This document shows positions 1 to 43,391 of a stretch of 43,391 nt of DNA, one piece after another. Made by a program: the position numbers and the translations under genes. The notes under the pieces were generated by a model that worked only from the letters and a program-made list of their open reading frames with translations, was not told where the DNA came from and did not search any database. The DNA is taken from the IMG/VR virus record IMGVR_UViG_3300048996_000109, positions 1 to 43,391 of that record; one strand, given 5' to 3'. Origin of the DNA: a virus. Within the stretch, counting starts at the first letter, position 1. The number at the start of each line of letters is the position of its first letter.

Positions 1-152
1 GGGTGCCCCACGGCCGGCGGCGCCTCCGCGAGGATCACGCACTCCTTCAGGATCGGGTCGAGGTCGGTCCTGCCCGCCTTCCGCCAGTCCAGGCCAGGCG
101 CGGCGTGATGCTCGTAGGCGATCGTTGTGCGGCCGTTCGTGAGCGTGCCCAT
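1..152 (-). CDS. Hypothetical small protein, cut by the window edge
   Basis: The ATG at 152 follows a strong ribosome site (AGGAGG about 6 bases upstream). The frame is open to base 1: MGTLTNGRTTIAYEHHAAPG and about 30 further residues, without a recognisable domain, signal peptide or membrane segment. The reading frame has no stop inside the window. If the two window ends are joined, it runs nine more codons and stops at 43364, giving a 59-residue protein followed directly by a hairpin terminator. It is the last gene of the accessory block running leftwards from 3045 and is separated from the gene before it by a 13-bp inverted repeat. Function unknown. Confidence 0.6.
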   Translation of the reverse strand, partial: MGTLTNGRTTIAYEHHAAPGLDWRKAGRTDLDPILKECVILAEAPPAVGH

Positions 153-187
153 CGAGAACCTCCTGCTTACGTGGATGGATCGGGCAA

Positions 188-238
188 CCCTCGCCCCGAG
201 GTGATGAGCGCGAGGCACTGCGCAACTCGGGGCGAGGG
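188..238. terminator. Long inverted repeat, likely terminator or attenuator
   Basis: CCCTCGCCCCGAG at 188-200 and its exact complement CTCGGGGCGAGGG at 226-238 form a perfect 13-bp stem with a 25-base loop. It lies between the 248-442 gene and the gene starting at 152, both on the minus strand. No clear T-run follows, so partial termination or an RNA structure is equally possible. Confidence 0.5.
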
Positions 239-247
239 GTCCTACAG

Positions 248-442
248 TCACCCGCCGTCTCGGCGGGCGTTCATGGGGGACGAGGCCGCGACGCGGGCCG
301 CCTGTAAGGCCCGACGGATCCGGCGGCCGTCATCACACGGCATCTCCAGGCGGCACCGGCCGCAGGTGGCTATGTGCGCCAACTGCACTTGGTAGGCCTT
401 CTCTACCTCGGGCACCAGCTCGGCGGGGGCGGCGGGCTTCAC
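248..442 (-). CDS. Small cysteine-motif protein, unknown function
   Basis: A 64-residue protein starting with GTG at 442, which overlaps the stop of the preceding gene as GTGA, so it is probably translationally coupled. Its middle carries a C-x2-C-x5-C pattern (CGRCRLEMPC) followed by a basic stretch (DGRRIRRAL), the look of a small metal-binding or redox module. A short hairpin (CCCGCCG/CGGCGGG, 251-267) lies in its last codons. It is the third gene of a block with the two related proteins upstream, so it probably works with them. No named family is recognised. Confidence 0.7.
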   Translation of the reverse strand: MKPAAPAELVPEVEKAYQVQLAHIATCGRCRLEMPCDDGRRIRRALQAARVAASSPMNARRDGG

Positions 443-927
443 TGGTCCAGCTCCCTGGCCAGCCGTTCGCGGCCGAGGGCGATCAGGGCGGCCACGTGCT
501 TGGGGGTGCACAGATCGCCAGTGAAGCGCGGTGGCACGACCCAGTACGTCCCGGGTGGCTCTCGGCGGTCGAGCCGGGGAACCCCGAGGTAGGTGCCTTG
601 CCCCAGGAGCGGGGCGACGTCCTCGTGCTTCCACGCCTGCCGGTCGCGCTGCTGCATCAAGGCGTAGTAGGTGGCGTTCAATGTTCGGTCGTCGTGGATG
701 ACCGGGCCGTGGAGTTGTTGCTCCAGGCGCTCGGCGACCTCTTCCGGTTCTGCGGTCCCCACGGCCGCGTGCACGAGCGCTTCGGGAAGGCGGGGAGCGA
801 CGAATGCTTGGCCGAGTGGCAGCAATGCCACGCCTCCCACCTCCCACTCGCGCCGGGCGAGCTCGGGCGCCGGCTGCGCGTTCGCTAGCCAGTCATCTAC
901 GGGAGACAGCTCTCTTGGGGTGGTCAT
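439..927 (-). CDS. Unknown protein, paralogue of the gene upstream
   Basis: 162 residues. The ATG at 927 overlaps the stop of the upstream gene (ATGA). The N-terminus (D-WLA then PELA and a W-E pair) and the C-terminus (YWVVPP then H-VAALIALG) line up loosely with the 152-residue protein encoded at 924-1382, suggesting an old tandem duplication. No signal peptide, membrane segment or catalytic motif is visible. It lies downstream of a DUF5753 regulator and a DUF6879 protein in the accessory segment. The family is known to me only as unnamed actinomycete proteins. Confidence 0.75.
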   Translation of the reverse strand: MTTPRELSPVDDWLANAQPAPELARREWEVGGVALLPLGQAFVAPRLPEALVHAAVGTAEPEEVAERLEQQLHGPVIHDDRTLNATYYALMQQRDRQAWKHEDVAPLLGQGTYLGVPRLDRREPPGTYWVVPPRFTGDLCTPKHVAALIALGRERLARELDQ

Positions 928-1382
928 CCGAAGGCCTCCGCGGGAAGTCGAGGGCCGCCGCCGGGCCCGAGGGCGGCGGCGAGGTACACGGGGTCATTGA
1001 GCTGGCCAGACCCGTCGGGGGCCTCCAACCAGACACGACTGCCAACGGCGAGTCGTGTAGAGGGGCAGTCCAGGGGCCAGCCGAGGGGCAGAACGAGGAC
1101 CTGCGGGACATCCAAGAGGTGTTCCGCGGCGCCAAGGGGCACGAGCCACCACGCGCGATCCATCCTGAAGTCCAGAAGGAGCGGCCCTAGTTCGTGCTCC
1201 GGCATCCGCTGCACGGCTCCCATGGCGGTCTGCAACTGCACCTCGGCGGCGAGCCACCGTGTGCAGTTGACCGGCACCAGAGTGCGCGTCTCCCATGCAG
1301 TGAGTGCGAGCTCTGGGCAGGCAGCACTCTCGGCGAGCCAGGCGTTCCCTGGGTCCGGCGTCGTGCGCTTGGATGCGGCCAT
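924..1382 (-). CDS. Unknown protein, first of a tandem pair, probably leaderless
   Basis: 152 residues beginning MAASKRTTPDPGNAWLAES. No ribosome site precedes the ATG at 1382. Instead a -10-like TACGGT (minus strand, 1390-1395) sits exactly seven bases upstream, the spacing expected of leaderless actinomycete transcripts. It shares a weak N- and C-terminal pattern with the next gene (D-WLA, PELA, W-E; late AAALG) and may be its paralogue. The upstream region holds two GATTGC boxes also found before the gene starting at 3045, so the whole block may be one regulon. Function unknown. Confidence 0.75.
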   Translation of the reverse strand: MAASKRTTPDPGNAWLAESAACPELALTAWETRTLVPVNCTRWLAAEVQLQTAMGAVQRMPEHELGPLLLDFRMDRAWWLVPLGAAEHLLDVPQVLVLPLGWPLDCPSTRLAVGSRVWLEAPDGSGQLNDPVYLAAALGPGGGPRLPAEAFG

Positions 1383-1389
1383 GGCCAGG

Positions 1390-1438
1390 ACCGTAGGGGT
1401 GCAGGCAGCGCAATTGTTGATCGATTGCGAGCGATTGC
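1390..1438 (-). promoter_or_regulatory. Leaderless-type promoter with GATTGC boxes
   Basis: On the minus strand TACGGT (1390-1395) lies seven bases before the ATG at 1382. On the plus strand GATTGC occurs at 1423-1428 and 1433-1438. The 10-mer GATTGCGAGC (1423-1432) recurs exactly at 3147-3156, upstream of the DUF6879 gene. It is a likely binding site for the DUF5753 regulator encoded between the two sites. No convincing -35 is seen. Confidence 0.5.
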
Positions 1439-1468
1439 ACCTAACGCGCCGTCAGTTGCGCGGGTTGC

Positions 1469-2308
1469 TCAGGCGAGATCTAAAGACGCTCGCGCGCGGC
1501 CGATGAGACGCCGCGCCATCGGCCCTCGCTCAGCTGACTCGGCGAGCCAGTCCCACGCCCGCTCGTACAGCCGGACGTCTTCCTCGGCCGTGAGCCACAG
1601 TTCCTCGGTGATGGTCTCGACGATCACCTGACGACGGTCGTAGATCCAGAACGCATGCGGCGCCGTACGCCGCAGCTGCGTCCCGAAAGGCAGGATCCCC
1701 AGCTCTACCCGCGGCATGCCCACCACCCCGTACAGCCGGTCGAGCTGCTCGGCCATCACCGCCTTGCGGCACGAGCGGTGATACAGCGCCGCCTCGCAAA
1801 CGAGGAACCGGAACTCCTTCCCCGGCTCATACAGAACTTCTTGCCGCCGCATCCGGTTTTCCACGGCCTGCTCGGTCGTGGCAGGGATCTCGCGGAACTC
1901 TGCGTTGGAATCGAAGATCACCGCCGCGTAGTCGCGCGTCTGGAAAAGACCAGGGACACGCGAGACTTCCAAGCCCCGTACGAGCGACGTCGCTTCAGTC
2001 TCCCGGATCGCGAGCTTCTGCCGCTCGGAGTGGCCGCCCGCGAGCTGCCTGCGCCACGACCGGTGCTTCAACTCCACACCCGCACGCAGGCCCTGCAACT
2101 CGGGCTCGACATCCGGCCTGCCCACAGCGGCGGTCCACGCCGTGACATCCTGCGCGCTCGCCGTCTGCCTGGCGTTCTGGATGCGGCTCACCTTCGAGGG
2201 CTGCCACCCCAACTTGGCCGCGAGGTCCTTGCCCTCCATACCCGACTCGGCGCGCAGCTCGCTTAGCCGCGCGCCGAGGATCTGCCGGGCCTCCTGGAAG
2301 TCACTCAC
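1469..2308 (-). CDS. XRE-family regulator with DUF5753 domain
   Basis: A 279-residue DNA-binding regulator. An N-terminal helix-turn-helix (about residues 8-60, with KDLAAKLGWQPSKVSRIQNARQ) is followed by the ~180-residue DUF5753 domain (ATSLVRGLEVSRVPGLFQT, then RRQEVLY, then FWIYD). DUF5753 proteins include WhiJ-like and Scr1-type antitoxin-like regulators of Streptomyces, usually next to DUF397 or similar small proteins. I chose GTG at 2308 because it overlaps the preceding stop as GTGA and gives the usual VSDFQEARQILGARL N-terminus. An ATG at 2362 in the same frame would add 18 residues. It is downstream of and coupled to the DUF6879 gene. Confidence 0.9.
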   Translation of the reverse strand: MSDFQEARQILGARLSELRAESGMEGKDLAAKLGWQPSKVSRIQNARQTASAQDVTAWTAAVGRPDVEPELQGLRAGVELKHRSWRRQLAGGHSERQKLAIRETEATSLVRGLEVSRVPGLFQTRDYAAVIFDSNAEFREIPATTEQAVENRMRRQEVLYEPGKEFRFLVCEAALYHRSCRKAVMAEQLDRLYGVVGMPRVELGILPFGTQLRRTAPHAFWIYDRRQVIVETITEELWLTAEEDVRLYERAWDWLAESAERGPMARRLIGRARASLDLA

Positions 2309-3045
2309 ATACTGGAACGTACCCGCCGCTGAAACTCCTGGGTACGGGTCGCGTGGTGCCATGCCGCGTCGCGGGCCTGGCAGGCCGCGAGAACGTCGGC
2401 AGGTTCCTCGGTGACGTACACGCCGAGGGTCACGTCTTCCTCGTCGAAGGCGAAGCGGACGAGAGTCTTGGAGTCGAAGAGCCAGAAGTCGAACTCAGGT
2501 AGGCGGAGTTCCTCCGCGCGAGTACGTGTGAGGTTGCGGATGTCCTCGCCCGCGGCGACGTTGCCCAGGCCGGTGGCGAGGAGGAACTCCTGCCCTTGCG
2601 TGGCCGGTTCGTCGACGAGCCGGACCCGCTCGAACCTCTTGCCCTGCTCTGTCTGGGTGCGGACATTCTCGCGCCACGCATTCTCGGGCTCGGCGGTGAT
2701 GTCCTCGCCCGCAGTCCAGCGCGCCCACTTGGGGCTGTTGCGGTCGGAGGCGTACCCGCGGCGGGTCTCCAGCCTCCACGCCGTGTGCCGGAACTCCTTG
2801 AACAGGTGTGCCACCGCGGAGAACGGGACAAGGTCCGGGGCCGCGGTGCGCGGCGCGTATCGGGTGAGTAGCGAGCGGGGCACTCGGACGAACGACTCGG
2901 ACGGCTTCACGTCGCGCAGCTGCACGAGGTGTTCGGGGTCGGTCTCGATGTCGCCCTGGACGAGGATCTCGTCCGTCTCGGGGATGTCGTACAGGGTCGG
3001 GCAGTCGCCTTCTTCGCTGGTGGTGCCGATGAACCGCAGGGCCAT
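2305..3045 (-). CDS. DUF6879-family protein with fused N-terminal small domain
   Basis: 246 residues starting at ATG 3045, with GGAGG 7 bases upstream. Residues 1 to about 64 (MALRFIGTTSEEGDCPTLYD, ending near LLTRY) resemble a small protein that in many streptomycetes is encoded separately before DUF6879. The rest (from about FSAVAHLFKEFRHTAWRLET to FDFWLFDSKTLVRF and ACQARDAAWHHA) is the DUF6879 domain. Here both halves are one uninterrupted reading frame. The gene precedes and overlaps the DUF5753 regulator, the usual partner arrangement. Molecular role unknown. Roles in toxin-antitoxin-like control or development have been suggested for this neighbourhood, but nothing in the sequence proves one. 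Confidence 0.85.
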   Translation of the reverse strand: MALRFIGTTSEEGDCPTLYDIPETDEILVQGDIETDPEHLVQLRDVKPSESFVRVPRSLLTRYAPRTAAPDLVPFSAVAHLFKEFRHTAWRLETRRGYASDRNSPKWARWTAGEDITAEPENAWRENVRTQTEQGKRFERVRLVDEPATQGQEFLLATGLGNVAAGEDIRNLTRTRAEELRLPEFDFWLFDSKTLVRFAFDEEDVTLGVYVTEEPADVLAACQARDAAWHHATRTQEFQRRVRSSM

Positions 3046-3087
3046 GTCGTCCTCCGTCAGCGGATGGTGGGCGTCCAGCATGCGCCG

Positions 3088-3160
3088 CGATTGCAGGTTG
3101 GGGCGGGGGCATTGCGCAGGATTGCAGATCGGGTGGAGTTCCGTTTGATTGCGAGCAATC
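3088..3160 (-). promoter_or_regulatory. Cluster of GCAATC/GATTGC boxes upstream of DUF6879 gene
   Basis: The inverted pair GATTGC-GA-GCAATC occupies 3147-3160. Further GCAAT-type words on the minus strand lie nearer the ATG at 3045, including the complements of GATTGC near 3090 and 3120. The 10-mer GATTGCGAGC is shared with 1423-1432. This is a plausible autoregulatory operator region for the DUF5753 regulator. No clear -35/-10 pair was identified. Confidence 0.5.
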
Positions 3161-3173
3161 GGGCATGACGAAA

Positions 3174-3207
3174 GGCCCTCCTCCCGCCCGAAGGCAGAAG
3201 GAGGGCC
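3174..3207 (-). terminator. Terminator of the late operon
   Basis: GGCCCTCCT (3174-3182) and AGGAGGGCC (3199-3207) form a perfect 9-bp stem directly after the stop of the collagen-like gene (3212). On the minus strand it is followed by TTTCG. It separates the lysis genes from the accessory regulator block. Confidence 0.85.
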
Positions 3208-3211
3208 ATCG

Positions 3212-3844
3212 TCAGTACTGGCGTCGGGAAGGGGCCAGCGCCGCGCCTTGTGGGCTGGGCTCGGGATCAGGGTCAGGCGCACCATCACGGCGGCACACGA
3301 GCGAATCGGGATCGGACGCCGTTGCCTGGAGGCTGTACCCATCGGGACACGTCGGTCCGGCAGGCCCGCGCTCCCCAGCCTTGCCGGCCTCGCCCTGCGG
3401 GCCTGCCGGACCGGGCTCACCCTGCGGCCCCGGCGGACCGGCCACGCCATCGGCTCCATCCGCACCGTTCACTCCGGACGTCCCCGGCTCGCCGTCGGCA
3501 CCAGGCTGCCCGACCCCATCAGCGCCGGTGTCACCCCCCTCGCCTTCCCTGCCAGGCTTCCCACTCGGGCCCGTGGGCCCCGGCGTGCCCGGCTCGCCTT
3601 GCGGACCGCGGGGGCCGGTGACGGACTCGCCGGGATCGCCGCGGCTTCCTGGCGGGCCGCCGACGGGCTTTTCCCCGAGCCGCTGCACCTGGCGGGCAAG
3701 TGCGTCTCTGGCGTCGTTGGCGGTGTGCAGCTCGGCGGCGAGGTTCTGGAAAGTGAAGACCACCCAAAGCGCTGCGGCCAGGACGGCCACGGCGGTCAGG
3801 AGGAAGCGGAGGTCGCTGCGTCGTCGGTGTGCGCGACGGGTCAC
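3212..3844 (-). CDS. Membrane-anchored collagen-like protein
   Basis: 210 residues from a GTG at 3844 that overlaps the previous stop (GTGA). The N-terminus is basic ([14 protein letters not shown]), then comes a single membrane helix (about residues 14-34, [16 protein letters not shown]) and a short coiled-coil-like stretch. A run of Gly-X-Y triplets covers roughly residues 60-165, broken once or twice (for example around the [11 protein letters not shown] stretch). The C-terminal tail has two cysteines (TCPDGY, LVCRRD). Collagen-like repeats are common in phage tail fibres, but the membrane anchor and the place at the end of the lysis cassette suggest a spanin-like or cell-surface role instead. 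That role is inference. Confidence 0.85.
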
Positions 3845-4134
3845 GTCTGCACCCCCTGGGACGCCAGATAGATCATGACGACGAGCATGACGACCGGGGC
3901 GACCAGTGCGGTGAAGATGAGGCGGCGGTCGGCCGCGCGGCGGTCGGCTTCCTTCTCCCGGTCCTGCTCGATCTCCTGGATGTCGCGTTGCAGGGCGTCC
4001 ATGGCGCGGTCGCGGGCGTTCTCCCGCGCGTCGTAGACGTCTCTGCGAACGAGCTGGTCCAGTCGCAAGGAGAGGTCTGCGCGAACGTCGGTGATGAGCC
4101 GCCACAGCTCGGAGTTCGACGGCTCATCGGCCAC
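3841..4134 (-). CDS. Coiled-coil protein with C-terminal membrane helix, lysis cassette
   Basis: 97 residues: a soluble, highly charged helical N-terminal part (residues 1-70, [19 protein letters not shown]) and one C-terminal membrane helix (about 72-91, [20 protein letters not shown]). It sits directly after the holin candidate and before the collagen-like gene, with a GTGA overlap to the latter. Tail-anchored proteins of this type in actinophage lysis cassettes are often taken for second holins, antiholins or holin-like membrane proteins. The order fits, the activity is not shown. Confidence 0.75.
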
Positions 4135-4147
4135 TGGTCCCCCCTAG

Positions 4148-4402
4148 TCAGATCGAGGTCGGGCCGCGAGGAGTGTCCGGCGTGGCTACGGTCTCCGTGA
4201 TGCCGGGGCCGGTCGTCCCGCCGCTGGTCACGATTGCGGTCAGGACCGCGGCGAGCGAGGCCAAGCCTCCGACCGAGACGACCTCGCCCCAGTCGACGTC
4301 GAGGATGCCGATGCCGTCCCCGGCCATCAGCGCAAGTGAGGACTGAGCGAAGGTGCGCACCGCACGCTCGGCGGTCGCCTTCCAGAAGGCGAGAGTGTTC
4401 AT
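4148..4402 (-). CDS. Holin
   Basis: 84 residues starting MNTLAFWKATAERAVRTFAQ, matching the start of r1t-type holins of Streptomyces phages (FWK-x-x-AERA-x-x-TFAQ). It has two hydrophobic segments, about residues 18-34 and 42-60 (VVSVGGLASLAAVLTAIVTS), around a short polar turn with DVDWG, the two-helix layout of this family. It would insert in the inner membrane and release the amidase encoded two genes upstream. The start ATG at 4402 leaves 2 bases after the previous stop. Confidence 0.85.
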   Translation of the reverse strand: MNTLAFWKATAERAVRTFAQSSLALMAGDGIGILDVDWGEVVSVGGLASLAAVLTAIVTSGGTTGPGITETVATPDTPRGPTSI

Positions 4403-4404
4403 GG

Positions 4405-4641
4405 TCAGGACTCCTTCGGGGCCGGGGCGGCGGACCACACGAAGCGAGTCGCTCCCTGGTGGCCGTGGACGTGCTCGGCGTGCTCCAGGGACTCCCAGAA
4501 CACGGTGGACGGGCGGTCACCGCGCCAGCGGATCGACACGGTTCCGTCAGGCCACACGACGCCGTCCGCGACGGTGCCGGTACCTGAGACTCCAGTGATG
4601 TCGGTGTCTCGTTCGAGGGTGAAAAGTCGGGGCTCATCCAC
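4405..4641 (-). CDS. Small unknown protein between endolysin and holin
   Basis: 78 residues beginning MDEPRLFTLERDTDITGVSG. It is beta-rich, with a W-x-DG-x-VS-x-RW core and a histidine patch (SLEHAEHVHGHQG). There are no membrane segments or cysteines. The same type of small protein recurs as a stand-alone gene in streptomycetes, but I know no function. Its place inside the lysis cassette, with 15 bases after the endolysin stop, suggests it is expressed with the lysis genes. Confidence 0.75.
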   Translation of the reverse strand: MDEPRLFTLERDTDITGVSGTGTVADGVVWPDGTVSIRWRGDRPSTVFWESLEHAEHVHGHQGATRFVWSAAPAPKES

Positions 4642-4656
4642 TGGGCTGCCTCGCTT

Positions 4657-5457
4657 TCAGGAGTTGGGGACCTTGAGCCGGTCCCACGTGGACTTTCCGG
4701 GCGGCCACTTCGCATCGGCCCCGCTGTAGCCGCACTTGCGTTGCCACGCCTCGTAGCTGTCGACGTCGGCCTTGCCGAGGGTGGGACCAGGGCCGACCTG
4801 GTATCGGCCGCAGCCCATCGCGACGAGGCGCTTGCCCATCGCGGTGAAGAGCACTGACCGCTTGCCGAAGGCGGGGGTGTTGCCGCTCATGAAGAAGGCC
4901 TCGCCAGGGAACGGCTCGTGCTCAGGCGCCGGGGCGGTCCCGCCACCCGCGCCGGGCCGGGGCGCCCCCTTCTTCACCCAGGCGTACACCGCAGCCCCGG
5001 GGCAGGTGGTCGAGTAGCCGTCACGGTGACCGCCGAGCCACGGCCCGGCCGGCCCTTCCCGGCGGCAGTACTCGATCGCGTCACGTGCGCCGTGCAGCTG
5101 CTCGTCGGTGGGCTTGGTCAGCCCGGACGAGCCGACGAGGAGCAGCACCGCGTAATCCTGTTCGTTCAGCGTCGTGTTGCCGTTCGCGCTGTTGCGGCGG
5201 CGCAGGCCGCGGCCCTCGTACACGGTGCCGTGCGTGCAGACGACGAACGAATAGCCGATGTCGCTCCAGCCGTTGCCGTCCATGTGCTGCGTCTGGATCT
5301 GCCGCACGTAGTCGTCGCATTTCTCGTGCGGCCGGTCGGTGTAGGCGGTGCCGAGGTAGTGCAGCTTCACGCCGCGGCGGGCGCGGCTGTAGGTGGTGGC
5401 GCCTCCAGGCTTGCGGTAAGCGCGGGCGCCCCACTGGGCACGCGAGATGAGCTTCAC
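4657..5457 (-). CDS. Endolysin: N-acetylmuramoyl-L-alanine amidase
   Basis: 266 residues. An N-terminal Amidase_2/PGRP domain (about 1-165) carries the expected zinc ligands: H33 (KLHYLG), H144 (GGHRDG) and C152 (TTCPG). A Pro/Gly linker (166-185) leads to a C-terminal wall-binding-type module ending WPPGKSTWDRLKVP. It cuts the amide bond between muramic acid and the peptide stem. I prefer GTG at 5457 because GGAGG stands 5 bases before it. An ATG at 5472 would add five residues. It lies between the tail spike gene and the holin. Confidence 0.92.
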   Translation of the reverse strand: MKLISRAQWGARAYRKPGGATTYSRARRGVKLHYLGTAYTDRPHEKCDDYVRQIQTQHMDGNGWSDIGYSFVVCTHGTVYEGRGLRRRNSANGNTTLNEQDYAVLLLVGSSGLTKPTDEQLHGARDAIEYCRREGPAGPWLGGHRDGYSTTCPGAAVYAWVKKGAPRPGAGGGTAPAPEHEPFPGEAFFMSGNTPAFGKRSVLFTAMGKRLVAMGCGRYQVGPGPTLGKADVDSYEAWQRKCGYSGADAKWPPGKSTWDRLKVPNS

Positions 5458-5528
5458 GGATCCTCCGAGCATGAGAACAGCCCCGGCCTGGTGGCTCGGG
5501 GCGTTGAGGAGCGGAGTGGTCAGGCGGC

Positions 5529-7160
5529 CTATCCGCCGATGTCGGTGGCGGCGAGGTTCGGGGAGATCGAGGCGTCCGCGATGCCGATAGCGCCGGAACC
5601 CGACCACGTGCCGCGCATGTCGTTGCCGAATCGAGTGAGCCCCGTCGTGCCGTTGGTGAGGGACAGGCCGCGCTCGGCGGCCACCGCCGAGGACCCCGGC
5701 CGGCACTTGTTGCCGCTCACGGCGATAGCCGTGTTCGTCGCGCTGACCCGGATGCCCCAGGACGGCGAGCCGGGCACGTTGACCCGGTTGGCGCCGTCGA
5801 CGAAGTTGTTGCGGACCTGCACGTCAGTGCAGCCCTGGACGAGGACTCCATTGCTGGCGGGGTCGCGTACCTGATTGCCCAGGATGTTCGAGTTGTAGCT
5901 GTCGACCATCGTGATTCCGTGCGAGGCGGCGCGGTACACCACGTTGCTGGCGATCACGGTGTTGTTCTGCTGCTCGGTGCTGATGGCCGAGCCGTCGATG
6001 TTCGCGACGACGTTGCCCACGACCGTGGCGCGGGAGACGTAGTTCAGCCGGATGCCGGTCTGGCCCCCGGCTGAGCCGTCGATGGTGTTGCCCGTGATGG
6101 ACAGGTTCAGGATCGTGCCGGTGGCCTCGCCCTGGGCGACGATGACCTGTCCGTAGCCTCCGCCCTGACGGAACGAGTTGCCAGAGATCGTGATGTTGCG
6201 CATGTCCTGCGATGTGCCTGTCGGTATTCCGTCGGGCCCGGCCGTGTCCTGGGGGTCCGTCGTGATGATGACGCGCAGGCGCACGCCCGACCCGCACCCG
6301 ACGAAGCTGTTGCCGTTGACCGTCAGGTCCTCCCACGAGTACGCGCTGATCGCGAATTGCAGGCAGCCGACGAACGCGTTGTCGCTGATCCGGATGTGGC
6401 GGTGCCAGAGCGTCTTTGTCGTCGTGTGCGAGCCGATACCGCGCGGCCAGGCGGTGGTTCCCGCGGTGCCCGAGGCGCCGAAGAAGCAGCCCGTGATCAG
6501 GACGTCCTCGCACACCGTGTTGTCGTAGGGGCCGAACGCGCCGAACTCGGTGGACGACTTGGCCAGGTCGATCTGTACGGCCTCGGAGATGTCCCGGCCG
6601 CCCGGATCGATGAACCCTCGAAACCGGCAGTTGCGGATCACGCCGTGGAACGTCGAGTTCAGTTCGATCGCGTGGAAGCCTGGAACGTCGAGGATCTCCA
6701 GGTCCTGGATTACGACGTCCTGGGCGTGCCCGATGCTGATGCACATGGCGCTGCCCGTGAGGCCCGCGGTCGTCCCGCGCATGTTCCACAGGCCGCCCTC
6801 GATGACGATGTTGCCGTGCCCGGTGTAGCCGCCGAGCGCCTGGCCCGCGTCGCCGTTGGTCATCATGCGGCCGGCGAAGTTCCGGCGGAACTCGGCGCCG
6901 TGCATCAGCGTGAGCCTGGTGTTCCCGTAGATCCGCAGCGTCTGCCCGATCAGGTACACGCCGGGCGGGACCAGGACCCAGGCGCCGCCCACATCCCGTG
7001 CGGCGTTCAGCGCGAGTTGGATGGCGGCGGCAGCGTCGATCGTTCCGGAGGTGTCGGCCCCGTAGTTGGTGACCATGAGCCAGGAGCGTTGGTTCATGGC
7101 TTCCAGGCGGCCCGCGGTGATGTCGTCGCCGGGGAGCCATTTTTCGATCGGGGTTGCCAA
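5529..7160 (-). CDS. Tail spike/fibre with right-handed beta-helix (pectate-lyase-like)
   Basis: 543 residues. The N-terminal part (1-35) looks like a virion-attachment region. It is followed by a pectin-lyase-like start (NYGADTSGTIDAAAAIQLAL, VLVPPGVYLIG), then many ~22-residue beta-helix coils of the form I-x-G-N-x-F/I (ISDNAFVG, VNGNSFVG, ISGNSFRQ, ITGNTIDG, VVGNVVAN). Such spikes bind and often degrade surface polysaccharide. The start is a TTG at 7160 with AAGGAGGG 7 bases upstream. The nearest ATG is far inside the helix. It ends the tail module. Confidence 0.88.
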   Translation of the reverse strand: MATPIEKWLPGDDITAGRLEAMNQRSWLMVTNYGADTSGTIDAAAAIQLALNAARDVGGAWVLVPPGVYLIGQTLRIYGNTRLTLMHGAEFRRNFAGRMMTNGDAGQALGGYTGHGNIVIEGGLWNMRGTTAGLTGSAMCISIGHAQDVVIQDLEILDVPGFHAIELNSTFHGVIRNCRFRGFIDPGGRDISEAVQIDLAKSSTEFGAFGPYDNTVCEDVLITGCFFGASGTAGTTAWPRGIGSHTTTKTLWHRHIRISDNAFVGCLQFAISAYSWEDLTVNGNSFVGCGSGVRLRVIITTDPQDTAGPDGIPTGTSQDMRNITISGNSFRQGGGYGQVIVAQGEATGTILNLSITGNTIDGSAGGQTGIRLNYVSRATVVGNVVANIDGSAISTEQQNNTVIASNVVYRAASHGITMVDSYNSNILGNQVRDPASNGVLVQGCTDVQVRNNFVDGANRVNVPGSPSWGIRVSATNTAIAVSGNKCRPGSSAVAAERGLSLTNGTTGLTRFGNDMRGTWSGSGAIGIADASISPNLAATDIGG

Positions 7161-7172
7161 GGCAGGCCCTCC

Positions 7173-10100
7173 TTACAGGGATGCGATCGCGGGATGGGCG
7201 AGCCGCACAGCGGCGCCGATCGCGTGGGACTTGGAGACGCCGTTCACGGACCGGGCGACGGTGAGCCGCTGCCCGCCGACGACCTCGAAGTTGTCGAAGC
7301 GCACGAGCGGGGCGACGTTGGTGTTGCCCGCGAACCCCGAGCAGGTGACGCCCACGGCGCCCTCGGCGATGGTGTTGGCGGTGATGGTGACGTCGAGCTG
7401 CCAGGTGGCGGGCTCGGCCGTGGCCACCCGCCAGGCGCGCATACGGATGCGGTGGCCGTCGATGCGGACGCGCACCTCGAACTCATCGCCGGTCGTGTAG
7501 GTCCCGGAGAGCTGCGGTGTACCGCCCACCTGCGTGGTGTCGCGGGTGACCGACAGATAGAGCTCGCCTCCCGTGGCGAAGTGCAGCCGCGCCCTGTAGT
7601 AGGCGCTGCCGCTGACGTAGCGCAGCAGCACCGACGGGACCAGGCTCGCCCCAGTGGACACCTGCCCGGCCTGGAAGCGGCATCGGATCTCGCAGTCCTG
7701 CACGCCGCCCACCAGGGTCTGAAACCGAACGGTCGAGACGGCCGTTGGGAGCGCCACCACGCCGCGGGCCCCGTCAACCGATCGGTCGGAGGCCGATCCG
7801 CCGGCCGTCGCCCACGCCTGCCCGCCCGACGAGGTGCCCCACCCGGAGGCCACGGCCCGCGTGAAGGTGTCGGCCAGCGCGGCGACCGCGGTTGCGGTGA
7901 CCTCCTCGCCGCCGAGCTTCAGCGCGATGGGCAGCGCGGCCGGGTTCGTCGTCCAGGGCAGGCCCGCGCTGACCACGTCCAAGGAGGTGGACGTATCAGT
8001 CGCTGCCACGGTGAGGGCGCAGCCTTCGGTGTCGGCCTTGGCGTACACCGGGTGGTCCGCCTTGGCGGTCATCCACGGCCCTGCGGGCTCGCAGGTGAAG
8101 ATGAGCTCCCACCGGCGCGGGAGCAAGACCTCGCTGTAACCGGTGACGATCAGGTCCACGGGCCCGTACGCCGTCCACGGAGGCAGGTTGATCAGCCGTA
8201 TGACGTCGCCCTCGCGCAGCCCGAGGACGTCCGGGATCAGAGCCGGGCGCCGGTGCAGCAGGATCCGCACCGAGGGGTAGCGGGCTCCATCGTAGGTACC
8301 CAAGTGCAGCCGCCAGTACGAGATGTTCACCGGCTGCACGTCGTCGGCGACATTCAGATTGACCGACTCGTCGTACAGGCCGATCCCATCCGGCGGCGGC
8401 AGCACCGACAGTGCGCCTTCCTCGAGGACCGCGCGCGCCGAGGAACCGCCCGTCCGCGTGACGGTGATGTCGTTGCGGGTCGCCGTGTCGTCGTCGACCG
8501 GTTCGAGTGGCGTGGAGATCACACCGGCCGCGTAGTCGAGGACGAGCGCGGGCTCCTGGGTATAGAGCGAGGACCGGTCCCGGTAGAGCAGGCCCAGCCG
8601 CGAGCGGGACTCCAGCAGCATCCCCCCATCGACCTCGGCCGCTTCCTGGAGCAGCGCGACGAGCGTCTCGGGACGCTGCGGCCCCACTCGCTCCGGAGGA
8701 AGCGGCCCGGCGGTCCGGGACATCGGGATCTGCTCCTCATTGGCCAGGCGCAGCATCCGCGCCCACGCCGTCTCGCCGGAATAGGCGTTGTCGCTGCCGG
8801 TGTAGAGCGACGAGGCGGCGGTGGGAAGGACGCTCAGGTGACCGATGGCCCAGCCTTCGGTCGCTGCGCCCCAGGTGCCCGTGACGGCGGTGACGCGGCC
8901 GGTGGTGCCGGTGAGGGTGCGGCTGATGCCGCCCGCGTCGCCTCCGATGTCCTGGAAAAACAGGCCCCACGTGGTGACTCCTACGCTCTCGCTTGCCCAG
9001 AAGCGCAGGCGTACCCAGCCGTGGAAGACGTCCGAGCCCAGGCCCACGGACTGATCGACGATGGCGGTCCCGGAGGAGTCATAGCCGTACACCCGTGCAG
9101 ATCCGTTGCGCATGCCCACCGACCAGCGGCGCACCGTGCCGGTGGCCGAGATGGAAATGATCTCCGGGTGGGGCTGCGCCGCCGCGGGGGCCTTGTCATC
9201 GGCGTTGTAGACCAGCTCGACATGCCACTGCGTGGGGGTGGGATGGACGGGCACGATCGCGGACAGGGTGGCCGCGCCGGTGAGCTGGGGCAGCGCGCGG
9301 GAGCTGGGGAGCGTGTCGACGGCGGCGAAGGAGATGCCGGTGACCGCCGCGGGCTGCACTCCCTTGATCGGCGAGTAGGCGCGGGTGGCCTCCCGCTCCT
9401 CCTCCATCGGCCAGTACGCGAGCGGTGTCCCGGAAGGGATCCGGCGCCGGAGCGTGGAGTCGAGGGCCTTCTGTCCCTGTCCGTAGCGGCGCAGGATGCC
9501 CGCGGCCTCCACCGTGGTCCACACCGCTTGGCCGGACGGCACCCACTTCTGCGGCCACTTGGCGATCTCGCCGACGAACCTCTCTTGCCGATCCGCTATC
9601 GCCGCCGACCCGGACAGCGACCACGTACGGCCGGCCGCGTCGGTGAACCCGCCCGAACCGAGCGGCCGGACTGTGAAGTCCGGGTTCGCCACGATGGTTC
9701 CGCCGATTCCGGAGCGGACCTCCGCCACGTACACGCGTCCCTCGACTGGGGAGCGCGGCGGGGAGGTGGTGAGGTCGCTCGGTGCCACCGTGAGGGGGGC
9801 GGTACCCGCGTGCACCGTCACTGTTCCGGTGAGGGTGGTAGGAGCAGAGATCTCGGTCCAGGGCCCGGCCATGCTCGCGGCCCAGTAGAAGCGGACGGTG
9901 CGGCCACCCTGTCCGTCGTCGACGTCGAGGGTGGCTCGCAGGGCCGCGCGCGGCGGCAGCGCGGGCAACGGGCGGGCGTGGAAGAAGGTGCCCGCCGCGG
10001 TGCCGTTGGTGGAGTAGGAGAGGTACAGGGAGCCGTCCTGGAGCCGCATCAGGTATGAGCGCTGATCGGTGGGGTGGTCCCACTTGCCGAGCAGGGTGTG

Positions 10101-10493
10101 CGCGCCTGGCGCGTACCAGGAGGCCTCCAGCTCGATGCGGAGATCGAGGTCGCCGGTGATGTCGAGCGCCGCCACGTCGGGTGTGGATGCGAGGTTGGCG
10201 GGGGTGCTGTCGAGGTCGAGGAAGTGTGTGCCGCCGGGGATCCACACGCGCACAGGGGTGTTGCGCCCGATGAGCCCGTAGTAGGGGCTCATCGGGTTGC
10301 GCGGGCTGTACTTGCCGTCCTTGTTGTCGATCTTCAGGGGGCAGGTGGCGGGATCCGCGCTCGTACCCGAGTTGCGGATCCCGCGTGCGTGCGTGAGCGC
10401 CTCGGCGGTCTTCACGTCCGCCGTGATGTCCGTCCACACGACGCCCGTGCGGATCTCTACGCGGACGCCCAACGGGTCTTCAGGAAAGGCCAC
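7173..10493 (-). CDS. Large minor tail protein (distal tail / tail-associated)
   Basis: 1106 residues, directly after the tape measure gene, where the distal tail and baseplate protein is expected. The first ~90 residues (VEIRTGVVWTDITADVKTAE, LKIDNKDGKYSPRNP, YYGLIGRNTPVRVW) are the usual actinophage distal-tail start. Residues about 100-260 and 850-1060 look like laminin-G/concanavalin-type sugar-binding modules (YWPMEEE also appears at about 390). The middle is a hub-like region. GTG at 10493 has GGGGAGG upstream. A long antisense frame covers part of it but is a GC artefact. Confidence 0.85.
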   Translation of the reverse strand: MAFPEDPLGVRVEIRTGVVWTDITADVKTAEALTHARGIRNSGTSADPATCPLKIDNKDGKYSPRNPMSPYYGLIGRNTPVRVWIPGGTHFLDLDSTPANLASTPDVAALDITGDLDLRIELEASWYAPGAHTLLGKWDHPTDQRSYLMRLQDGSLYLSYSTNGTAAGTFFHARPLPALPPRAALRATLDVDDGQGGRTVRFYWAASMAGPWTEISAPTTLTGTVTVHAGTAPLTVAPSDLTTSPPRSPVEGRVYVAEVRSGIGGTIVANPDFTVRPLGSGGFTDAAGRTWSLSGSAAIADRQERFVGEIAKWPQKWVPSGQAVWTTVEAAGILRRYGQGQKALDSTLRRRIPSGTPLAYWPMEEEREATRAYSPIKGVQPAAVTGISFAAVDTLPSSRALPQLTGAATLSAIVPVHPTPTQWHVELVYNADDKAPAAAQPHPEIISISATGTVRRWSVGMRNGSARVYGYDSSGTAIVDQSVGLGSDVFHGWVRLRFWASESVGVTTWGLFFQDIGGDAGGISRTLTGTTGRVTAVTGTWGAATEGWAIGHLSVLPTAASSLYTGSDNAYSGETAWARMLRLANEEQIPMSRTAGPLPPERVGPQRPETLVALLQEAAEVDGGMLLESRSRLGLLYRDRSSLYTQEPALVLDYAAGVISTPLEPVDDDTATRNDITVTRTGGSSARAVLEEGALSVLPPPDGIGLYDESVNLNVADDVQPVNISYWRLHLGTYDGARYPSVRILLHRRPALIPDVLGLREGDVIRLINLPPWTAYGPVDLIVTGYSEVLLPRRWELIFTCEPAGPWMTAKADHPVYAKADTEGCALTVAATDTSTSLDVVSAGLPWTTNPAALPIALKLGGEEVTATAVAALADTFTRAVASGWGTSSGGQAWATAGGSASDRSVDGARGVVALPTAVSTVRFQTLVGGVQDCEIRCRFQAGQVSTGASLVPSVLLRYVSGSAYYRARLHFATGGELYLSVTRDTTQVGGTPQLSGTYTTGDEFEVRVRIDGHRIRMRAWRVATAEPATWQLDVTITANTIAEGAVGVTCSGFAGNTNVAPLVRFDNFEVVGGQRLTVARSVNGVSKSHAIGAAVRLAHPAIASL

Positions 10494-10497
10494 GCGG

Positions 10498-12798
10498 TCA
10501 CCTCCCCAGTACGAATTGGACGTTGCCGCCGCGGTCGCCCACGGCGTCGCGGATGGTGCCGATGACGAGGTCAGAGAAGGCGCTACCGTCCGAGCGCAGG
10601 GTCACAGCCCGGGGCGTCTGACCTCCGGCGCTGCCCCCGCCGACGCCCGTCACGCCTGCGGCCATGGCCATGGACGCGGACGGGGTGGGGGTGCTCACGA
10701 GGTTCGACATGGCGGAGTCGAGGACCCCGGCATGTCGTGTGACGCCCTGCGCGATACCGGCAGGGATCCAGCGGCCGACCTGGTCCGCCATGAGGCGGGA
10801 CGGGGAGGAGATGCCGAGCGCGCTCGCGATCGGGCCCGGGATCATCGACTTCGCGAAGTTGATCAACTGGTTTTTCAGCCACGAGCCCATAGCCTTGATT
10901 CCGTTCCACAGGCCGCGGATGACATCCCGCCCCTTGGAGACGAGCAGCCCGGACAGGGAGCCGATGGCGCTCGCGATCCGCTTTGGCATGCCGCGCACCC
11001 AGGAAATGAACGAGGCGGCCCGCGAGGATGCAGCGCTCCTGAAGGCGTTGAAGCCGTTCACGGCTGCATTTCGCAACGAGCCGACCAGCCCGGCCAGTGC
11101 CGCGCCGGCCTTGCCCGGCACGCCGCGGAGCCACGACACGAGCGCCGTCATCCGCGATATGGCCGCGGTCTTGGCTGCACCGAAGTATCCGGCGATCCGG
11201 CCCGGGATCGACGCGAGGAACCCGATAGCGGTCAAGATCGCTTGGATGGCGGTGGAGATCGCCGACGACACGTACGACCAGGCCGCCAGCGTCCACTGTT
11301 TGACGAGATCCCACTTCGCGATGATCAGCGCGACAAGAGCGATGACCGCGATCGTGATCCAGCCGATCGGGCCCATCGCGATCAGCCACTGAGCAGCCAT
11401 CACCGCAGCCCACGCGATCGCCCGCGCAGCCATCAAAGCGAACTGCCCGACCGCCACCAACGCCGTACGGATCATCTGCACCGCAAAGGTCGCCATCGAC
11501 CGCAGCGCCGCCCCGGCCCACGCCGCAGCGGTCCGTGCAGCCGACGCGACGGCCGCAGCAGCGATCCGCACGTAGGCGGCCACACCGACCGCCATCATCC
11601 GGACCCAGCCGCGGATGGCAGCGAGCGACGAGGAAGCCATGAGCGCGTTCGCAGTGGCCACCACGCGGGCGCCGATCGCCCACGCCTTCATGCCGATGAC
11701 GACCGCGGCGATGGTCGTTGCGAGGACCGAAAGCACTTCCGGCGGAAGCGCGTTGATGATCCTCGCGAGGGCTAGTGCCACTTGCGTTGTCACGCCGATC
11801 AGCGGGGCGAGCGCGACAAGGAGATTCCCGACCGCCAAGGCCAGTTGGCCGAGCGTCGTTCCGCCCTCCTGCGCCAACTCCAGGAAGGTGGCAAACCCCT
11901 CGCTTCCCTTCAGTGAGGATCCCCAGTCAGCGAATGCCTGGCTCATCTGCACCAGGCCGCCGGTCATCCCGTCCGACACCGGGAGGAAAGCCTGGAGCAA
12001 GCCACCGAAACCGATGGCAAGGTTTTTGATCACGGACAGGAAGTTGCGGAGCGCAGGGCCGGCCGCCGACGCCATGTCGGCCGCCCACTCCTTGAAACCG
12101 GCGCTCTTGACGCCGACGGCCACCTCGTCGAGGAACCCGCTGATCGCGGAGGCCGCAGCCTTCACGAACGGTGTCAGCATCGGGAGCAAGTCCCGAAGGA
12201 TCTCTATGCCCTTGGTGAAGATCGGCATGGTCGTGCCGGACATCTCGTCCGACCAGCCCTTGTAGTCCTTCTTCAGGCCGATGAACGCCTTGGCCGTCTG
12301 CTGCGTCGCAGGCGGCAGCTGAGACATCGCGTCCTTGTATGCCTTCTGCTTTTCCGCCGCGTCCTCCGCCCCCGCGGCGACCGCCTTCTGTGCCTCCTCG
12401 GCTAGCTTGGAGACCTCCGTGACGGACTCCATCTGCGGGCCCGCCGCGAGGCTGAACGCCTTGTAGGCGAGCCCGGCCGCCGCCGCTCCGGCCGCGAGCC
12501 CGCCGAGCGCGGTCGCCGCTGCGGCGACCACTGGCAGACCCGCCCCGAGGCCGGCGAGAGCCGGGGCGATCTTCCCGATCGCCAGCACAGCGCCACGGGC
12601 ACCACGGCCGATCCCGTCGGAAAGGCTCCGACCCATGCCCGAGCTCTGGCTGACGAACCGCCCTCGCATATCGCGGAGTTGGCCGTCCACGCCGCGTGTG
12701 AGACCACGCATGGCCAGCTCGGCGCGCGAGAGGGCCCGCGTGAACGGTGCGTCGTCCGCGCGCAGACCTGCGACCAGCTCGCCGAGATGCAGGGCCAT
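10498..12798 (-). CDS. Tape measure protein
   Basis: 766 residues, Ala-rich and helical with several hydrophobic stretches in the centre (about 330-500), as usual for siphovirus tape measures. An N-terminal LVAGLRADDAPFTRAL motif and a C-terminal SPSRLMADQVGRWIPAGIAQGV motif are typical. At about 1.5 angstrom per residue this predicts a tail near 115 nm. The gene follows the overlapping chaperone pair, the standard order. ATG at 12798 has GAGGGGG upstream. Confidence 0.95.
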   Translation of the reverse strand: MALHLGELVAGLRADDAPFTRALSRAELAMRGLTRGVDGQLRDMRGRFVSQSSGMGRSLSDGIGRGARGAVLAIGKIAPALAGLGAGLPVVAAAATALGGLAAGAAAAGLAYKAFSLAAGPQMESVTEVSKLAEEAQKAVAAGAEDAAEKQKAYKDAMSQLPPATQQTAKAFIGLKKDYKGWSDEMSGTTMPIFTKGIEILRDLLPMLTPFVKAAASAISGFLDEVAVGVKSAGFKEWAADMASAAGPALRNFLSVIKNLAIGFGGLLQAFLPVSDGMTGGLVQMSQAFADWGSSLKGSEGFATFLELAQEGGTTLGQLALAVGNLLVALAPLIGVTTQVALALARIINALPPEVLSVLATTIAAVVIGMKAWAIGARVVATANALMASSSLAAIRGWVRMMAVGVAAYVRIAAAAVASAARTAAAWAGAALRSMATFAVQMIRTALVAVGQFALMAARAIAWAAVMAAQWLIAMGPIGWITIAVIALVALIIAKWDLVKQWTLAAWSYVSSAISTAIQAILTAIGFLASIPGRIAGYFGAAKTAAISRMTALVSWLRGVPGKAGAALAGLVGSLRNAAVNGFNAFRSAASSRAASFISWVRGMPKRIASAIGSLSGLLVSKGRDVIRGLWNGIKAMGSWLKNQLINFAKSMIPGPIASALGISSPSRLMADQVGRWIPAGIAQGVTRHAGVLDSAMSNLVSTPTPSASMAMAAGVTGVGGGSAGGQTPRAVTLRSDGSAFSDLVIGTIRDAVGDRGGNVQFVLGR

Positions 12799-12819
12799 GG
12801 GTGCACCCCCTCGGGGAGA

Positions 12820-13227
12820 TCAGTGACGGGGGGTGCGCCGCGGCTGCTTGGGCTCAGGCGGGGCGAAGTGCCGGGCGATACGCGACTCGGCGGAGAACAG
12901 GCCGAGGATGCGGATACGCAGCCACCGCCACGTGCGGTCCTGCATGAGGCCGGGGGCTTCGAGGTCGACGCCGTACACGTCGTGGAGGTCGCACTCGATC
13001 AGCGCCCACTCATCGAGGAGGGCGCCCCACGTCAGGTCTTGTCGGCCTTGCGGGCGCGGCCGGTGGCCTTGCGGGTGCTCGTACCACTCGAAGAGCCCCG
13101 TTTCTGGGTCTTGCTCGCCGCAGCCGATGAGGCCGCCCGGCGCGCTGCCCGATTCGGGGCCACCCGAGAAGGGTCGCCGTCTGACTCCCAAAACTTCTCC
13201 GCCGTCTCCAGTCCGGCAGTGATCCAC
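12820..13227 (-). CDS. Tail assembly chaperone, frameshifted C-terminal part (G-T)
   Basis: This frame has no convincing start of its own. It overlaps the previous gene for ~195 bases and is reached from it by a -1 shift, as in the lambda G/G-T pair. The useful part (about 13140 to 12820, from CGEQDPETGLFEWYEH through LTWGALLDEWALIECDLHDV to the end) has the content expected of a T domain, which binds the tape measure. A canonical X-XXY-YYZ slippery heptamer could not be fixed. The region around 13095-13115 (minus strand CAGAAACGGGGC) is the best place to look. The reported start is only the frame's limit. Confidence 0.7.
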   Translation of the reverse strand: MDHCRTGDGGEVLGVRRRPFSGGPESGSAPGGLIGCGEQDPETGLFEWYEHPQGHRPRPQGRQDLTWGALLDEWALIECDLHDVYGVDLEAPGLMQDRTWRWLRIRILGLFSAESRIARHFAPPEPKQPRRTPRH

Positions 13228-13538
13228 ATGACGGCGGTCATCGCGACGTGCCGGAACCGGCTCCAGCGCAGGCCGGTTGAGAGGAGATCGTCGTAGGCGT
13301 CGCCGAGGGCTGTCCTGTAGAGGTCGATCTCTTGCGCGTCGTCGAGGACTTCAGCGTCCATCGGGGCTCCGGAGTCGGCCATGCGGGCGGTCTGCTCCAT
13401 GAGCGCCTGCACCTTCAGACCGTCCTCCGCAGACGGGGAAGGGATCCGGAGTTGTTTCACGCTGCCGTCCGGGAGGCGTACGGGCAGGGTGAGCGCATCG
13501 TCCTGGAACTCCTCCAGGACTTTGAACCCGCCGGCCAT
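13032..13538 (-). CDS. Tail assembly chaperone (gpG-like)
   Basis: 168 residues starting MAGGFKVLEEFQDDALTLPV; the ATG overlaps the previous stop as TGATG. The globular part spans about 1-120 (LRIPSPSAEDGLKVQALMEQ, ALGDAYDDLLSTGLRW). The tail is Ser/Lys/Arg-rich (KTQKRGSSSG to the end) and is read in the region where the second frame takes over. Position between the major tail protein and the tape measure gene, together with the overlapping second frame, identifies it. Confidence 0.88.
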   Translation of the reverse strand: MAGGFKVLEEFQDDALTLPVRLPDGSVKQLRIPSPSAEDGLKVQALMEQTARMADSGAPMDAEVLDDAQEIDLYRTALGDAYDDLLSTGLRWSRFRHVAMTAVMWITAGLETAEKFWESDGDPSRVAPNRAARRAASSAAASKTQKRGSSSGTSTRKATGRARKADKT

Positions 13539-14008
13539 CAGGCGGCCATCGGGTTCGTGATCGGCGTGAGGGGGCCCGTACCGGTGAACGTGGTCTGCAC
13601 CTGGTCCAGGTCTCGGGCCTCGCCGCCCTGCGGCTCCCAGTTGGGCAGGCCGTAGCCCTCGTACGCCTCCGGCAACCCGTTGCGGTCCATGAACCGCAGG
13701 TGGATTTTGGAGGGCTCGCCGTACGCGAAGAACGCGAGTCGGATCTTCTCGTGGACCGAGCTGTAGACCGTGCTGTCGGGCGACACCTTCCGGTTGAAGG
13801 TCGTCTCGACTTCCCAGTCCTGTCCAGTCTTCGTGGACTCGCCCCAGCCCGACGTGTCGTACGAGGTGTCGTCTTCCAGGTTCGGTTCAGCTGTCCAGCT
13901 GAACTCGGTGATGGCTGGGCACAGCTGCCAGCTTGGCGTCTCCGCGGTACCCATGTTGATCTCCAGGCGCCAGCGGCGCGCAAGAGCGGTCTCGGTCGGC
14001 GTCGACAT
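13538..14008 (-). CDS. Major tail protein
   Basis: 156 residues, ATG at 14008 with GGGAGG upstream. The sequence is beta-rich (WRLEINMGTAETPSWQLCP, FSWTAEPNLEDDTSYDTSGW, DWEVETTFNRKVS), a pattern typical of actinophage tail tube proteins with the tube fold. It ends in PLTPITNPMAA. It sits just upstream of the chaperone pair and downstream of the tail terminator candidate. Confidence 0.9.
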   Translation of the reverse strand: MSTPTETALARRWRLEINMGTAETPSWQLCPAITEFSWTAEPNLEDDTSYDTSGWGESTKTGQDWEVETTFNRKVSPDSTVYSSVHEKIRLAFFAYGEPSKIHLRFMDRNGLPEAYEGYGLPNWEPQGGEARDLDQVQTTFTGTGPLTPITNPMAA

Positions 14009-14020
14009 GACGCAGCCTCC

Positions 14021-14452
14021 CTATTCGTAGAGGTGGGGTGAGGGGCGCGTCGTGCGCGCGTAGTAGTTCGCCGAGATCTCCTGGCGGCCGTTTTCGTCCT
14101 GGCCCATGGGGGCCTGCGACTGGCGCCAGATCAGGGCGACTTGAACCCCGCCGAGGACCAGGCCGCGGCGGTTGTGGAGCAGGTCGAACAGGTCGTCGGC
14201 GAGCTGCTCGACGAGGCGCGGGTCTCGGCCGCACCGCATGCGGGCCTGGATGCCGGTGGTGGCGTCGGTGAGGTCGGTGTCCTCCACCGGGTAGGTGGTC
14301 AGGACGATGACGCGGTCCGGGCTGCCCGGCATGACGGTGAAGAGCACGCCCGTCTCGGCCTCTGCGTAGATGCCGTCCGGCTTGTAGACGCCGAGTCCAG
14401 CCTCCGCGATCAGCGAGGCGAGCCCGTCCAGGAGCGCGTTCGTGTAGCCCAC
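14021..14452 (-). CDS. Tail terminator / minor capsid protein
   Basis: 143 residues. I chose GTG at 14452 (VGYTNALLDGLASLIAEAG) because GGAGG lies 5 bases upstream; GTG at 14482 would add 10 residues and has no ribosome site. The sequence has the alpha/beta pattern of the Minor_capsid_3/gpU-like tail terminators (IVLTTYPVEDTDLTDATTGIQARM, DPRLVEQLADDLFDLL, VALIWRQSQAPMGQD). It is the last connector gene before the major tail protein, where a tail terminator is expected. Confidence 0.8.
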   Translation of the reverse strand: MGYTNALLDGLASLIAEAGLGVYKPDGIYAEAETGVLFTVMPGSPDRVIVLTTYPVEDTDLTDATTGIQARMRCGRDPRLVEQLADDLFDLLHNRRGLVLGGVQVALIWRQSQAPMGQDENGRQEISANYYARTTRPSPHLYE

Positions 14453-14472
14453 GGCCACCTCCGGACATGCGA

Positions 14473-14496
14473 GAACCCCCACACGGGCGGGGGTTC
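14473..14496 (-). terminator. Hairpin between two connector genes
   Basis: GAACCCCC (473-480 of the 14-kb line) and GGGGGTTC (14489-14496) form an 8-bp perfect stem with an 8-base loop. It lies between the stop at 14510 and the start at 14452, inside the late operon. It may attenuate transcription or process the message. No T-run is present. Confidence 0.4.
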
Positions 14497-14509
14497 GGGG
14501 GCGGGTGGG

Positions 14510-14860
14510 TCAGCCGCGGAACCAGCGGCGCAGAGGCACAGCCATGAGCCGGAGCATGACCTCGCGCTCCGAGTTCATCGGCTGCTCCAGGTACTTGGCC
14601 TGCCTGCCAGGCAAGTGTTTCCAGTCCATCTCTTCGTGCTGACGGACGGCGTACACCGTGTCAAAACTGATCGCACCGTTCAGTCCGTCCACGTCGACTT
14701 TTCCGGAGCGTTCGAGGGTGCCCTCATCCAGCGGGACGAGCTTCTTGGCCTCGCCGAGCGTGTGCTCTAGCGCCCGTTGCACGCCCTCGGAGGCCAGGCG
14801 CCGGCCGCGCGAGCCCCACAACCTGCCGCCCTGCCAGTTCATGCGCGCGTACTGCGTCAC
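14510..14860 (-). CDS. HK97 gp10-like head-tail joining protein
   Basis: 116 residues from GTG 14860, overlapping the previous stop as GTGA. The pattern ALEHTLGEAKKLVPLDEGTLERSG, then VYAVRQHEEMDWKHLPGRQAKYLEQPM, is characteristic of the gp10-type neck/minor tail proteins (V-P-x-D-x-G-x-L-x-x-S, then Y-A-x-x-Q-H-E). It would act at the head-tail junction. It lies between the stopper and terminator candidates. Confidence 0.85.
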   Translation of the reverse strand: MTQYARMNWQGGRLWGSRGRRLASEGVQRALEHTLGEAKKLVPLDEGTLERSGKVDVDGLNGAISFDTVYAVRQHEEMDWKHLPGRQAKYLEQPMNSEREVMLRLMAVPLRRWFRG

Positions 14861-15171
14861 TGAAGGTGCACCTCCAAATGGTCGGGGGTGGGCAGGCGTC
14901 CACCGTCGCGGGGGTACGCGCCGATGGCCGTGGTGATCCGGCCGGAGGGCAGCGTGACGCGGGAGCGGGCCGGACACGTCGTGTCGGGAAGGGCGTAGAC
15001 CGTCGAGGAGGAGGTGACTTGCTCGCCCGCCGGGTTACGGACCATGCGCGTCTGCTCGTCGAGGAAGCACCGCACCGTGACCGGAGCGGCGTACGACGGC
15101 CCGTACGGTCCCTCTCCCTCCCACGCCTCCACCGATACCTCGTGTTGCAGGAGAAAGCCGGGGATCAGCAC
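14857..15171 (-). CDS. Head-tail stopper (SPP1 gp16-like)
   Basis: 104 residues from GTG 15171, overlapping the previous gene by 7 bases. The order of short beta motifs (VSVEAWEGEGPYGPSYAAPVTVRCFLDEQ, DTTCPARSRVTLPSG, LPTPDHLEVHL) is that of head-tail stopper proteins that plug the portal channel after packaging. Assignment rests on this pattern and on the position directly after the adaptor. Confidence 0.8.
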   Translation of the reverse strand: MLIPGFLLQHEVSVEAWEGEGPYGPSYAAPVTVRCFLDEQTRMVRNPAGEQVTSSSTVYALPDTTCPARSRVTLPSGRITTAIGAYPRDGGRLPTPDHLEVHLQ

Positions 15172-15584
15172 TGCACCACCTCGCCGAGGCGGAAGAGGTC
15201 CCGTGTCAGGTCCGGCGTGCGGAGCGCTTCGAGGGCGGCGTCGGCGACCTTGCGGCCCCCGGTCGAGCTGCCGGTGCCGGTCGACGAGCTAGGACCGGAC
15301 AGCGCCACAGACCCGATCTTCACCGAGCCCCACTGTCCGGCCGTGCCCAGCTCGTCGCCGGTCTCCGCCCACCACTGCGTTTGCGCGCAGACCGCATCGG
15401 CGAAGGCGGTCATCACGAACGGGTTCGTGGGGTAGCCGTCCTCGTCCACCTCGTACCAGCACAGCCGGAACACCTCGGAGTCCAAGAATCGCGAGGCGCG
15501 GCCGAGCCGGGCTGTGACGTCCGTGGGCGCCGTCTGCCCGGTGTACGTCTCGTACTGCGCGGAGGTCGCGTAGATCCGGGCCAT
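15165..15584 (-). CDS. Head-tail adaptor (gp6/gp15-like)
   Basis: 139 residues starting MARIYATSAQYETYTGQTAP. The helical pattern with Y-x-x-YTG, LGRASRFLDSEVF and FADAVCAQTQWWAE is typical of the connector adaptors that sit under the portal. The C-terminal third is Ser/Gly-rich then helical (KVADAALEALRTPDL). First of the connector series after the capsid genes. Confidence 0.82.
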   Translation of the reverse strand: MARIYATSAQYETYTGQTAPTDVTARLGRASRFLDSEVFRLCWYEVDEDGYPTNPFVMTAFADAVCAQTQWWAETGDELGTAGQWGSVKIGSVALSGPSSSTGTGSSTGGRKVADAALEALRTPDLTRDLFRLGEVVQC

Positions 15585-15592
15585 GACACCCC

Positions 15593-16099
15593 CTACGCGC
15601 TCGCGCCGACGATGACGACGTCGTACGTGACTGTGCTGCCCGCACCGGAGTTGGCGACCTTCAGCAGGTCGCCGGTCCCGGCAGTGACCGCGTACGCCGT
15701 AGCGTCCGCTGGCCCCGCGATCGCTCCCACGGAGGCGCCCGGCCGCAGCGTGAGCGTGCCCGTCGCGGAGAGGAGCGTCGCCCACGCGTTGGTTGCTGCC
15801 CCGACGACCACGTTGTTGCTGTTCGCCGCCGCGGCGCTGATGAACAGGCCCTTGATCCGTACGAAGGTGATCGCGGCCCCGAAGGCATCCGTGAGGACAC
15901 CCGCGAGGTCGAGATCCTCGGTCGCGGACGCTGCCAACGTGCGACGGTCGTGGAACACGCGGTCGGCCTTGCCCACCGCGGTGCCGTCGCCGAGGTTCAC
16001 GGCCCGCCGGAACATCAACGGATCGGCCGCAGTGGTCAGGTCCAGCGCCTTGGTCTGGCTAACGCTTGCCGCCAGGGACAGGGATGCGGAGAGACCCAT
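15593..16099 (-). CDS. Head decoration-like structural protein
   Basis: 168 residues, ATG overlapping the previous stop (TGATG). The sequence is beta-rich and low in charge (VRIKGLFISAAAANSNNVVVGAATNAWATLL, LTLRPGASVGAIAGPA, STVTYDVVIVGASA), resembling small capsid-surface or minor structural proteins of Streptomyces phages. It lies between the capsid and connector genes. A decoration role is inferred from position and composition only. Confidence 0.65.
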   Translation of the reverse strand: MGLSASLSLAASVSQTKALDLTTAADPLMFRRAVNLGDGTAVGKADRVFHDRRTLAASATEDLDLAGVLTDAFGAAITFVRIKGLFISAAAANSNNVVVGAATNAWATLLSATGTLTLRPGASVGAIAGPADATAYAVTAGTGDLLKVANSGAGSTVTYDVVIVGASA

Positions 16100-16392
16100 C
16101 AGGAGTCGCCTCCGTCCGCGTACCGCGCGGCGAGCTCGTCGCGGGTCGCCTTCTCTGCGTCATCCTCGTCCATGCCCTGGCCGATGGCGTACGCCTTCCA
16201 GTCGGCCTTGGAAGCGGACTTGCCCGGCCGTGCCAGCTCGACCGGATCGGGCTCACGGTCGGCCGTAGCGCAGCGCCAGCCCGACGCGGGATCTTCCGCG
16301 AGAGCGGCGTACCGCTCCGCCTCCTCGCTGCCGGGTACGGGCTGCACGCGCTCGGCGACGTGGCCGCCCGAGCCTCGTTCGTAGATGGCCAT
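16099..16392 (-). CDS. Small head-region protein with Lys/Glu-rich C-terminal helix
   Basis: 97 residues starting MAIYERGSGGHVAERVQPV, 2 bases after the capsid stop. The C-terminal third (SKADWKAYAIGQGMDEDDAEKATRDELAARY) resembles the short helix-extension-helix (Rho-N/HeH-like) modules often found in small phage head-region proteins. No catalytic motif is present. Its position right after the capsid gene suggests a head-completion or capsid-associated role. Identity remains open. Confidence 0.65.
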   Translation of the reverse strand: MAIYERGSGGHVAERVQPVPGSEEAERYAALAEDPASGWRCATADREPDPVELARPGKSASKADWKAYAIGQGMDEDDAEKATRDELAARYADGGDS

Positions 16393-16394
16393 GG

Positions 16395-17597
16395 TCAGGC
16401 CACCTTCAAGCCGGTGAGCACGCCGTGGGTACGCTCGTTGCCGTATTCGAGGCCCACCTCGCCGTAGATCTGCACCTCATCCGAGGCACCGGTCTTGGCG
16501 AGGGGCTCCTCGAACATGACGCCCTTGCCAGGCACGTTGAGGAACACCGGGCGCAGCTGCTCCAGCGAGGCCACGCAGAGAGTGTCCTGCGGCATGTGGC
16601 GGTCGAGCATCAGGTTGAGCGTGCCGAAGTCCGTGACGATCGTGGTCACGTCGACACCGCCCACGGTCCGGCTCGTCTCCTGAAACTTGCCGTACGCGTT
16701 GGCGAAGGCCCGCGACACGGCCCGCTTCTGCGCCGAGTTCGACAGCAGCGTTGCGGTGGCCTGCTCGCTGATGCCGCCGTTGTCGTAGGTCATCTGGAGG
16801 AGGTCCGAGACGTGGTCCGGAGTGAGGTCCGTCGTCCACGGCTTCGTGTACGCCAGTCCGGTCGTGGTGCCCAGGGTGATGGGCGCGCCGCCCGAGGACG
16901 AGGACACCTTGAAGGTGTTCACGTCGATCTGGTCGACGAAGTACGCCCGGCCGGCGACGATCCCGGTCGCCGTGCTCGTGTTGGTGAACACGATCCGGTC
17001 GCCGTCCACCAGGCCGTGCGCGGTCGAGGTGACCGTGTCGGTCGCCGAGGTCGCCCCGGTGGTCGTGACGCCCTTGGCGATCCGGTTCGTCGTGATCGCG
17101 GCGAGCAGACCGCGGGACTTGCGCGCGGTCGCGTTGGTCGTCGGGTTGGCGTACGCGCCGTTGATGAACGAGTAGTTCACGTCAAGCGCGATGGACTTGA
17201 GGGCCTGCGCGACCTGCCAGTCCAGCTCGTTGTTCACCGGGTTGGCGCCGTCCACGCCTCGGAACGGAGCCGCGCCGGGGGTAGTGAGTGCGCCGATCGC
17301 GGCTTGCTTGGTGTACGAGACGCTGACCTTCTCCTGGTGGATCTGGACGACGTTGCGCGCGTTCGCCCGCACCCGCTCCTCGGCGGTCGGCGCGGTCGCA
17401 CCCTCCACACGGGTGCGCTGCGAGGGGTCGCGCAGGTCGTAGGTCTGCCACTCGAATTCCTGGCCGGACGTCATGCCGCCACCGGTCAGGCCGCCAATCG
17501 CGGACAGGAGCGGGGTGTCTTCCGGGGTCAGGGCGAACAGTTCGCCCGCGTAGTTGGGAAGGTTGAACGTGTCGCCCATCCCGGTGATGCCGGCCAT
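16395..17597 (-). CDS. Major capsid protein (DUF5309/SU10-like) with inserted domain
   Basis: 400 residues, ATG at 17597 with AGGAGG upstream. An HK97-fold protein of the DUF5309/SU10 type, recognisable by YAGELFALTPEDTPLLSAIGG near the N-terminus, the EFEWQTYDLRDPSQ stretch and the C-terminal VQIYGEVGLEYGNERTHGVLTGL. Between about residues 171 and 252 lies a separate beta-rich module (TVTSTAHGLVDGDRIVF, AYFVDQIDVNTFKVS) of the repeated type seen in phage structural proteins. It probably projects from the capsomer surface. Follows the scaffold gene as expected. Confidence 0.92.
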   Translation of the reverse strand: MAGITGMGDTFNLPNYAGELFALTPEDTPLLSAIGGLTGGGMTSGQEFEWQTYDLRDPSQRTRVEGATAPTAEERVRANARNVVQIHQEKVSVSYTKQAAIGALTTPGAAPFRGVDGANPVNNELDWQVAQALKSIALDVNYSFINGAYANPTTNATARKSRGLLAAITTNRIAKGVTTTGATSATDTVTSTAHGLVDGDRIVFTNTSTATGIVAGRAYFVDQIDVNTFKVSSSSGGAPITLGTTTGLAYTKPWTTDLTPDHVSDLLQMTYDNGGISEQATATLLSNSAQKRAVSRAFANAYGKFQETSRTVGGVDVTTIVTDFGTLNLMLDRHMPQDTLCVASLEQLRPVFLNVPGKGVMFEEPLAKTGASDEVQIYGEVGLEYGNERTHGVLTGLKVA

Positions 17598-17606
17598 GGG
17601 TCCTCC

Positions 17607-18305
17607 TTACGTGGTTGCGGCCTTCTGCCGCTTGAGTCGGATGACGGTCGCGAAGTCCCGCTTAGCGGTGGCGTCCGCGATCTGCTTGTCGAGTGAGGCG
17701 TTCTGGTCGCCTGATCCACCCGCGCCACCGAGGTCTGCGCCGGAGCGTCCGGCACCCTTCGGGGCGAGCTTGGAGAGCTTGGTGACGGCGGACTTGATGG
17801 CCGTGACGTTCACCTCGCCGTCGTCGCCGACGAACCGGGTGACGTCGATGAGCTCGGCGGCCTCGCCGAGGTCGATGCCCGCGGCGGCGACCGCAGCGCG
17901 GAACTCGGCTCCGGCGAGCTTGGTGCCGTACTCGGAGGCGGCGGCCGTGCGGCCCTTCTTCTCCGCCTCGGCGACAGCCTTTTCCTGGTCGCTCATGGCT
18001 GCGGCCTTGAGCGCTTCGAGCTCGTCCTGTGCCTTCTTGTTGGCCTTGGCGCGGTCCTCCCACTTGCGGGCCTCGGTCTTCCAGTCCGGCTCGCCGCCGC
18101 CCTCGGGGGGCGTCGGGGCCGGAGGTGTCGGCTTCGGCGGCGCGGGCGGGTCACCTGCGGGCGGCGCGGGCGGGATTCCACCGGATCCGCCGTCGCCCTC
18201 GCCGCTGCCACCCGCGATGGCGTAGATCGGCGAGCCGTTGCGGCGACGACCGAGCACGTCCATCGGGGAGCGCATGGCGAGCGGGTGCTTGAAAGGGTGC
18301 TGCAT
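17607..18305 (-). CDS. Capsid scaffolding protein
   Basis: 232 residues, ATG at 18305 with AAAGGGAG upstream. The N-terminus is low-complexity and Pro/Gly-rich (residues 32-70), followed by a long charged coiled coil (about 75-125, WKTEARKWEDRAKANKKAQDE, KAVAEAEKKGR). A C-terminal capsid-interaction-type region ends KQIADATAKRDFATVIRLKRQ. This composition and its place directly before the capsid gene are those of siphovirus scaffolds, which guide procapsid assembly and are then removed. Confidence 0.88.
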   Translation of the reverse strand: MQHPFKHPLAMRSPMDVLGRRRNGSPIYAIAGGSGEGDGGSGGIPPAPPAGDPPAPPKPTPPAPTPPEGGGEPDWKTEARKWEDRAKANKKAQDELEALKAAAMSDQEKAVAEAEKKGRTAAASEYGTKLAGAEFRAAVAAAGIDLGEAAELIDVTRFVGDDGEVNVTAIKSAVTKLSKLAPKGAGRSGADLGGAGGSGDQNASLDKQIADATAKRDFATVIRLKRQKAATT

Positions 18306-18418
18306 GGGTGTACTCCCTTTTCGGGATGTCCGGCGGTCACCGTGCGGCGGGTGCCGGGAGGCATGAGGGCGCCCGCGCGTGGCGGGCGGAAGGGGCGGGT
18401 CCGCCGTACGGTCGAGGG

Positions 18419-18604
18419 ATGAGCAACTCAAGCGACGCCCGAGATCAAGACGTGCCGAAGTGCCCTGACTGCGGTCAGCCGGTCGAATTCGACGTAGAGG
18501 AGACGACTGCTTTCGGAGGCGGAGGCCACGAGCGTCAGCGGGGGGCCGCCATATGCGCGAACCCGGAGTGCGTCATGTACCGAAGGGCTGTGAATCTGCC
18601 GTAG
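18419..18604 (+). CDS. Small zinc-ribbon-like protein (moron)
   Basis: 61 residues on the strand opposite to the head operon. Two cysteine pairs (KCPDCG at the start, ICANPEC near the end) suggest a small zinc ribbon. A -10-like TACGGT at 18407-18412 lies 6 bases before the ATG, consistent with leaderless expression. A bidirectional hairpin follows at 18630-18651. A single gene with its own promoter and terminator, inserted between structural genes, is the classic moron pattern. Function unknown. Confidence 0.7.
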   Translation: MSNSSDARDQDVPKCPDCGQPVEFDVEETTAFGGGGHERQRGAAICANPECVMYRRAVNLP

Positions 18605-18629
18605 CGTGCGGCGCCGGTCTCACGAGAAA

Positions 18630-18651
18630 GGGCCCGCACGAGGGCGGGCCC
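18630..18651. terminator. Bidirectional terminator
   Basis: GGGCCCGC (18630-18637) and GCGGGCCC (18644-18651) form a perfect 8-bp stem with a 6-base loop. It lies between the convergent ends of the plus-strand zinc-ribbon gene (stop 18604) and the minus-strand Rmf/CrpP-like gene (stop 18664). Confidence 0.75.
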
Positions 18652-18663
18652 AAGAGGGTGAAA

Positions 18664-18822
18664 CTACTCGGTCGGAAGCGGCCGGTTCTTTGCGTAGCCG
18701 CGGATCCAGGCGGAGCGCCGGAGGTCATCGCGCGCGTAGGGGCATGCGGTCGGGCGTGCGCCTTCCCTGCCTGCCTGAGCGCCCTCGTTGAGCGCCCGTA
18801 CCAACTGCTCGCGCGGACCCAT
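18664..18822 (-). CDS. Rmf/CrpP-like microprotein
   Basis: 52 residues. Residues 12-45 match the pattern of the ribosome modulation factor family: a G-x-x-A-G-x-x-G run (EGAQAGREG), then CPY (27-29), then R-x-x-W-x-x-G (about 36-42). In E. coli Rmf this fold binds 70S ribosomes to form inactive dimers; CrpP is a small relative first described for antibiotic modification, a claim that is debated. GAGG lies 5-6 bases before the ATG, which is 13 bases after the stop of the minor head gene, so it is probably co-transcribed with head genes. The role in this phage is unknown. Confidence 0.72.
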   Translation of the reverse strand: MGPREQLVRALNEGAQAGREGARPTACPYARDDLRRSAWIRGYAKNRPLPTE

Positions 18823-18834
18823 GGAACCTCGCCA

Positions 18835-20919
18835 TCAGAGTCGGTTCTGCTGGTCATCTCGTGCTGCGCGGGCGGTCTCGCCTGCCTCGCTGCGGCGCCC
18901 TGTGACCTGCTCCGTGTACTCGGCGAGCGTAGTGCGCGGGTGCTCGGCCCACCACCGTTTCAGCTCTTCCGAGGCGCGGCTGTAGGCAACATGTGACGGA
19001 CCGGAGAACAGGGTGATGGGATCGACCCCATCGAGCGCGGCCCGCTTGGTCAGGAACACCCCGCGTAGCTCGTCCTCGGCTGCCAGGTACTGCACATAGA
19101 CGTACTCGCGGTACATCTCCCGCACCTCGTCGCGCGTGTACGCGCCACGTGCAGACTGCTCCTCTGCCTCGCGTTCGGCGATCCACCGTTCCGTGGACGT
19201 CATGCCCTCGTACGGATCGGGGGCATCGTCGGCCAGGAAGGGCCACTCGTCCGGCGGTGCGGCCGGCCGAAGAGCCTCGTCGACCGCGGCACGGTCAGCG
19301 AGCTGTCCGGTGATGGTCTCGGCGCCCTGCGCGGTCGGCAGCGGCGGCGGCTCGTCGCGGCGGTCCATCTCCGCGGCGATCCGCTCGGCTTCCTCGGCGT
19401 TCGCATAGCGCAGTGCCCAGCCGAGGGTGTCCTCGTCGAGCGCGGCGAGGGTCTCGGTGAGGCGGCCACCAGGGAAGACGCGGGCGAGGGTCTCGCGCCG
19501 GTCCATTTCCTCGGCCAGCCGGAGCGTCTCCTCCGGGGACAGGTGCGGCAGCAGCGCATCGAGATCGTCATCCGAGAGCCCGGACAGGTCCGCGACAAGC
19601 TGCCCGCCGGGCCGGGCCCGTTCGAGGAGCTGCTCCGTGGCACGGCGGTCTCGCTCCTCGCCGATCCGCTGGAGTTCCGATGCGTCGAGGCGCCCGGACC
19701 GCTCGGCGTCGCCGAGCTGTTCCTCGCTCATCTCGTGCAGCGCGCCCGGATTGGCCCGCAGTCGGGCCACTGCGAGGCTCTCAGGGGCGGGCGTTGCCGT
19801 ACTGGTGGTGGCCAGTTGCTCGCGCTCGCGCTTTCGGCGGAGCCCCTTCTCATCGACGAGCTGCCGGATACGGGCCTGATATTCGCGTACGTGGGCGTTG
19901 GCGCGGCGGCGGGCGGGCTCGTCCATGGAGGCTGCTGCGACGCGCTTCCAGCGGCGTACCTGGCGCTCCAAGTACCGCTGCTGCTGCGTGTCCTCGTAGG
20001 TGGCGCCCTGCGGGTGCGGGGGTGACTGCGGGCGCCGGGTGACTCCGGGCATGTAGGCCGAGAGGCTGTGGCGGCAGTTGGGGTGGAACAGGCCGGCGGC
20101 GCGGGCCTCGATGAGGGTTCCGGCGAGGTGGACGACGACGATCTGTCCGTCCTCGGTGGCGTGCTCGACGCGCAGCGTGTGCGGTCCGGACTGGCCCGAG
20201 AGCGTGAGGACTTCTCCCTCCCACGCGGCGCACAGCGGGCATTCGAGGGGAGCATCACTGACGATGACGAGACCGATGCCGATCTCGGCGAGGGCGTCGA
20301 TGTGCCCCTCGACGACGGCCCGCGCGGTGACCGAGCGAACCGCCATCTCCGCGTAGGCGGCCATGTCCCAGTTACGGCCTGCCTTATCGACGAACCCTGT
20401 GATGCCGCGGGCTGCGAACTGATTCAACGCCCGCTGTGATGCCTGGCGTCGCGTCATTCCGCCAAGCAGCAGCCCGCCCGAGACGCGGCTGACGACGGAA
20501 CGGAAGGTGTCGGTGACCGCACGCGTGATCCGCTGGTAGAGGGGGCGTGTGTCCTGCGCCATGGACGCGGCGAGCCGGTCGACGGCCGGCGCATTGGGCA
20601 GCGTGGCGCGGGCGACGAGCTCGCGCCCCACGTCGAGCGCTCCCAGCTCGCTGACGGCGGCCTGCCGACCGCGGGTGTAGGCGGTGACGAGGGCCTGGCG
20701 GACCATGCCGTCGGCGTCCTGCTGGAGCGCCTCGGCGACGCTCTCGACGGCCGTCCGCAGGTTGCCGACCGCGGCGAACTTCAGCTCCGCCCACCGGGGC
20801 GAGTCAATGTCCGCCTCCAACGCCGCGGCGAGCCGCTCCAACAGGGCTGCCTCGGCGTCCTCGTACAGGCGTCCTACTTCACGGGCGAGGTCCTCCGCCA
20901 TCGCTGGGGAAACCGGCAT
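18835..20919 (-). CDS. MuF-like minor head protein with long repeat-bearing C-terminus
   Basis: 694 residues. Residues about 1-295 are a phage minor capsid/head morphogenesis domain, with a metal-site pattern CPLC (227-230) and HPNCRHS (279-285). After a basic helical stretch (310-365) come three related units of about 45 residues (about 397-440, 447-492, 493-535). Each has an EE-x-x-RIAEEMDRR core, and the first two end in a PGG-x-L motif. A further helical domain (574-670, REMYREYVYVQYLAAEDELR) ends the protein. Long C-terminal extensions on MuF proteins often carry effector domains, but no active site is recognised here. The start overlaps the portal gene. Confidence 0.85.
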   Translation of the reverse strand: MPVSPAMAEDLAREVGRLYEDAEAALLERLAAALEADIDSPRWAELKFAAVGNLRTAVESVAEALQQDADGMVRQALVTAYTRGRQAAVSELGALDVGRELVARATLPNAPAVDRLAASMAQDTRPLYQRITRAVTDTFRSVVSRVSGGLLLGGMTRRQASQRALNQFAARGITGFVDKAGRNWDMAAYAEMAVRSVTARAVVEGHIDALAEIGIGLVIVSDAPLECPLCAAWEGEVLTLSGQSGPHTLRVEHATEDGQIVVVHLAGTLIEARAAGLFHPNCRHSLSAYMPGVTRRPQSPPHPQGATYEDTQQQRYLERQVRRWKRVAAASMDEPARRRANAHVREYQARIRQLVDEKGLRRKREREQLATTSTATPAPESLAVARLRANPGALHEMSEEQLGDAERSGRLDASELQRIGEERDRRATEQLLERARPGGQLVADLSGLSDDDLDALLPHLSPEETLRLAEEMDRRETLARVFPGGRLTETLAALDEDTLGWALRYANAEEAERIAAEMDRRDEPPPLPTAQGAETITGQLADRAAVDEALRPAAPPDEWPFLADDAPDPYEGMTSTERWIAEREAEEQSARGAYTRDEVREMYREYVYVQYLAAEDELRGVFLTKRAALDGVDPITLFSGPSHVAYSRASEELKRWWAEHPRTTLAEYTEQVTGRRSEAGETARAARDDQQNRL

Positions 20920-22456
20920 CGGGCGGTCCTCCCTCGGCTCCGGTCATCGTGGGATCGGCGGTGGCGCGCCCGGACTCCCCGAGGATCAGGTCGACTTCGG
21001 CCTTCACCGCCGTATCGTCCATGCCCGGATTGACCATCCGTACGAGGGTGTCCGTGGACGCGGCCTCGGCACGGCGCAACAGCTCAGCCGTGGTGGCGAG
21101 TTCCGTGGGCCCCTCGCTGATGGAGTCCTGGAACTCGACCTTGGGCGGCTCCAGTTCGAGGCCCGTCACGCGGAAGCGCGGCCCCGCCTCGACGGCGAGG
21201 AGCGCGGTTGTGATGTCGCCGATTCCGGGCCCCCAGTAGAGGGCTTTGCGCCCGCGGGTGCTCATGCTGCGCCGCTCACGGGCGCGGATCTCCGTAGCGG
21301 TGACCGCCGCCCCATCGCCGGACTCCCCGAACGTGCTCGCGGAGTAGCCAGCCTGCCGCACGGCCTGCTCGACGAGCTCGGCGCAGGTCTCCTTGTGCTC
21401 TTGGACACGGATGGCGAACTGCACGACCGTGAGCGGGTCAGGGTCCCCGGGCCGCGTGAGCATGTTGAGGCCGGTGTAGACGCGGCGTTCCTCGTCCCAC
21501 CCCGCGCCCTGCCCCGGCCCGAGCGAGTCGAGCATCGTTGCGGGTACGACGATGCGGCCCTTGCCGTTCTGGACGTCGCGCATCCATGACGAGTACGTCT
21601 CGTCGAGGGCGTCCATCAGGCCCTCGATGCCCTGAAAATCGGACTGCCCCCAGTACGCGGCCGTGGGGATGTGCCTCCAGGCGCGCGCAGGTCGGACGTT
21701 GGGCACGTACGCCGCAGTCAGGTGGTCCGGGGCGCCGGTCTCGATGCCTCCCTCGGCGTCCACCTCGGTAGCGAGGCCGGCCGTGGAGGGGTGCTCGGTG
21801 AGTGGTACCGGGTGGCCAAGTGCAGTGAGGGACCCCTCGTAGAGGCCGTGGAGGATGCGGCCCTTCTCGTGGCGCTCCAGGTGCCGCAGGACGCGGCGGG
21901 ACTCGTCGGCCTCGACGACCGTCCAGAAGGTGACCGCTCGCAGGCGCCCGTACGCGAATTCGGGGACGGCACGGTCCGCGGCCACCGTGTCGATCCATGG
22001 CCGGTCGGATACTTCCTCGTCCCACACGACGCGCAGGTACGCGCCGCCGAGCGCCGCGCAGATCTCGCCAGCCTCCAACAGTGTGGGCTGGAGGCCCTTG
22101 TCCATGAGCTCGTCGAGCCGGTCCTGTGTCGCCGTGTGCTCACTGAGGAGCTTGGGCGGCTCGGAGAACAGCAGCTCCGACGAGGTGCGGGCGATGTCTC
22201 CGGCGAGCGGGATGTGGAGCTTGGTGCGCTTCTCGCCGGGGCTGGTGGGGTTGCCCCAGAACCAGCGGGCGACCTTGCCGACGAGGCCGCCGCGGGACTG
22301 TGCGGGCCGGTCGACGGCCTCACGGTAGCCGCGGCCCTGGTACCGGTTCTCCAGCCGGTCAGGGTCGGCGGAGTACCAGGCGTCCCAGTCGGCGAGCGAG
22401 GCCTGAACGTGGTTGTCCGTCGGCGGCCACGGGGTGTCAGCGGTGGGCAGGGGCAT
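20879..22456 (-). CDS. Portal protein
   Basis: 525 residues. SPP1/A118-type portal features include an N-terminal WDAWYSADPDRLENRYQG, KLHIPLAGDIARTSSELLFSEPP and LLEAGEICAALGGAYLRVVWD. The central clip/stem part has GIEGLMDALDETYSSWMRDVQNGKGRIVVP, and the C-terminal region carries GDGAAVTATEIRARERRSMSTRGRK. Twelve copies would form the DNA channel at the capsid vertex. The gene follows the terminase and a 69-residue gene, and its end overlaps the start of the minor head gene. Confidence 0.95.
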   Translation of the reverse strand: MPLPTADTPWPPTDNHVQASLADWDAWYSADPDRLENRYQGRGYREAVDRPAQSRGGLVGKVARWFWGNPTSPGEKRTKLHIPLAGDIARTSSELLFSEPPKLLSEHTATQDRLDELMDKGLQPTLLEAGEICAALGGAYLRVVWDEEVSDRPWIDTVAADRAVPEFAYGRLRAVTFWTVVEADESRRVLRHLERHEKGRILHGLYEGSLTALGHPVPLTEHPSTAGLATEVDAEGGIETGAPDHLTAAYVPNVRPARAWRHIPTAAYWGQSDFQGIEGLMDALDETYSSWMRDVQNGKGRIVVPATMLDSLGPGQGAGWDEERRVYTGLNMLTRPGDPDPLTVVQFAIRVQEHKETCAELVEQAVRQAGYSASTFGESGDGAAVTATEIRARERRSMSTRGRKALYWGPGIGDITTALLAVEAGPRFRVTGLELEPPKVEFQDSISEGPTELATTAELLRRAEAASTDTLVRMVNPGMDDTAVKAEVDLILGESGRATADPTMTGAEGGPPDAGFPSDGGGPRP

Positions 22457-22646
22457 CGGGTACCTCCTGCTCGTCCACGGTGGGGCTCTCGATCTCGTCG
22501 GCCGCAGCTCGCAGCATCGCCGCGAGTTCGGGGCGGCCGTACTGGAGCGTGCCGTCCCCGTTGACGTCCACGGTGAAGTCGCCGAGGTGGAATTCCTCGC
22601 CGCTGCCGATACGCATGTGCACGGGCAGGTTGACCACTGCGGCCAT
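22437..22646 (-). CDS. Small unknown protein between terminase and portal
   Basis: 69 residues, its ATG overlapping the TerL stop as TGATG. The N-terminal half is a small beta sheet (VNLPVHMRIGSGEEFHLGDFTVDV), the C-terminal half one helix (RPELAAMLRAAADEIESP). Its 3' end overlaps the portal start. No motif points to a function. Conserved small genes at this position are common in Streptomyces phages. Confidence 0.75.
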   Translation of the reverse strand: MAAVVNLPVHMRIGSGEEFHLGDFTVDVNGDGTLQYGRPELAAMLRAAADEIESPTVDEQEVPDAPAHR

Positions 22647-23923
22647 CAGGCAGCCACCTCCAGCAAGGTCGGGATGTGTGGCCGCCACAGGGCCTCGGTC
22701 GTGCGCACGCCGTAGCGCAGCGCGTCGCACGAGTGGTCATCGAGCTTGATGGGCTTGTCCTCGCCCTTCTCGGCCGCCTCGTCGTCCCAGGAGTAGCCAG
22801 GGAGTTCCTCGATCAGCCCGCGGGCGGAGGCGTGCACGCGCAGCCGGTCGCCTGCGAAGAGGGAGCCGACGGTTCGGATGCCGTCCAGGACGGTGTTCTC
22901 CGCCGGGGTCACGCCCGAGACGCCATCACGGTGCAGCTGCTCGATGTACGAGGCCGCTGACGGGTCGACGACCGTCCACTCCGGCTGCACGCCAAGGACG
23001 TTGGTCTGCGGTTGCGCGACGGAGGCGAGCCAGCGCCGGCGGGCCTGGCTGTACTCGGCGTCGGTCATCTTGCGGCGCTCGGCGCGCGAATCCCACCGGT
23101 ACTCGGAGGTGACGTACAGCCGGTGGTCGACGCCGAGCCCGATCAGCAGGTCGGCGTACGGGTTGGTGGTGCCGTAGTCGATCGCGTCGCACAGCCAGCG
23201 GGCGATGTGCGGGACGTCGGCGACGACGTGACGGTCCTCGTCGAACGCGTCGTAGATCGCGCCCTCGGCCTGGACCCAGTGTCCGAGGATGTTCCGCCGG
23301 TAGAACAGGCCGGTGTACGTGGACTTGAGGGCGGCGACGTACTCGGGGTCGAGGAACGGATTGTCGTCGAGGACGAAGTGCCAGGAGCGCAGCCGTACGG
23401 CCTCGGCCCGCTTGAGGTACTCGCGGCGGACCCAGTGGCCGGGGTTGTCGGGGTTGGTCGTCGAGAAGATCTTCGAGCCCTTGACCGAGCAGCGCGCAAC
23501 GAGCTGGTCGAAGAACGTACGCGGGAGCGTGGTGAGTTCGTCCACGTAGGCACCCGCGCAGGTCATGCCCCTGACCTTGGGTTCGGCCTTGGCGTCGTTG
23601 GCGCCGATGATGTGGATTGGCCGGCCGAGGATGTAGGCGATCGGTGCACCGTTGTTGTACCGGATCTGCGAGGCCAGCGGCCCGAACAGATCCGGGTTCA
23701 TCAGTGGGCCGATGATGTTCCGGTACAGGGAGTCTCGCGTCCGCCCGACCATGACGAGTTCTCCACCGCGGGGCGCGCTCGCCACGTAGATCAACCAGCG
23801 GATCAGGGACGCGACGGTCTTACCGGACCGGACCGAGCCCTCCCACACGTTGATGCGCGACTCGGCCTGGACGATGGAAACGATCTGCTTGCGGGACAGG
23901 GGAAGCGCATCAAGGAGACTCAC
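22646..23923 (-). CDS. terL: Terminase large subunit
   Basis: 425 residues from GTG 23923, which overlaps the small subunit gene by 14 bases. The ATPase half has Walker A GSVRSGKT (29-36), Walker B AYVDE (125-129) and the coupling motif STTNPDN (154-160). The nuclease half shows acidic motifs at DYGTTNPYADL, VVDPSAASYI and the late KLDDHSCDALRY. It drives DNA into the procapsid through the portal and cuts the concatemer. PBSX/SPP1-like terminases of this kind usually package by headful, which fits a permuted genome. Confidence 0.96.
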   Translation of the reverse strand: MSLLDALPLSRKQIVSIVQAESRINVWEGSVRSGKTVASLIRWLIYVASAPRGGELVMVGRTRDSLYRNIIGPLMNPDLFGPLASQIRYNNGAPIAYILGRPIHIIGANDAKAEPKVRGMTCAGAYVDELTTLPRTFFDQLVARCSVKGSKIFSTTNPDNPGHWVRREYLKRAEAVRLRSWHFVLDDNPFLDPEYVAALKSTYTGLFYRRNILGHWVQAEGAIYDAFDEDRHVVADVPHIARWLCDAIDYGTTNPYADLLIGLGVDHRLYVTSEYRWDSRAERRKMTDAEYSQARRRWLASVAQPQTNVLGVQPEWTVVDPSAASYIEQLHRDGVSGVTPAENTVLDGIRTVGSLFAGDRLRVHASARGLIEELPGYSWDDEAAEKGEDKPIKLDDHSCDALRYGVRTTEALWRPHIPTLLEVAA

Positions 23924-24449
23924 CTTCCGCCTCCTCGTGCTGCTCCGCCTCGCCCTCCTTGACCACCTCCGCGAGCCCCTGGAACAGCTTCCCGAGCATC
24001 GAGCGGGCGTCATCGGCGCCGGAGTCATCCGTCGGCGGTACGAGGCGCAAGGACTGGGCAGCGGCCTGCGTCGCGGCAGACACGAGGGCCTTCTTGTCGT
24101 GCGCGGGCGGCTCGTCGACCTGCTCCCAGGCGTAGGTGTTCTCTTTGCCGCCAAAGCTGTAGATCGTGGCGGGCTGCCAGAGCTGCGCGGTGAGCCGGAG
24201 TGCGTCGTCGGTGAGGGCGTCCGCGAGGACGGCGCGCTTCTCGGCGAGTTGGGCGACGCGGGCGCGGGTGGCGTCCTCGGTCATCGTGACGTCGAAGGTG
24301 AGGTGCATCTCGGCGGCGAGGACGCTCACGGTGCGCTGTGAGCGGCTGATCTCGCGGGCGATGGCGTTGCGGCCCATGCCGAGAGCGTGCAGTTCACGTA
24401 CGCGGCGGTAGTCCTCGTCGGTGACCGGGTTGTCGTACTGGTTGGGCAC
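23910..24449 (-). CDS. terS: Terminase small subunit
   Basis: 179 residues. I prefer GTG at 24449 (VPNQYDNPVTDEDYRR) because GGAGG sits 5 bases upstream; the in-frame GTG at 24455 directly abuts that ribosome site. An N-terminal helix-turn-helix (about 12-45, RRVRELHALGMGRNAIAREIS) would recognise the packaging site. The middle is helical for oligomerisation and the acidic C-terminus (KEGEAEQHEEAEGE) may contact the large subunit, whose start it overlaps. First gene of the late operon. Confidence 0.85.
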   Translation of the reverse strand: MPNQYDNPVTDEDYRRVRELHALGMGRNAIAREISRSQRTVSVLAAEMHLTFDVTMTEDATRARVAQLAEKRAVLADALTDDALRLTAQLWQPATIYSFGGKENTYAWEQVDEPPAHDKKALVSAATQAAAQSLRLVPPTDDSGADDARSMLGKLFQGLAEVVKEGEAEQHEEAEGESP

Positions 24450-24557
24450 GGTCACCTCCAGGCCGCATAGGGGGCGTTACGCTCTTGGCCTCATCGTGGC
24501 GGGGGCGCGGTGCCGTAGAGCAGGAGCTTCCCGCCACTCGACGTGGAGGGGTGCCAC

Positions 24558-25103
24558 ATGGTGGACGTCAACGTACGGCCGGACATCGATGCCGCAGCAG
24601 CGAAGCTCAAGAGCGCGATCGGTTCGAAGCGCGAGATCCAGAGGCTGCCCGAGGTTCTGTGGGAGGGCGAGACTGTTGAGATGCTCGCTCCCGGCGTCTA
24701 CGGCAAGGGCAACGGCCTGGTTGCCATGACCAGCCAGCGGCTGATCTTCCTGAAGCACGGGGTCATGTCGCAGCAGGTGGAGGACTTCCCGTACGGCCGG
24801 ATCAGTTCGGTGCAGTGGTCGGGCGGCATGCTCATGGGGACGCTGCAGGTGTTCTCGTCGGGCAACAAGGCCGAGATCAAGCAGATGCCGAAGGACGCGG
24901 GGAAGGCGCTCGCGGATGCGCTGCGGGCCCGCCTGGCTGGCGCGGTGGGGGCGCCGGCCGCTGTAATGCCGGAGGCTGCTCCGGCTCCTGCCGGTGGGGA
25001 CATTGCGTCGCGTCTGGCGACGCTGGATCAGCTTCGGGCGGCTGGGGCGATTACGGATGTGGAGTATCGGGACCGTCGGGAGAAGATCCTCGACAGTCTG
25101 TAA
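24558..25103 (+). CDS. PH-domain plus SHOCT-domain protein (moron)
   Basis: 181 residues; ATG at 24558 with GGAGGGG upstream. Residues about 40-125 form a bacterial PH-like domain (YGKGNGLVAMTSQRLIFLKHG, FPYGRISSVQWSGG), and the last ~33 residues are a SHOCT motif (IASRLATLDQLRAAGAITDVEYRDRREKIL). An Ala/Pro linker joins them. Such two-domain proteins are common in actinobacterial chromosomes and prophages, with no firm role. It is isolated on the plus strand, directly upstream of the divergent terminase operon, with its own strong terminator. It is probably expressed from the prophage. Confidence 0.85.
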   Translation: MVDVNVRPDIDAAAAKLKSAIGSKREIQRLPEVLWEGETVEMLAPGVYGKGNGLVAMTSQRLIFLKHGVMSQQVEDFPYGRISSVQWSGGMLMGTLQVFSSGNKAEIKQMPKDAGKALADALRARLAGAVGAPAAVMPEAAPAPAGGDIASRLATLDQLRAAGAITDVEYRDRREKILDSL

Positions 25104-25117
25104 GGCCTGTTCATGCC

Positions 25118-25152
25118 GGAGCCCCCAGCCAGGGATGTTGGCTGGGGGCTCC
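25118..25152 (+). terminator. Terminator after the PH-SHOCT gene
   Basis: GGAGCCCCCAGCC (25118-25130) and GGCTGGGGGCTCC (25140-25152) form a perfect 13-bp stem with a 9-base loop, 15 bases after the stop of the plus-strand gene. It may also act on the minus strand downstream of the gene ending at 25225. Confidence 0.88.
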
Positions 25153-25224
25153 GTGTGGTCTGTCATTGTTTCCGGGCATGCCGGATCTGCGGCTCAGTGT
25201 GGGACATGATCGGCTGGAATGCAA

Positions 25225-25749
25225 CTACGGGCGTAGTGAACGCGCTGGGTGGGCGCCACTCCCATAGATATCCCGGAGCCGGGCAGCGATAGAGCTCTGT
25301 GCGGCCTCGACATGGGCGTAGGCGTCGGCAGCCTCGGTGTAGTGCTTTCCTGTGCTCACGCTGAGACCGTTCGATCGTGTGTGGGCGGTCGAGACGAGGG
25401 TCCGGATGTGATCGTCAATGATCAAACCCTTGACCCGGGAAATCTCGCGATTGGTGGCCATCAGGCTGGCGCCATGCTCACCAAGTCGCTCGCCGTCTAC
25501 AACGAGGTCGTGACACCTCAGGGCCGAGGTGAAGAGCTGCGACAGAAGATCGTTGACCTCGACCAGGTGCGTCAGCTCGAAGGCCTCCCGACGGTCGATA
25601 AGAGACTGCTCACGGTCAAGTTGCCGAAGCTTCTCCTCCCGCTTGAGGGCCGCTGACTCCCTCCGCCCCTCGCTTAGCTGGGTCATCCACGCTCCAAGGA
25701 TGAGAGAGAGCACAGGGAGCACAGCGGTGACCGTCCATTTCCAATCCAC
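25225..25749 (-). CDS. Membrane-anchored coiled-coil protein, probably leaderless
   Basis: 174 residues with one N-terminal membrane helix (about 5-22, WTVTAVLPVLSLILGAWM), then a basic coiled coil (25-60, GRRESAALKREEKLRQLDRE) and a helical cytoplasmic part. The GTG at 25749 has no ribosome site. TACCCT (minus strand, 25757-25762) lies exactly 7 bases upstream, a leaderless-type promoter. It stands alone between two terminators. This single-anchor layout is common among lysogeny-expressed exclusion proteins, but no such activity can be read from the sequence. Confidence 0.72.
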   Translation of the reverse strand: MDWKWTVTAVLPVLSLILGAWMTQLSEGRRESAALKREEKLRQLDREQSLIDRREAFELTHLVEVNDLLSQLFTSALRCHDLVVDGERLGEHGASLMATNREISRVKGLIIDDHIRTLVSTAHTRSNGLSVSTGKHYTEAADAYAHVEAAQSSIAARLRDIYGSGAHPARSLRP

Positions 25750-25756
25750 GGAGCGG

Positions 25757-25762
25757 AGGGTA
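25757..25762 (-). promoter_or_regulatory. -10 box of a leaderless-type promoter
   Basis: The minus strand reads TACCCT followed by seven bases and the GTG at 25749. No Shine-Dalgarno sequence is present. No good -35 was identified. Confidence 0.5.
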
Positions 25763-25800
25763 TTGCGGCGCGCCAGTGCGCGTGGCTGATCCGCGAAAAA

Positions 25801-25832
25801 CCCCGCCGCGTCGGGGGGTTGGCGCGGCGGGG
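25801..25832 (-). terminator. Intrinsic terminator with T-run
   Basis: CCCCGCCGCG (25801-25810) and CGCGGCGGGG (25823-25832) form a perfect 10-bp stem, followed on the minus strand by TTTTTC. It ends the minus-strand membrane-protein operon after the small gene at 25853-25963. Confidence 0.9.
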
Positions 25833-25852
25833 CCCGGTCTCAGTGTGGCGGG

Positions 25853-25963
25853 TCAGCGGACGTCGATGCAGGGGAAGTGTCCAGCTGGGAAGTGGCCAGC
25901 GCAGTTTTCGCAGTAGTACGTCACGTGGTCGTAGCCGAGGGCCGCGAGGAGTTGAGAGAGCAT
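25853..25963 (-). CDS. Cysteine-containing microprotein
   Basis: 36 residues: MLSQLLAALGYDHVTYYCEN, then CAGHFPAGHFPC and four more residues. A C-x2-C pair, two histidines and a third cysteine suggest a tiny metal-binding fold. AGGA lies about 7 bases before the ATG, and a strong intrinsic terminator follows directly. It is separated from the preceding minus-strand gene (stop at 26048) by a hairpin. Too small for family assignment. Confidence 0.6.
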   Translation of the reverse strand: MLSQLLAALGYDHVTYYCENCAGHFPAGHFPCIDVR

Positions 25964-25996
25964 GGTGGTCCTGTCTCGTGTGATCGGGATGGGAAA

Positions 25997-26035
25997 CCGG
26001 GGCGGTCGTCTGCTTGGCGGTAGGGGCCGCCCCGG
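25997..26035 (-). terminator. Hairpin after the 235-residue membrane protein gene
   Basis: CCGGGGCGG (25997-26005) and CCGCCCCGG (26027-26035) form a 9-bp stem; the minus strand continues TTTCCC. It probably reduces read-through into the 36-residue gene. Confidence 0.6.
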
Positions 26036-26047
26036 GGCTTGTGGATG

Positions 26048-26755
26048 TCAGCTCTTGTCGGAGCCCTTTGGACGCGCCTGCTCGGCGGAGGAAAAGAACC
26101 GGTCTACGAGGCTGCTGGCGCTGAGCTGGGTCCGGCGCTGCTGCGACTCGTCGAGGTCGCGGATGAGCGTCCCGGCCTGTCCGATGGCCTCTACACTCAA
26201 CCCCTTCTGAGAGGGGTTCTCATCGCCGTTGTTGGCGTTGGCGTTGTTGGCTGACCTGCAACAACAACCATCGCCGTGCTCTTCGTTCGGCTCGGGAGGA
26301 GCGGGCGGTATATCGCTCACGTGCACGCCCGGACCGTTGCCCTTGGGGGTGCGCACACCCGCGCGGGCAGGGATCTTCTCGGCCTTCAGCAGCTTGCGGA
26401 CGGCCTTCGTGTCGGCCACGCCGAGGTTCTTTTGCAGTGCGGTAAGCAGCACGTGGTGCTCGCCCTTGCTGAGCTCGCGCAGGGCCTCGCCGACGTCCGG
26501 CGGCTCCTCCTCGTCGGCCTCGTCGCCGCTGCTGCGCCGCCCCACGATCCAGGCCCGCGCCTTCTGCCACGCGCCGCAGACGATGACCCCGGCGACGAAG
26601 TACGCGATGTACGGGAAGTACGTCACCACCAGCCGCAGGACGAGCAAAGCGGCGCCCACCAGGACCAGTGTCACGACGGCCCCGGCGACCCGGCTCGGCG
26701 GCCCCTCGGGCTCGGTCTCCGCTTCGGCACCCTCGGGTGTGGTCTCGTCGCTCAT
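26048..26755 (-). CDS. Membrane protein with cytoplasmic domain and a Cys-Cys-Cys motif
   Basis: 235 residues. Two adjacent membrane helices (about 24-64, VVTLVLVGAALLVLRLVV then IAYFVAGVIVCGAW) follow an acidic N-terminus. An acidic linker leads to a helical domain (about 88-145, ELSKGEHHVLLTALQKNLGVAD, VRKLLKAEKIPARAGVRTPKG) that resembles a winged-helix. A low-complexity part with GDGCCCR and an Asn/Ala repeat and a C-terminal helical tail follow. Its ATG overlaps the stop of the preceding membrane protein gene (ATGA). I have seen this kind of protein only as unnamed in actinomycete mobile elements. Confidence 0.75.
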   Translation of the reverse strand: MSDETTPEGAEAETEPEGPPSRVAGAVVTLVLVGAALLVLRLVVTYFPYIAYFVAGVIVCGAWQKARAWIVGRRSSGDEADEEEPPDVGEALRELSKGEHHVLLTALQKNLGVADTKAVRKLLKAEKIPARAGVRTPKGNGPGVHVSDIPPAPPEPNEEHGDGCCCRSANNANANNGDENPSQKGLSVEAIGQAGTLIRDLDESQQRRTQLSASSLVDRFFSSAEQARPKGSDKS

Positions 26756-27264
26756 GCCACGGCCCCGTACACGGTGTTGCCAAGCCAGTTCGCGGCCTGA
26801 GCGATAGGGACGGCAGCGAGGCCGGCCACGCCTGCGCTGGTGCCGAGGCAGATGCCGCACCAGGCGCCCATCTTCAGGTCGCGGCCGTACCGGCTCGACT
26901 TCTTGATGGCGACGACGATGGCGACGGTGAGGATGAGGACGATGCCGCCGCCGGTCTGCGTGAGCGGCAAGTAGGCGGTACCGGAGGAGCGTTGCCCGGA
27001 CTGGCCTCCCACGCCCCAGATGAGGGCGACGTCGCCGAGCCAGTTCGTGATCCATAGGGCGGTGTCGGCGATCCAGCCGATCAGGCCGCCGATGCCGAGG
27101 GTGACGAGGACGCCGTACGTCCAGGCAGCGAGGAACGGCAGGAGTCCGCCGGCCTGGCGGAGGGGGTCGCTTCGGAGGGTCTTGGAGCCGGGCCACCACT
27201 GGACGAGGGTGGCGACAAGGATGCAGATGCCGACGGTGACACCACCGAGGGTCACATAGGTCAT
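26752..27264 (-). CDS. Four-helix membrane protein
   Basis: 170 residues with about four hydrophobic segments (5-23 VTLGGVTVGICILVATLV, 40-70, 103-122 IVLILTVAIVVAIKK, 132-155). Short loops carry WWPGSKTLRSDPLR and KKSSRYGRDLK. No transporter or enzyme signature is seen. It is between a 55-residue membrane peptide and the 235-residue membrane protein, with a 4-base overlap to the latter, so the three probably form one membrane unit. Confidence 0.75.
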   Translation of the reverse strand: MTYVTLGGVTVGICILVATLVQWWPGSKTLRSDPLRQAGGLLPFLAAWTYGVLVTLGIGGLIGWIADTALWITNWLGDVALIWGVGGQSGQRSSGTAYLPLTQTGGGIVLILTVAIVVAIKKSSRYGRDLKMGAWCGICLGTSAGVAGLAAVPIAQAANWLGNTVYGAVA

Positions 27265-27266
27265 GG

Positions 27267-27434
27267 TCAGTGGCTCCAGACGGCCGCGACGAACGCGGTG
27301 GCGGCGGCGAGCAGGGCGGCGGTGCGAATGGCGGGCAGCGCGTAGCGGCCGAGGTTGTACTCGGGTGCGCAGGCGACGAGGCCGAGCAAGGCGAGGAATG
27401 CGAGGACCGGGAAGAAGATCAGGGCGAGGATCAT
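27267..27434 (-). CDS. Two-helix membrane peptide
   Basis: 55 residues; ATG at 27434 overlaps the previous stop (ATGA). Two hydrophobic stretches are visible: MILALIFFPVLAFLALLGLV and AIRTAALLAAATAFVAAVW, joined by ACAPEYNLGRYALP. Size and layout resemble small holin-like or subunit-type membrane peptides. Its tight spacing to the next gene (2 bases) and to the HTH gene before it marks it as part of the same operon. Confidence 0.72.
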   Translation of the reverse strand: MILALIFFPVLAFLALLGLVACAPEYNLGRYALPAIRTAALLAAATAFVAAVWSH

Positions 27435-27757
27435 TGGGCCGCCCATCGGTGCCGCACGTGGTCTGCGGCGCGGTCGATGATCCCTCGCACGGCCTCCTCG
27501 GCTGACGCCCGGTGTGCGGTGGCGAGGACGGTGAGGTTGCGGCGGAGTTGCGGGTCGTCGGGCAGCAGCAGGACGTGCGCAGGAGGTGCCGCATCGGGTG
27601 CCGCAGGCTCAGGCTCGCGCGCGGGTGCCGCTGCGAGGTCCCTGCGCACCGTGTCGGCGGATACTCCCAGCTCAGAGGCAACGTCCGCCGGATTCATGCC
27701 GCAGTCGGTGAGGTGTGCGACAACGATGCGGCGGGTCGCACGGGACATGGCAGTCAC
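27431..27757 (-). CDS. Helix-turn-helix protein
   Basis: 108 residues from GTG 27757, which overlaps the preceding stop (GTGA). The N-terminal half is a homeodomain-like HTH (about 8-48: RRIVVAHLTDCGMNPADVAS then ELGVSADTVRRDL). An Ala/Pro linker leads to a second helical region (LLLPDDPQLRRNLTVLATAHRASAEEAVRGIID). It may regulate the operon it lies in. In this family of prophage accessory operons a regulator often sits before the membrane genes. Confidence 0.75.
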   Translation of the reverse strand: MTAMSRATRRIVVAHLTDCGMNPADVASELGVSADTVRRDLAAAPAREPEPAAPDAAPPAHVLLLPDDPQLRRNLTVLATAHRASAEEAVRGIIDRAADHVRHRWAAQ

Positions 27758-27966
27758 GGCGTACCTCGCTCTGCATCGAGGGCTGCGATCAGCGCGCTCA
27801 GCCGGTAGTGGAGCGCGGCGGCTGCCTTGATCATTGCGGCGTTGCTGTGGACGTTGGCGCTGCCTTCGGTGGTCAGCACGTCGCGCGCAAGCCGCAGCTC
27901 GACACCGAGGGGCGAGGGCTCCGGAGGCGGCCGATCCGGGTCGTTCAGCGGCGTGTGGATCTTCAC
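27754..27966 (-). CDS. Small helical protein
   Basis: 70 residues, GTG at 27966 with AAGGA 7-8 bases upstream. A proline-rich start (residues 1-20) is followed by one long helix (LGVELRLARDVLTTEGSANV, then AAMIKAAAALHYRLSALIAA). There are no cysteines or membrane segments. The stop overlaps the start of the HTH gene. No family recognised. Confidence 0.65.
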   Translation of the reverse strand: MKIHTPLNDPDRPPPEPSPLGVELRLARDVLTTEGSANVHSNAAMIKAAAALHYRLSALIAALDAERGTP

Positions 27967-27990
27967 GGGAGGGTCCTTCGTGACCGTGGG

Positions 27991-28383
27991 TCAGATGGAG
28001 GCGAGGCAGAGCGTGTACGCGCCGGCGCGGCGGACGTGTGTCGCTTCGGGTACGTCGTGGCAGGGCGTGCCGGTGCGGGTGTGGATGGAACCGACGACGC
28101 GCAGGGCACCGCTCGTGCACGGGGTGCTGCGTGTGGCGGTCGAGGTGATGCAGGAGCCGAGAGGCCACGGGTGTTGTGTGGCGCGCGGCTTGGGTTCCGG
28201 GGGCGGCGCTTGGGGTGAGGGCTGCGGTACGGCCTCGTCGCGCGGGGGCGCCGCGGCGGCGGGGACGGTCGAGGCGCCGGTCCACCACTCGTGGTTGAGG
28301 CGGTCGTAGGCGACGGCCGCGGCGACCGCGGGCCCGCTGAGTGTCAGCAGGACCGCGGTCACCATGCGGGCGAGGCGCCTCAC
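27991..28383 (-). CDS. Secreted or membrane-anchored Cys protein
   Basis: 130 residues from GTG 28383, overlapping the previous stop (GTGA). It begins with a clear signal sequence or anchor (RRLARMVTAVLLTLSGPAVA), then a Pro/Ala-rich spacer (40-70). A C-terminal part has four cysteines (GSCITS, TPCTSG, TPCHDV, TLCLAS) that could form two disulphides outside the cell. No known domain. Fits a surface-modifying lysogeny product. Confidence 0.7.
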   Translation of the reverse strand: MRRLARMVTAVLLTLSGPAVAAAVAYDRLNHEWWTGASTVPAAAAPPRDEAVPQPSPQAPPPEPKPRATQHPWPLGSCITSTATRSTPCTSGALRVVGSIHTRTGTPCHDVPEATHVRRAGAYTLCLASI

Positions 28384-28538
28384 GCGCCGCCTGCTTCGTT
28401 GCCGTGGGCGCGGGCGTGGGCGAGCTGATCGCGGGCGGCGGCCTGCTGCTCGGCGTCCTGGCCGTTGGCGTAGTCGGCGGCGCAGGCCTCGGGGGTCGCG
28501 GGCTCGTCGACGATCCGGTTGCCGGTGGGCTCGCTCAT
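28380..28538 (-). CDS. Small acidic hypothetical protein
   Basis: 52 residues, MSEPTGNRIVDEPATPEACA onward, with its ATG overlapping the previous stop as TGATG. Mostly one helix rich in Ala, Glu and Gln; a single cysteine. It lies between a zinc-finger gene and a secreted-protein gene in the same operon. Nothing indicates a role. Confidence 0.6.
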   Translation of the reverse strand: MSEPTGNRIVDEPATPEACAADYANGQDAEQQAAARDQLAHARAHGNEAGGA

Positions 28539-29206
28539 CACAGGCCCTTCGCAGCGGCGCGGAGGAGGAGCGCGTACTCGCCTCGGCTGATCGGGGTGAG
28601 CGGCGGCAGTGCCGAGTCGAGCCGGGTGCGGCTCTCCCAGCGGACCACCGGGGGCAGCTTGCCGAGGATCGCTTCGGCGGCGATGTCGATGGCGTGCTGG
28701 CGGGCGGCGCCGGTGATGGGCTGTGCGGCGTCCAATTCCAGAACGCGGGCGGCGACGGTCAGCGTCTGTGCCGCGTAGCTCGGCTGTTCGAGGAGGGTGC
28801 GGAGGGCCACGTCGGTGGCGTCGGACTGCTCCGACGGGTGGTCGGTGGGCTCGCTCACGCGGCTGTCCTTCTGCTCCCTCGCCGCGCCGGTGCGGGCGTC
28901 GAGGCCGGCGGCGTAGGACGCGAGCAGGGCCGCCTCAGCGTCGCGGTCGACGCCGTTCGACCACCAGGCTTCCGGCCTCTGGCTTCGAACTGTGGCGCGG
29001 TGGGCCGTGATGCCGGCGGCCTGCTCCAGCGCCTCGAAACGGCGGCCGTGCGGCTCGCGGGCAGGCATGCCGCTGCGGGTGGTGCAGCGGGCACCGGCGG
29101 CGACGCGGCACTCCGGGCAGATGACCGTGTCGACGAGGGCGTTGTAGGTGAGGGGCTCGGCCGCGGGGCTGTGCTGCTCAGGGGACTGATCGGTACGCTC
29201 GGGCAT
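28538..29206 (-). CDS. Zinc-finger-containing protein of unknown function
   Basis: 222 residues. Residues about 30-56 hold the phage/actinomycete zinc-finger pattern CPECRVAAGARC, then TRSGMPAREPHGRR (C-x2-C-x3-5-G-x-x-C, then G and H-x-x-R), probably nucleic-acid binding. The rest is helical, with ATDVALRTLLEQPSYAAQTL and a C-terminal LPPLTPISRGEYALLLRAA. GAAAGGG precedes the ATG. It is the first gene of the leftward accessory operon and is divergent from the plus-strand regulator at 29366. Confidence 0.72.
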   Translation of the reverse strand: MPERTDQSPEQHSPAAEPLTYNALVDTVICPECRVAAGARCTTRSGMPAREPHGRRFEALEQAAGITAHRATVRSQRPEAWWSNGVDRDAEAALLASYAAGLDARTGAAREQKDSRVSEPTDHPSEQSDATDVALRTLLEQPSYAAQTLTVAARVLELDAAQPITGAARQHAIDIAAEAILGKLPPVVRWESRTRLDSALPPLTPISRGEYALLLRAAAKGL

Positions 29207-29300
29207 TGCCTGCCCTTTCGTGAGAGTCAGGGTGGGCGGCCCCGACCCATATGGAGTGGCGACTCCGGGCCGGGGCCGTTTTGCACAGCAGTCGTGCTGC

Positions 29301-29330
29301 TTGCCCGTGACTGTAGGGGTCCCCTACAGT
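29301..29330 (+). promoter_or_regulatory. Promoter with perfect palindromic operator
   Basis: TTGCCC (29301-29306), an 18-base spacer and TACAGT (29325-29330) form a promoter for the gene at 29366. The perfect palindrome CTGTAGGGGTCCCCTACAG (29311-29329) fills the spacer and overlaps the -10, so a bound repressor would block polymerase. The same TGTAGGG/CCCTRCA half-sites recur at 43029-43046 with slightly different spacing. Confidence 0.75.
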
Positions 29331-29365
29331 GCAGCGCAAGCGGCCCACCGAAAGAAAGGGCCGGG

Positions 29366-29665
29366 ATGAGCGACGAGGAGGTGCGCCGCGTGTCGGACGC
29401 CCTTGATGCGGTCGAGCAGATCGCGGACTTGGAGCAGCGGGTCAGGGCGAAGAGTCGGGTGATGGCTGCTCAGGCCGAGCGCAACAAGGAGTGGTCGCGC
29501 GAGCGGGATGAGGTGATTCGTCGGCTGAATGACGAGGAGGAGCTCTCATACCGGCAGATCGCGGCACGCCTCGGCATCAAGCTCAGCACGGTGCAGGCGG
29601 TCTTCCGTGGCTACAAGGGATCTGGGACGGCCCGTCCGAAGGCTGCGACAGACCCGGCCGAGTAG
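29366..29665 (+). CDS. HTH protein, possibly autoregulated
   Basis: 99 residues. A coiled-coil N-terminus (SDALDAVEQIADLEQRVRAK, ERNKEWSRERDEVIRRL) is followed by a sigma-region-4-like helix-turn-helix (about 60-85: LSYRQIAARLGIKLSTVQAVF). The leader is about 28 bases, with AAAGGG upstream of the ATG. The palindrome over its promoter is a candidate site for this or another regulator. First of three plus-strand small genes in an island (29366-30355). Confidence 0.8.
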   Translation: MSDEEVRRVSDALDAVEQIADLEQRVRAKSRVMAAQAERNKEWSRERDEVIRRLNDEEELSYRQIAARLGIKLSTVQAVFRGYKGSGTARPKAATDPAE

Positions 29666-29754
29666 CGGCCACGCTGCGTAGCCCTTCGAGGTGCGCGTCA
29701 CCTCGTCACGCCTGAACCTGTGATGGGGGTCGGCCGTGAAGAAGGGAGCCCGTA

Positions 29755-29925
29755 ATGGGTATCGAGGACCAGTTCAAGGACAAGGCGCAGGACCTCAGCG
29801 ACCGCGCTCAGGACGCGATCGGCGGCGCGAAGGAGGAGGCCTCGCCGCGCGGCCAGCGGGCGCAGGAGCGAGAGCAGCAGGGGTCGGAGCAGGCCGAGGA
29901 CGCGCAGGACGGCGACGAGAGCTGA
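29755..29925 (+). CDS. CsbD-like small stress protein
   Basis: 56 residues, highly hydrophilic: MGIEDQFKDKAQDLSDRAQD followed by AIGGAKEEASPRGQ and an Asp/Glu/Gln-rich tail. The pattern resembles the small CsbD-type stress proteins abundant in streptomycetes (K-x-K-A-Q-D-x-x-x-x-A...G-A). AAGGGAG lies 8 bases upstream of the ATG. Mostly disordered; the role is unknown. It could have come from the host chromosome. Confidence 0.68.
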   Translation: MGIEDQFKDKAQDLSDRAQDAIGGAKEEASPRGQRAQEREQQGSEQAEDAQDGDES

Positions 29926-30000
29926 CGCGCGCTTACGCCTCCACAAGAGCCCTCATGTCGTCAGGCGTGGGGGCTCTGACTTTGCCGTGAGCCAGCTGCC

Positions 30001-30006
30001 TACACT
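30001..30006 (+). promoter_or_regulatory. -10 box of a leaderless-type promoter
   Basis: TACACT lies exactly 7 bases before the GTG at 30014, and no ribosome site is present. No convincing -35 at 17-18 bases was found. Confidence 0.5.
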
Positions 30007-30013
30007 CGAACAT

Positions 30014-30355
30014 GTGAACGATCACGCTCCGCTTACCCGTCTCGACCTGCTGCGCTTCCTCGAACGCGTACAGGAGCGGGACCTCGCCCGTACCCGCGGG
30101 TGGATCGTGGACGAGGAGCGGCGCGAGGCCGAGCGGATCCGCGGCGAGCAGGCCCGACCGCCGGCCCCGGATTGGCTCATCGAGCAGGGCCTCGACGGCA
30201 GGGCCGCGGTCTACGTGCACGTCGGCGGCTGTCACATGGCAGGGAAGCGATCGCGGGGCGTCACTCGCGAGCAGGCATGGCGCGGGGTCACGGTGAACCA
30301 GGTCAAAGCGTGCCCGCACTGCCGGCCGGACACTGCGCTCGGCGTGCTGGAGTGA
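30014..30355 (+). CDS. DUF6233 family protein
   Basis: 113 residues. DUF6233 pattern: LTRLDLLRFLERVQERDLAR, WIVDEERREAER, PPAPDWLIEQGLDGRAAVYV, HVGGCHMAGKRSRGVTREQA, then ACPHCRPDTALGVL. C and H residues (GGCH, CPHC) may bind a metal. These proteins are frequent in streptomycetes, often in several copies, without known function. GTG at 30014 is preferred over the ATG at 29987 because of the typical start VNDHAPLTRLDLLRF and the -10 box seven bases before it. Confidence 0.82.
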   Translation: MNDHAPLTRLDLLRFLERVQERDLARTRGWIVDEERREAERIRGEQARPPAPDWLIEQGLDGRAAVYVHVGGCHMAGKRSRGVTREQAWRGVTVNQVKACPHCRPDTALGVLE

Positions 30356-30367
30356 CGCTCTCCTCGC

Positions 30368-30556
30368 CTATCGGGGAACGGTCGGGTGCGTGGTGATGGC
30401 GTGTGCCTGAGCCAGCAACTTCAGCGTCTCGGCACACTCCTTCGCGCTGCCCCTTGTGTCCCGAGCCTCGCGGGCTCTCTTCACGATGCTTCGCTTGAGT
30501 TCCGCAGTTACGTCCTTGTCGCTGACGGTGGGCGTCTCGCCTGGTGTCTCGCTCAT
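30368..30556 (-). CDS. Small hypothetical protein
   Basis: 62 residues, MSETPGETPTVSDKDVTAEL onward, with GGAGG about 10 bases before the ATG at 30556. An in-frame upstream start at 30580 is less well placed. Charged helical middle (RSIVKRAREARDTRGSAKEC) and a C-terminal helix. It converges with the DUF6233 gene with only 12 bases between the stops. No family recognised. Confidence 0.6.
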   Translation of the reverse strand: MSETPGETPTVSDKDVTAELKRSIVKRAREARDTRGSAKECAETLKLLAQAHAITTHPTVPR

Positions 30557-30647
30557 GATGCATGCCTCCGAGACGGTCAAGGGTGGCGCAGTTCAGCGCC
30601 TGCCGCTCTTCCTCCCGTTATACGTCGACTGGCCCTGTCCGGCGCGC

Positions 30648-30833
30648 TCAGTCTCTCGATGGCACCCGGCCTGCGAGGTTGGCAAGCAGGTACCGCGCTA
30701 GCTCTGCGTCTGTCTCACGGTCGTCGCGTACGTCGGCGAGCAGGCCCATCAGCTCGTGGACGTCGTCGAGGGTGAGCACGGGAAGCAGCCCGGCTGGCGG
30801 GTCTTCGGCGGTGGTGTCGTCGTCGAGGTTCAC
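30648..30833 (-). CDS. Small acidic hypothetical protein
   Basis: 61 residues from a GTG at 30833 without a clear ribosome site. Acidic N-terminus (NLDDDTTAEDPPAG), then two helices (LTLDDVHELMGLLADVRDDR, ETDAELARYLLANLAGRV). The codon pattern fits a gene but the start is uncertain. No function suggested. Confidence 0.5.
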   Translation of the reverse strand: MNLDDDTTAEDPPAGLLPVLTLDDVHELMGLLADVRDDRETDAELARYLLANLAGRVPSRD

Positions 30834-30899
30834 GGGTCGGTAACGCGGCTGCGGTCCGGCGTGTTACGCAGGACCGCAGCCAAGGGGCGCTCGCCGCTC

Positions 30900-31250
30900 T
30901 CAAGGCTTCGTGGTCACGCGGCCTACCATCCATGAATCCACCGCGCTCAAAGGGACGCGCAACAGTCCGCCCTTGGTGGGGGCGGGCACGGTACCGAACA
31001 GCACCTGCCCCTGGCTCAGGTGGAGATACTCCTCGGTATCGAGTGCACCACCCTCAGCGGCGAAGTCATCCGCGAATGCCTTGCTGTCGGTCTCGTTCAG
31101 TTCCTCAATGATCGTGCTCAGCCAAGCCGCGCGGGGCGCGAGCCTACCCGTGATCATTGAGCCGTTGGCGGTGAGAGTGATGTCGAGCAGCTTGCCGCTC
31201 TCGTTCACGCGCTTAACGAGCCGTTCGAGCAGTTTGTCAGTTGTGGTCAT
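30900..31250 (-). CDS. Unknown protein with weak GvpU-like pattern, probably leaderless
   Basis: 116 residues. The order LLERLVKRVNESGKLLDITL, then TANGSMITGRL, then EYLHLSQGQVLFG and VPLSAVDSWMVGRV loosely recalls the gas-vesicle accessory protein GvpU (L-x-x-x-V-N, ITLTVNG-x-x-x-G, HL-x-x-A). No other gas vesicle gene is nearby, so the likeness may only reflect a shared small fold. The minus strand has TAGCTT six bases before the ATG and no ribosome site, again leaderless-like. Confidence 0.65.
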   Translation of the reverse strand: MTTTDKLLERLVKRVNESGKLLDITLTANGSMITGRLAPRAAWLSTIIEELNETDSKAFADDFAAEGGALDTEEYLHLSQGQVLFGTVPAPTKGGLLRVPLSAVDSWMVGRVTTKP

Positions 31251-31321
31251 GTTCTGAAGCTACGTCTGTGCGCCCTCATGAGGAGGGTGTTTCCAGAAGT
31301 GACCGTGGTGCGCGAATGCGT

Positions 31322-32038
31322 TCATGCCGCGGCCACCCCAGCCTCCGTCCAGACCTGCCCGCACCCGGTGCAGTGCGCGAGGGGGATGCGGCCTTCCCCA
31401 CCGTGTATGTCGATCTTCCCGCCGCACTTCGCGCACGGCCGTTCCAACGTTCGGCGCTGCGCCGCGATGTCGAGGGCCCGCTCGACTCGCTCGGCCGCGC
31501 CTTCCGCGACGGTGCCGATACGGGCACGCTGCGTCTCGCTCAGGGCGGTGAACGGGCCGCCGACGCGCTCGACGCGGGCGAGGAGCCACAGGGCCGCGTA
31601 CGGGGCGGTGCGGTGGCCGCGGTACTTCCACCTGCGGGGGTCCAACGCGTCGGCGCGGGCGAGTTGGTCGCGGCGGGCACGGTCTGCGGCCGGCCAACCT
31701 CGCGGCGCGTACGTCATCGGGGAGCGCTGGACGTCGGCGGCGGTCTGGTCAGCGCAGTCGACGAGGGCGGCCTCGATGGCGCGCATGGTGTCGAGGATGG
31801 ACAGCCGGACGGGCGCGGGGCGTTCGCCAAGCTGGTCGGTGGAGCGTTCCAGGGAGCGGAGGTGGGCGGCCTGGTGGTGGTCGTACTCCAGCTGCTCGGC
31901 GTCGAGTTGGTCGAGGGCGGCGAGGTAGCCGCGGAGGCCGAGGCCGAACGCGCCGTGCTGCGTGGGGGCGCCTACGGCTTCGTGGAGGTCTGCCCAGTGC
32001 AGGGCGATGGTGCGGAGGTGGGTGGCGGTGGTGGTCAT
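31322..32038 (-). CDS. Unknown protein with C-terminal zinc ribbon
   Basis: 238 residues; AGGAG 5-6 bases before the ATG. Helical throughout (TTATHLRTIALHWADLHEAV, LRGYLAALDQLDAEQLEYDH). A C-terminal zinc ribbon, CAKCGGK-x-DIHGGEGR-x-PLAHCTGCGQVW, has four cysteines. Probably binds nucleic acid or another protein. It ends the tightly packed part of the early operon. The family occurs in Streptomyces phages without a name. Confidence 0.75.
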   Translation of the reverse strand: MTTTATHLRTIALHWADLHEAVGAPTQHGAFGLGLRGYLAALDQLDAEQLEYDHHQAAHLRSLERSTDQLGERPAPVRLSILDTMRAIEAALVDCADQTAADVQRSPMTYAPRGWPAADRARRDQLARADALDPRRWKYRGHRTAPYAALWLLARVERVGGPFTALSETQRARIGTVAEGAAERVERALDIAAQRRTLERPCAKCGGKIDIHGGEGRIPLAHCTGCGQVWTEAGVAAA

Positions 32039-32129
32039 CGCTGCTCCTGTGGCGTCTGGGGCGGTACGGTGATCAGCACCTGGGGGCGTCCTGGTCTGGG
32101 GAGACTGTGAGGGCGCCCTCTCGTCGTGC

Positions 32130-32231
32130 TCAGCGGCGGGGGTATCTGTGTTTCGTGGAGGCCCAGATGCGGGTGACGATCACGGCTGTCACGCAGATCG
32201 CGATGATGGCTACGAGGGCGTTGTCGCTCAA
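32130..32231 (-). CDS. 33-residue membrane peptide with TTG start
   Basis: The frame LSDNALVAIIAICVTAVIVT plus 13 further residues (ending KHRYPRR) starts with TTG at 32231, which overlaps the previous stop as TTGA. It is preceded by a perfect AAGGAGG six bases away. One membrane helix (residues 5-22) and a basic C-terminal tail. The strong ribosome site and the coupling argue that it is real despite its size. Confidence 0.62.
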   Translation of the reverse strand: MSDNALVAIIAICVTAVIVTRIWASTKHRYPRR

Positions 32232-32548
32232 CGTCGCCTCCTTGGGGGCCCGTACGGCGACTGCCAGGCGGGCCGGTCTGGCCGCTTGGCGGGCTTGCCG
32301 TCGTCCTCGACGAGCCCGGCCTCGCGCATGGTCTGGAACGCGCGCCCGACCTGCTCCATGACCGGGCGGACGGTCTCCGCGTAGGCGCGCATGAACGCGG
32401 TCATGGCGTCCTGAAGCTCGCGGATTCGGTCAGTGAGGGCGCGGACGGTCTCCGGCTCGTCGTAGAGAACGACGTTCGTGATGCCGTGGAGCGGCTGCCA
32501 CTCGTTGTTGTCGCCGAGGAGCTCGACGCGGGTGGGCTTCACGGTCAT
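32228..32548 (-). CDS. Small unknown early protein
   Basis: 106 residues, ATG overlapping the preceding stop (ATGA). N-terminal beta part (TRVELLGDNNEWQPLHGITN), long helical middle (PETVRALTDRIRELQDAMTAFMRA, VRPVMEQVGRAFQTMREAG) and a basic Pro/Arg tail. Coiled-coil character in the middle suggests oligomerisation. No domain recognised. Confidence 0.72.
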   Translation of the reverse strand: MTVKPTRVELLGDNNEWQPLHGITNVVLYDEPETVRALTDRIRELQDAMTAFMRAYAETVRPVMEQVGRAFQTMREAGLVEDDGKPAKRPDRPAWQSPYGPPRRRR

Positions 32549-32760
32549 GCCTCCGTAGCGGGCTGCTCGGTGACAGCGGTGATCCGCTCCATCAGCCGGT
32601 GCTCCCAACTCGGCTGCATCTCGCGCCGGGCGGCAAGGCGCTCCAACGCCGTGGCCTTAGAGGCCCAGGAGGCGTTGACGCCCGTCGCGCGCTGCCAAGG
32701 CTGGCCCGGGGCGGGACGGGACCGGATGAAGTAGGCGGTGGCGGTGTGCTGTTCGGTCAC
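32545..32760 (-). CDS. Small unknown early protein
   Basis: 71 residues, coupled on both sides by 4-base overlaps. Sequence MTEQHTATAYFIRSRPAPGQ, then RATGVNASWASKATALERLA and AARREMQPSWEHRLMERITA. An N-terminal beta strand followed by helices; the arrangement resembles small adaptor-like phage proteins. No assignment possible. Confidence 0.7.
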   Translation of the reverse strand: MTEQHTATAYFIRSRPAPGQPWQRATGVNASWASKATALERLAARREMQPSWEHRLMERITAVTEQPATEA

Positions 32761-32927
32761 TTCTTCCTCCGTGCTGCGCGCGCGGCTGCGCGGCGGGTCT
32801 GTCGGTTCGAGCGGGGGTCGGGTGCGTCGTCGTCGACGAGCTGCTCGACGCGGACGAGGCGGGTCTGCCAGGTGACGCCCGGGGCGGGTGTGTGCTCGCC
32901 CCCGCGCGCGGACGTCGGGGCGCTCAT
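32757..32927 (-). CDS. Small basic unknown protein
   Basis: 56 residues; ATG overlaps the previous stop (ATGA), stop overlaps the next start. One acidic helix (QTRLVRVEQLVDDDAPD) and a strongly basic end (RQTRRAAARAARRKK) that could bind nucleic acid. No family recognised. Confidence 0.68.
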   Translation of the reverse strand: MSAPTSARGGEHTPAPGVTWQTRLVRVEQLVDDDAPDPRSNRQTRRAAARAARRKK

Positions 32928-33265
32928 GCCGAGCTCCGGTGGTCGTTCTTCGGGCATACGTGGCTCGCCCCTACCGACGTCCACCAGCGTTCGCAGCAAG
33001 GGCCGGAGAGAGTGCCGGGGGCGGGGCCTTCCGCGGGGCGGGGCATGCGGAGTCGGGCTATGCGCTCGGCTCGTGCGGCGGCGGCGCGGTGATCTGTTGC
33101 GGCAACGATCTCGCGGGCGTAGGCGACCAGGAGCAGCAGGCCGGTGATGAAGAGGCCGATGGCGTACCACCAGGCGCCGGTTCGGGCGCTGGTGGCGGCG
33201 CAGTGGGCGGTGAGGGCGGCGGCGGCGAGGTAGTGCCAGCGGAGGATGCGGGCGGATGCGGTCAC
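32924..33265 (-). CDS. Two-helix membrane protein
   Basis: 113 residues from GTG 33265 (GTGA overlap with the previous stop). Two membrane helices (about 11-27, YLAAAALTAHCAATS, and 30-50, WWYAIGLFITGLLLLVAYA). A cytoplasmic helix with many arginines and a C-terminal tail with CC and C (GPCCERWW, SHVCPKND) follow. It could be an exclusion or membrane-attachment factor. No similarity recognised. Confidence 0.72.
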   Translation of the reverse strand: MTASARILRWHYLAAAALTAHCAATSARTGAWWYAIGLFITGLLLLVAYAREIVAATDHRAAAARAERIARLRMPRPAEGPAPGTLSGPCCERWWTSVGASHVCPKNDHRSSA

Positions 33266-33462
33266 AGGTAGCTCCCGGTGAGAGGAACGGTGCGGACGGG
33301 CTTCTTGCGGGCGGCGAGGCCTTGGCCCCACAGGTCGGAGCCCAGACGGTGCCTGCGGTAGCGCTGGCGGCGGGGTGTGAGCGCGCAGTGGCAGACATGC
33401 GTCGGGGCGTTGGCGGGGATGAAGTGCCCGCGGATGCAGCGGCGGCGGGCGGCCACGGTCAT
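33262..33462 (-). CDS. Small basic Cys/His protein
   Basis: 66 residues; GGAG about 6 bases before the ATG at 33462. Early cysteine/histidine pattern (RRRCIRGHFIPANAPTHVCH, then C) suggests a small zinc site. The rest is basic (RRQRYRRHRLG, ARKKPVRTV). The N-terminal C-x2-GH-x-PANAP-THVC-x-C form occurs in several small actinophage proteins. Possible DNA- or RNA-binding protein. Confidence 0.7.
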   Translation of the reverse strand: MTVAARRRCIRGHFIPANAPTHVCHCALTPRRQRYRRHRLGSDLWGQGLAARKKPVRTVPLTGSYL

Positions 33463-33539
33463 GGTCGTCTCCGGGGTGGTCGTGGTGGACTGGCCGGGTC
33501 GGCCGCCCCTGCTACGAACAGGGGCGGCCGAGCTGCTGC

Positions 33540-33998
33540 TCACGCGCAGATGACGCAGCGGTGATCGGCGATCTCGTTGTCGTGGCACAGGTCGACGCAG
33601 CGGCGGCAGTACGGGGTGTCGCGCTTCTGTGCGTGGCCGTCGTGGCGGGTGTCGGTGGGGTCGAACGGCGTCTTGCACTTGCCGCAGGCCGCGGGCTGTT
33701 CCTCGCTGCGGGCCGCCGCGGCGCACGCCGGACAGAGATCGCCGTCCTCGGGCGTGCACGTCCAGCGCTTCGTCTCGACAAGGTGCTTGCGGGCGACGCC
33801 GAGCCGCTCCTCCTTGGTCATGTCCTCGTGGACCATGAAGTCGGCGGTCTCGATGACACCGCAGTCGTCGCAGAACACGCCGATCTGCGTGGGGAAGTAC
33901 GGGCTGGTGGGGTCGCGGAGGATCGCGGAGACGAGCTCCGGCGGAAGTGGCGCGGGTGCTTGGCCGGCGGGAGCGGGCTGCTGATCGGTCATGGTCAT
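33540..33998 (-). CDS. Multi-zinc-site Cys-rich protein
   Basis: 152 residues with at least five C-x2-C pairs: CDDC, CPAC, CGKC, CRRC and CVIC at the very C-terminus, plus CH. The first part reads LPPELVSAILRDPTSPYFPTQIGVFCDDCG. Between the pairs are helical linkers. Three or more small zinc ribbons could form, the look of a protein- or nucleic-acid-binding adaptor. It is in the early operon between the replication and small-protein parts. Confidence 0.75.
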   Translation of the reverse strand: MTMTDQQPAPAGQAPAPLPPELVSAILRDPTSPYFPTQIGVFCDDCGVIETADFMVHEDMTKEERLGVARKHLVETKRWTCTPEDGDLCPACAAAARSEEQPAACGKCKTPFDPTDTRHDGHAQKRDTPYCRRCVDLCHDNEIADHRCVICA

Positions 33999-34049
33999 CT
34001 CCGTTGGTTTCGTGTGTGCGCGAGGGCGGGCGGAACCGGATGCCCGCGG

Positions 34050-34298
34050 TCAGGCCGCGTCGGTTGTCGTCTGGTTGGTGATGAGTTGGAGGTGTCGGCG
34101 TTCGTCGTCGCGTACGTCGTCGTCCCAGACCCATCCGTCGATTCCTGAGAGGAGGTCGGCGCGGTGTTGCGCCTGTTGGGTTGGGGACCAGTGAGGTGCG
34201 GGCCGTTCGTGGGGCTGTGCGGGGCGTGGGGGGAGTGCGTGGCCGAAGGTGCCGGTGGGGATCTGTTCGGCGGCGAGGCGCTCGTACGGGCCCGTCAC
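34050..34298 (-). CDS. Small unknown early protein
   Basis: 82 residues from GTG 34298, overlapping the previous stop (GTGA). Pro/His-rich middle (GTFGHALPPRPAQPHERPAP) and acidic end (DGWVWDDDVRDDERRHLQLI). Coupled to the gene downstream of the initiator, so it may assist replication. This is only positional evidence. Confidence 0.68.
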   Translation of the reverse strand: MTGPYERLAAEQIPTGTFGHALPPRPAQPHERPAPHWSPTQQAQHRADLLSGIDGWVWDDDVRDDERRHLQLITNQTTTDAA

Positions 34299-34660
34299 GG
34301 GGTGGCTCCGAAGAGGTCGAGCTGATCGGCGCGCGCGGTATCGAGCTGCGGGGTGGCCTCGGTGGGTTCCTGGTGGCCGTCGGGCTCGTCGTCGAGAGCG
34401 CTCTGTTCGGCGAGCCAGGCCTGTCCCCGGGGGCTGGCCTTCCAGTCGGCGAGCATGCGCTGGCCGAGGTTGGTGAGCGCCAGGCCGTCGCCGTCGTCGG
34501 CGAGGAGGTCGCACCAGACGCAGGCGACGGCGTTGTTCGATACGCCGCTGACCCGGTACCGCTCTTGGTCGTACCTCAGGGTTCCGGCCTCGGCGTCGAG
34601 GAGCGATGGGAGGTAGTACCAGGTCAGTTCTTCCGGGGGCTGCTCGAACTTGAAGGTCAT
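34295..34660 (-). CDS. Unknown early protein following the initiator
   Basis: 121 residues; ATG overlaps the initiator stop (ATGA). N-terminal TFKFEQPPEELTWYYLPSLL, then LRYDQERYRVSGVSNNAVAC, CVWCDLLADDGDGLALTNLG and LADWKASPRGQAWLAEQ. The C-terminal ~30 residues end in QLDLFGATP, resembling the short clamp-binding motif Q-L-D-L-F found in many replication proteins. That would tether it to the host sliding clamp. The motif is visible; the interaction is inferred. Confidence 0.72.
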   Translation of the reverse strand: MTFKFEQPPEELTWYYLPSLLDAEAGTLRYDQERYRVSGVSNNAVACVWCDLLADDGDGLALTNLGQRMLADWKASPRGQAWLAEQSALDDEPDGHQEPTEATPQLDTARADQLDLFGATP

Positions 34661-35451
34661 GACGCGTTCCTCTCGGCTCGGCGTTGGCAGGAGGTGTGGA
34701 TGGTGCGGCCGGGGCGTTGGGGGTCGGGTGCGATGGGGTCGCCGCAGTCCGAGCAGCGGGTCCACTGGCGTTTGTTCTCGGGGAGATCGCTTTCGCCTCG
34801 CGCGCCCACGCGGACCGGTGGTTGCGGTGAGAGATCAGCCGAGTTGTGGTCTGGGAGCGGGTCCCTACCGGAGGTAGGTAGGTACTGGTAGACCCCCGCG
34901 ACGGACGCTGTCCGGACCGCGTCCACTGACGCTTTCCGGGGGCGTCCATGGACGCTGTCCGGGGTGCTCTCAGAGGGTTCGGAACCCCCGCCACGGACGC
35001 TGTCCGGAACCCCCGCTGTTGACGCTGTCCGGTGAGCGTCCGTGGACGCTGTCCGGGTGAGCTCCTCGGCCTTCTTCTTCGCGTACGCCTTGCGCTGCCG
35101 GGTGTCCGTGACGTGGTGAATGTGGGCCTCCCACGCCAGGCGGCCCGTGGGGATGAGCAGCTGGTAGACCGTGGAGGCGTTCGGCCGGCGCTTGCGGGTG
35201 AGGACTCCGACGCCCATCAGGACCTTCACGGAGCGGGTGACGGTCTCCTGCGAGCAGCCGGACAGGGTGGCGAGGGTCTCGCGGGCGGGGAACGAGTTGG
35301 AGCCGTCGGCGTCCGCGTACGTGGAGATCCACATGCCCACGGTGACGACGCGCGCCACCTCGGGGATGGTGCGGCCGACGCGCAAGACCTCTGCCCTGAG
35401 GGCGTTTGTCCAGGCGTTGCGGACGCTCTGCACGCGGTCTTCGTTGCTCAA
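34657..35451 (-). CDS. Replication initiator-like winged-helix protein
   Basis: 264 residues from a TTG at 35451 (GTG at 35433 is an alternative). A winged-helix domain occupies about residues 30-100 (VARVVTVGMWISTYADADGS, RETLATLSGCSQETVTRSVKVL, VYQLLIPTG), of the kind found in phage replication initiators and DnaD-like loaders. The centre (132-185) is encoded by six iteron copies and is low complexity. A C-terminal zinc ribbon (C233, C236, H252, C255) follows. As in lambda O, the origin probably lies inside the gene. A weak hairpin precedes the gene at 35503-35531. Confidence 0.82.
   Translation of the reverse strand: MSNEDRVQSVRNAWTNALRAEVLRVGRTIPEVARVVTVGMWISTYADADGSNSFPARETLATLSGCSQETVTRSVKVLMGVGVLTRKRRPNASTVYQLLIPTGRLAWEAHIHHVTDTRQRKAYAKKKAEELTRTASTDAHRTASTAGVPDSVRGGGSEPSESTPDSVHGRPRKASVDAVRTASVAGVYQYLPTSGRDPLPDHNSADLSPQPPVRVGARGESDLPENKRQWTRCSDCGDPIAPDPQRPGRTIHTSCQRRAERNAS
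34904..35056. repeat. Iteron array, probable replication origin
   Basis: Six copies of GACGCTGTCCGG (one with TTT for TGT) start at 34904, 34928, 34951, 34996, 35021 and 35045. Spacings are 24, 23, 45, 25 and 24 bases, so the copies lie roughly one to two helix-turn pairs apart and fall in two reading frames (read as R-T-A-S or P-D-S-V). Inverted GCGTCC/GGACGC words link some copies. The DNA, not the peptide, is therefore conserved, the mark of an initiator-binding origin. Confidence 0.82.
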
Positions 35452-35502
35452 CTCGGGTCTTCTCTCGTGATGTTGCGGAACCGATACGGCAAGAACCGGA
35501 GC

Positions 35503-35531
35503 CCTGGGGCGGCTGGTCAGGCCGCCCCAGG
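35503..35531 (-). terminator. Hairpin upstream of the initiator gene
   Basis: CCTGGGGCGGC (35503-35513) and GCCGCCCCAGG (35521-35531) form a perfect 11-bp stem in the 104-base gap between the 75-residue gene and the initiator. No T-run follows on the minus strand. It may attenuate early transcription before the replication genes. Confidence 0.5.
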
Positions 35532-35555
35532 CGGGTTCAGCGGTGGTGCTGCTGG

Positions 35556-35783
35556 TCAGTCATGGATGCGTCCGATCTGGTAGGCGTCGCCCGCTTCAGC
35601 GGCTTGCTGCTGGAGGGCGGCCTCGGCGCAGACCTTGTGTGCTGGGCTGCGCTTGGAGTCACGGAGGTGGGTGAAGTGGCCGCAGTAGCGGCACGGCCGG
35701 GGCCGCGGGGACCAGTGCGAGGAGTCGCGCCAGTCGAGGAGCGCGCCCGGCGGCGGTGCGCGTCGCTCGCGGCGCGCGGTCAT
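35556..35783 (-). CDS. Small CxxC/His protein following WhiB-like gene
   Basis: 75 residues, ATG overlapping the WhiB-like stop (ATGA). Basic Pro-rich start (TARRERRAPPPGALLDW), then a zinc-type pattern CRYCGHFTH and KVCAEAALQQQAAEAGDAY. The C-x2-C-G-H-x-x-H and a later C could bind one zinc. No name is known to me. Co-translated with the WhiB-like protein. Confidence 0.72.
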   Translation of the reverse strand: MTARRERRAPPPGALLDWRDSSHWSPRPRPCRYCGHFTHLRDSKRSPAHKVCAEAALQQQAAEAGDAYQIGRIHD

Positions 35784-36043
35784 CCGGAGCCCTGGCGGCG
35801 TCGGAGGAGCGTGCGTTCCCTCGCGGAGAGCCCACCCCACACCCCGTGCGGCTCGGGCCTGGCGAGCGCATATGCGCGGCACTCAGCGATGACGGGGCAG
35901 GGGCCGCAGACGGTCCGCGCGGTGCGCGAGGTCTGGCCGGTCTCGGGATAGAAGAGGTCCGGGTCGGTCTGCGCGCACAGCGCCTGAGCGCGCCAACCGT
36001 GCGCAGGCTGCACCGTGTCGGGGGCGTGGGGCGCGGTCGTCAC
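35780..36043 (-). CDS. WhiB-like iron-sulphur transcription factor
   Basis: 87 residues from GTG 36043 (GTGA overlap with the previous stop). Cysteines C23, C46, C49 and C55 have the WhiB spacing that holds a 4Fe-4S cluster, and GVWGG is at 67-71 followed by a basic tail (RERTLLRRRQG). WhiB proteins bind the primary sigma factor and redirect transcription. Phage copies, such as that of TM4, can lower host whiB2 expression and affect septation. The role here, likely early takeover of host transcription, is inferred. Confidence 0.93.
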   Translation of the reverse strand: MTTAPHAPDTVQPAHGWRAQALCAQTDPDLFYPETGQTSRTARTVCGPCPVIAECRAYALARPEPHGVWGGLSARERTLLRRRQGSG

Positions 36044-36234
36044 TGTCCGGCCTCGGCGTCCCACTGATCCGCCACATGCCGCAGGACGTACGCGGCGGCT
36101 TGCTTGCTGAGCCCCTTGGCGGCGGCCTCGATGGAGACGCCTCCCTCGGTCGAGCCGGGGCGGATGATCACGAAGGCCAGAGCATCAGTGCCGTCAACGG
36201 CCACCATGGTGACGTCCGGCTCGGGAATGGTCAT
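36040..36234 (-). CDS. Small unknown protein
   Basis: 64 residues, ATG overlapping the previous stop (ATGA). A beta hairpin (VTMVAVDGTDALAFVIIRPG) followed by an amphipathic helix (IEAAAKGLSKQAAAYVLRHVADQWD). Nothing catalytic. Probably a small accessory of the recombination/WhiB part of the operon. Confidence 0.7.
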   Translation of the reverse strand: MTIPEPDVTMVAVDGTDALAFVIIRPGSTEGGVSIEAAAKGLSKQAAAYVLRHVADQWDAEAGQ

Positions 36235-36485
36235 GACCCCTCCGGGGTGGTGGTGTTGCAGGTCCAGCAGCGGCGGGACCCGTTGGGGTGGATGGCGTGG
36301 AAGGTCGTGCGCTTCTCCACCGGGCATTCCGCGAAGTCGTTGGTCGTGGCCGCGCCGTCGAGGAGCAGCTCGGCGAGCTCGGCCTCGGTAAGCGCACGGC
36401 GGGCGACCGTGGCGTCCTGCTGCCCAACCAGGGAGACGACGCGGGTCTCCAGGTCGCGAATGCGGCGGGCCTTGGCTCCGAACAT
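36231..36485 (-). CDS. Small coiled-coil/zinc-type protein
   Basis: 84 residues, ATG overlapping the RecT-like stop (TGATG). A coiled coil (KARRIRDLETRVVSLVGQQD, RRALTEAELAELLLDG) leads to a Cys region (CPVEKRTTFHAIHPNG, then CWTC). C-x-n-H-x-n-C-x2-C could form a small zinc finger. Located right after the recombinase, perhaps a recombination accessory. Confidence 0.7.
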   Translation of the reverse strand: MFGAKARRIRDLETRVVSLVGQQDATVARRALTEAELAELLLDGAATTNDFAECPVEKRTTFHAIHPNGSRRCWTCNTTTPEGS

Positions 36486-37384
36486 CAGACGGCCCCCGCC
36501 CCAGGCTCCCGAGCCGCCGGCCACTGGGCCGGTCCCTCGCTCGTCGCGGTCTGGGCCTCGCCTGCCTGCTGGTGGATCTCGGCGACGGTCACGCGCTGCT
36601 GCGGGAACTCCTCGTCCACCGTGATCTCACCGCGGCGGATGGACTCGGCGATGATCTGGAGCTGGCCGAGGTCGAGGTTCGTCCACTTCTCGGACTTCCG
36701 GCCGGACCGGTTGTCCTCCAGCTGCTCGACGGTGACGCCGAGGGTCTCGAAGTGGGTGATGGCGTCGGCGGTCCTCTGGGCGAGGGGCTTGTCACCCTGC
36801 CCGTTGTCCACGGTGTTCGTGGCGATCGTCTTCGCCTGCTCCCGGAACCAGTCCGGCAGCACACTGAAGATCATTTCCCGCAGGCGTCGGGCACCGTTGT
36901 TCGAGTTGTTCTCGTAGACGTCCCGCGGGTCCTCCAGCCGGGTGCCGCCGTTGTCCTTCGTCCACCGGGTGTGCGGGACGATGAACGTGGTCGACGCCCG
37001 CTCGTTGGACTCCAGGTCCCACGCCCACGCCTGCATCTCGGACTCGCCAGCGGCGTCGTCACGGCGCAGCTCGTGCACGCCGTAGTGGATGTTCGTCCAA
37101 CAGCGGGCCAGTTCCTTGGCGAACTGAATCGTCTCGCCGGACACGTTCGAGGTGCCACGGCGGAAACGGAAGAACGAGCGGATAGCGAGGCTGTGCTGAG
37201 CGAACGCGGTCTGCATCTTGCGGATGGCCTGCGGCTCGTTGCGCGGGAACTGGCGGGCCACGATGACGGCGGCCTGGACCTCGGCGACTGCGCGGGACTG
37301 CTCAACCGCGGTGCCCTGCCCGACGAACGGAGGGGCGGGCGCCGCAGGTACGGCGAACTGGTGCTGCTCGGCGGGGTAGTTCAC
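36485..37384 (-). CDS. RecT-like single-strand annealing protein candidate
   Basis: 299 residues from GTG 37384, overlapping the nuclease stop (GTGA). The conserved core runs from IVARQFPRNEPQAIRKMQTA through FRRGTSNVSGETIQFAKELARCW, NIHYGVHELRRDDAAGESEM, QAWAWDLESNERASTTFIVP and NNGARRLREMIFSVLPDWFR. This family is found in Streptomyces phages beside RecE-like nucleases. The pairing with the exonuclease gene upstream is the main reason to call it an annealing protein. It would pair exonuclease-resected ends during replication or circularisation. Alternative: another early DNA-binding protein. Confidence 0.68.
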   Translation of the reverse strand: MNYPAEQHQFAVPAAPAPPFVGQGTAVEQSRAVAEVQAAVIVARQFPRNEPQAIRKMQTAFAQHSLAIRSFFRFRRGTSNVSGETIQFAKELARCWTNIHYGVHELRRDDAAGESEMQAWAWDLESNERASTTFIVPHTRWTKDNGGTRLEDPRDVYENNSNNGARRLREMIFSVLPDWFREQAKTIATNTVDNGQGDKPLAQRTADAITHFETLGVTVEQLEDNRSGRKSEKWTNLDLGQLQIIAESIRRGEITVDEEFPQQRVTVAEIHQQAGEAQTATSEGPAQWPAAREPGAGAV

Positions 37385-38271
37385 AGGTACTCCAAGGTGT
37401 CTCGGGTCTCGGCGTATCCGGGCAGGGCCACGGGCACGACGTCGTCGCTGTAGCCGGGCCAGTAGCCGGAAGCGGTGCACTCGGCGAAGGTCTCCAGCGC
37501 GCGGCGGTTGCGGGCGGCGCCGATGCGGCGGGCGGTCGCGGTCACCTCGACGACGGTGATCACGTACGGGGCGGTCTTCTCCTGGCAGACGAAGACGAAC
37601 GCAGCGGCGTCGTCGGCGATCCCGAGGGCCTGCGCGCCGGACCGGTACGTGTCGTCCTGCTGGTGGTAGCCGTACTCGTCGATGTCCTTGGCGAGCTTCT
37701 CGGGGTTCGCCGAGCGGCACGTCTTGTAGTCGGGGATGATCAGCCGCCCCGTGCGGGGGCTGGGCAGCCAGTCGAGGCGTGCCCGCCGCATGACGCCCGT
37801 GCGGTCGTCGCGCCAGAACAGGGACTGCTCTGGCGTGCCGCGCTCGGGGTCGAAGAGCAAGGAGGCGACGGGGTGGCGGCGCAGGGCGTCCGCCATGTCG
37901 TGCACCTGCCGGTACTCGCTCGGCTTGAGCGGAATGTTCCCAGCGGCGCGGACGTCGGCGACCTCATCCTTGACCTTGTTGGTCCGCCACTCCTCGGCGT
38001 CGATCTGCACGAGCGTCGGCCCGTTGCCGAGGACGAGCTTGTGGGCGGCGTTGCCGATGTCCCACACCTTCTTCACCGGCTGCGGGTTGTCCTGCTCGTA
38101 CCGGAAGATCGCCGGGCACGAGGGCGGCAGCAGCTTCCGCGCACCGCTCGACGACAGCGCGTACCGGTGGGAGTGGTAGACGTCGTTCGTCATCTGGTAG
38201 ATGCCGGGCTCGGTGATGGGAGCCGGGCCGGCGGCCGAGGTCTGAGCCTCGGCCTGCACGGTCGTGGTCAT
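37381..38271 (-). CDS. RecE-like PD-(D/E)XK exonuclease (DUF3799)
   Basis: 296 residues from ATG 38271 (TGATG overlap). DUF3799 nuclease features: a start region with PGIYQMTNDVYHSHRYALSS, H77 in GNAAHKLVLG, the catalytic D167 (RLDWLP), the P-DYK motif D181-K183 and the Q-x-x-x-Y motif at 205-209. It would degrade one strand of duplex ends, feeding the annealing protein encoded by the coupled next gene, in the manner of RecET or lambda Exo/Bet. Confidence 0.85.
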   Translation of the reverse strand: MTTTVQAEAQTSAAGPAPITEPGIYQMTNDVYHSHRYALSSSGARKLLPPSCPAIFRYEQDNPQPVKKVWDIGNAAHKLVLGNGPTLVQIDAEEWRTNKVKDEVADVRAAGNIPLKPSEYRQVHDMADALRRHPVASLLFDPERGTPEQSLFWRDDRTGVMRRARLDWLPSPRTGRLIIPDYKTCRSANPEKLAKDIDEYGYHQQDDTYRSGAQALGIADDAAAFVFVCQEKTAPYVITVVEVTATARRIGAARNRRALETFAECTASGYWPGYSDDVVPVALPGYAETRDTLEYL

Positions 38272-38804
38272 CAGGCATCCGCCTCCGCGTCGTACTCGGA
38301 GGCGACGGTGAGCGGGGTGACGATGTAGCCCGTGGTCTCCTCGTCGCCGTCGATGGTCACGGTCAGTTCCCGCGGTTCCTCGGGCTCGGACTCGTCGTCG
38401 ATCCAGTCGAAGGAGAGGGCGACGCTGCCGGGGTGTTCGTGGCTGGCGGTGGCTTCGCAGTGGGCGCGGGCGGCGGCCTCGGTGGTGTAGAGGCCGAGGG
38501 GGATGCCGCTGTCGTGCTCGGCGCGATAAATGGTCAGCGTGGCCGGGGAAGTGGACTCGCCCTCGCGGGTGTCCTTCTCGCCTAGCTCGGCCTTCGGCGT
38601 CAACGCGAAGGCGATCGGGGCCTCGTCGGCGGGACGCTGATACTCGGTGAGCCGGTCCCGCAGCCGGTTGACCTCGGCGGCGATCTCCGGGGTCAGGATG
38701 AGGCCTGCGGCGTCGAGCGCCAGCGCAATACCCGCCGGAGTCCGGTCCTTGGTCTGCGCGTCGAGGATGACGCCCGCGACACTGTTCACGGCCTTCGTGT
38801 TCAC
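38271..38804 (-). CDS. Unknown early protein
   Basis: 177 residues, ATG overlapping the previous stop (ATGA). Helical N-terminus (VAGVILDAQTKDRTPAGIAL, EIAAEVNRLRDRLTEY) followed by a beta-rich part with acidic patches (LTIYRAEHDSGIPLGLYTTE, VALSFDWIDDESEPEEPREL). It occurs in Streptomyces prophages before the RecE-like gene. No enzymatic motif seen. Confidence 0.72.
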   Translation of the reverse strand: MNTKAVNSVAGVILDAQTKDRTPAGIALALDAAGLILTPEIAAEVNRLRDRLTEYQRPADEAPIAFALTPKAELGEKDTREGESTSPATLTIYRAEHDSGIPLGLYTTEAAARAHCEATASHEHPGSVALSFDWIDDESEPEEPRELTVTIDGDEETTGYIVTPLTVASEYDAEADA

Positions 38805-39253
38805 GCGGCCACCCCGCAGGCGTCCGCCGCGGCCTCAAGCACCGCGCACGCCGACTCGGTCGTACGGCCCTCCGCATCGCCCCACGCATCCACGTGGAAC
38901 ACGAGCGCCAACTCGTCCTCCCCGTACGGGCCCTGCCCCTTCACGAGGAGCCGGTGCGCAAGCACCGCGACCGCGGCCCTCGACAGGTCCGACGTGCGGT
39001 GCGGGTCGCCGGTCGCGGCGTAGTTCAGCGCGGCCACGATCGACATGGGGCGCTCGGCGTGCGGCGTGGACAGCTCGCGGTCGAACGTGTCGGCCACGAG
39101 ATCGCCCTGGTGCAGGCCGTTCGCGGCGATGATGCGGGCCGCGGCACGGTGCACGTCACGGGCGGTCCGCGGTGGCCGGGCGGGGATGGTGATGCCGGTG
39201 ACGAGCACCGGGCGGCGATCCCCTCGCGGGAGATCAGTAGGCTTCAGGTCCAT
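38801..39253 (-). CDS. DUF6197-family protein
   Basis: 150 residues. Pattern VHRAAARIIAANGLHQGDLV, CxLL-type middle replaced by MSIVAALNYAATGDPHRTSD, then LALVFHVDAWGDAEGRTTES and CAVLEAAADACG. The A-x-x-I-x-x-x-G-x-x-QG motif and the late W-x-D and hydrophobic helix match DUF6197. Common in actinophages, function unknown. First gene of the recombination part of the operon, 93 bases after the HTH gene. Confidence 0.78.
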   Translation of the reverse strand: MDLKPTDLPRGDRRPVLVTGITIPARPPRTARDVHRAAARIIAANGLHQGDLVADTFDRELSTPHAERPMSIVAALNYAATGDPHRTSDLSRAAVAVLAHRLLVKGQGPYGEDELALVFHVDAWGDAEGRTTESACAVLEAAADACGVAA

Positions 39254-39346
39254 CGGTGACCTCGATTTCTTGTGTGGTTGAGGCGCCGTAGTCGTGGGGT
39301 CGCCGGGCCTGGCAGTCGGGCGGCCCTTCGGCGCGAGATGAGTGGG

Positions 39347-39619
39347 TTAGGAGCGGGCCGCGACGGCCTTACGCGCCAGCTCGGCGCGGGCCTCCGCCGC
39401 GTGACTGTCCTGCGACTCCAGCCACTGCTGGACCGTCGCGAGGTTGAAGCGGCGGATGCCGCCGGGCAGCCGCGCGAAGGGGCACCCCTTCTTCCGCCAC
39501 TCGTTGACCGTCCAGTTCGAGACGCCGTAGTGCGCCATCAACTGAGCGGTGGTGAGCAGGGGGGCGAGGCCGGCGGGCCTGAGGAGCTCGGTGCGCTCAG
39601 CGAGGGTCTGAGCTGGCAT
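39347..39619 (-). CDS. Excisionase-like MerR-type helix-turn-helix protein
   Basis: 90 residues. Contains the HTH_17/excisionase pattern LLTTAQLMAHYGVSNWTVNE, then WRKKGCPFARLPGGIRRFNL (about residues 20-62), the form typical of phage Xis proteins and small MerR-like regulators. A C-terminal helix is rich in Ala/Glu/Arg. It lies beside the Cro-like gene in the early leftward operon, opposite the integrase. A role as the excisionase is the simplest reading, not proven. Confidence 0.8.
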   Translation of the reverse strand: MPAQTLAERTELLRPAGLAPLLTTAQLMAHYGVSNWTVNEWRKKGCPFARLPGGIRRFNLATVQQWLESQDSHAAEARAELARKAVAARS

Positions 39620-39625
39620 GGGGGT

Positions 39626-39904
39626 TCACCTTTCTACTGTGTCAGTAGAAACTGAGGGCATGTCGAAGACGTCCTGGAGGGGTTCACCAAGGGCCGTAGC
39701 GACGAGCCATGCGGTACGCAGTCGGCACGTCTCGGCTGCGGTCTTGCCGCGGCCGGTGACCTTGACCACCGTCCCGAGACTCACACCTCGTCCACTGGCA
39801 TCTACCTCCCGAGTGCGGGCGGCAATTTCGGCCTGGCTGAGCTTTGAGCGCTTCATCGCCTCTCTGAGTGGCTTGCCCTTGCTCTTGCGGATGAGGTCAG
39901 TCAT
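39626..39904 (-). CDS. Cro-like XRE helix-turn-helix protein
   Basis: 92 residues. HTH helices in KLSQAEIAARTREVDASGRG and VSLGTVVKVTGRGKTAAETC. Leftward gene directly beside the divergent promoter region and so the natural Cro counterpart of the repressor candidate at 40146. Its last codons (V-S-T-D-T-V-E-R) coincide with the perfect operator palindrome 39631-39651, so the end of the gene doubles as a control site for the next gene. GAGG lies ~8 bases before the ATG. Confidence 0.78.
   Translation of the reverse strand: MTDLIRKSKGKPLREAMKRSKLSQAEIAARTREVDASGRGVSLGTVVKVTGRGKTAAETCRLRTAWLVATALGEPLQDVFDMPSVSTDTVER
39631..39651. promoter_or_regulatory. Operator O1, perfect TTTCTACTG palindrome
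   Basis: TTTCTACTG (39631-39639) and CAGTAGAAA (39643-39651) are exact complements around a 3-base centre TGT. It lies in the last codons of the Cro-like gene and 12 bases upstream of the excisionase-like start. The left arm and centre recur at 39959-39970. Confidence 0.8.
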
Positions 39905-39950
39905 GTGCGCCTCGTGCCTGTTGGGGACTGCGTGACACCTTGCGATGTCG

Positions 39951-39988
39951 TTGACACATTTCTACTGTGTCAGTGTTAGTGAGGTCAA
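39951..39988. promoter_or_regulatory. Divergent promoter and operator O2 of the lysogeny switch
   Basis: Rightward TTGACA (39951-39956) with a weak TGTTAG -10 at 39974-39979. Leftward TTGACC (39988-39983) with TAGAAA (39964-39959) and an 18-base spacer. Both cover TTTCTACTG-TGT-CAGTG (39959-39975), a near copy of O1 whose left half overlaps the leftward -10. A repressor here would block both directions. Confidence 0.72.
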
Positions 39989-40015
39989 GTGAGTGGCAGC
40001 ACGTTTCGGTGAGCA

Positions 40016-40045
40016 TTGGCGGGAATCGAAAGCGTGTTCTATGGT
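40016..40045 (+). promoter_or_regulatory. Rightward promoter candidate for the repressor
   Basis: TTGGCG (40016-40021), 18-base spacer, TATGGT (40040-40045). Transcripts from here would start near 40052 and have a ~95-base leader containing operator O3 before the ATG at 40146. Confidence 0.55.
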
Positions 40046-40111
40046 GGGCGCATATGCCAAGCCTGACGGCGCGTGATGGGGAGGTCGCGCGCTGCACGGC
40101 TTCGCGCCACG

Positions 40112-40139
40112 CTTCTACTTTCACTTGCAAAAGTAGAAG
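40112..40139. promoter_or_regulatory. Operator O3 / leader hairpin upstream of the repressor
   Basis: CTTCTACTTT (40112-40121) and AAAGTAGAAG (40130-40139) are perfect 10-bp complements around 8 bases. The TTCTACT half-site is shared with O1 and O2. It ends six bases before the ATG at 40146, and the ribosome site of that gene (GAAG) lies within the right arm, so an RNA hairpin could also control translation. Confidence 0.68.
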
Positions 40140-40145
40140 ATCCAC

Positions 40146-40532
40146 ATGCACTCTTACCCTGTGGACAACCAGGAGCGCACCGAAGATCTAGCGCAGCTTC
40201 TCGCTCGTCTCAAAGCGGAGTACGACGTCAACGAGACCGAGATCGCTGCCCGCATCGGCACGGCCGTCTCCACCGTCAACTCCTGGGCGAACCGCACGCG
40301 AGGCGGCAAGCGCGGCCCGAATATCGAAAAGCTGCGCGCGCTGGCCCGCGAGTTCCCCAAGTTCACCGAGGCCGAGGTCTTCAGCGCTGCGGGCCGCCAG
40401 TCCCCCGGCCCGCTCAGCCCTGACGGCGAGGAGCGCATCCTCGCCCTGTACCGGGGACTGACCGAAGAGCAGCGGCGCATGAAGGAAGTCGAGATGCGCG
40501 CCCTGAATGAGATGAACCGTACGGGGCAGTAG
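40146..40532 (+). CDS. Phage repressor candidate (HTH protein)
   Basis: 128 residues. An N-terminal XRE/Cro-CI-type helix-turn-helix spans about residues 13-55 (LAQLLARLKAEYDVNETEIA, ARIGTAVSTVNSWANRTRGG). The second half is helical (GEERILALYRGLTEEQRRMK), without a protease or LexA-type domain. It lies opposite the Cro-like gene with three related operator sites between and near them, which makes it the best candidate for the immunity repressor. The next region, 40533-40717, holds no clear gene, only an AT-rich stretch with TTGGT/ACCAA inverted words near 40618-40636. Confidence 0.8.
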   Translation: MHSYPVDNQERTEDLAQLLARLKAEYDVNETEIAARIGTAVSTVNSWANRTRGGKRGPNIEKLRALAREFPKFTEAEVFSAAGRQSPGPLSPDGEERILALYRGLTEEQRRMKEVEMRALNEMNRTGQ

Positions 40533-40717
40533 GGCAACCATCGGCTCGGCTCGCGAGTCTCTGCTAAACGGACCTGATCACTCAGCGTGAAGGTCACCTC
40601 AACAACATGTGCAACATTGGTCGATTATTTTACCAAGTGGAGGTACGGTCGATCGAAGGCCGATGCCCTCCCCCTTCGGCTCCCAGGTCCCGAATTGCCT
40701 GCGAACCGGGGGTATGC

Positions 40718-40966
40718 ATGTGTGTGCGCATTAGTCTCACTGATCCCGAATCCATTCCGGCCTTCGATGCCGATGCCAAGGTGATCAGACTCCCCCGCCA
40801 CCTGGAGCCAGCACAGACGGTCACACTCGTGCGCGCCATCCTTCGCGAACTCGTGGTCGCGCAACCGGAGTTGGGTGCAGTCTGCTGGTGCGGGGCACCT
40901 GTCGACATGATGCCCCGCGTACCTCACCAGCGGAGGAGTGAGCAGGTGGTTAAGCATGGGGCGTAA
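40718..40966 (+). CDS. Small conserved unknown protein before the integrase
   Basis: 82 residues from the ATG at 40718 with a weak GGGGG upstream. MCVRISLTDPESIPAFDADA, then RHLEPAQTVTLVRAILRELV, then LGAVCWCGAPVDMM. C-W-C-G may be a metal-binding or redox pair. Similar small proteins precede genes in many streptomycete elements. The stop overlaps the integrase start (ATG 40956) by 11 bases, so the two are probably translated together. Confidence 0.72.
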   Translation: MCVRISLTDPESIPAFDADAKVIRLPRHLEPAQTVTLVRAILRELVVAQPELGAVCWCGAPVDMMPRVPHQRRSEQVVKHGA

Positions 40967-42239
40967 GGCCTCCGAGAACCCACGCCAGATCAGGGCCAAG
41001 ACGTGCGGTTGCCACAAATGCATGGCCAAGTACCCGCCGGACGTACACGGCGAGCGGACCCGACGGCGCGACTGCATCGGCGCGTGGCAGGCCCGCTACC
41101 GCGACCCGACCGGGAAGCAGAAGGCGAAGAACTTTCCGATCGCCGACGGCGGCAAGAAGAAGGCCGAGGCGTACCTCGACGACATCCGCACCAAGGTCCG
41201 TAAGAGGACATACGGCGACCCCAAGCGCGGCGAGATCACCATGGGCCAGTGGTGGGACCTGTGGTGGGAGGCGCAGCCGGACCGCGCCGTCACCACGACC
41301 AACCGGAAACTGTCCAACTGGAACGCCCACCTCGAACCGAAGTGGGGCGAGTGGCGGCTGTGCGACCTGGAGTACATCGAGCTACAGGCGTGGATCACAC
41401 GGGAGGTGAAGGGCTACCACACCCGCAAGAAGGTCCACGAGGTGCTCAACTCCATGCTCCGCGCAGCAGTCAAGGATGGCCGGCGGATCCCGTTCAACCC
41501 GGCCGCCGACCTCGACATCGGCGAGCCGACGGTGAAGCACCCCGACGACGTCCGACCCCCGACGCGCGCTCAGGTGAAGCTGATCCTCCAGCACCTGCCG
41601 ACCTACTACCGGCCGTTGGTCGTGTTCCTCGAGCACACGGGAATGCGGTGGGGCGAAGCCACAGGCTTGCGGTGGGAGAACGTCGACCTGGAGGCGCACC
41701 ACCTCAAGGTGAAGGAAGTGCTCAGTGAGGACCACGGGCGCCTGTTCCGGAAGGACGCGCCCAAGTCCGTCGCTGGCTTCCGCACGGTGCCGGTCACGCC
41801 TGAGGCGGCCACCGCGGTGCAAGCAATGGTGGACAGGTGGCGGCCATCGAAGACAGTGACCCCCATCGGGGACGATCCGTACCAACTACACCCGGGCGAG
41901 CTCGTGTTCCGCGGCCCGCAGGGTGGCGTGCTCAGCCGGCACAACTTCCGCCGGGTGTGGGTGCCCGGGATCCAGGACGCGGGGATTGCCCGCCAGGTGA
42001 AGAACCGGGAGACGGGTCGGATGGAGTGGTGGCCGCGGGTCCACGATTTGCGGCACGTCTTCGCCACGTGGCTGAAGGAGCTGGGGATCGACGAGAAAGA
42101 CACGCAGACGGTGATGGGCCACGAGCGCGGGTCCAAGGTCACATGGATCTACCAGCACTCCCCCGAGGATGTGGCGGCCCAGGTGCGCGCTCGCATGGCG
42201 CCCGACGCCGAGGCTGTTCGAACATTGCGGGCTGTATGA
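40956..42239 (+). CDS. int: Tyrosine integrase
   Basis: 427 residues. N-terminal arm-binding region (GAWQARYRDPTGKQKAKNF) with a C-G-C-x2-C pattern near residue 17-22, a core-binding SAM-like domain (about 95-180, GQWWDLWWEAQPDR onward) and the catalytic domain. Catalytic residues: R231 (TGMRWGE), K270, H363-x-x-R366 (HDLRH), H389 (GHE) and the nucleophile Y399 (TWIYQH). I use ATG 40956; GTG at 40938 abuts its own ribosome site. The gene ends 160 bases before the tRNA-Arg-like core, placing int next to its own attachment site. Confidence 0.95.
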   Translation: MGRKASENPRQIRAKTCGCHKCMAKYPPDVHGERTRRRDCIGAWQARYRDPTGKQKAKNFPIADGGKKKAEAYLDDIRTKVRKRTYGDPKRGEITMGQWWDLWWEAQPDRAVTTTNRKLSNWNAHLEPKWGEWRLCDLEYIELQAWITREVKGYHTRKKVHEVLNSMLRAAVKDGRRIPFNPAADLDIGEPTVKHPDDVRPPTRAQVKLILQHLPTYYRPLVVFLEHTGMRWGEATGLRWENVDLEAHHLKVKEVLSEDHGRLFRKDAPKSVAGFRTVPVTPEAATAVQAMVDRWRPSKTVTPIGDDPYQLHPGELVFRGPQGGVLSRHNFRRVWVPGIQDAGIARQVKNRETGRMEWWPRVHDLRHVFATWLKELGIDEKDTQTVMGHERGSKVTWIYQHSPEDVAAQVRARMAPDAEAVRTLRAV

Positions 42240-42258
42240 GGGGCAGGCTCGATGAGAA

Positions 42259-42275
42259 TCCACATGGAATCCACA
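42259..42275 (+). repeat. Arm-type integrase site, left
   Basis: TCCACATGGAATCCACA consists of two TCCACA words 11 bases apart, the spacing of tandem integrase arm sites. A copy with a single change (G for A) stands at 42517-42533 on the other side of the core. Confidence 0.65.
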
Positions 42276-42348
42276 ACACCCCCTCACTGATGCTCACTCG
42301 GACTCACTGAAGGCCAAAGATGCAGGTCAAGCCCCTGTTGTCATGTAT

Positions 42349-42383
42349 TCACCGAACCTCATTCGGGCTCACCGAACCTCATG
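42349..42383 (+). repeat. Direct repeat beside the attachment core
   Basis: TCACCGAACCTCAT starts at 42349 and again at 42369 (20 bases apart), just upstream of the core. TCACTCGGAC (42294) and TCACTCGAAC (42559, 42970) are related words nearby. They are probably binding sites for the integrase arm domain or the excisionase. Confidence 0.6.
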
Positions 42384-42398
42384 ATCGCTTTACTTTCT

Positions 42399-42440
42399 CT
42401 CCTAAAGCGGGTGTCGCAGGTTCGAATCCTGCCGGGGGCA
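42399..42440 (+). other. attP core: 3' part of tRNA-Arg (CCT anticodon)
   Basis: The sequence reads as a tRNA from the anticodon loop CTCCTAA (42399-42405, anticodon CCT) through the 3' anticodon arm, variable loop, T-stem GCAGG/CCTGC (416-420 and 428-432 of this line), T-loop TTCGAAT, acceptor strand CGGGGGC (433-439) and discriminator A. The 5' half is missing: the bases before (ACTTT) do not pair with AGCGG. It is thus not a tRNA gene but the crossover identity block shared with a host tRNA-Arg. Confidence 0.85.
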
Positions 42441-42470
42441 CAGACCTGCTTGGCTGGTCAAAGCAGTAGA

Positions 42471-42502
42471 GAGGCCCCCCGTTTGTTCGAACGGGGGGCC
42501 TC
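42471..42502. terminator. Strong bidirectional hairpin after the core
   Basis: GAGGCCCCCCGTT (42471-42483) and AACGGGGGGCCTC (42490-42502) pair perfectly over 13 bp around TGTTCG. It shields the attachment site from transcription of the neighbouring segment. Confidence 0.75.
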
Positions 42503-42516
42503 CTTCGTGATCAAAG

Positions 42517-42533
42517 TCCACATGGAGTCCACA
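42517..42533 (+). repeat. Arm-type integrase site, right
   Basis: TCCACATGGAGTCCACA, a single-base variant of the site at 42259-42275 and in the same orientation. Its presence on the far side of the core argues that this side is phage DNA as well. Confidence 0.65.
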
Positions 42534-42699
42534 CCCCCGGACGATCATGAGGCGCGGATCACTCGAACGAGGGACTGGCGCAAGTAAGGCAGCCGCTTAG
42601 AGTCAGTGCTGACGAGGGCTGGTGCGTCTCCCCACGCGCGCCAGACACGCGCTCGTCACATCCTGCGGGGTGCGGGCGGGGAGGCCCGTCCCGCGGGCT

Positions 42700-42732
42700 A
42701 CGGCCCCCGTCGCAACAGTCGGCGGGGGCCGT
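42700..42732. terminator. Hairpin in non-coding segment
   Basis: ACGGCCCCCG (42700-42709) and CGGGGGCCGT (42723-42732) form a 10-bp stem with a 13-base loop. First of two adjacent terminators. Confidence 0.65.
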
Positions 42733-42746
42733 ACGTACAAACTAGA

Positions 42747-42776
42747 CCGCCCCACCCCTTGATCGGGGTGGGGCGG
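42747..42776. terminator. Second adjacent hairpin
   Basis: CCGCCCCACCCC (42747-42758) and GGGGTGGGGCGG (42765-42776) form a perfect 12-bp stem around TTGATC. No T-run. With the hairpin before it, it isolates the XRE gene from upstream transcription. Confidence 0.7.
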
Positions 42777-42779
42777 CTT

Positions 42780-42798
42780 GCTCTGACCAAGTCAGAGC
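42780..42798. promoter_or_regulatory. Perfect palindrome, possible operator
   Basis: GCTCTGAC (42780-42787) and GTCAGAGC (42791-42798) pair around CAA. It follows directly on the terminator pair. Either an operator or a third hairpin. Confidence 0.4.
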
Positions 42799-43028
42799 GG
42801 TGGGTGGTCGATTGAGGCGGACACGCGAACACCTCTCTTACCGCCACCCTCCCGCGACGCGTGGGGGCCGGTCGCGAGTGCGCCACCCGGGGTCTGGGGG
42901 TGGAGGTATATGCCAGATGCATGCATCAGACCGGAAGTGTCGCCGGGCGGCAACGCTGTTCAACGAGGCTCACTCGAACGTGTGCACCATTCGCACAAAA
43001 TCCCCAATGGGACCACATGATCGTTAAA
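42799..43028. other. Non-coding stretch without a supported gene
   Basis: Together with the hairpins before it, the stretch from the core (42441) to the XRE gene (43080) holds no credible gene on either strand: the open frames have no ribosome sites and poor composition. Visible are TCACTCGAAC at 42970-42979 and a short TGTGC/GCACA inverted pair near 42982-43000. The function is likely attachment-site arm and promoter DNA. Confidence 0.5.
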
Positions 43029-43046
43029 TGTAGGGTAGACCCTGCA
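43029..43046. promoter_or_regulatory. Operator overlapping the XRE promoter
   Basis: TGTAGGGT-AG-ACCCTGCA is an 8-bp inverted repeat with one mismatch. It lies between TTAAAT (43024-43029) and TACTTT (43047-43052), a plausible -35/-10 pair with 17 bases between, so it fits autoregulation. The TGTAGGG half matches the palindrome at 29311-29329. Confidence 0.6.
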
Positions 43047-43079
43047 TACTTTTGATCATGAGCCAGTGAGCGTAGACGC

Positions 43080-43313
43080 GTGCCGCGCTCCACTGAATCG
43101 CCAGACTGGGTCCTCGTCCGGCGACGGACCATCGGCGCGAAGATCCGCTCCGCCCGCGAGTACGCCAACCTCACTCAGCAGGCCGTCGCCCTGGCCATTC
43201 CTATGGACAGGGCCACCTACGCGCGCATCGAGCAAGGCCACGCATCGCCCCTCCTCGACACCCTCATCCGCATCGCCGACGCCCTCGACGTACCGCTCCG
43301 CGACCTCGTCTGA
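43080..43313 (+). CDS. Small XRE-family regulator
   Basis: 77 residues from GTG 43080. A compact Cro/CI-type helix-turn-helix fills almost the whole protein (TIGAKIRSAREYANLTQQAV, MDRATYARIEQGHASPLLDT, LIRIADALDVPLRDLV). No ribosome site precedes the GTG; a three-codon frame ATG-AGC-CAG-TGA stands at 43058-43069 just before it. The promoter carries an inverted repeat, so it is probably self-controlled. A second regulator next to the attachment site could control the accessory block or act in immunity. Confidence 0.85.
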   Translation: MPRSTESPDWVLVRRRTIGAKIRSAREYANLTQQAVALAIPMDRATYARIEQGHASPLLDTLIRIADALDVPLRDLV

Positions 43314-43321
43314 CATGGGAA

Positions 43322-43351
43322 GAGCTGCCAGCACCGCAGCGCCGGCAGCTC
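43322..43351. terminator. Bidirectional terminator at the window end
   Basis: GAGCTGCC (43322-43329) and GGCAGCTC (43344-43351) pair perfectly, with further pairing inside. It starts 9 bases after the XRE stop and lies 13 bases beyond the stop at 43364 of the minus-strand frame that continues from base 1 if the ends are joined. Confidence 0.75.
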
Positions 43352-43363
43352 CCTCTGGCAGTG

Positions 43364-43391
43364 TCAGCGGCTAGGTGCACCGTCCCGGCTG
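43364..43391 (-). CDS. Possible 3' end of the gene cut at base 1
   Basis: If base 43391 is joined to base 1, the minus-strand frame that starts at 152 continues P-S-R-D-G-A-P-S-R and stops with TGA at 43364-43366. The resulting protein has 59 residues. This holds only for a circular or circularly permuted molecule. Confidence 0.4.

Follow-up and report, generated by a model that had tools for sequence, protein, structure and literature searches.

Described DUF5753 systems and the genes of the phage module

Among the large sets of paralogous regulators in Streptomyces is the one made up of DUF5753 regulators and their partners. WhiJ9, encoded in the iosA-whiJ9-bldB9 locus of S. venezuelae, recognises the direct repeats CGXXCTCAAC and is needed to activate the leaderless gene iosA; it represses its own gene about two-fold, and without the DUF397 protein BldB the expression of iosA rises about 750-fold (PMC10294661). 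IosA, the output of the locus, blocks sporulation (PMC10294661). The operator of WhiJ9 is the one published operator for a DUF5753 regulator that we found.

We analysed a five-gene module in a phage genome, IMG/VR record IMGVR_UViG_3300048996_000109; the whole stretch of 43,391 nucleotides is called the window below. The closest characterised relative of the module is the iosA-whiJ9-bldB9 locus, with which it shares an XRE-DUF5753 regulator, a non-DNA-binding partner protein encoded alongside and, as predicted here, a leaderless small output gene. The partner in the window is a DUF6879 fusion with no detectable DUF397, whereas that of the S. venezuelae locus is a DUF397 protein; in addition, only in the window are the partner and regulator genes overlapping parts of a single operon. 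In our judgement the phage locus is probably a self-contained local activator switch of the WhiJ9 type, with DUF6879 as the partner, carried as lysogenic cargo.

All five ORFs are real and lie on the minus strand. Terminator-like hairpins, recognised as inverted repeats, are found downstream of the last gene (188-238) and at the boundary of the module with the lysis/collagen-like gene (3174-3207). The earlier note had described a DUF6879 protein fused to its usually separate small partner, a DUF5753 regulator coupled to it by GTGA, a tandem pair of related proteins and a small Cys protein, and each of these elements was borne out.

The DUF6879 fusion (2305-3045, 246 aa) consists of an N-terminal partner domain of about 66 residues followed by DUF6879, as delimited by Pfam, split relatives and an AF2 model. 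PF21806 (DUF6879) covers the C-terminal 160 residues (3.6e-49; 166.9 bits against a gathering cut-off of 23.9). The N-terminal part is a separate gene in seven related loci (L003, L004, L005, L028, L030, L032 and L039) and in phage Kromp; because this split form exists, the fusion is real, and the fused form is usual within the close clade of the window. In the predicted model (AF2 pLDDT 86), PLD/Nuc fold matches span residues 67-245, with Z values from 11.9 to 10.5 over many PLD-fold entries (SauUSI 11.9, Nuc 11.3, TrmBL2 10.5, FAM83B 10.5) and a best Foldseek match of 2.7e-4. The fold predicted for DUF6879 is phospholipase D-like, but the catalytic HKD motif (HxKx4D) occurs in none of 56 DUF6879 sequences. 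A literature search returned no mention of DUF6879. DUF397 was tried as an identity for the N-terminal domain, which looked similar by eye and resembles it in predicted strand order (pLDDT there 58-75), and gained no support from profile comparison: the hhalign E-value of 0.15 is not significant, and 9 of 100 column shuffles matched or beat the score. Pfam gave no DUF397 match in any of the five proteins.

The regulator (1469-2308, 279 aa) has an HTH (XRE) and a DUF5753 domain, both over the Pfam cut-off (HTH_31 PF13560, 3.9e-10; DUF5753 PF19054, 7.4e-34), and by its sequence belongs to the WhiJ-like XRE-DUF5753 group, in line with the WhiJ-like control suggested previously. Its score against the SCO1979-family model (NF058600), 89.4 of 350 bits, is far under the curated cut-off. 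The first ATG of the ORF (2362) is an unlikely start; the favoured GTG (2308-2306) overlaps the TGA stop of the fusion gene (2307-2305), and 47 of the 53 distinct junctions between DUF6879 and regulator genes likewise show a start codon that overlaps the stop. Almost all of the 30 loci found through the family pair DUF6879 with the regulator.

The output genes tand1 (924-1382) and tand2 (439-927) share an ATGA overlap and encode distant paralogues (BLASTP 8e-4), which match phrog_38395 at 2e-34 and 7e-5, respectively. A GTGA overlap connects tand2 to the gene (248-442) for a small CxxC..C protein of 64 aa, relatives of which were found in three loci (L022, L023 and L027). The tandem protein model (pLDDT 70) gave Foldseek E-values of at least 0.08 throughout. 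An AEP/Prim-Pol identity was considered but gained no clear support: the structural matches are weak, the best (CAPP Prim-Pol, Z 5.0) being under the noise level. Pfam gave no match for chromosomal relatives of the tandem proteins or for the neighbouring protein in one locus (L170), and a PDB sequence search with the proteins returned nothing useful.

Predicted operators and promoters of the module

The control DNA of the module was overlooked in the earlier note. Both intergenic regions contain the direct repeat GCAATN5GCAAT, 27-28 bp upstream of a -10 box. At P1, the promoter of the DUF6879-regulator operon, the predicted operator GCAATCCTGCGCAAT (3111-3125, minus strand) lies 28 bp upstream of the -10-like box CATGCT (3077-3082, minus strand). 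At P2, the promoter of the output operon, the predicted operator GCAATCGCTCGCAAT (1424-1438, minus strand) lies 28 bp upstream of the -10-like box TACGGT (1390-1395, minus strand), and the ATG of tand1, a predicted leaderless start, follows 7 nt later. A degenerate upstream repeat, GCAACCCGCGCAAC (1455-1468, minus strand), comes directly after the regulator stop. Near P1 there is also a palindrome, GATTGCGAGCAATC (3147-3160); in relatives it has the core TTGCGCGCAA, with 22 bp as the usual distance to the P1 repeat.

The window as a whole contains two GCAATN5GCAAT pairs against 0.025 expected, and they are confined to the module's own two promoters. Scanning just the window for exact palindromes was uninformative (4 matches, 2.8 expected), and it was the direct-repeat form that proved informative. 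In the close clade (35 loci, some entered twice), GCAAT/ATTGC occurs at 13 and 21 per kb in the two intergenic regions versus 0.37 in ORFs; the density in the corresponding regions of a distant clade is about 1 per kb. The P2 spacing between repeat and -10 box is exactly 28 bp in 17 of the 17 distinct loci that have the pair, although in L006 it belongs to the second of two repeat pairs; at P1 it is 27-28 bp. No -35 element rises above chance at either promoter, the mean best match being 2.28 (2.14 when shuffled) at P2 and 2.00 (2.08 when shuffled) at P1.

A scan for the repeat followed by 28 bp and TANNNT gave 39 matches in 121 Streptomyces genomes and 0 in the control. Of the 30 sites retrieved, 25 come immediately after a DUF5753 gene, which in 23 cases is accompanied by DUF6879, and 5 are at loci without a DUF5753 gene. 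With the strict operator pattern, 8 records gave 21 matches, about 15 of which adjoin DUF5753 genes. The regulator therefore probably acts on its own locus, and having a dedicated operator speaks against a wide regulon. Note that modules with a regulator of less than about 45% identity mostly have no GCAAT sites, so the GCAAT operator is not general to DUF5753 regulators.

Proposed switch and alternative readings

In the switch that we propose, the DUF6879 fusion and the regulator are made together, since their genes are adjacent with overlapping codons. The regulator very probably binds GCAATN5GCAAT, whose half-sites are one helical turn apart, at both P1 and P2, and would thereby activate its own operon and the leaderless tand1-tand2-Cys transcript. 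Activation is suggested by the position of the repeats, 27-28 bp upstream of the -10 box (about -41 to -55), and by the lack of a -35 element above chance. The latter point does not prove an activator, as many Streptomyces promoters have no clear -35. The DUF6879 fusion would bind the regulator and keep it inactive until a signal arrives, a role parallel to that proposed for DUF397 (BldB-like) proteins with WhiJ proteins. Binding, activation and partner contact are all inferred.

The regulator could instead repress both promoters, with DUF6879 as co-repressor or inducer sensor; lysogens would then make no output before induction. XRE regulators commonly repress their own genes, as has been observed for WhiJ9 (PMC10294661), and several P2 promoters have an extra GCAAT half-site between repeat and -10 box (1410-1414 in the window). 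The core repeat, however, is always upstream of the -35 region, and together with the fixed -10 spacing and the lack of a -35 above chance this is the layout of an activator; we regard repression as rather doubtful.

That the locus is a type II toxin-antitoxin or abortive infection system, with DUF6879 or a tandem protein as the toxin and the regulator as the antitoxin, seems decidedly unlikely, judging by analogy. It does have an overlapping pair with an HTH gene, present on phages and plasmids, and XRE/DUF397 pairs have been predicted as toxin-antitoxin systems (Makarova 2009, as cited in PMC10364602), but when 14 S. coelicolor XRE/DUF397 pairs were tested, not one showed such behaviour (PMC10364602), which also tells against the antitoxin-like control envisaged in the earlier note. 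Moreover, the PLD catalytic motif is missing from DUF6879, and a scan of the PADLOC defence models gave nothing beyond weak HTH matches. That scan thereby gave no sign of the phage exclusion considered in the earlier note.

The position in the phage genome bears on a further reading, that the regulator is the immunity or lysis-lysogeny repressor of the phage family and the locus not cargo. The integrase (40938-42239, plus strand; phrog_1, 1.7e-62), a tRNA 3'-end-like sequence that is the probable attachment core (GGTTCGAATCC, 42400-42440, plus strand) and a small HTH gene (43080-43313, plus strand) lie at the opposite end of the window. No complete tRNA was detected with ARAGORN. The window ends have no common stretch of at least 14 nt and so are not direct copies of an attachment site. 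In five relatives (L007-L010 and L016), the module is followed by a homologue of the small HTH gene, which serves as a synteny anchor, and then by the integrase; from this order, the module would be about 1.2 kb from the attachment site once the record ends are joined, provided that the record is circularly permuted. The claim that it lies beside the attachment site is thus at odds with the record as presented and holds only if the record is circularly permuted. An HTH protein near integrase and attachment site in the circular form would suit a phage repressor, but a separate HTH repressor-like gene (40146-40532) adjoins the integrase, GCAAT pairs occur in the window only at the module's own promoters, and the module also occurs where this phage is absent, on plasmids and in chromosomes; we consider this reading very unlikely. 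The lysogenic-cargo position proposed in the earlier note is supported, the locus being a separate control module that is conserved as a set.

A WhiJ-like regulator acting directly in trans on host developmental genes is most improbable: DUF5753 kinship and the effects of WhiJ and Scr1 loci on development and antibiotics (PMC6262351, PMC10364602) speak for it, but about 14 of the 20 strict operator matches in seven host genomes (control 2) are at DUF5753 loci, so direct control of host development, as raised earlier, is not indicated. Host effects, if any, would come via the output proteins, which could still affect development.

An extended form of the activator switch is possible, and we advance it only tentatively. 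DUF6879 would be a PLD-like, catalytically dead sensor or anti-activator of a distinct DUF5753 clade, forming a mobile, cargo-agnostic switch with one operator-promoter design common to phages, plasmids and chromosomal peptide-methyltransferase (graspetide-type) clusters, and the phage would express host-altering tandem proteins in lysogeny.

A conserved operator with fixed spacing predicts the genes controlled by each module; with it, a few oligonucleotides and a single reporter suffice to test binding, sign and the function of the partner. It also connects the cargo of phages and plasmids with a kind of host circuit in which one sporulation inhibitor is already known.

Relatives and characterised systems

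Searching for the gene set elsewhere, as the earlier note had suggested, showed it to be conserved: 12 of the 15 related IMG/VR contigs have DUF6879, the regulator and the first output gene together, and the set is also on a Streptomyces plasmid. No near-identical phage was found, and P0003 had no match among cultivated phages. The plasmid, NZ_CP139045.1 of Streptomyces sp. KN37, encodes a fused DUF6879 (80% identical), the regulator (89%), tand1 (66%) and tand2 (61%), and has the two GCAAT pairs, with a P2 spacing of 28 bp; unlike the phage window, it is a mobilizable linear plasmid record. Phage Kromp has a split form of the module between its endolysin and integrase genes: gp29-gp31 are the small partner, DUF6879 and DUF5753 regulator, likewise placed between lysis genes and an HTH/integrase block, but they are unfused and 32-35% identical, with no GCAAT pairs and no tandem output genes detected. 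Phage Picard has a WhiJ/BldB/AbaA-type trio (DUF5753, DUF397 and HATPase_c_2 genes) between endolysin and integrase genes.

Among characterised systems, TrmB/TrmBL2 and FAM83 (DUF1669) share the phospholipase D-like fold, which in TrmB is the effector domain of a regulator; DUF6879 differs in being separate from the HTH protein, and the likeness is one of fold only. The XRE/DUF397 pairs Scr1/Scr2 and WhiJ/SCO4542 also combine an HTH + DUF5753 regulator with an adjacent small partner, whereas the window has DUF6879 and no DUF397 match. At the iosA-whiJ9-bldB9 locus, the output protein IosA has a pI of 10.3 versus 4.8 for the acidic tand1 product, the comparison covering pI only. The promoter regions of both loci have direct repeats of 10-nt units, CGXXCTCAAC there and CGCAATCNNN in the window, situated 113 bp upstream in the former and at about -48 in the latter.

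Gene layout and recurrence of the module

The module occupies 248-3045 on the minus strand and consists of five genes flanked by two inverted-repeat hairpins (188-238 and 3174-3207). The genes encode a DUF6879 fusion (2305-3045), an HTH-DUF5753 regulator (1469-2308), two distantly related proteins of unassigned function, tand1 (924-1382) and tand2 (439-927), and a 64-aa Cys protein (248-442). Neighbouring genes overlap by GTGA, ATGA and GTGA; only the regulator and tand1 are set apart, by 86 bp. In the lysis region, a minus-strand gene (3212 to about 3845) encodes a collagen-like protein with Gly-X-Y repeats, a transmembrane-like segment at the N-terminus and Cys in the C-terminus; its relatives sit upstream of the module in three comparison loci (L002, L011, L012).

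The earlier note treated these genes as one locus, and the set indeed recurs elsewhere. Scans using fusion, tand1 and regulator queries yielded 16 loci on 15 viral contigs, 12 of which keep the order DUF6879 (fused or split into two genes), regulator, tand1; the exceptions are L004 and L015, which lack tand1, and L014, which has a tand2-type output and whose contig ends within the module. One genome scan gave 24 loci, nearly all from Streptomycetaceae, and the regulator adjoins DUF6879 in nearly all of them. All nine genomes searched contain DUF6879 genes (3-11 copies each), almost all followed by a DUF5753 gene. A fusion relative is present in 89 plasmid records, and plasmid NZ_CP139045.1 carries fusion, regulator, tand1 and tand2 together. 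Among tand1-type loci from a search of 41 genomes, the seven best that were fetched are each preceded by a DUF6879-DUF5753 pair, while the more distant relatives are not. Four chromosomal relatives (L021, L024, L025, L036) show internal stops or frame changes in the DUF6879 or regulator genes, and may be either decaying modules or sequencing errors.

Predicted operators and the genes behind them

Repeated GCAAT words were first seen in a side-by-side reading of intergenic regions. In the close clade, their density is 13.1 per kb upstream of DUF6879 and 21.0 per kb downstream of the regulator, compared with 0.37 per kb in ORFs and 1.2 and 1.0 at the same positions in distant modules. The core is GCAATN5GCAAT, whose half-sites are separated by one helical turn; the window contains two such pairs, between the regulator and tand1 (1424-1438) and upstream of the fusion (3111-3125), against 0.025 expected by chance. 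Downstream of the regulator, the core lies 28 bp from a TANNNT box, which in tand1-type loci is followed by ATG after 6-7 nt (predicted promoter P2). Upstream of the fusion, it lies 27-28 bp from CATNCT (predicted promoter P1), and a TTGCGCGCAA palindrome usually stands 22 bp further upstream of the core repeat. In L006, another full GCAAT repeat precedes the core repeat of the regulator-tand1 region.

A 49-bp composite pattern was then searched against 121 fresh Streptomyces genomes, using the reversed pattern as a control, and gave 39 matches versus 0. Among 30 fetched matches, which include three already known loci, a DUF5753 gene directly precedes the pattern in 25, with DUF6879 ahead of it in 23 of the 25; of the remaining five, one (L145) is a contig end and the others are copies of a single conserved sequence. 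These four copies (L125, L127, L129, L139) carry a conserved GCAATTTCCGGCAATCCCCTGTCA promoter-like sequence that keeps the 28-bp spacing, with no DUF5753 gene alongside. A strict 16-mer matched 21 times in eight records, about 15 times at DUF5753 loci (reversed pattern, 2). Because the matches mostly adjoin DUF5753 loci, the predicted operator is largely dedicated to this module type.

One promoter design is common to different cargo, since the same promoter type precedes tand1 genes, small WCHWH...CAPC proteins (L128, L138, L147) and chromosomal peptide methyltransferases. The latter exceed the PF01135 cut-off in all four tested; among NCBIfam models they match TIGR04188 ('ATP-grasp peptide maturase system methyltransferase') best, but below its cut-off. 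L022-L026, L028, L032, L034, L040 and L140 have methyltransferase relatives either downstream of the module or in its vicinity. Co-occurrence of graspetide groups with DUF397/DUF5753 pairs and with PIMT has been reported (PMC13097080). In L159 (1510-3277), a tand2-like gene lies shortly ahead of genes for a GRASP_targ precursor and a RiPP maturase of the ATP-grasp type, each of which scores above its NCBIfam cut-off. The predicted model of tand1 is weak (pLDDT 70), and structure comparison with it supports no fold claim.

Fusion and regulator proteins

In the AF2 model of the fusion (pLDDT 86), residues 67-245 resemble PLD-fold entries, namely SauUSI (Z 11.9), Nuc (11.3), NucT (11.0), TrmBL2 (10.5) and FAM83B (10.5). 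The HxKx4D motif is missing from all 56 DUF6879 sequences tested, so the usual PLD-type catalysis is unlikely; binding or sensing, as with TrmB or FAM83, appears to be a more plausible role. The N-terminal domain is predicted, at low confidence, to be small and beta-rich. The recognition helix includes SKVSR in most regulators with GCAAT sites and mostly SKVSK or other residues in those without, a suggestive but uncontrolled correlation.

Position in the phage genome and known precedents

The window is a linear IMG/VR record, with the module at its left end and an HTH gene (43080-43313) and an integrase (40938-42239) at its right end. In relatives, a homologue of the HTH gene lies about 0.5-1.1 kb past tand1 on the opposite strand, and on five contigs it is followed by an integrase 54% identical to that of the window. 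Because relatives keep together what the window has at opposite ends, the record is most simply read as a circular genome opened between the module and the HTH/integrase genes. A tRNA 3'-end-like sequence adjoining the integrase (about 42400-42440) is likely the att core. The placement of the module beside the attachment site, as the earlier note had it, thus stands if the record was opened from a circle, but not as recorded, with the att-like sequence at the opposite end. The gene at 40146-40532 is a candidate for the phage's own repressor.

Related modules occupy the same endolysin-integrase interval in other phages: Kromp has a split DUF6879 module there, and in Streptomyces phage Picard, whose integrase is of the serine type, this interval carries HATPase_c_2, DUF5753 and DUF397 genes as a group (L186, 2789-4564). 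The set in Picard, a cultivated S. venezuelae phage, is a WhiJ/BldB/AbaA-type cluster. In iosA-whiJ9-bldB9, an XRE-DUF5753 regulator acts on direct repeats; the leaderless output gene requires this regulator for its expression and is held in check via DUF397 proteins (PMC10294661). By analogy, the regulator of the window would bind the GCAAT repeats and activate both P1 and P2, and DUF6879 may contact it in the partner role of the DUF397 proteins, presumably until a signal is sensed; the module would then follow the same logic as iosA-whiJ9-bldB9.

Follow-up and report, generated by a model that had tools for sequence, protein, structure and literature searches.

Frame-independent iterons within a probable replication initiator gene of a Streptomyces-type prophage suggest an intragenic phage origin

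We identified an array of six short DNA repeats within the gene for a probable replication initiator in an IMG/VR virus record of 43,391 bp (the window, on whose whole length all coordinates are given). The repeats are very probably the initiator's own iterons, candidate sites that would form the core of an intragenic phage replication origin. This reading draws on the array itself, its conservation as DNA, its replacement in relatives, its spacing pattern, a covarying inverted repeat and the predicted domain layout of the protein. The record resembles a temperate phage, with genes for an integrase, terminase, portal, exonuclease VIII and a WhiB protein, and represents a Streptomyces-type prophage. 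The origins of actinophages are poorly mapped. Origins made of iterons inside an initiator gene are an already known kind; in the open-licence literature searched, nobody seems to have recognised the present family as one.

The array and the protein encoded across it

The preliminary description had listed six copies of one 12-mer (Table 1). Five match GACGCTGTCCGG exactly, and the copy at 34928 (GACGCTTTCCGG) is a variant with one mismatch. The start-to-start spacings of 24, 23, 45, 25 and 24 within the array proved correct when the positions were checked, and no further exact copy of the 12-mer lies elsewhere in the 43,391-bp record. On the minus strand, which encodes the gene, the 12-mer reads CCGGACAGCGTC, and translation confirmed the two reading frames that had been proposed, four copies encoding R-T/K-A-S and two encoding P-D-S-V. 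When the codons of the gene were shuffled synonymously, preserving the protein, near-copies of any 11-mer numbered at most 4 across 40 shuffles, versus the 6 observed. In the window's other main open reading frames, near-copies within 300 bp never exceed 3. The predicted site is partly palindromic and about 13 bp long (CC-GGAC-AGC-GTCC). A second palindrome, GCGTCC-RY-GGACGC, arises across some of the inter-iteron linkers, both in relatives and here at 34942-34955 and 35036-35049, and half-sites may be read in both orientations.

Table 1. Coordinates of the initiator gene, its predicted domains, the iterons and the flanking inverted repeat
Feature	Position	Strand	Basis or remark
Gene of the probable replication initiator, 264 aa, start codon TTG	34657..35451	-	HTH_36, PHROG matches, model
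Winged-helix domain and long helix, residues 10-142	35026..35424	-	model, pLDDT mostly >80
Disordered linker, residues 143-230, where most of the array lies	34762..35025	-	model, pLDDT mostly <55
Cys-rich, zinc-finger-like C-terminal domain, residues 231-263	34663..34761	-	model, Cys/His pattern
Iteron, exact GACGCTGTCCGG	34904..34915	+	
Iteron, variant GACGCTTTCCGG	34928..34939	+	
Iteron, exact	34951..34962	+	
Iteron, exact	34996..35007	+	
Iteron, exact	35021..35032	+	
Iteron, exact	35045..35056	+	
Inverted repeat CCTACC-NNN-GGTAGG, 6-bp stem	34864..34878	.	conserved, compensatory changes in relatives

The gene had been proposed to encode a winged-helix protein, and Pfam, the PHROG replication-initiation families and an AlphaFold model agree on this assignment. 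The Pfam match is to HTH_36 (2.2e-05, just under the curated cut-off). The best PHROG match is family 391, 'replication initiation O-like' (1.8e-9); PHROG 1032 and 8102 also matched. All of these span mainly the winged helix, a domain common to transcription factors. The AlphaFold model (mean pLDDT 74.6) resolves a winged helix, a disordered linker and a small C-terminal domain, the Cys/His pattern of which points to zinc binding. A sequence search of the PDB returned no match to the protein, and fold matches had low TM scores, with a winged helix as in MarR-type regulators. The commonness of this fold among such regulators invites another reading, namely that the repeats are operators through which a winged-helix transcription factor binds its own gene and regulates transcription rather than replication, as would also suit the lack of a strong AT-rich tract at the array and of a recognised replication partner gene next door. 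We consider this unlikely, however, given that replication initiators are the best family matches of the protein and that an array of 4-8 phased sites midway along a coding region, far from the gene start, better fits an origin. Self-repression would, moreover, be compatible with origin function.

Conservation as DNA and replacement of iterons in relatives

Homologues were collected from IMG/VR and GTDB genomes, mainly of Streptomyces but also of Kitasatospora and Amycolatopsis. Some 30 homologues from actinobacterial prophages have arrays of 4-8 iterons in the corresponding part of the gene (positions ~385-640). In nearly all full-length homologues the iterons fall in two or three frames (a third-frame copy is also present in L015, L021 and L036), and shuffles mostly gave no more than 4-5. 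Codon usage follows the repeats as well: ACA accounts for 54 of 72 Thr codons inside iterons versus 28 of 543 in the remainder of these genes, and GCG for 73 of 76 Ala codons versus 355 of 1066, counts that are descriptive only because related sequences are not independent. The frames and codons of these ~30 homologues match the prediction of the preliminary description that the 12-mers would be conserved at the DNA level while the peptide drifts and show that what is kept is the iteron DNA rather than the peptide. A search of IMG/VR that used only the DNA pattern and took no account of the protein returned 17 stretches, 15 of which encode an initiator homologue. The other two (L054 and L057) were set aside as single pairs 24 bp apart in unrelated genes.

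The location of the array within the protein might suggest instead that the repeats are a repetitive peptide (R-T-A-S / P-D-S-V) of a low-complexity linker, with the DNA likeness left over from recent duplication. The array spans residues ~132-183 and falls mostly in the part of the gene for the linker, which is indeed disordered and of low complexity, and duplication can create repeats within a gene. Yet a single 12-mer occupies two or three frames, the array does not arise in synonymous shuffles, the rare codon ACA is kept, and wherever relatives differ in the DNA repeat at this site, the peptide differs with it. The peptide explanation is largely refuted by the frame and codon tests, and we regard it as extremely improbable. 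Under the origin reading, the array, being mostly encoded in a disordered linker, would be tolerated by the protein in any frame.

The iterons themselves have been replaced in several lineages. One branch (L016, L024, L025, L037, L038 and L040-L043) carries the site CGGA-ACC-CGTYC or a close variant, and the core reads AGT in L023 and AGG in L022. The other iterons found at the same place in relatives are CCGGAACCCGTCC, GGAAGTCGTCC, ACCTGCGGGGT, ATTCACCGGAC and ATTCACCGCTC, the last three belonging to distant homologues whose repeats are unrelated to those of the window (ACCTGCGGGGT in L026, ATTCACCGGAC in L027, and ATTCACCGCTC in L029 and also in L044, the latter from Amycolatopsis). Residue position 68 of the protein separates genes with a CAG core (Q, A, P, T or K) from those with an ACC core (D or E), as do many other positions; the link between recognition helix and iteron core is confounded because descent explains the split at position 68 equally well. 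Short homologues whose proteins have no linker (L028, L046 and L047) also have no array. Natural series of this kind, in which both iterons and initiators have changed, provide material for studying the joint evolution of binding specificity and of binding sites that also encode protein.

A tblastn search of INPHARED detected no close phage homologues, and the distant ones were in mycobacteriophages only. phiGD34-2 gp53 has five iteron copies in three frames, IdentityCrisis gp55 has five copies and phiGD21-1 gp54 has six, whereas Sparky gp81 has no clear array. The hosts of the array-bearing phage homologues include Mycobacterium smegmatis and M. abscessus. Three mycobacteriophage genes with iteron arrays (L048:3983-4837, L068:1429-2328 and L069:1432-2364) are annotated simply as HTH DNA-binding. 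These are probable initiators with internal origins. In this family, Streptomyces prophages and IdentityCrisis, which infects the laboratory strain M. smegmatis mc2 155, offer sharp candidate origins within the initiator gene.

Phased spacing, a covarying inverted repeat and a proposed mechanism

Start-to-start distances in the main iteron family cluster at 23-25, 32-35, 43-48 and 58 bp (the spacings of 11-13 bp in the same scan come from matches shifted onto the palindromic linker), and the other iteron families give 21-23, 32-34, 44-47 and 57 bp. Successive clusters differ by roughly one turn of the helix, and the steps are not multiples of three; no formal significance is attached to them because the lineages are related. 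Such a pattern would suit protein copies aligned along one face of the DNA.

The inverted repeat lies beyond the last iteron in the sense of the gene and has the fuller form CCCTACC-NNN-GGTAGGG. It is kept in most genes of the Streptomyces branch regardless of the iteron core and is missing in L024 and L043. Compensatory variants include TCTCTACC/GGTAGAGA in L009 and L013, CCCTACT/AGTAGGG in L042 and CCACCCC/GGGGTGG in L018. Across 22 sequences, two-sided changes affect 5 of the 7 stem pairs versus 0.5 in shuffles, and controls with the stem slid along the sequence fail. The GC content of the family averages ~62% at the inverted repeat versus ~70% over the remainder of the gene, a dip beside the array that is weak (about 62-67% versus 70%) and unlike the AT-rich tract of lambda.

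Covariation of the flanking repeat, together with the palindromes formed by the linkers, could also indicate that the iterons and inverted repeats function in single-stranded form or in the transcript and not as initiator sites, for example by forming hairpins that serve antitermination, control of the mRNA or loading of primase. We consider this very improbable, because single-strand folding of the flanking repeat was no better than in shuffles (z -1.4, 0.35 and -1.0). Recognition of the iterons as duplex is indicated instead, since the 12-mer is fixed while spacing and linker vary between copies. Given its unremarkable folding energy, the flanking repeat could be either a duplex dyad or a hairpin, with a role perhaps in strand opening or primase loading.

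For the proposed intragenic origin we infer that the protein binds, the origin fires, the strands open and host factors are recruited. The N-terminal domain of the initiator would bind each ~13-bp double-stranded iteron in its own gene, and several copies of the protein would stack in phase with the helix. They would then open the neighbouring segment, which has a slightly lower GC content and contains the inverted repeat, and recruit a host helicase or primase, perhaps via the Cys-rich C-terminal domain. More tentatively, and with considerable doubt, we can picture a widespread family of actinobacterial phage replicons, with the present array as its type case, that swaps its iterons between lineages, keeps a frame-free, helically phased array (joined in the Streptomyces branch by the covarying inverted repeat) and starts replication without a phage helicase loader, the Cys-rich C-terminal domain and the inverted repeat jointly recruiting the host replisome.

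Comparison with known initiators and genome setting

An initiator-type winged helix encoded together with frame-independent DNA repeats would place the gene, by its sequence, in the broad kind of phage iteron initiators with an intragenic origin. In lambda and Stx phages, iterons of proven function lie in the middle of gene O, and their number varies, extra iterons adding linker residues (PMC7466680). The likeness to the lambda O gene and origin drawn in the preliminary description is valid for the architecture, an initiator with iterons in the centre of its own gene. Frame independence, which the same description had singled out as special, is not new, because the annotated iterons of lambda (spacings 20, 24 and 23) occupy all three frames of gene O (0, 2, 2 and 1, as computed here). 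At one mismatch, the array of the window stands out more clearly in the shuffle test than the proven iterons of lambda. Unlike lambda O, the window initiator has another iteron sequence, a Cys-rich C-terminal domain and a conserved inverted repeat next to the array. The Phage_rep_O domain (PF04492) is absent from the window protein, whereas lambda O matches it at 5.7e-36 with the same library. With neither this domain nor a recognised P-like neighbour nor a strong AT-rich tract, we did not file the protein in the lambda O family.

Plasmid and extrachromosomal systems offer further parallels. The N-terminal domain of pSK41 Rep recognises four central Rep boxes in rep, and the central part of the protein encoded by ori is dispensable (PMC5703833). 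This staphylococcal RepA_N protein resembles the window initiator in the central placement of its binding sites and differs in its setting, a plasmid of a low-GC host, and in fold, the similarity being weak. Fold matches of the window protein in the PDB do include an 'initiator' (4pt7) and a 'Rep-DNA complex' (5kbj), which we take to be of RepA_N type. Pfam returned no RepA_N (PF06970) match in the window protein (E<=1e-3) or in L016, L026, L029, L041 and gp53 (E<=0.01). The RepA proteins of the mycobacteriophages Miko, Rachaly and Jeeves are HTH initiators sufficient for autonomous replication of extrachromosomal prophages; that study found no repeats and suggested a lambda-like origin inside repA (PMC7157519). 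They share with the window an actinophage HTH initiator and an origin possibly inside its gene, but those prophages are extrachromosomal and no repeats were found in them, whereas the window record has repeats and an integrase. Finally, RepA of the Streptomyces theta plasmids pFP1, pFP11 and pWTY27 was shown to bind iterons (PMC3583192). The host group is the same, but plasmid matches to the window protein are weak and at the HTH level only. The origin of pSLA2 is phage-like.

Within the scanned subset of open reading frames we recognised neither a helicase nor a primase or polymerase. The genes neighbouring the initiator include no recognised P-like helicase loader, though one may lie elsewhere in the genome. 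The gene that follows the initiator differs in every relative examined, so this neighbour is not conserved. In the window it is an open reading frame (34295-34660) ending in QLDLFGATP, the QLDLF of which resembles a beta-clamp-binding motif; we dropped this motif as part of the mechanism because it was not found in relatives. A GC-skew switch was likewise rejected as a marker of the origin: the skew does not clearly change sign at the array, and almost every gene lies on one strand. A gene for a WhiB-like regulator (35780-36064) lies close upstream of the initiator, and WhiB-like genes are found near it, on either side, in several relatives too. Just after the integrase gene, the sequence GGTTCGAATCC at positions 42400-42441 looks like the 3'-terminal part of a tRNA gene. 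ARAGORN found no complete tRNA there, and the stretch is plausibly the attachment site.

Follow-up and report, generated by a model that had tools for sequence, protein, structure and literature searches.

Comparison of a phage lysogeny switch with its relatives suggests that each of its two helix-turn-helix (HTH) regulators has operators of its own and that the repressor is translated from a leaderless mRNA, an arrangement that we consider likely. The window, that is, the whole stretch of DNA analysed, is a viral record of 43,391 bases. A Xis-like and a Cro-like gene lie on its leftward strand, and an HTH repressor gene, a small gene and a tyrosine integrase gene follow one another on the rightward strand. 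Gene order and control sites are common to OnionKnight, VWB, mu1/6 and about 60 IMG/VR or genome loci; on sequence grounds, this region controls the choice between lysis and lysogeny in a temperate Streptomyces phage of the VWB / OnionKnight / mu1/6 type. The relatives comprised 62 distinct control regions from Streptomyces/Kitasatospora phage loci, or 53 after dropping Cro-like proteins that were >90% identical. Identity of the window repressor to its relatives was 55-61% for VWB and OnionKnight, and 42-45% for mu1/6.

The Cro-like protein (39626-39904, leftward; 92 amino acids) matched a cro-like family (phrog_14639, 1.4e-34), and its predicted recognition helix spans residues 43-50. Its Foldseek matches, to XRE-type repressors, were weak, all with E of 0.001 or more, and a PDB sequence search with the Cro-like profile gave no match. 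The Xis-like gene (39347-39619, leftward), the next member of the leftward operon after cro, is of the HTH_17/MerR type (Pfam HTH_17, 2.1e-6; phrog_66 excisionase, 4.4e-11). In VWB the xis position beside cro is occupied by gp3 (L003:1907-2140), annotated as a terminase small subunit; this name looks like a misannotation, since the window homologue fits an excisionase better than a terminase. The prophage repressor (40161-40532, rightward; 123 amino acids, GTG start) has a predicted structure that is helical, with the recognition helix at residues 36-43, and in the AlphaFold models of both proteins (pLDDT 90.2 for Cro-like, 83.1 for the repressor) the recognition region is the second helix of the helix-turn-helix. 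Pfam and the predicted structure gave only weak HTH matches for the repressor, and no protease or self-cleaving S24 domain. The integrase (40938-42239, rightward; PF00589, 3.4e-16) lies 3' of the repressor in the same direction, and the small gene between them (40715-40966) is conserved in OnionKnight (phrog_22170, 1.3e-20). Downstream of the integrase, a sequence resembling the 3' half of a tRNA (GGTTCGAATCC, 42402-42441) probably serves as attP, and a terminator-like inverted repeat, strong and rich in GC, comes after it (42474-42504). Past the attP-like site lies a second, typical HTH_3 regulator (77 amino acids, 43080-43313), whose relative place matches that of OnionKnight gp29.

Three palindromes, O1 to O3, had been read in the original prediction as related operators of this switch. 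All three are real, but they do not form one family. O1 (39631-39651, TTTCTACTGTGTCAGTAGAAA) is, as had been described, a perfect palindrome with 9-bp arms and a 3-base centre, placed within the last Cro-like codons, and it holds the half-sites TTTCTAC, GTGTCA and GTAGAA. The sequence is of dual use, as it also specifies the C terminus of Cro (..STDTVER). Two C-terminal Cro columns showed some of the strongest associations with the O2 triplet. O1 further overlaps the Shine-Dalgarno sequence of the Xis-like gene (GAAAGG), a feature that had gone unnoticed; in the relatives this Shine-Dalgarno forms a duplex with a median of -8.0 kcal/mol. O2 (39959-39979) has 16 bases exactly in common with O1 (TTTCTACTGTGTCAGT), and a count of this sequence through the window with up to 3 mismatches gave 3 occurrences, including the reverse of O1, where 0.06 were expected. 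In full, O2 extends over 39952-39979 as TGACAC / TTTCTAC / GTGTCA / GTGTTA, and includes a second, overlapping palindrome (TGACAC-9-GTGTCA), also new to this analysis. A weight matrix built from the relatives scored O2 at 48.3 bits and O1 at 47.2 bits, with O3 at -1.9 bits and the next non-overlapping site in the window at 1.4 bits. O1 and O2 are thus far above chance and unique in the window. A search of the window for additional O1/O2-like sites (stoperators) gave none above 6.4 bits, and the best of these were overlaps of O1 and O2 themselves.

Both sites keep their places in the relatives, where O1 overlaps the end of cro together with the xis Shine-Dalgarno, and O2 precedes the start of cro by about 50 nt. 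O2 covers a leftward cro promoter (39959-39988) with a -10 of TAGAAA (39959-39964), an 18-bp spacer and a -35 of TTGACC (39983-39988), and the corresponding columns of the relatives are well kept (T in 98% in the -35; 86-100% over TAGAAA). Promoter motifs of S. coelicolor have the forms NTGACC and TANNNT (PMC4895711), and a scan for consensus promoters listed none of the promoters proposed here, as expected with actinobacterial hexamers. O2 had been placed under divergent promoters; it overlaps the leftward cro promoter alone, and the rightward promoters are elsewhere. The TTTCTAC common to O1 and O2 is better explained by the sequences that it overlaps, namely the leftward -10 in O2 (the reverse of TAGAAA) and the xis Shine-Dalgarno in O1.

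The half-sites of O1 and O2 have the form GTnnnA and are specific to each phage. In the window they read GTGTCA and GTGTTA or GTAGAA rightward, with TGACAC leftward in O2, and other phages have GTCACA, GTCGAA, GTTGAA, GTGGAA, GTAGCT and others. Within a phage, the half-sites of O1 and O2 agreed at 3.49 of 4 positions, against 1.78 +/- 0.15 for permuted partners, and 0 of 20000 permutations reached the observed agreement; the middle triplet was identical in 37 of the 53 loci, across nine different triplets. Such co-variation from phage to phage is the pattern of one binder whose specificity has changed repeatedly. The helical phasing of O1 and O2 was considered as evidence of looping and dropped, as the spacings (321-355) differ by steps of about 12 that arise from codon insertions in cro and lend it no support.

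We compared the sites with the recognition helices by partial Mantel tests on 51 loci, in which the helix of the other protein and the rest of both proteins served as controls and relatedness was controlled in part. The distance between O1/O2 triplets followed the repressor HTH (r 0.37, p 0.00025), as opposed to the Cro HTH (r 0.05, p 0.09). The Cro helix type SPATVGRL, for example, pairs alike with GTCACA, GTCGAA and GTTGAA, and the repressor helices differ between these classes. Since the triplets track the recognition helix of the repressor rather than the Cro-like one, the repressor is most probably the protein for which O1 and O2 serve as operators. In OnionKnight, gp33, the Cro-like protein, is annotated as immunity repressor, and gp32 only as an HTH protein (L002:3314-3622 and L002:3891-4250); the co-variation suggests that the two roles are reversed relative to the annotation.

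O3 (40112-40139) is of a different kind. It had been described as having the same half-site with a longer centre, and the arms CTTCTACTTT-8-AAAGTAGAAG are indeed exact, but by its matrix score it does not belong with O1 and O2. Its arms CTTCTAC/GTAGAAG are almost constant while O1 and O2 take many classes, and its centre holds CTTG. The first T of the TTG in this centre lies 35-37 nt before the in-frame start in 53/53 loci, and the start codon (GTG in 47 loci, ATG in 6) is found 19-22 nt after O3, again in 53/53. In the window, a -35 of TTGCAA (40125-40130) in the O3 centre, an 18-bp spacer and a -10 of CACTCT (40149-40154) make up a rightward repressor promoter (40125-40154); in the hexamer whose last base is at -7 from the start, 98% of the 53 loci have T at this base and 68% have A at -11. 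A Shine-Dalgarno sequence is absent upstream of the repressor start, where pairing to the 16S tail attains -5 kcal/mol in 17% of loci, compared to 24% of shuffled sequences, 100% of loci for cro and 85% for xis. In OnionKnight and others, a stop codon closes the repressor frame just upstream of the GTG. The conserved geometry of the -35 and the start, the lack of a Shine-Dalgarno and the closed frames together indicate that O3 encloses the -35 of the repressor promoter and that transcription very probably begins at GTG 40161, which gives an mRNA with no leader; about 21% of primary transcripts in S. coelicolor are leaderless (PMC4895711). Two parts of the original prediction are revised by these data. 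The repressor had been taken as 40146-40532, but the ATG at 40146 is not conserved in the relatives, and the start is moved to GTG 40161. O3 had also been thought to cover the ribosome site of the repressor, and the start in fact follows it at a distance, with no Shine-Dalgarno there.

We propose the Cro-like protein as the candidate binder of O3. In the partial Mantel tests the O3 arms gave r 0.17 (p 0.067) with the Cro HTH and r 0.002 with the repressor HTH, a modest comparative support that comes from few changes, and a hunt for variant O3 arms that could sharpen the comparison yielded no new independent change. At one locus, L046, the repressor helix is of the window type, but the Cro helix and O3 (CTTCCAC) both resemble those of mu1/6. 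There is a smaller but appreciable chance that the protein on O3 is instead a host factor, or else the repressor, which would then control its own promoter through half-sites spaced differently. The near-invariance of O3 across very different phages is what a site for a host factor would show, and the association with Cro at this p value is suggestive. Against these readings, of the 66 matches to the O3 pattern that were new, 62 lay beside a repressor of this family; the repressor HTH varies and O3 does not; and in L046 the form of O3 goes with the Cro helix.

Sharing of O1-O3 by both proteins with differing affinity, as in lambda, towards which the original prediction leaned, appears unlikely. 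TTCTAC/GTAGAA half-sites do occur in all three sites, the O3 arms of the mu1/6 clade and of L009 resemble O2 half-sites, and a weak association between O3 and O2 half-sites was seen (85 of 20000 permutations). However, O3 remains CTTCTAC while O1 and O2 use at least nine other triplets, its score is far from the 47-48 bits of those sites, and Cro helices do not track O1 or O2. The idea of two HTH regulators with different operators is upheld by conservation and co-variation, and that of a half-site preference shared between them is not, given the phage-specific GTnnnA of O1 and O2 and the constant O3. Binding of the repressor to O1 and O2, and of Cro to O3, remains our preferred reading.

A second rightward promoter (40016-40045) is predicted between O2 and O3, with a -35 of TTGGCG (40016-40021), an 18-bp spacer and a -10 of TATGGT (40040-40045); the TAnnnT columns of this -10 hold T, A and T in 87%, 91% and 85% of the relatives. 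Its -10 is overlapped by the right half of a LexA-like (SOS) box, TCGAAAGCGTGTTCTA (40026-40041), that departs twice from the full consensus; in 48 of 53 relatives, no fewer than 9 of the 11 specified positions are kept. The LexA motif of S. venezuelae is tCGAAC-N4-GNNCGa (PMC9380542). The box, which the original prediction did not include, is a probable host SOS (LexA) site. Expression from this promoter of a small Tum-like antirepressor peptide, beginning at ATG 40054, seems quite improbable. An ATG does lie 8-13 nt after the LexA box in 29 of 53 loci, many of the reading frames have 27 codons, and coliphage 186 has a LexA-controlled antirepressor (PMC7708051), but the frame is not kept, with early stops or losses in many loci, the window included, and the differences show no signal of codon position (1125/1051/1085).

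The predicted leader of the transcript from this promoter carries, 17 nt upstream of O3, an RNA hairpin (40067-40094, rightward strand) that is conserved in 48 aligned relatives, with the loop GGGGAG in 43 of the 48 rows. Pairing is kept in 90% of cells across its 11 pairs, 8 of which have changes on both sides; covariation of the hairpin and O3 counted together was above that of all shuffles and all slid versions. Within the hairpin, 66 G-U cells stood against 25 A-C cells (p=2e-5, with cells that are not independent), an excess that favours RNA of the rightward strand. A search of the hairpin region in Rfam gave no match at E up to 1. The LexA-like box and the hairpin may together be an input for SOS induction. 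A choice between DNA and RNA control had been suggested for O3, and the covarying hairpin lies elsewhere; that O3 is itself an RNA hairpin hiding the repressor start is very improbable, for although it folds well as RNA (z -3.74) just upstream of the gene, RNA made from the repressor promoter would have the GTG at its 5' end and so lack O3, the -35 sits in the O3 centre in all relatives, and 2 G-U against 5 A-C cells of 480 give no signal of wobble pairing.

In the mechanism that we propose, the repressor would bind O2 and mask the leftward cro promoter at its spacer, -10 and start region. It would also bind O1, which is within cro at a distance of 328 bp downstream and overlaps the xis Shine-Dalgarno, keeping the operon of cro, xis and early genes off. 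O1 could act as a roadblock or as a looping partner. On failure of the repressor, Cro would be made and, at O3, whose arms flank the -35, would stop new repressor synthesis as lytic growth begins. As the repressor has no protease domain, an SOS signal, if any, must enter outside it, and the LexA-like promoter would be the natural place. This promoter lies about 110 bp upstream of the repressor promoter, and its RNA would start with the conserved hairpin and enter the repressor gene. Since such a transcript would have no ribosome site for the repressor and yet would run towards the integrase gene, we infer promoter interference and a supply of integrase. DNA damage would free the promoter, and its transcript would cross the repressor promoter and carry int, with the repressor untranslated, so that immunity falls. 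An SOS route of this kind, in which loss of LexA yields a readthrough mRNA, headed by a structured leader, that serves for translation of the integrase and not of the repressor, and excision enzymes rise without repressor cleavage or an antirepressor, is put forward tentatively, as a proposal more doubtful than not. A LexA-controlled promoter that yielded translated repressor would oppose induction, and the transcript could alternatively be an establishment transcript or a regulatory RNA. Mitomycin C failed to induce the Streptomyces prophage Samy (PMC11302927), which may be of another type.

The open papers searched say little about the immunity regions of Streptomyces phages, although VWB and mu1/6 serve for integration vectors. 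The comparison predicts pairs of proteins and sites, corrects the repressor start and provides, for about 50 phages, a GTnnnA operator code for immunity groups. By pointing to a probable LexA site and to a leader RNA with covariation, it also opens SOS induction in this group to direct tests. In the open literature we found no paper on the mu1/6 or VWB repressor, and neither the combination of features, nor the operator code, nor the covarying leader seems to have been described there; a study of mu1/6 or VWB may exist among the subscription journals, most of which were outside the scope of the search.

The closest systems are OnionKnight, VWB and mu1/6, which have the gene order of the window, homologous Cro-like, repressor and Xis-like proteins, O1-O3 at equivalent places and, in most, a LexA-like box; their records annotate none of these control sites. 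The O1/O2 half-sites of OnionKnight read GTAGCT and differ from those of the window, VWB has GTGTCA operators, and leaders of the mu1/6 type are shorter and without the GGGGAG hairpin. Separate operators, a leaderless repressor mRNA and LexA-controlled phage promoters are known in kind. In the part of the PY54 study available to us, this telomere phage is described as having a leaderless repressor mRNA, as proposed here, and a Cro that shuts off the repressor gene via a single site at the leaderless promoter; unlike in the window, its cro mRNA is leaderless too, and that part reports no LexA box (PMC4488713). We do not claim homology between the PY54 proteins and those of the window. The lambda immunity region (CI/Cro, PRM) resembles the window in its divergent cro and repressor promoters and in a Cro expected to shut the repressor promoter, but the window regulators seem not to share operators, and the window repressor has no self-cleaving domain. 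As predicted for the window, p95-tum of coliphage 186 takes its induction signal through a phage promoter with a host LexA box, but 186 makes an antirepressor protein (PMC7708051), whereas the window has no conserved coding sequence after the box. The overall architecture is a variant of that of lambda and PY54, and the LexA box with its leader is the novel element.
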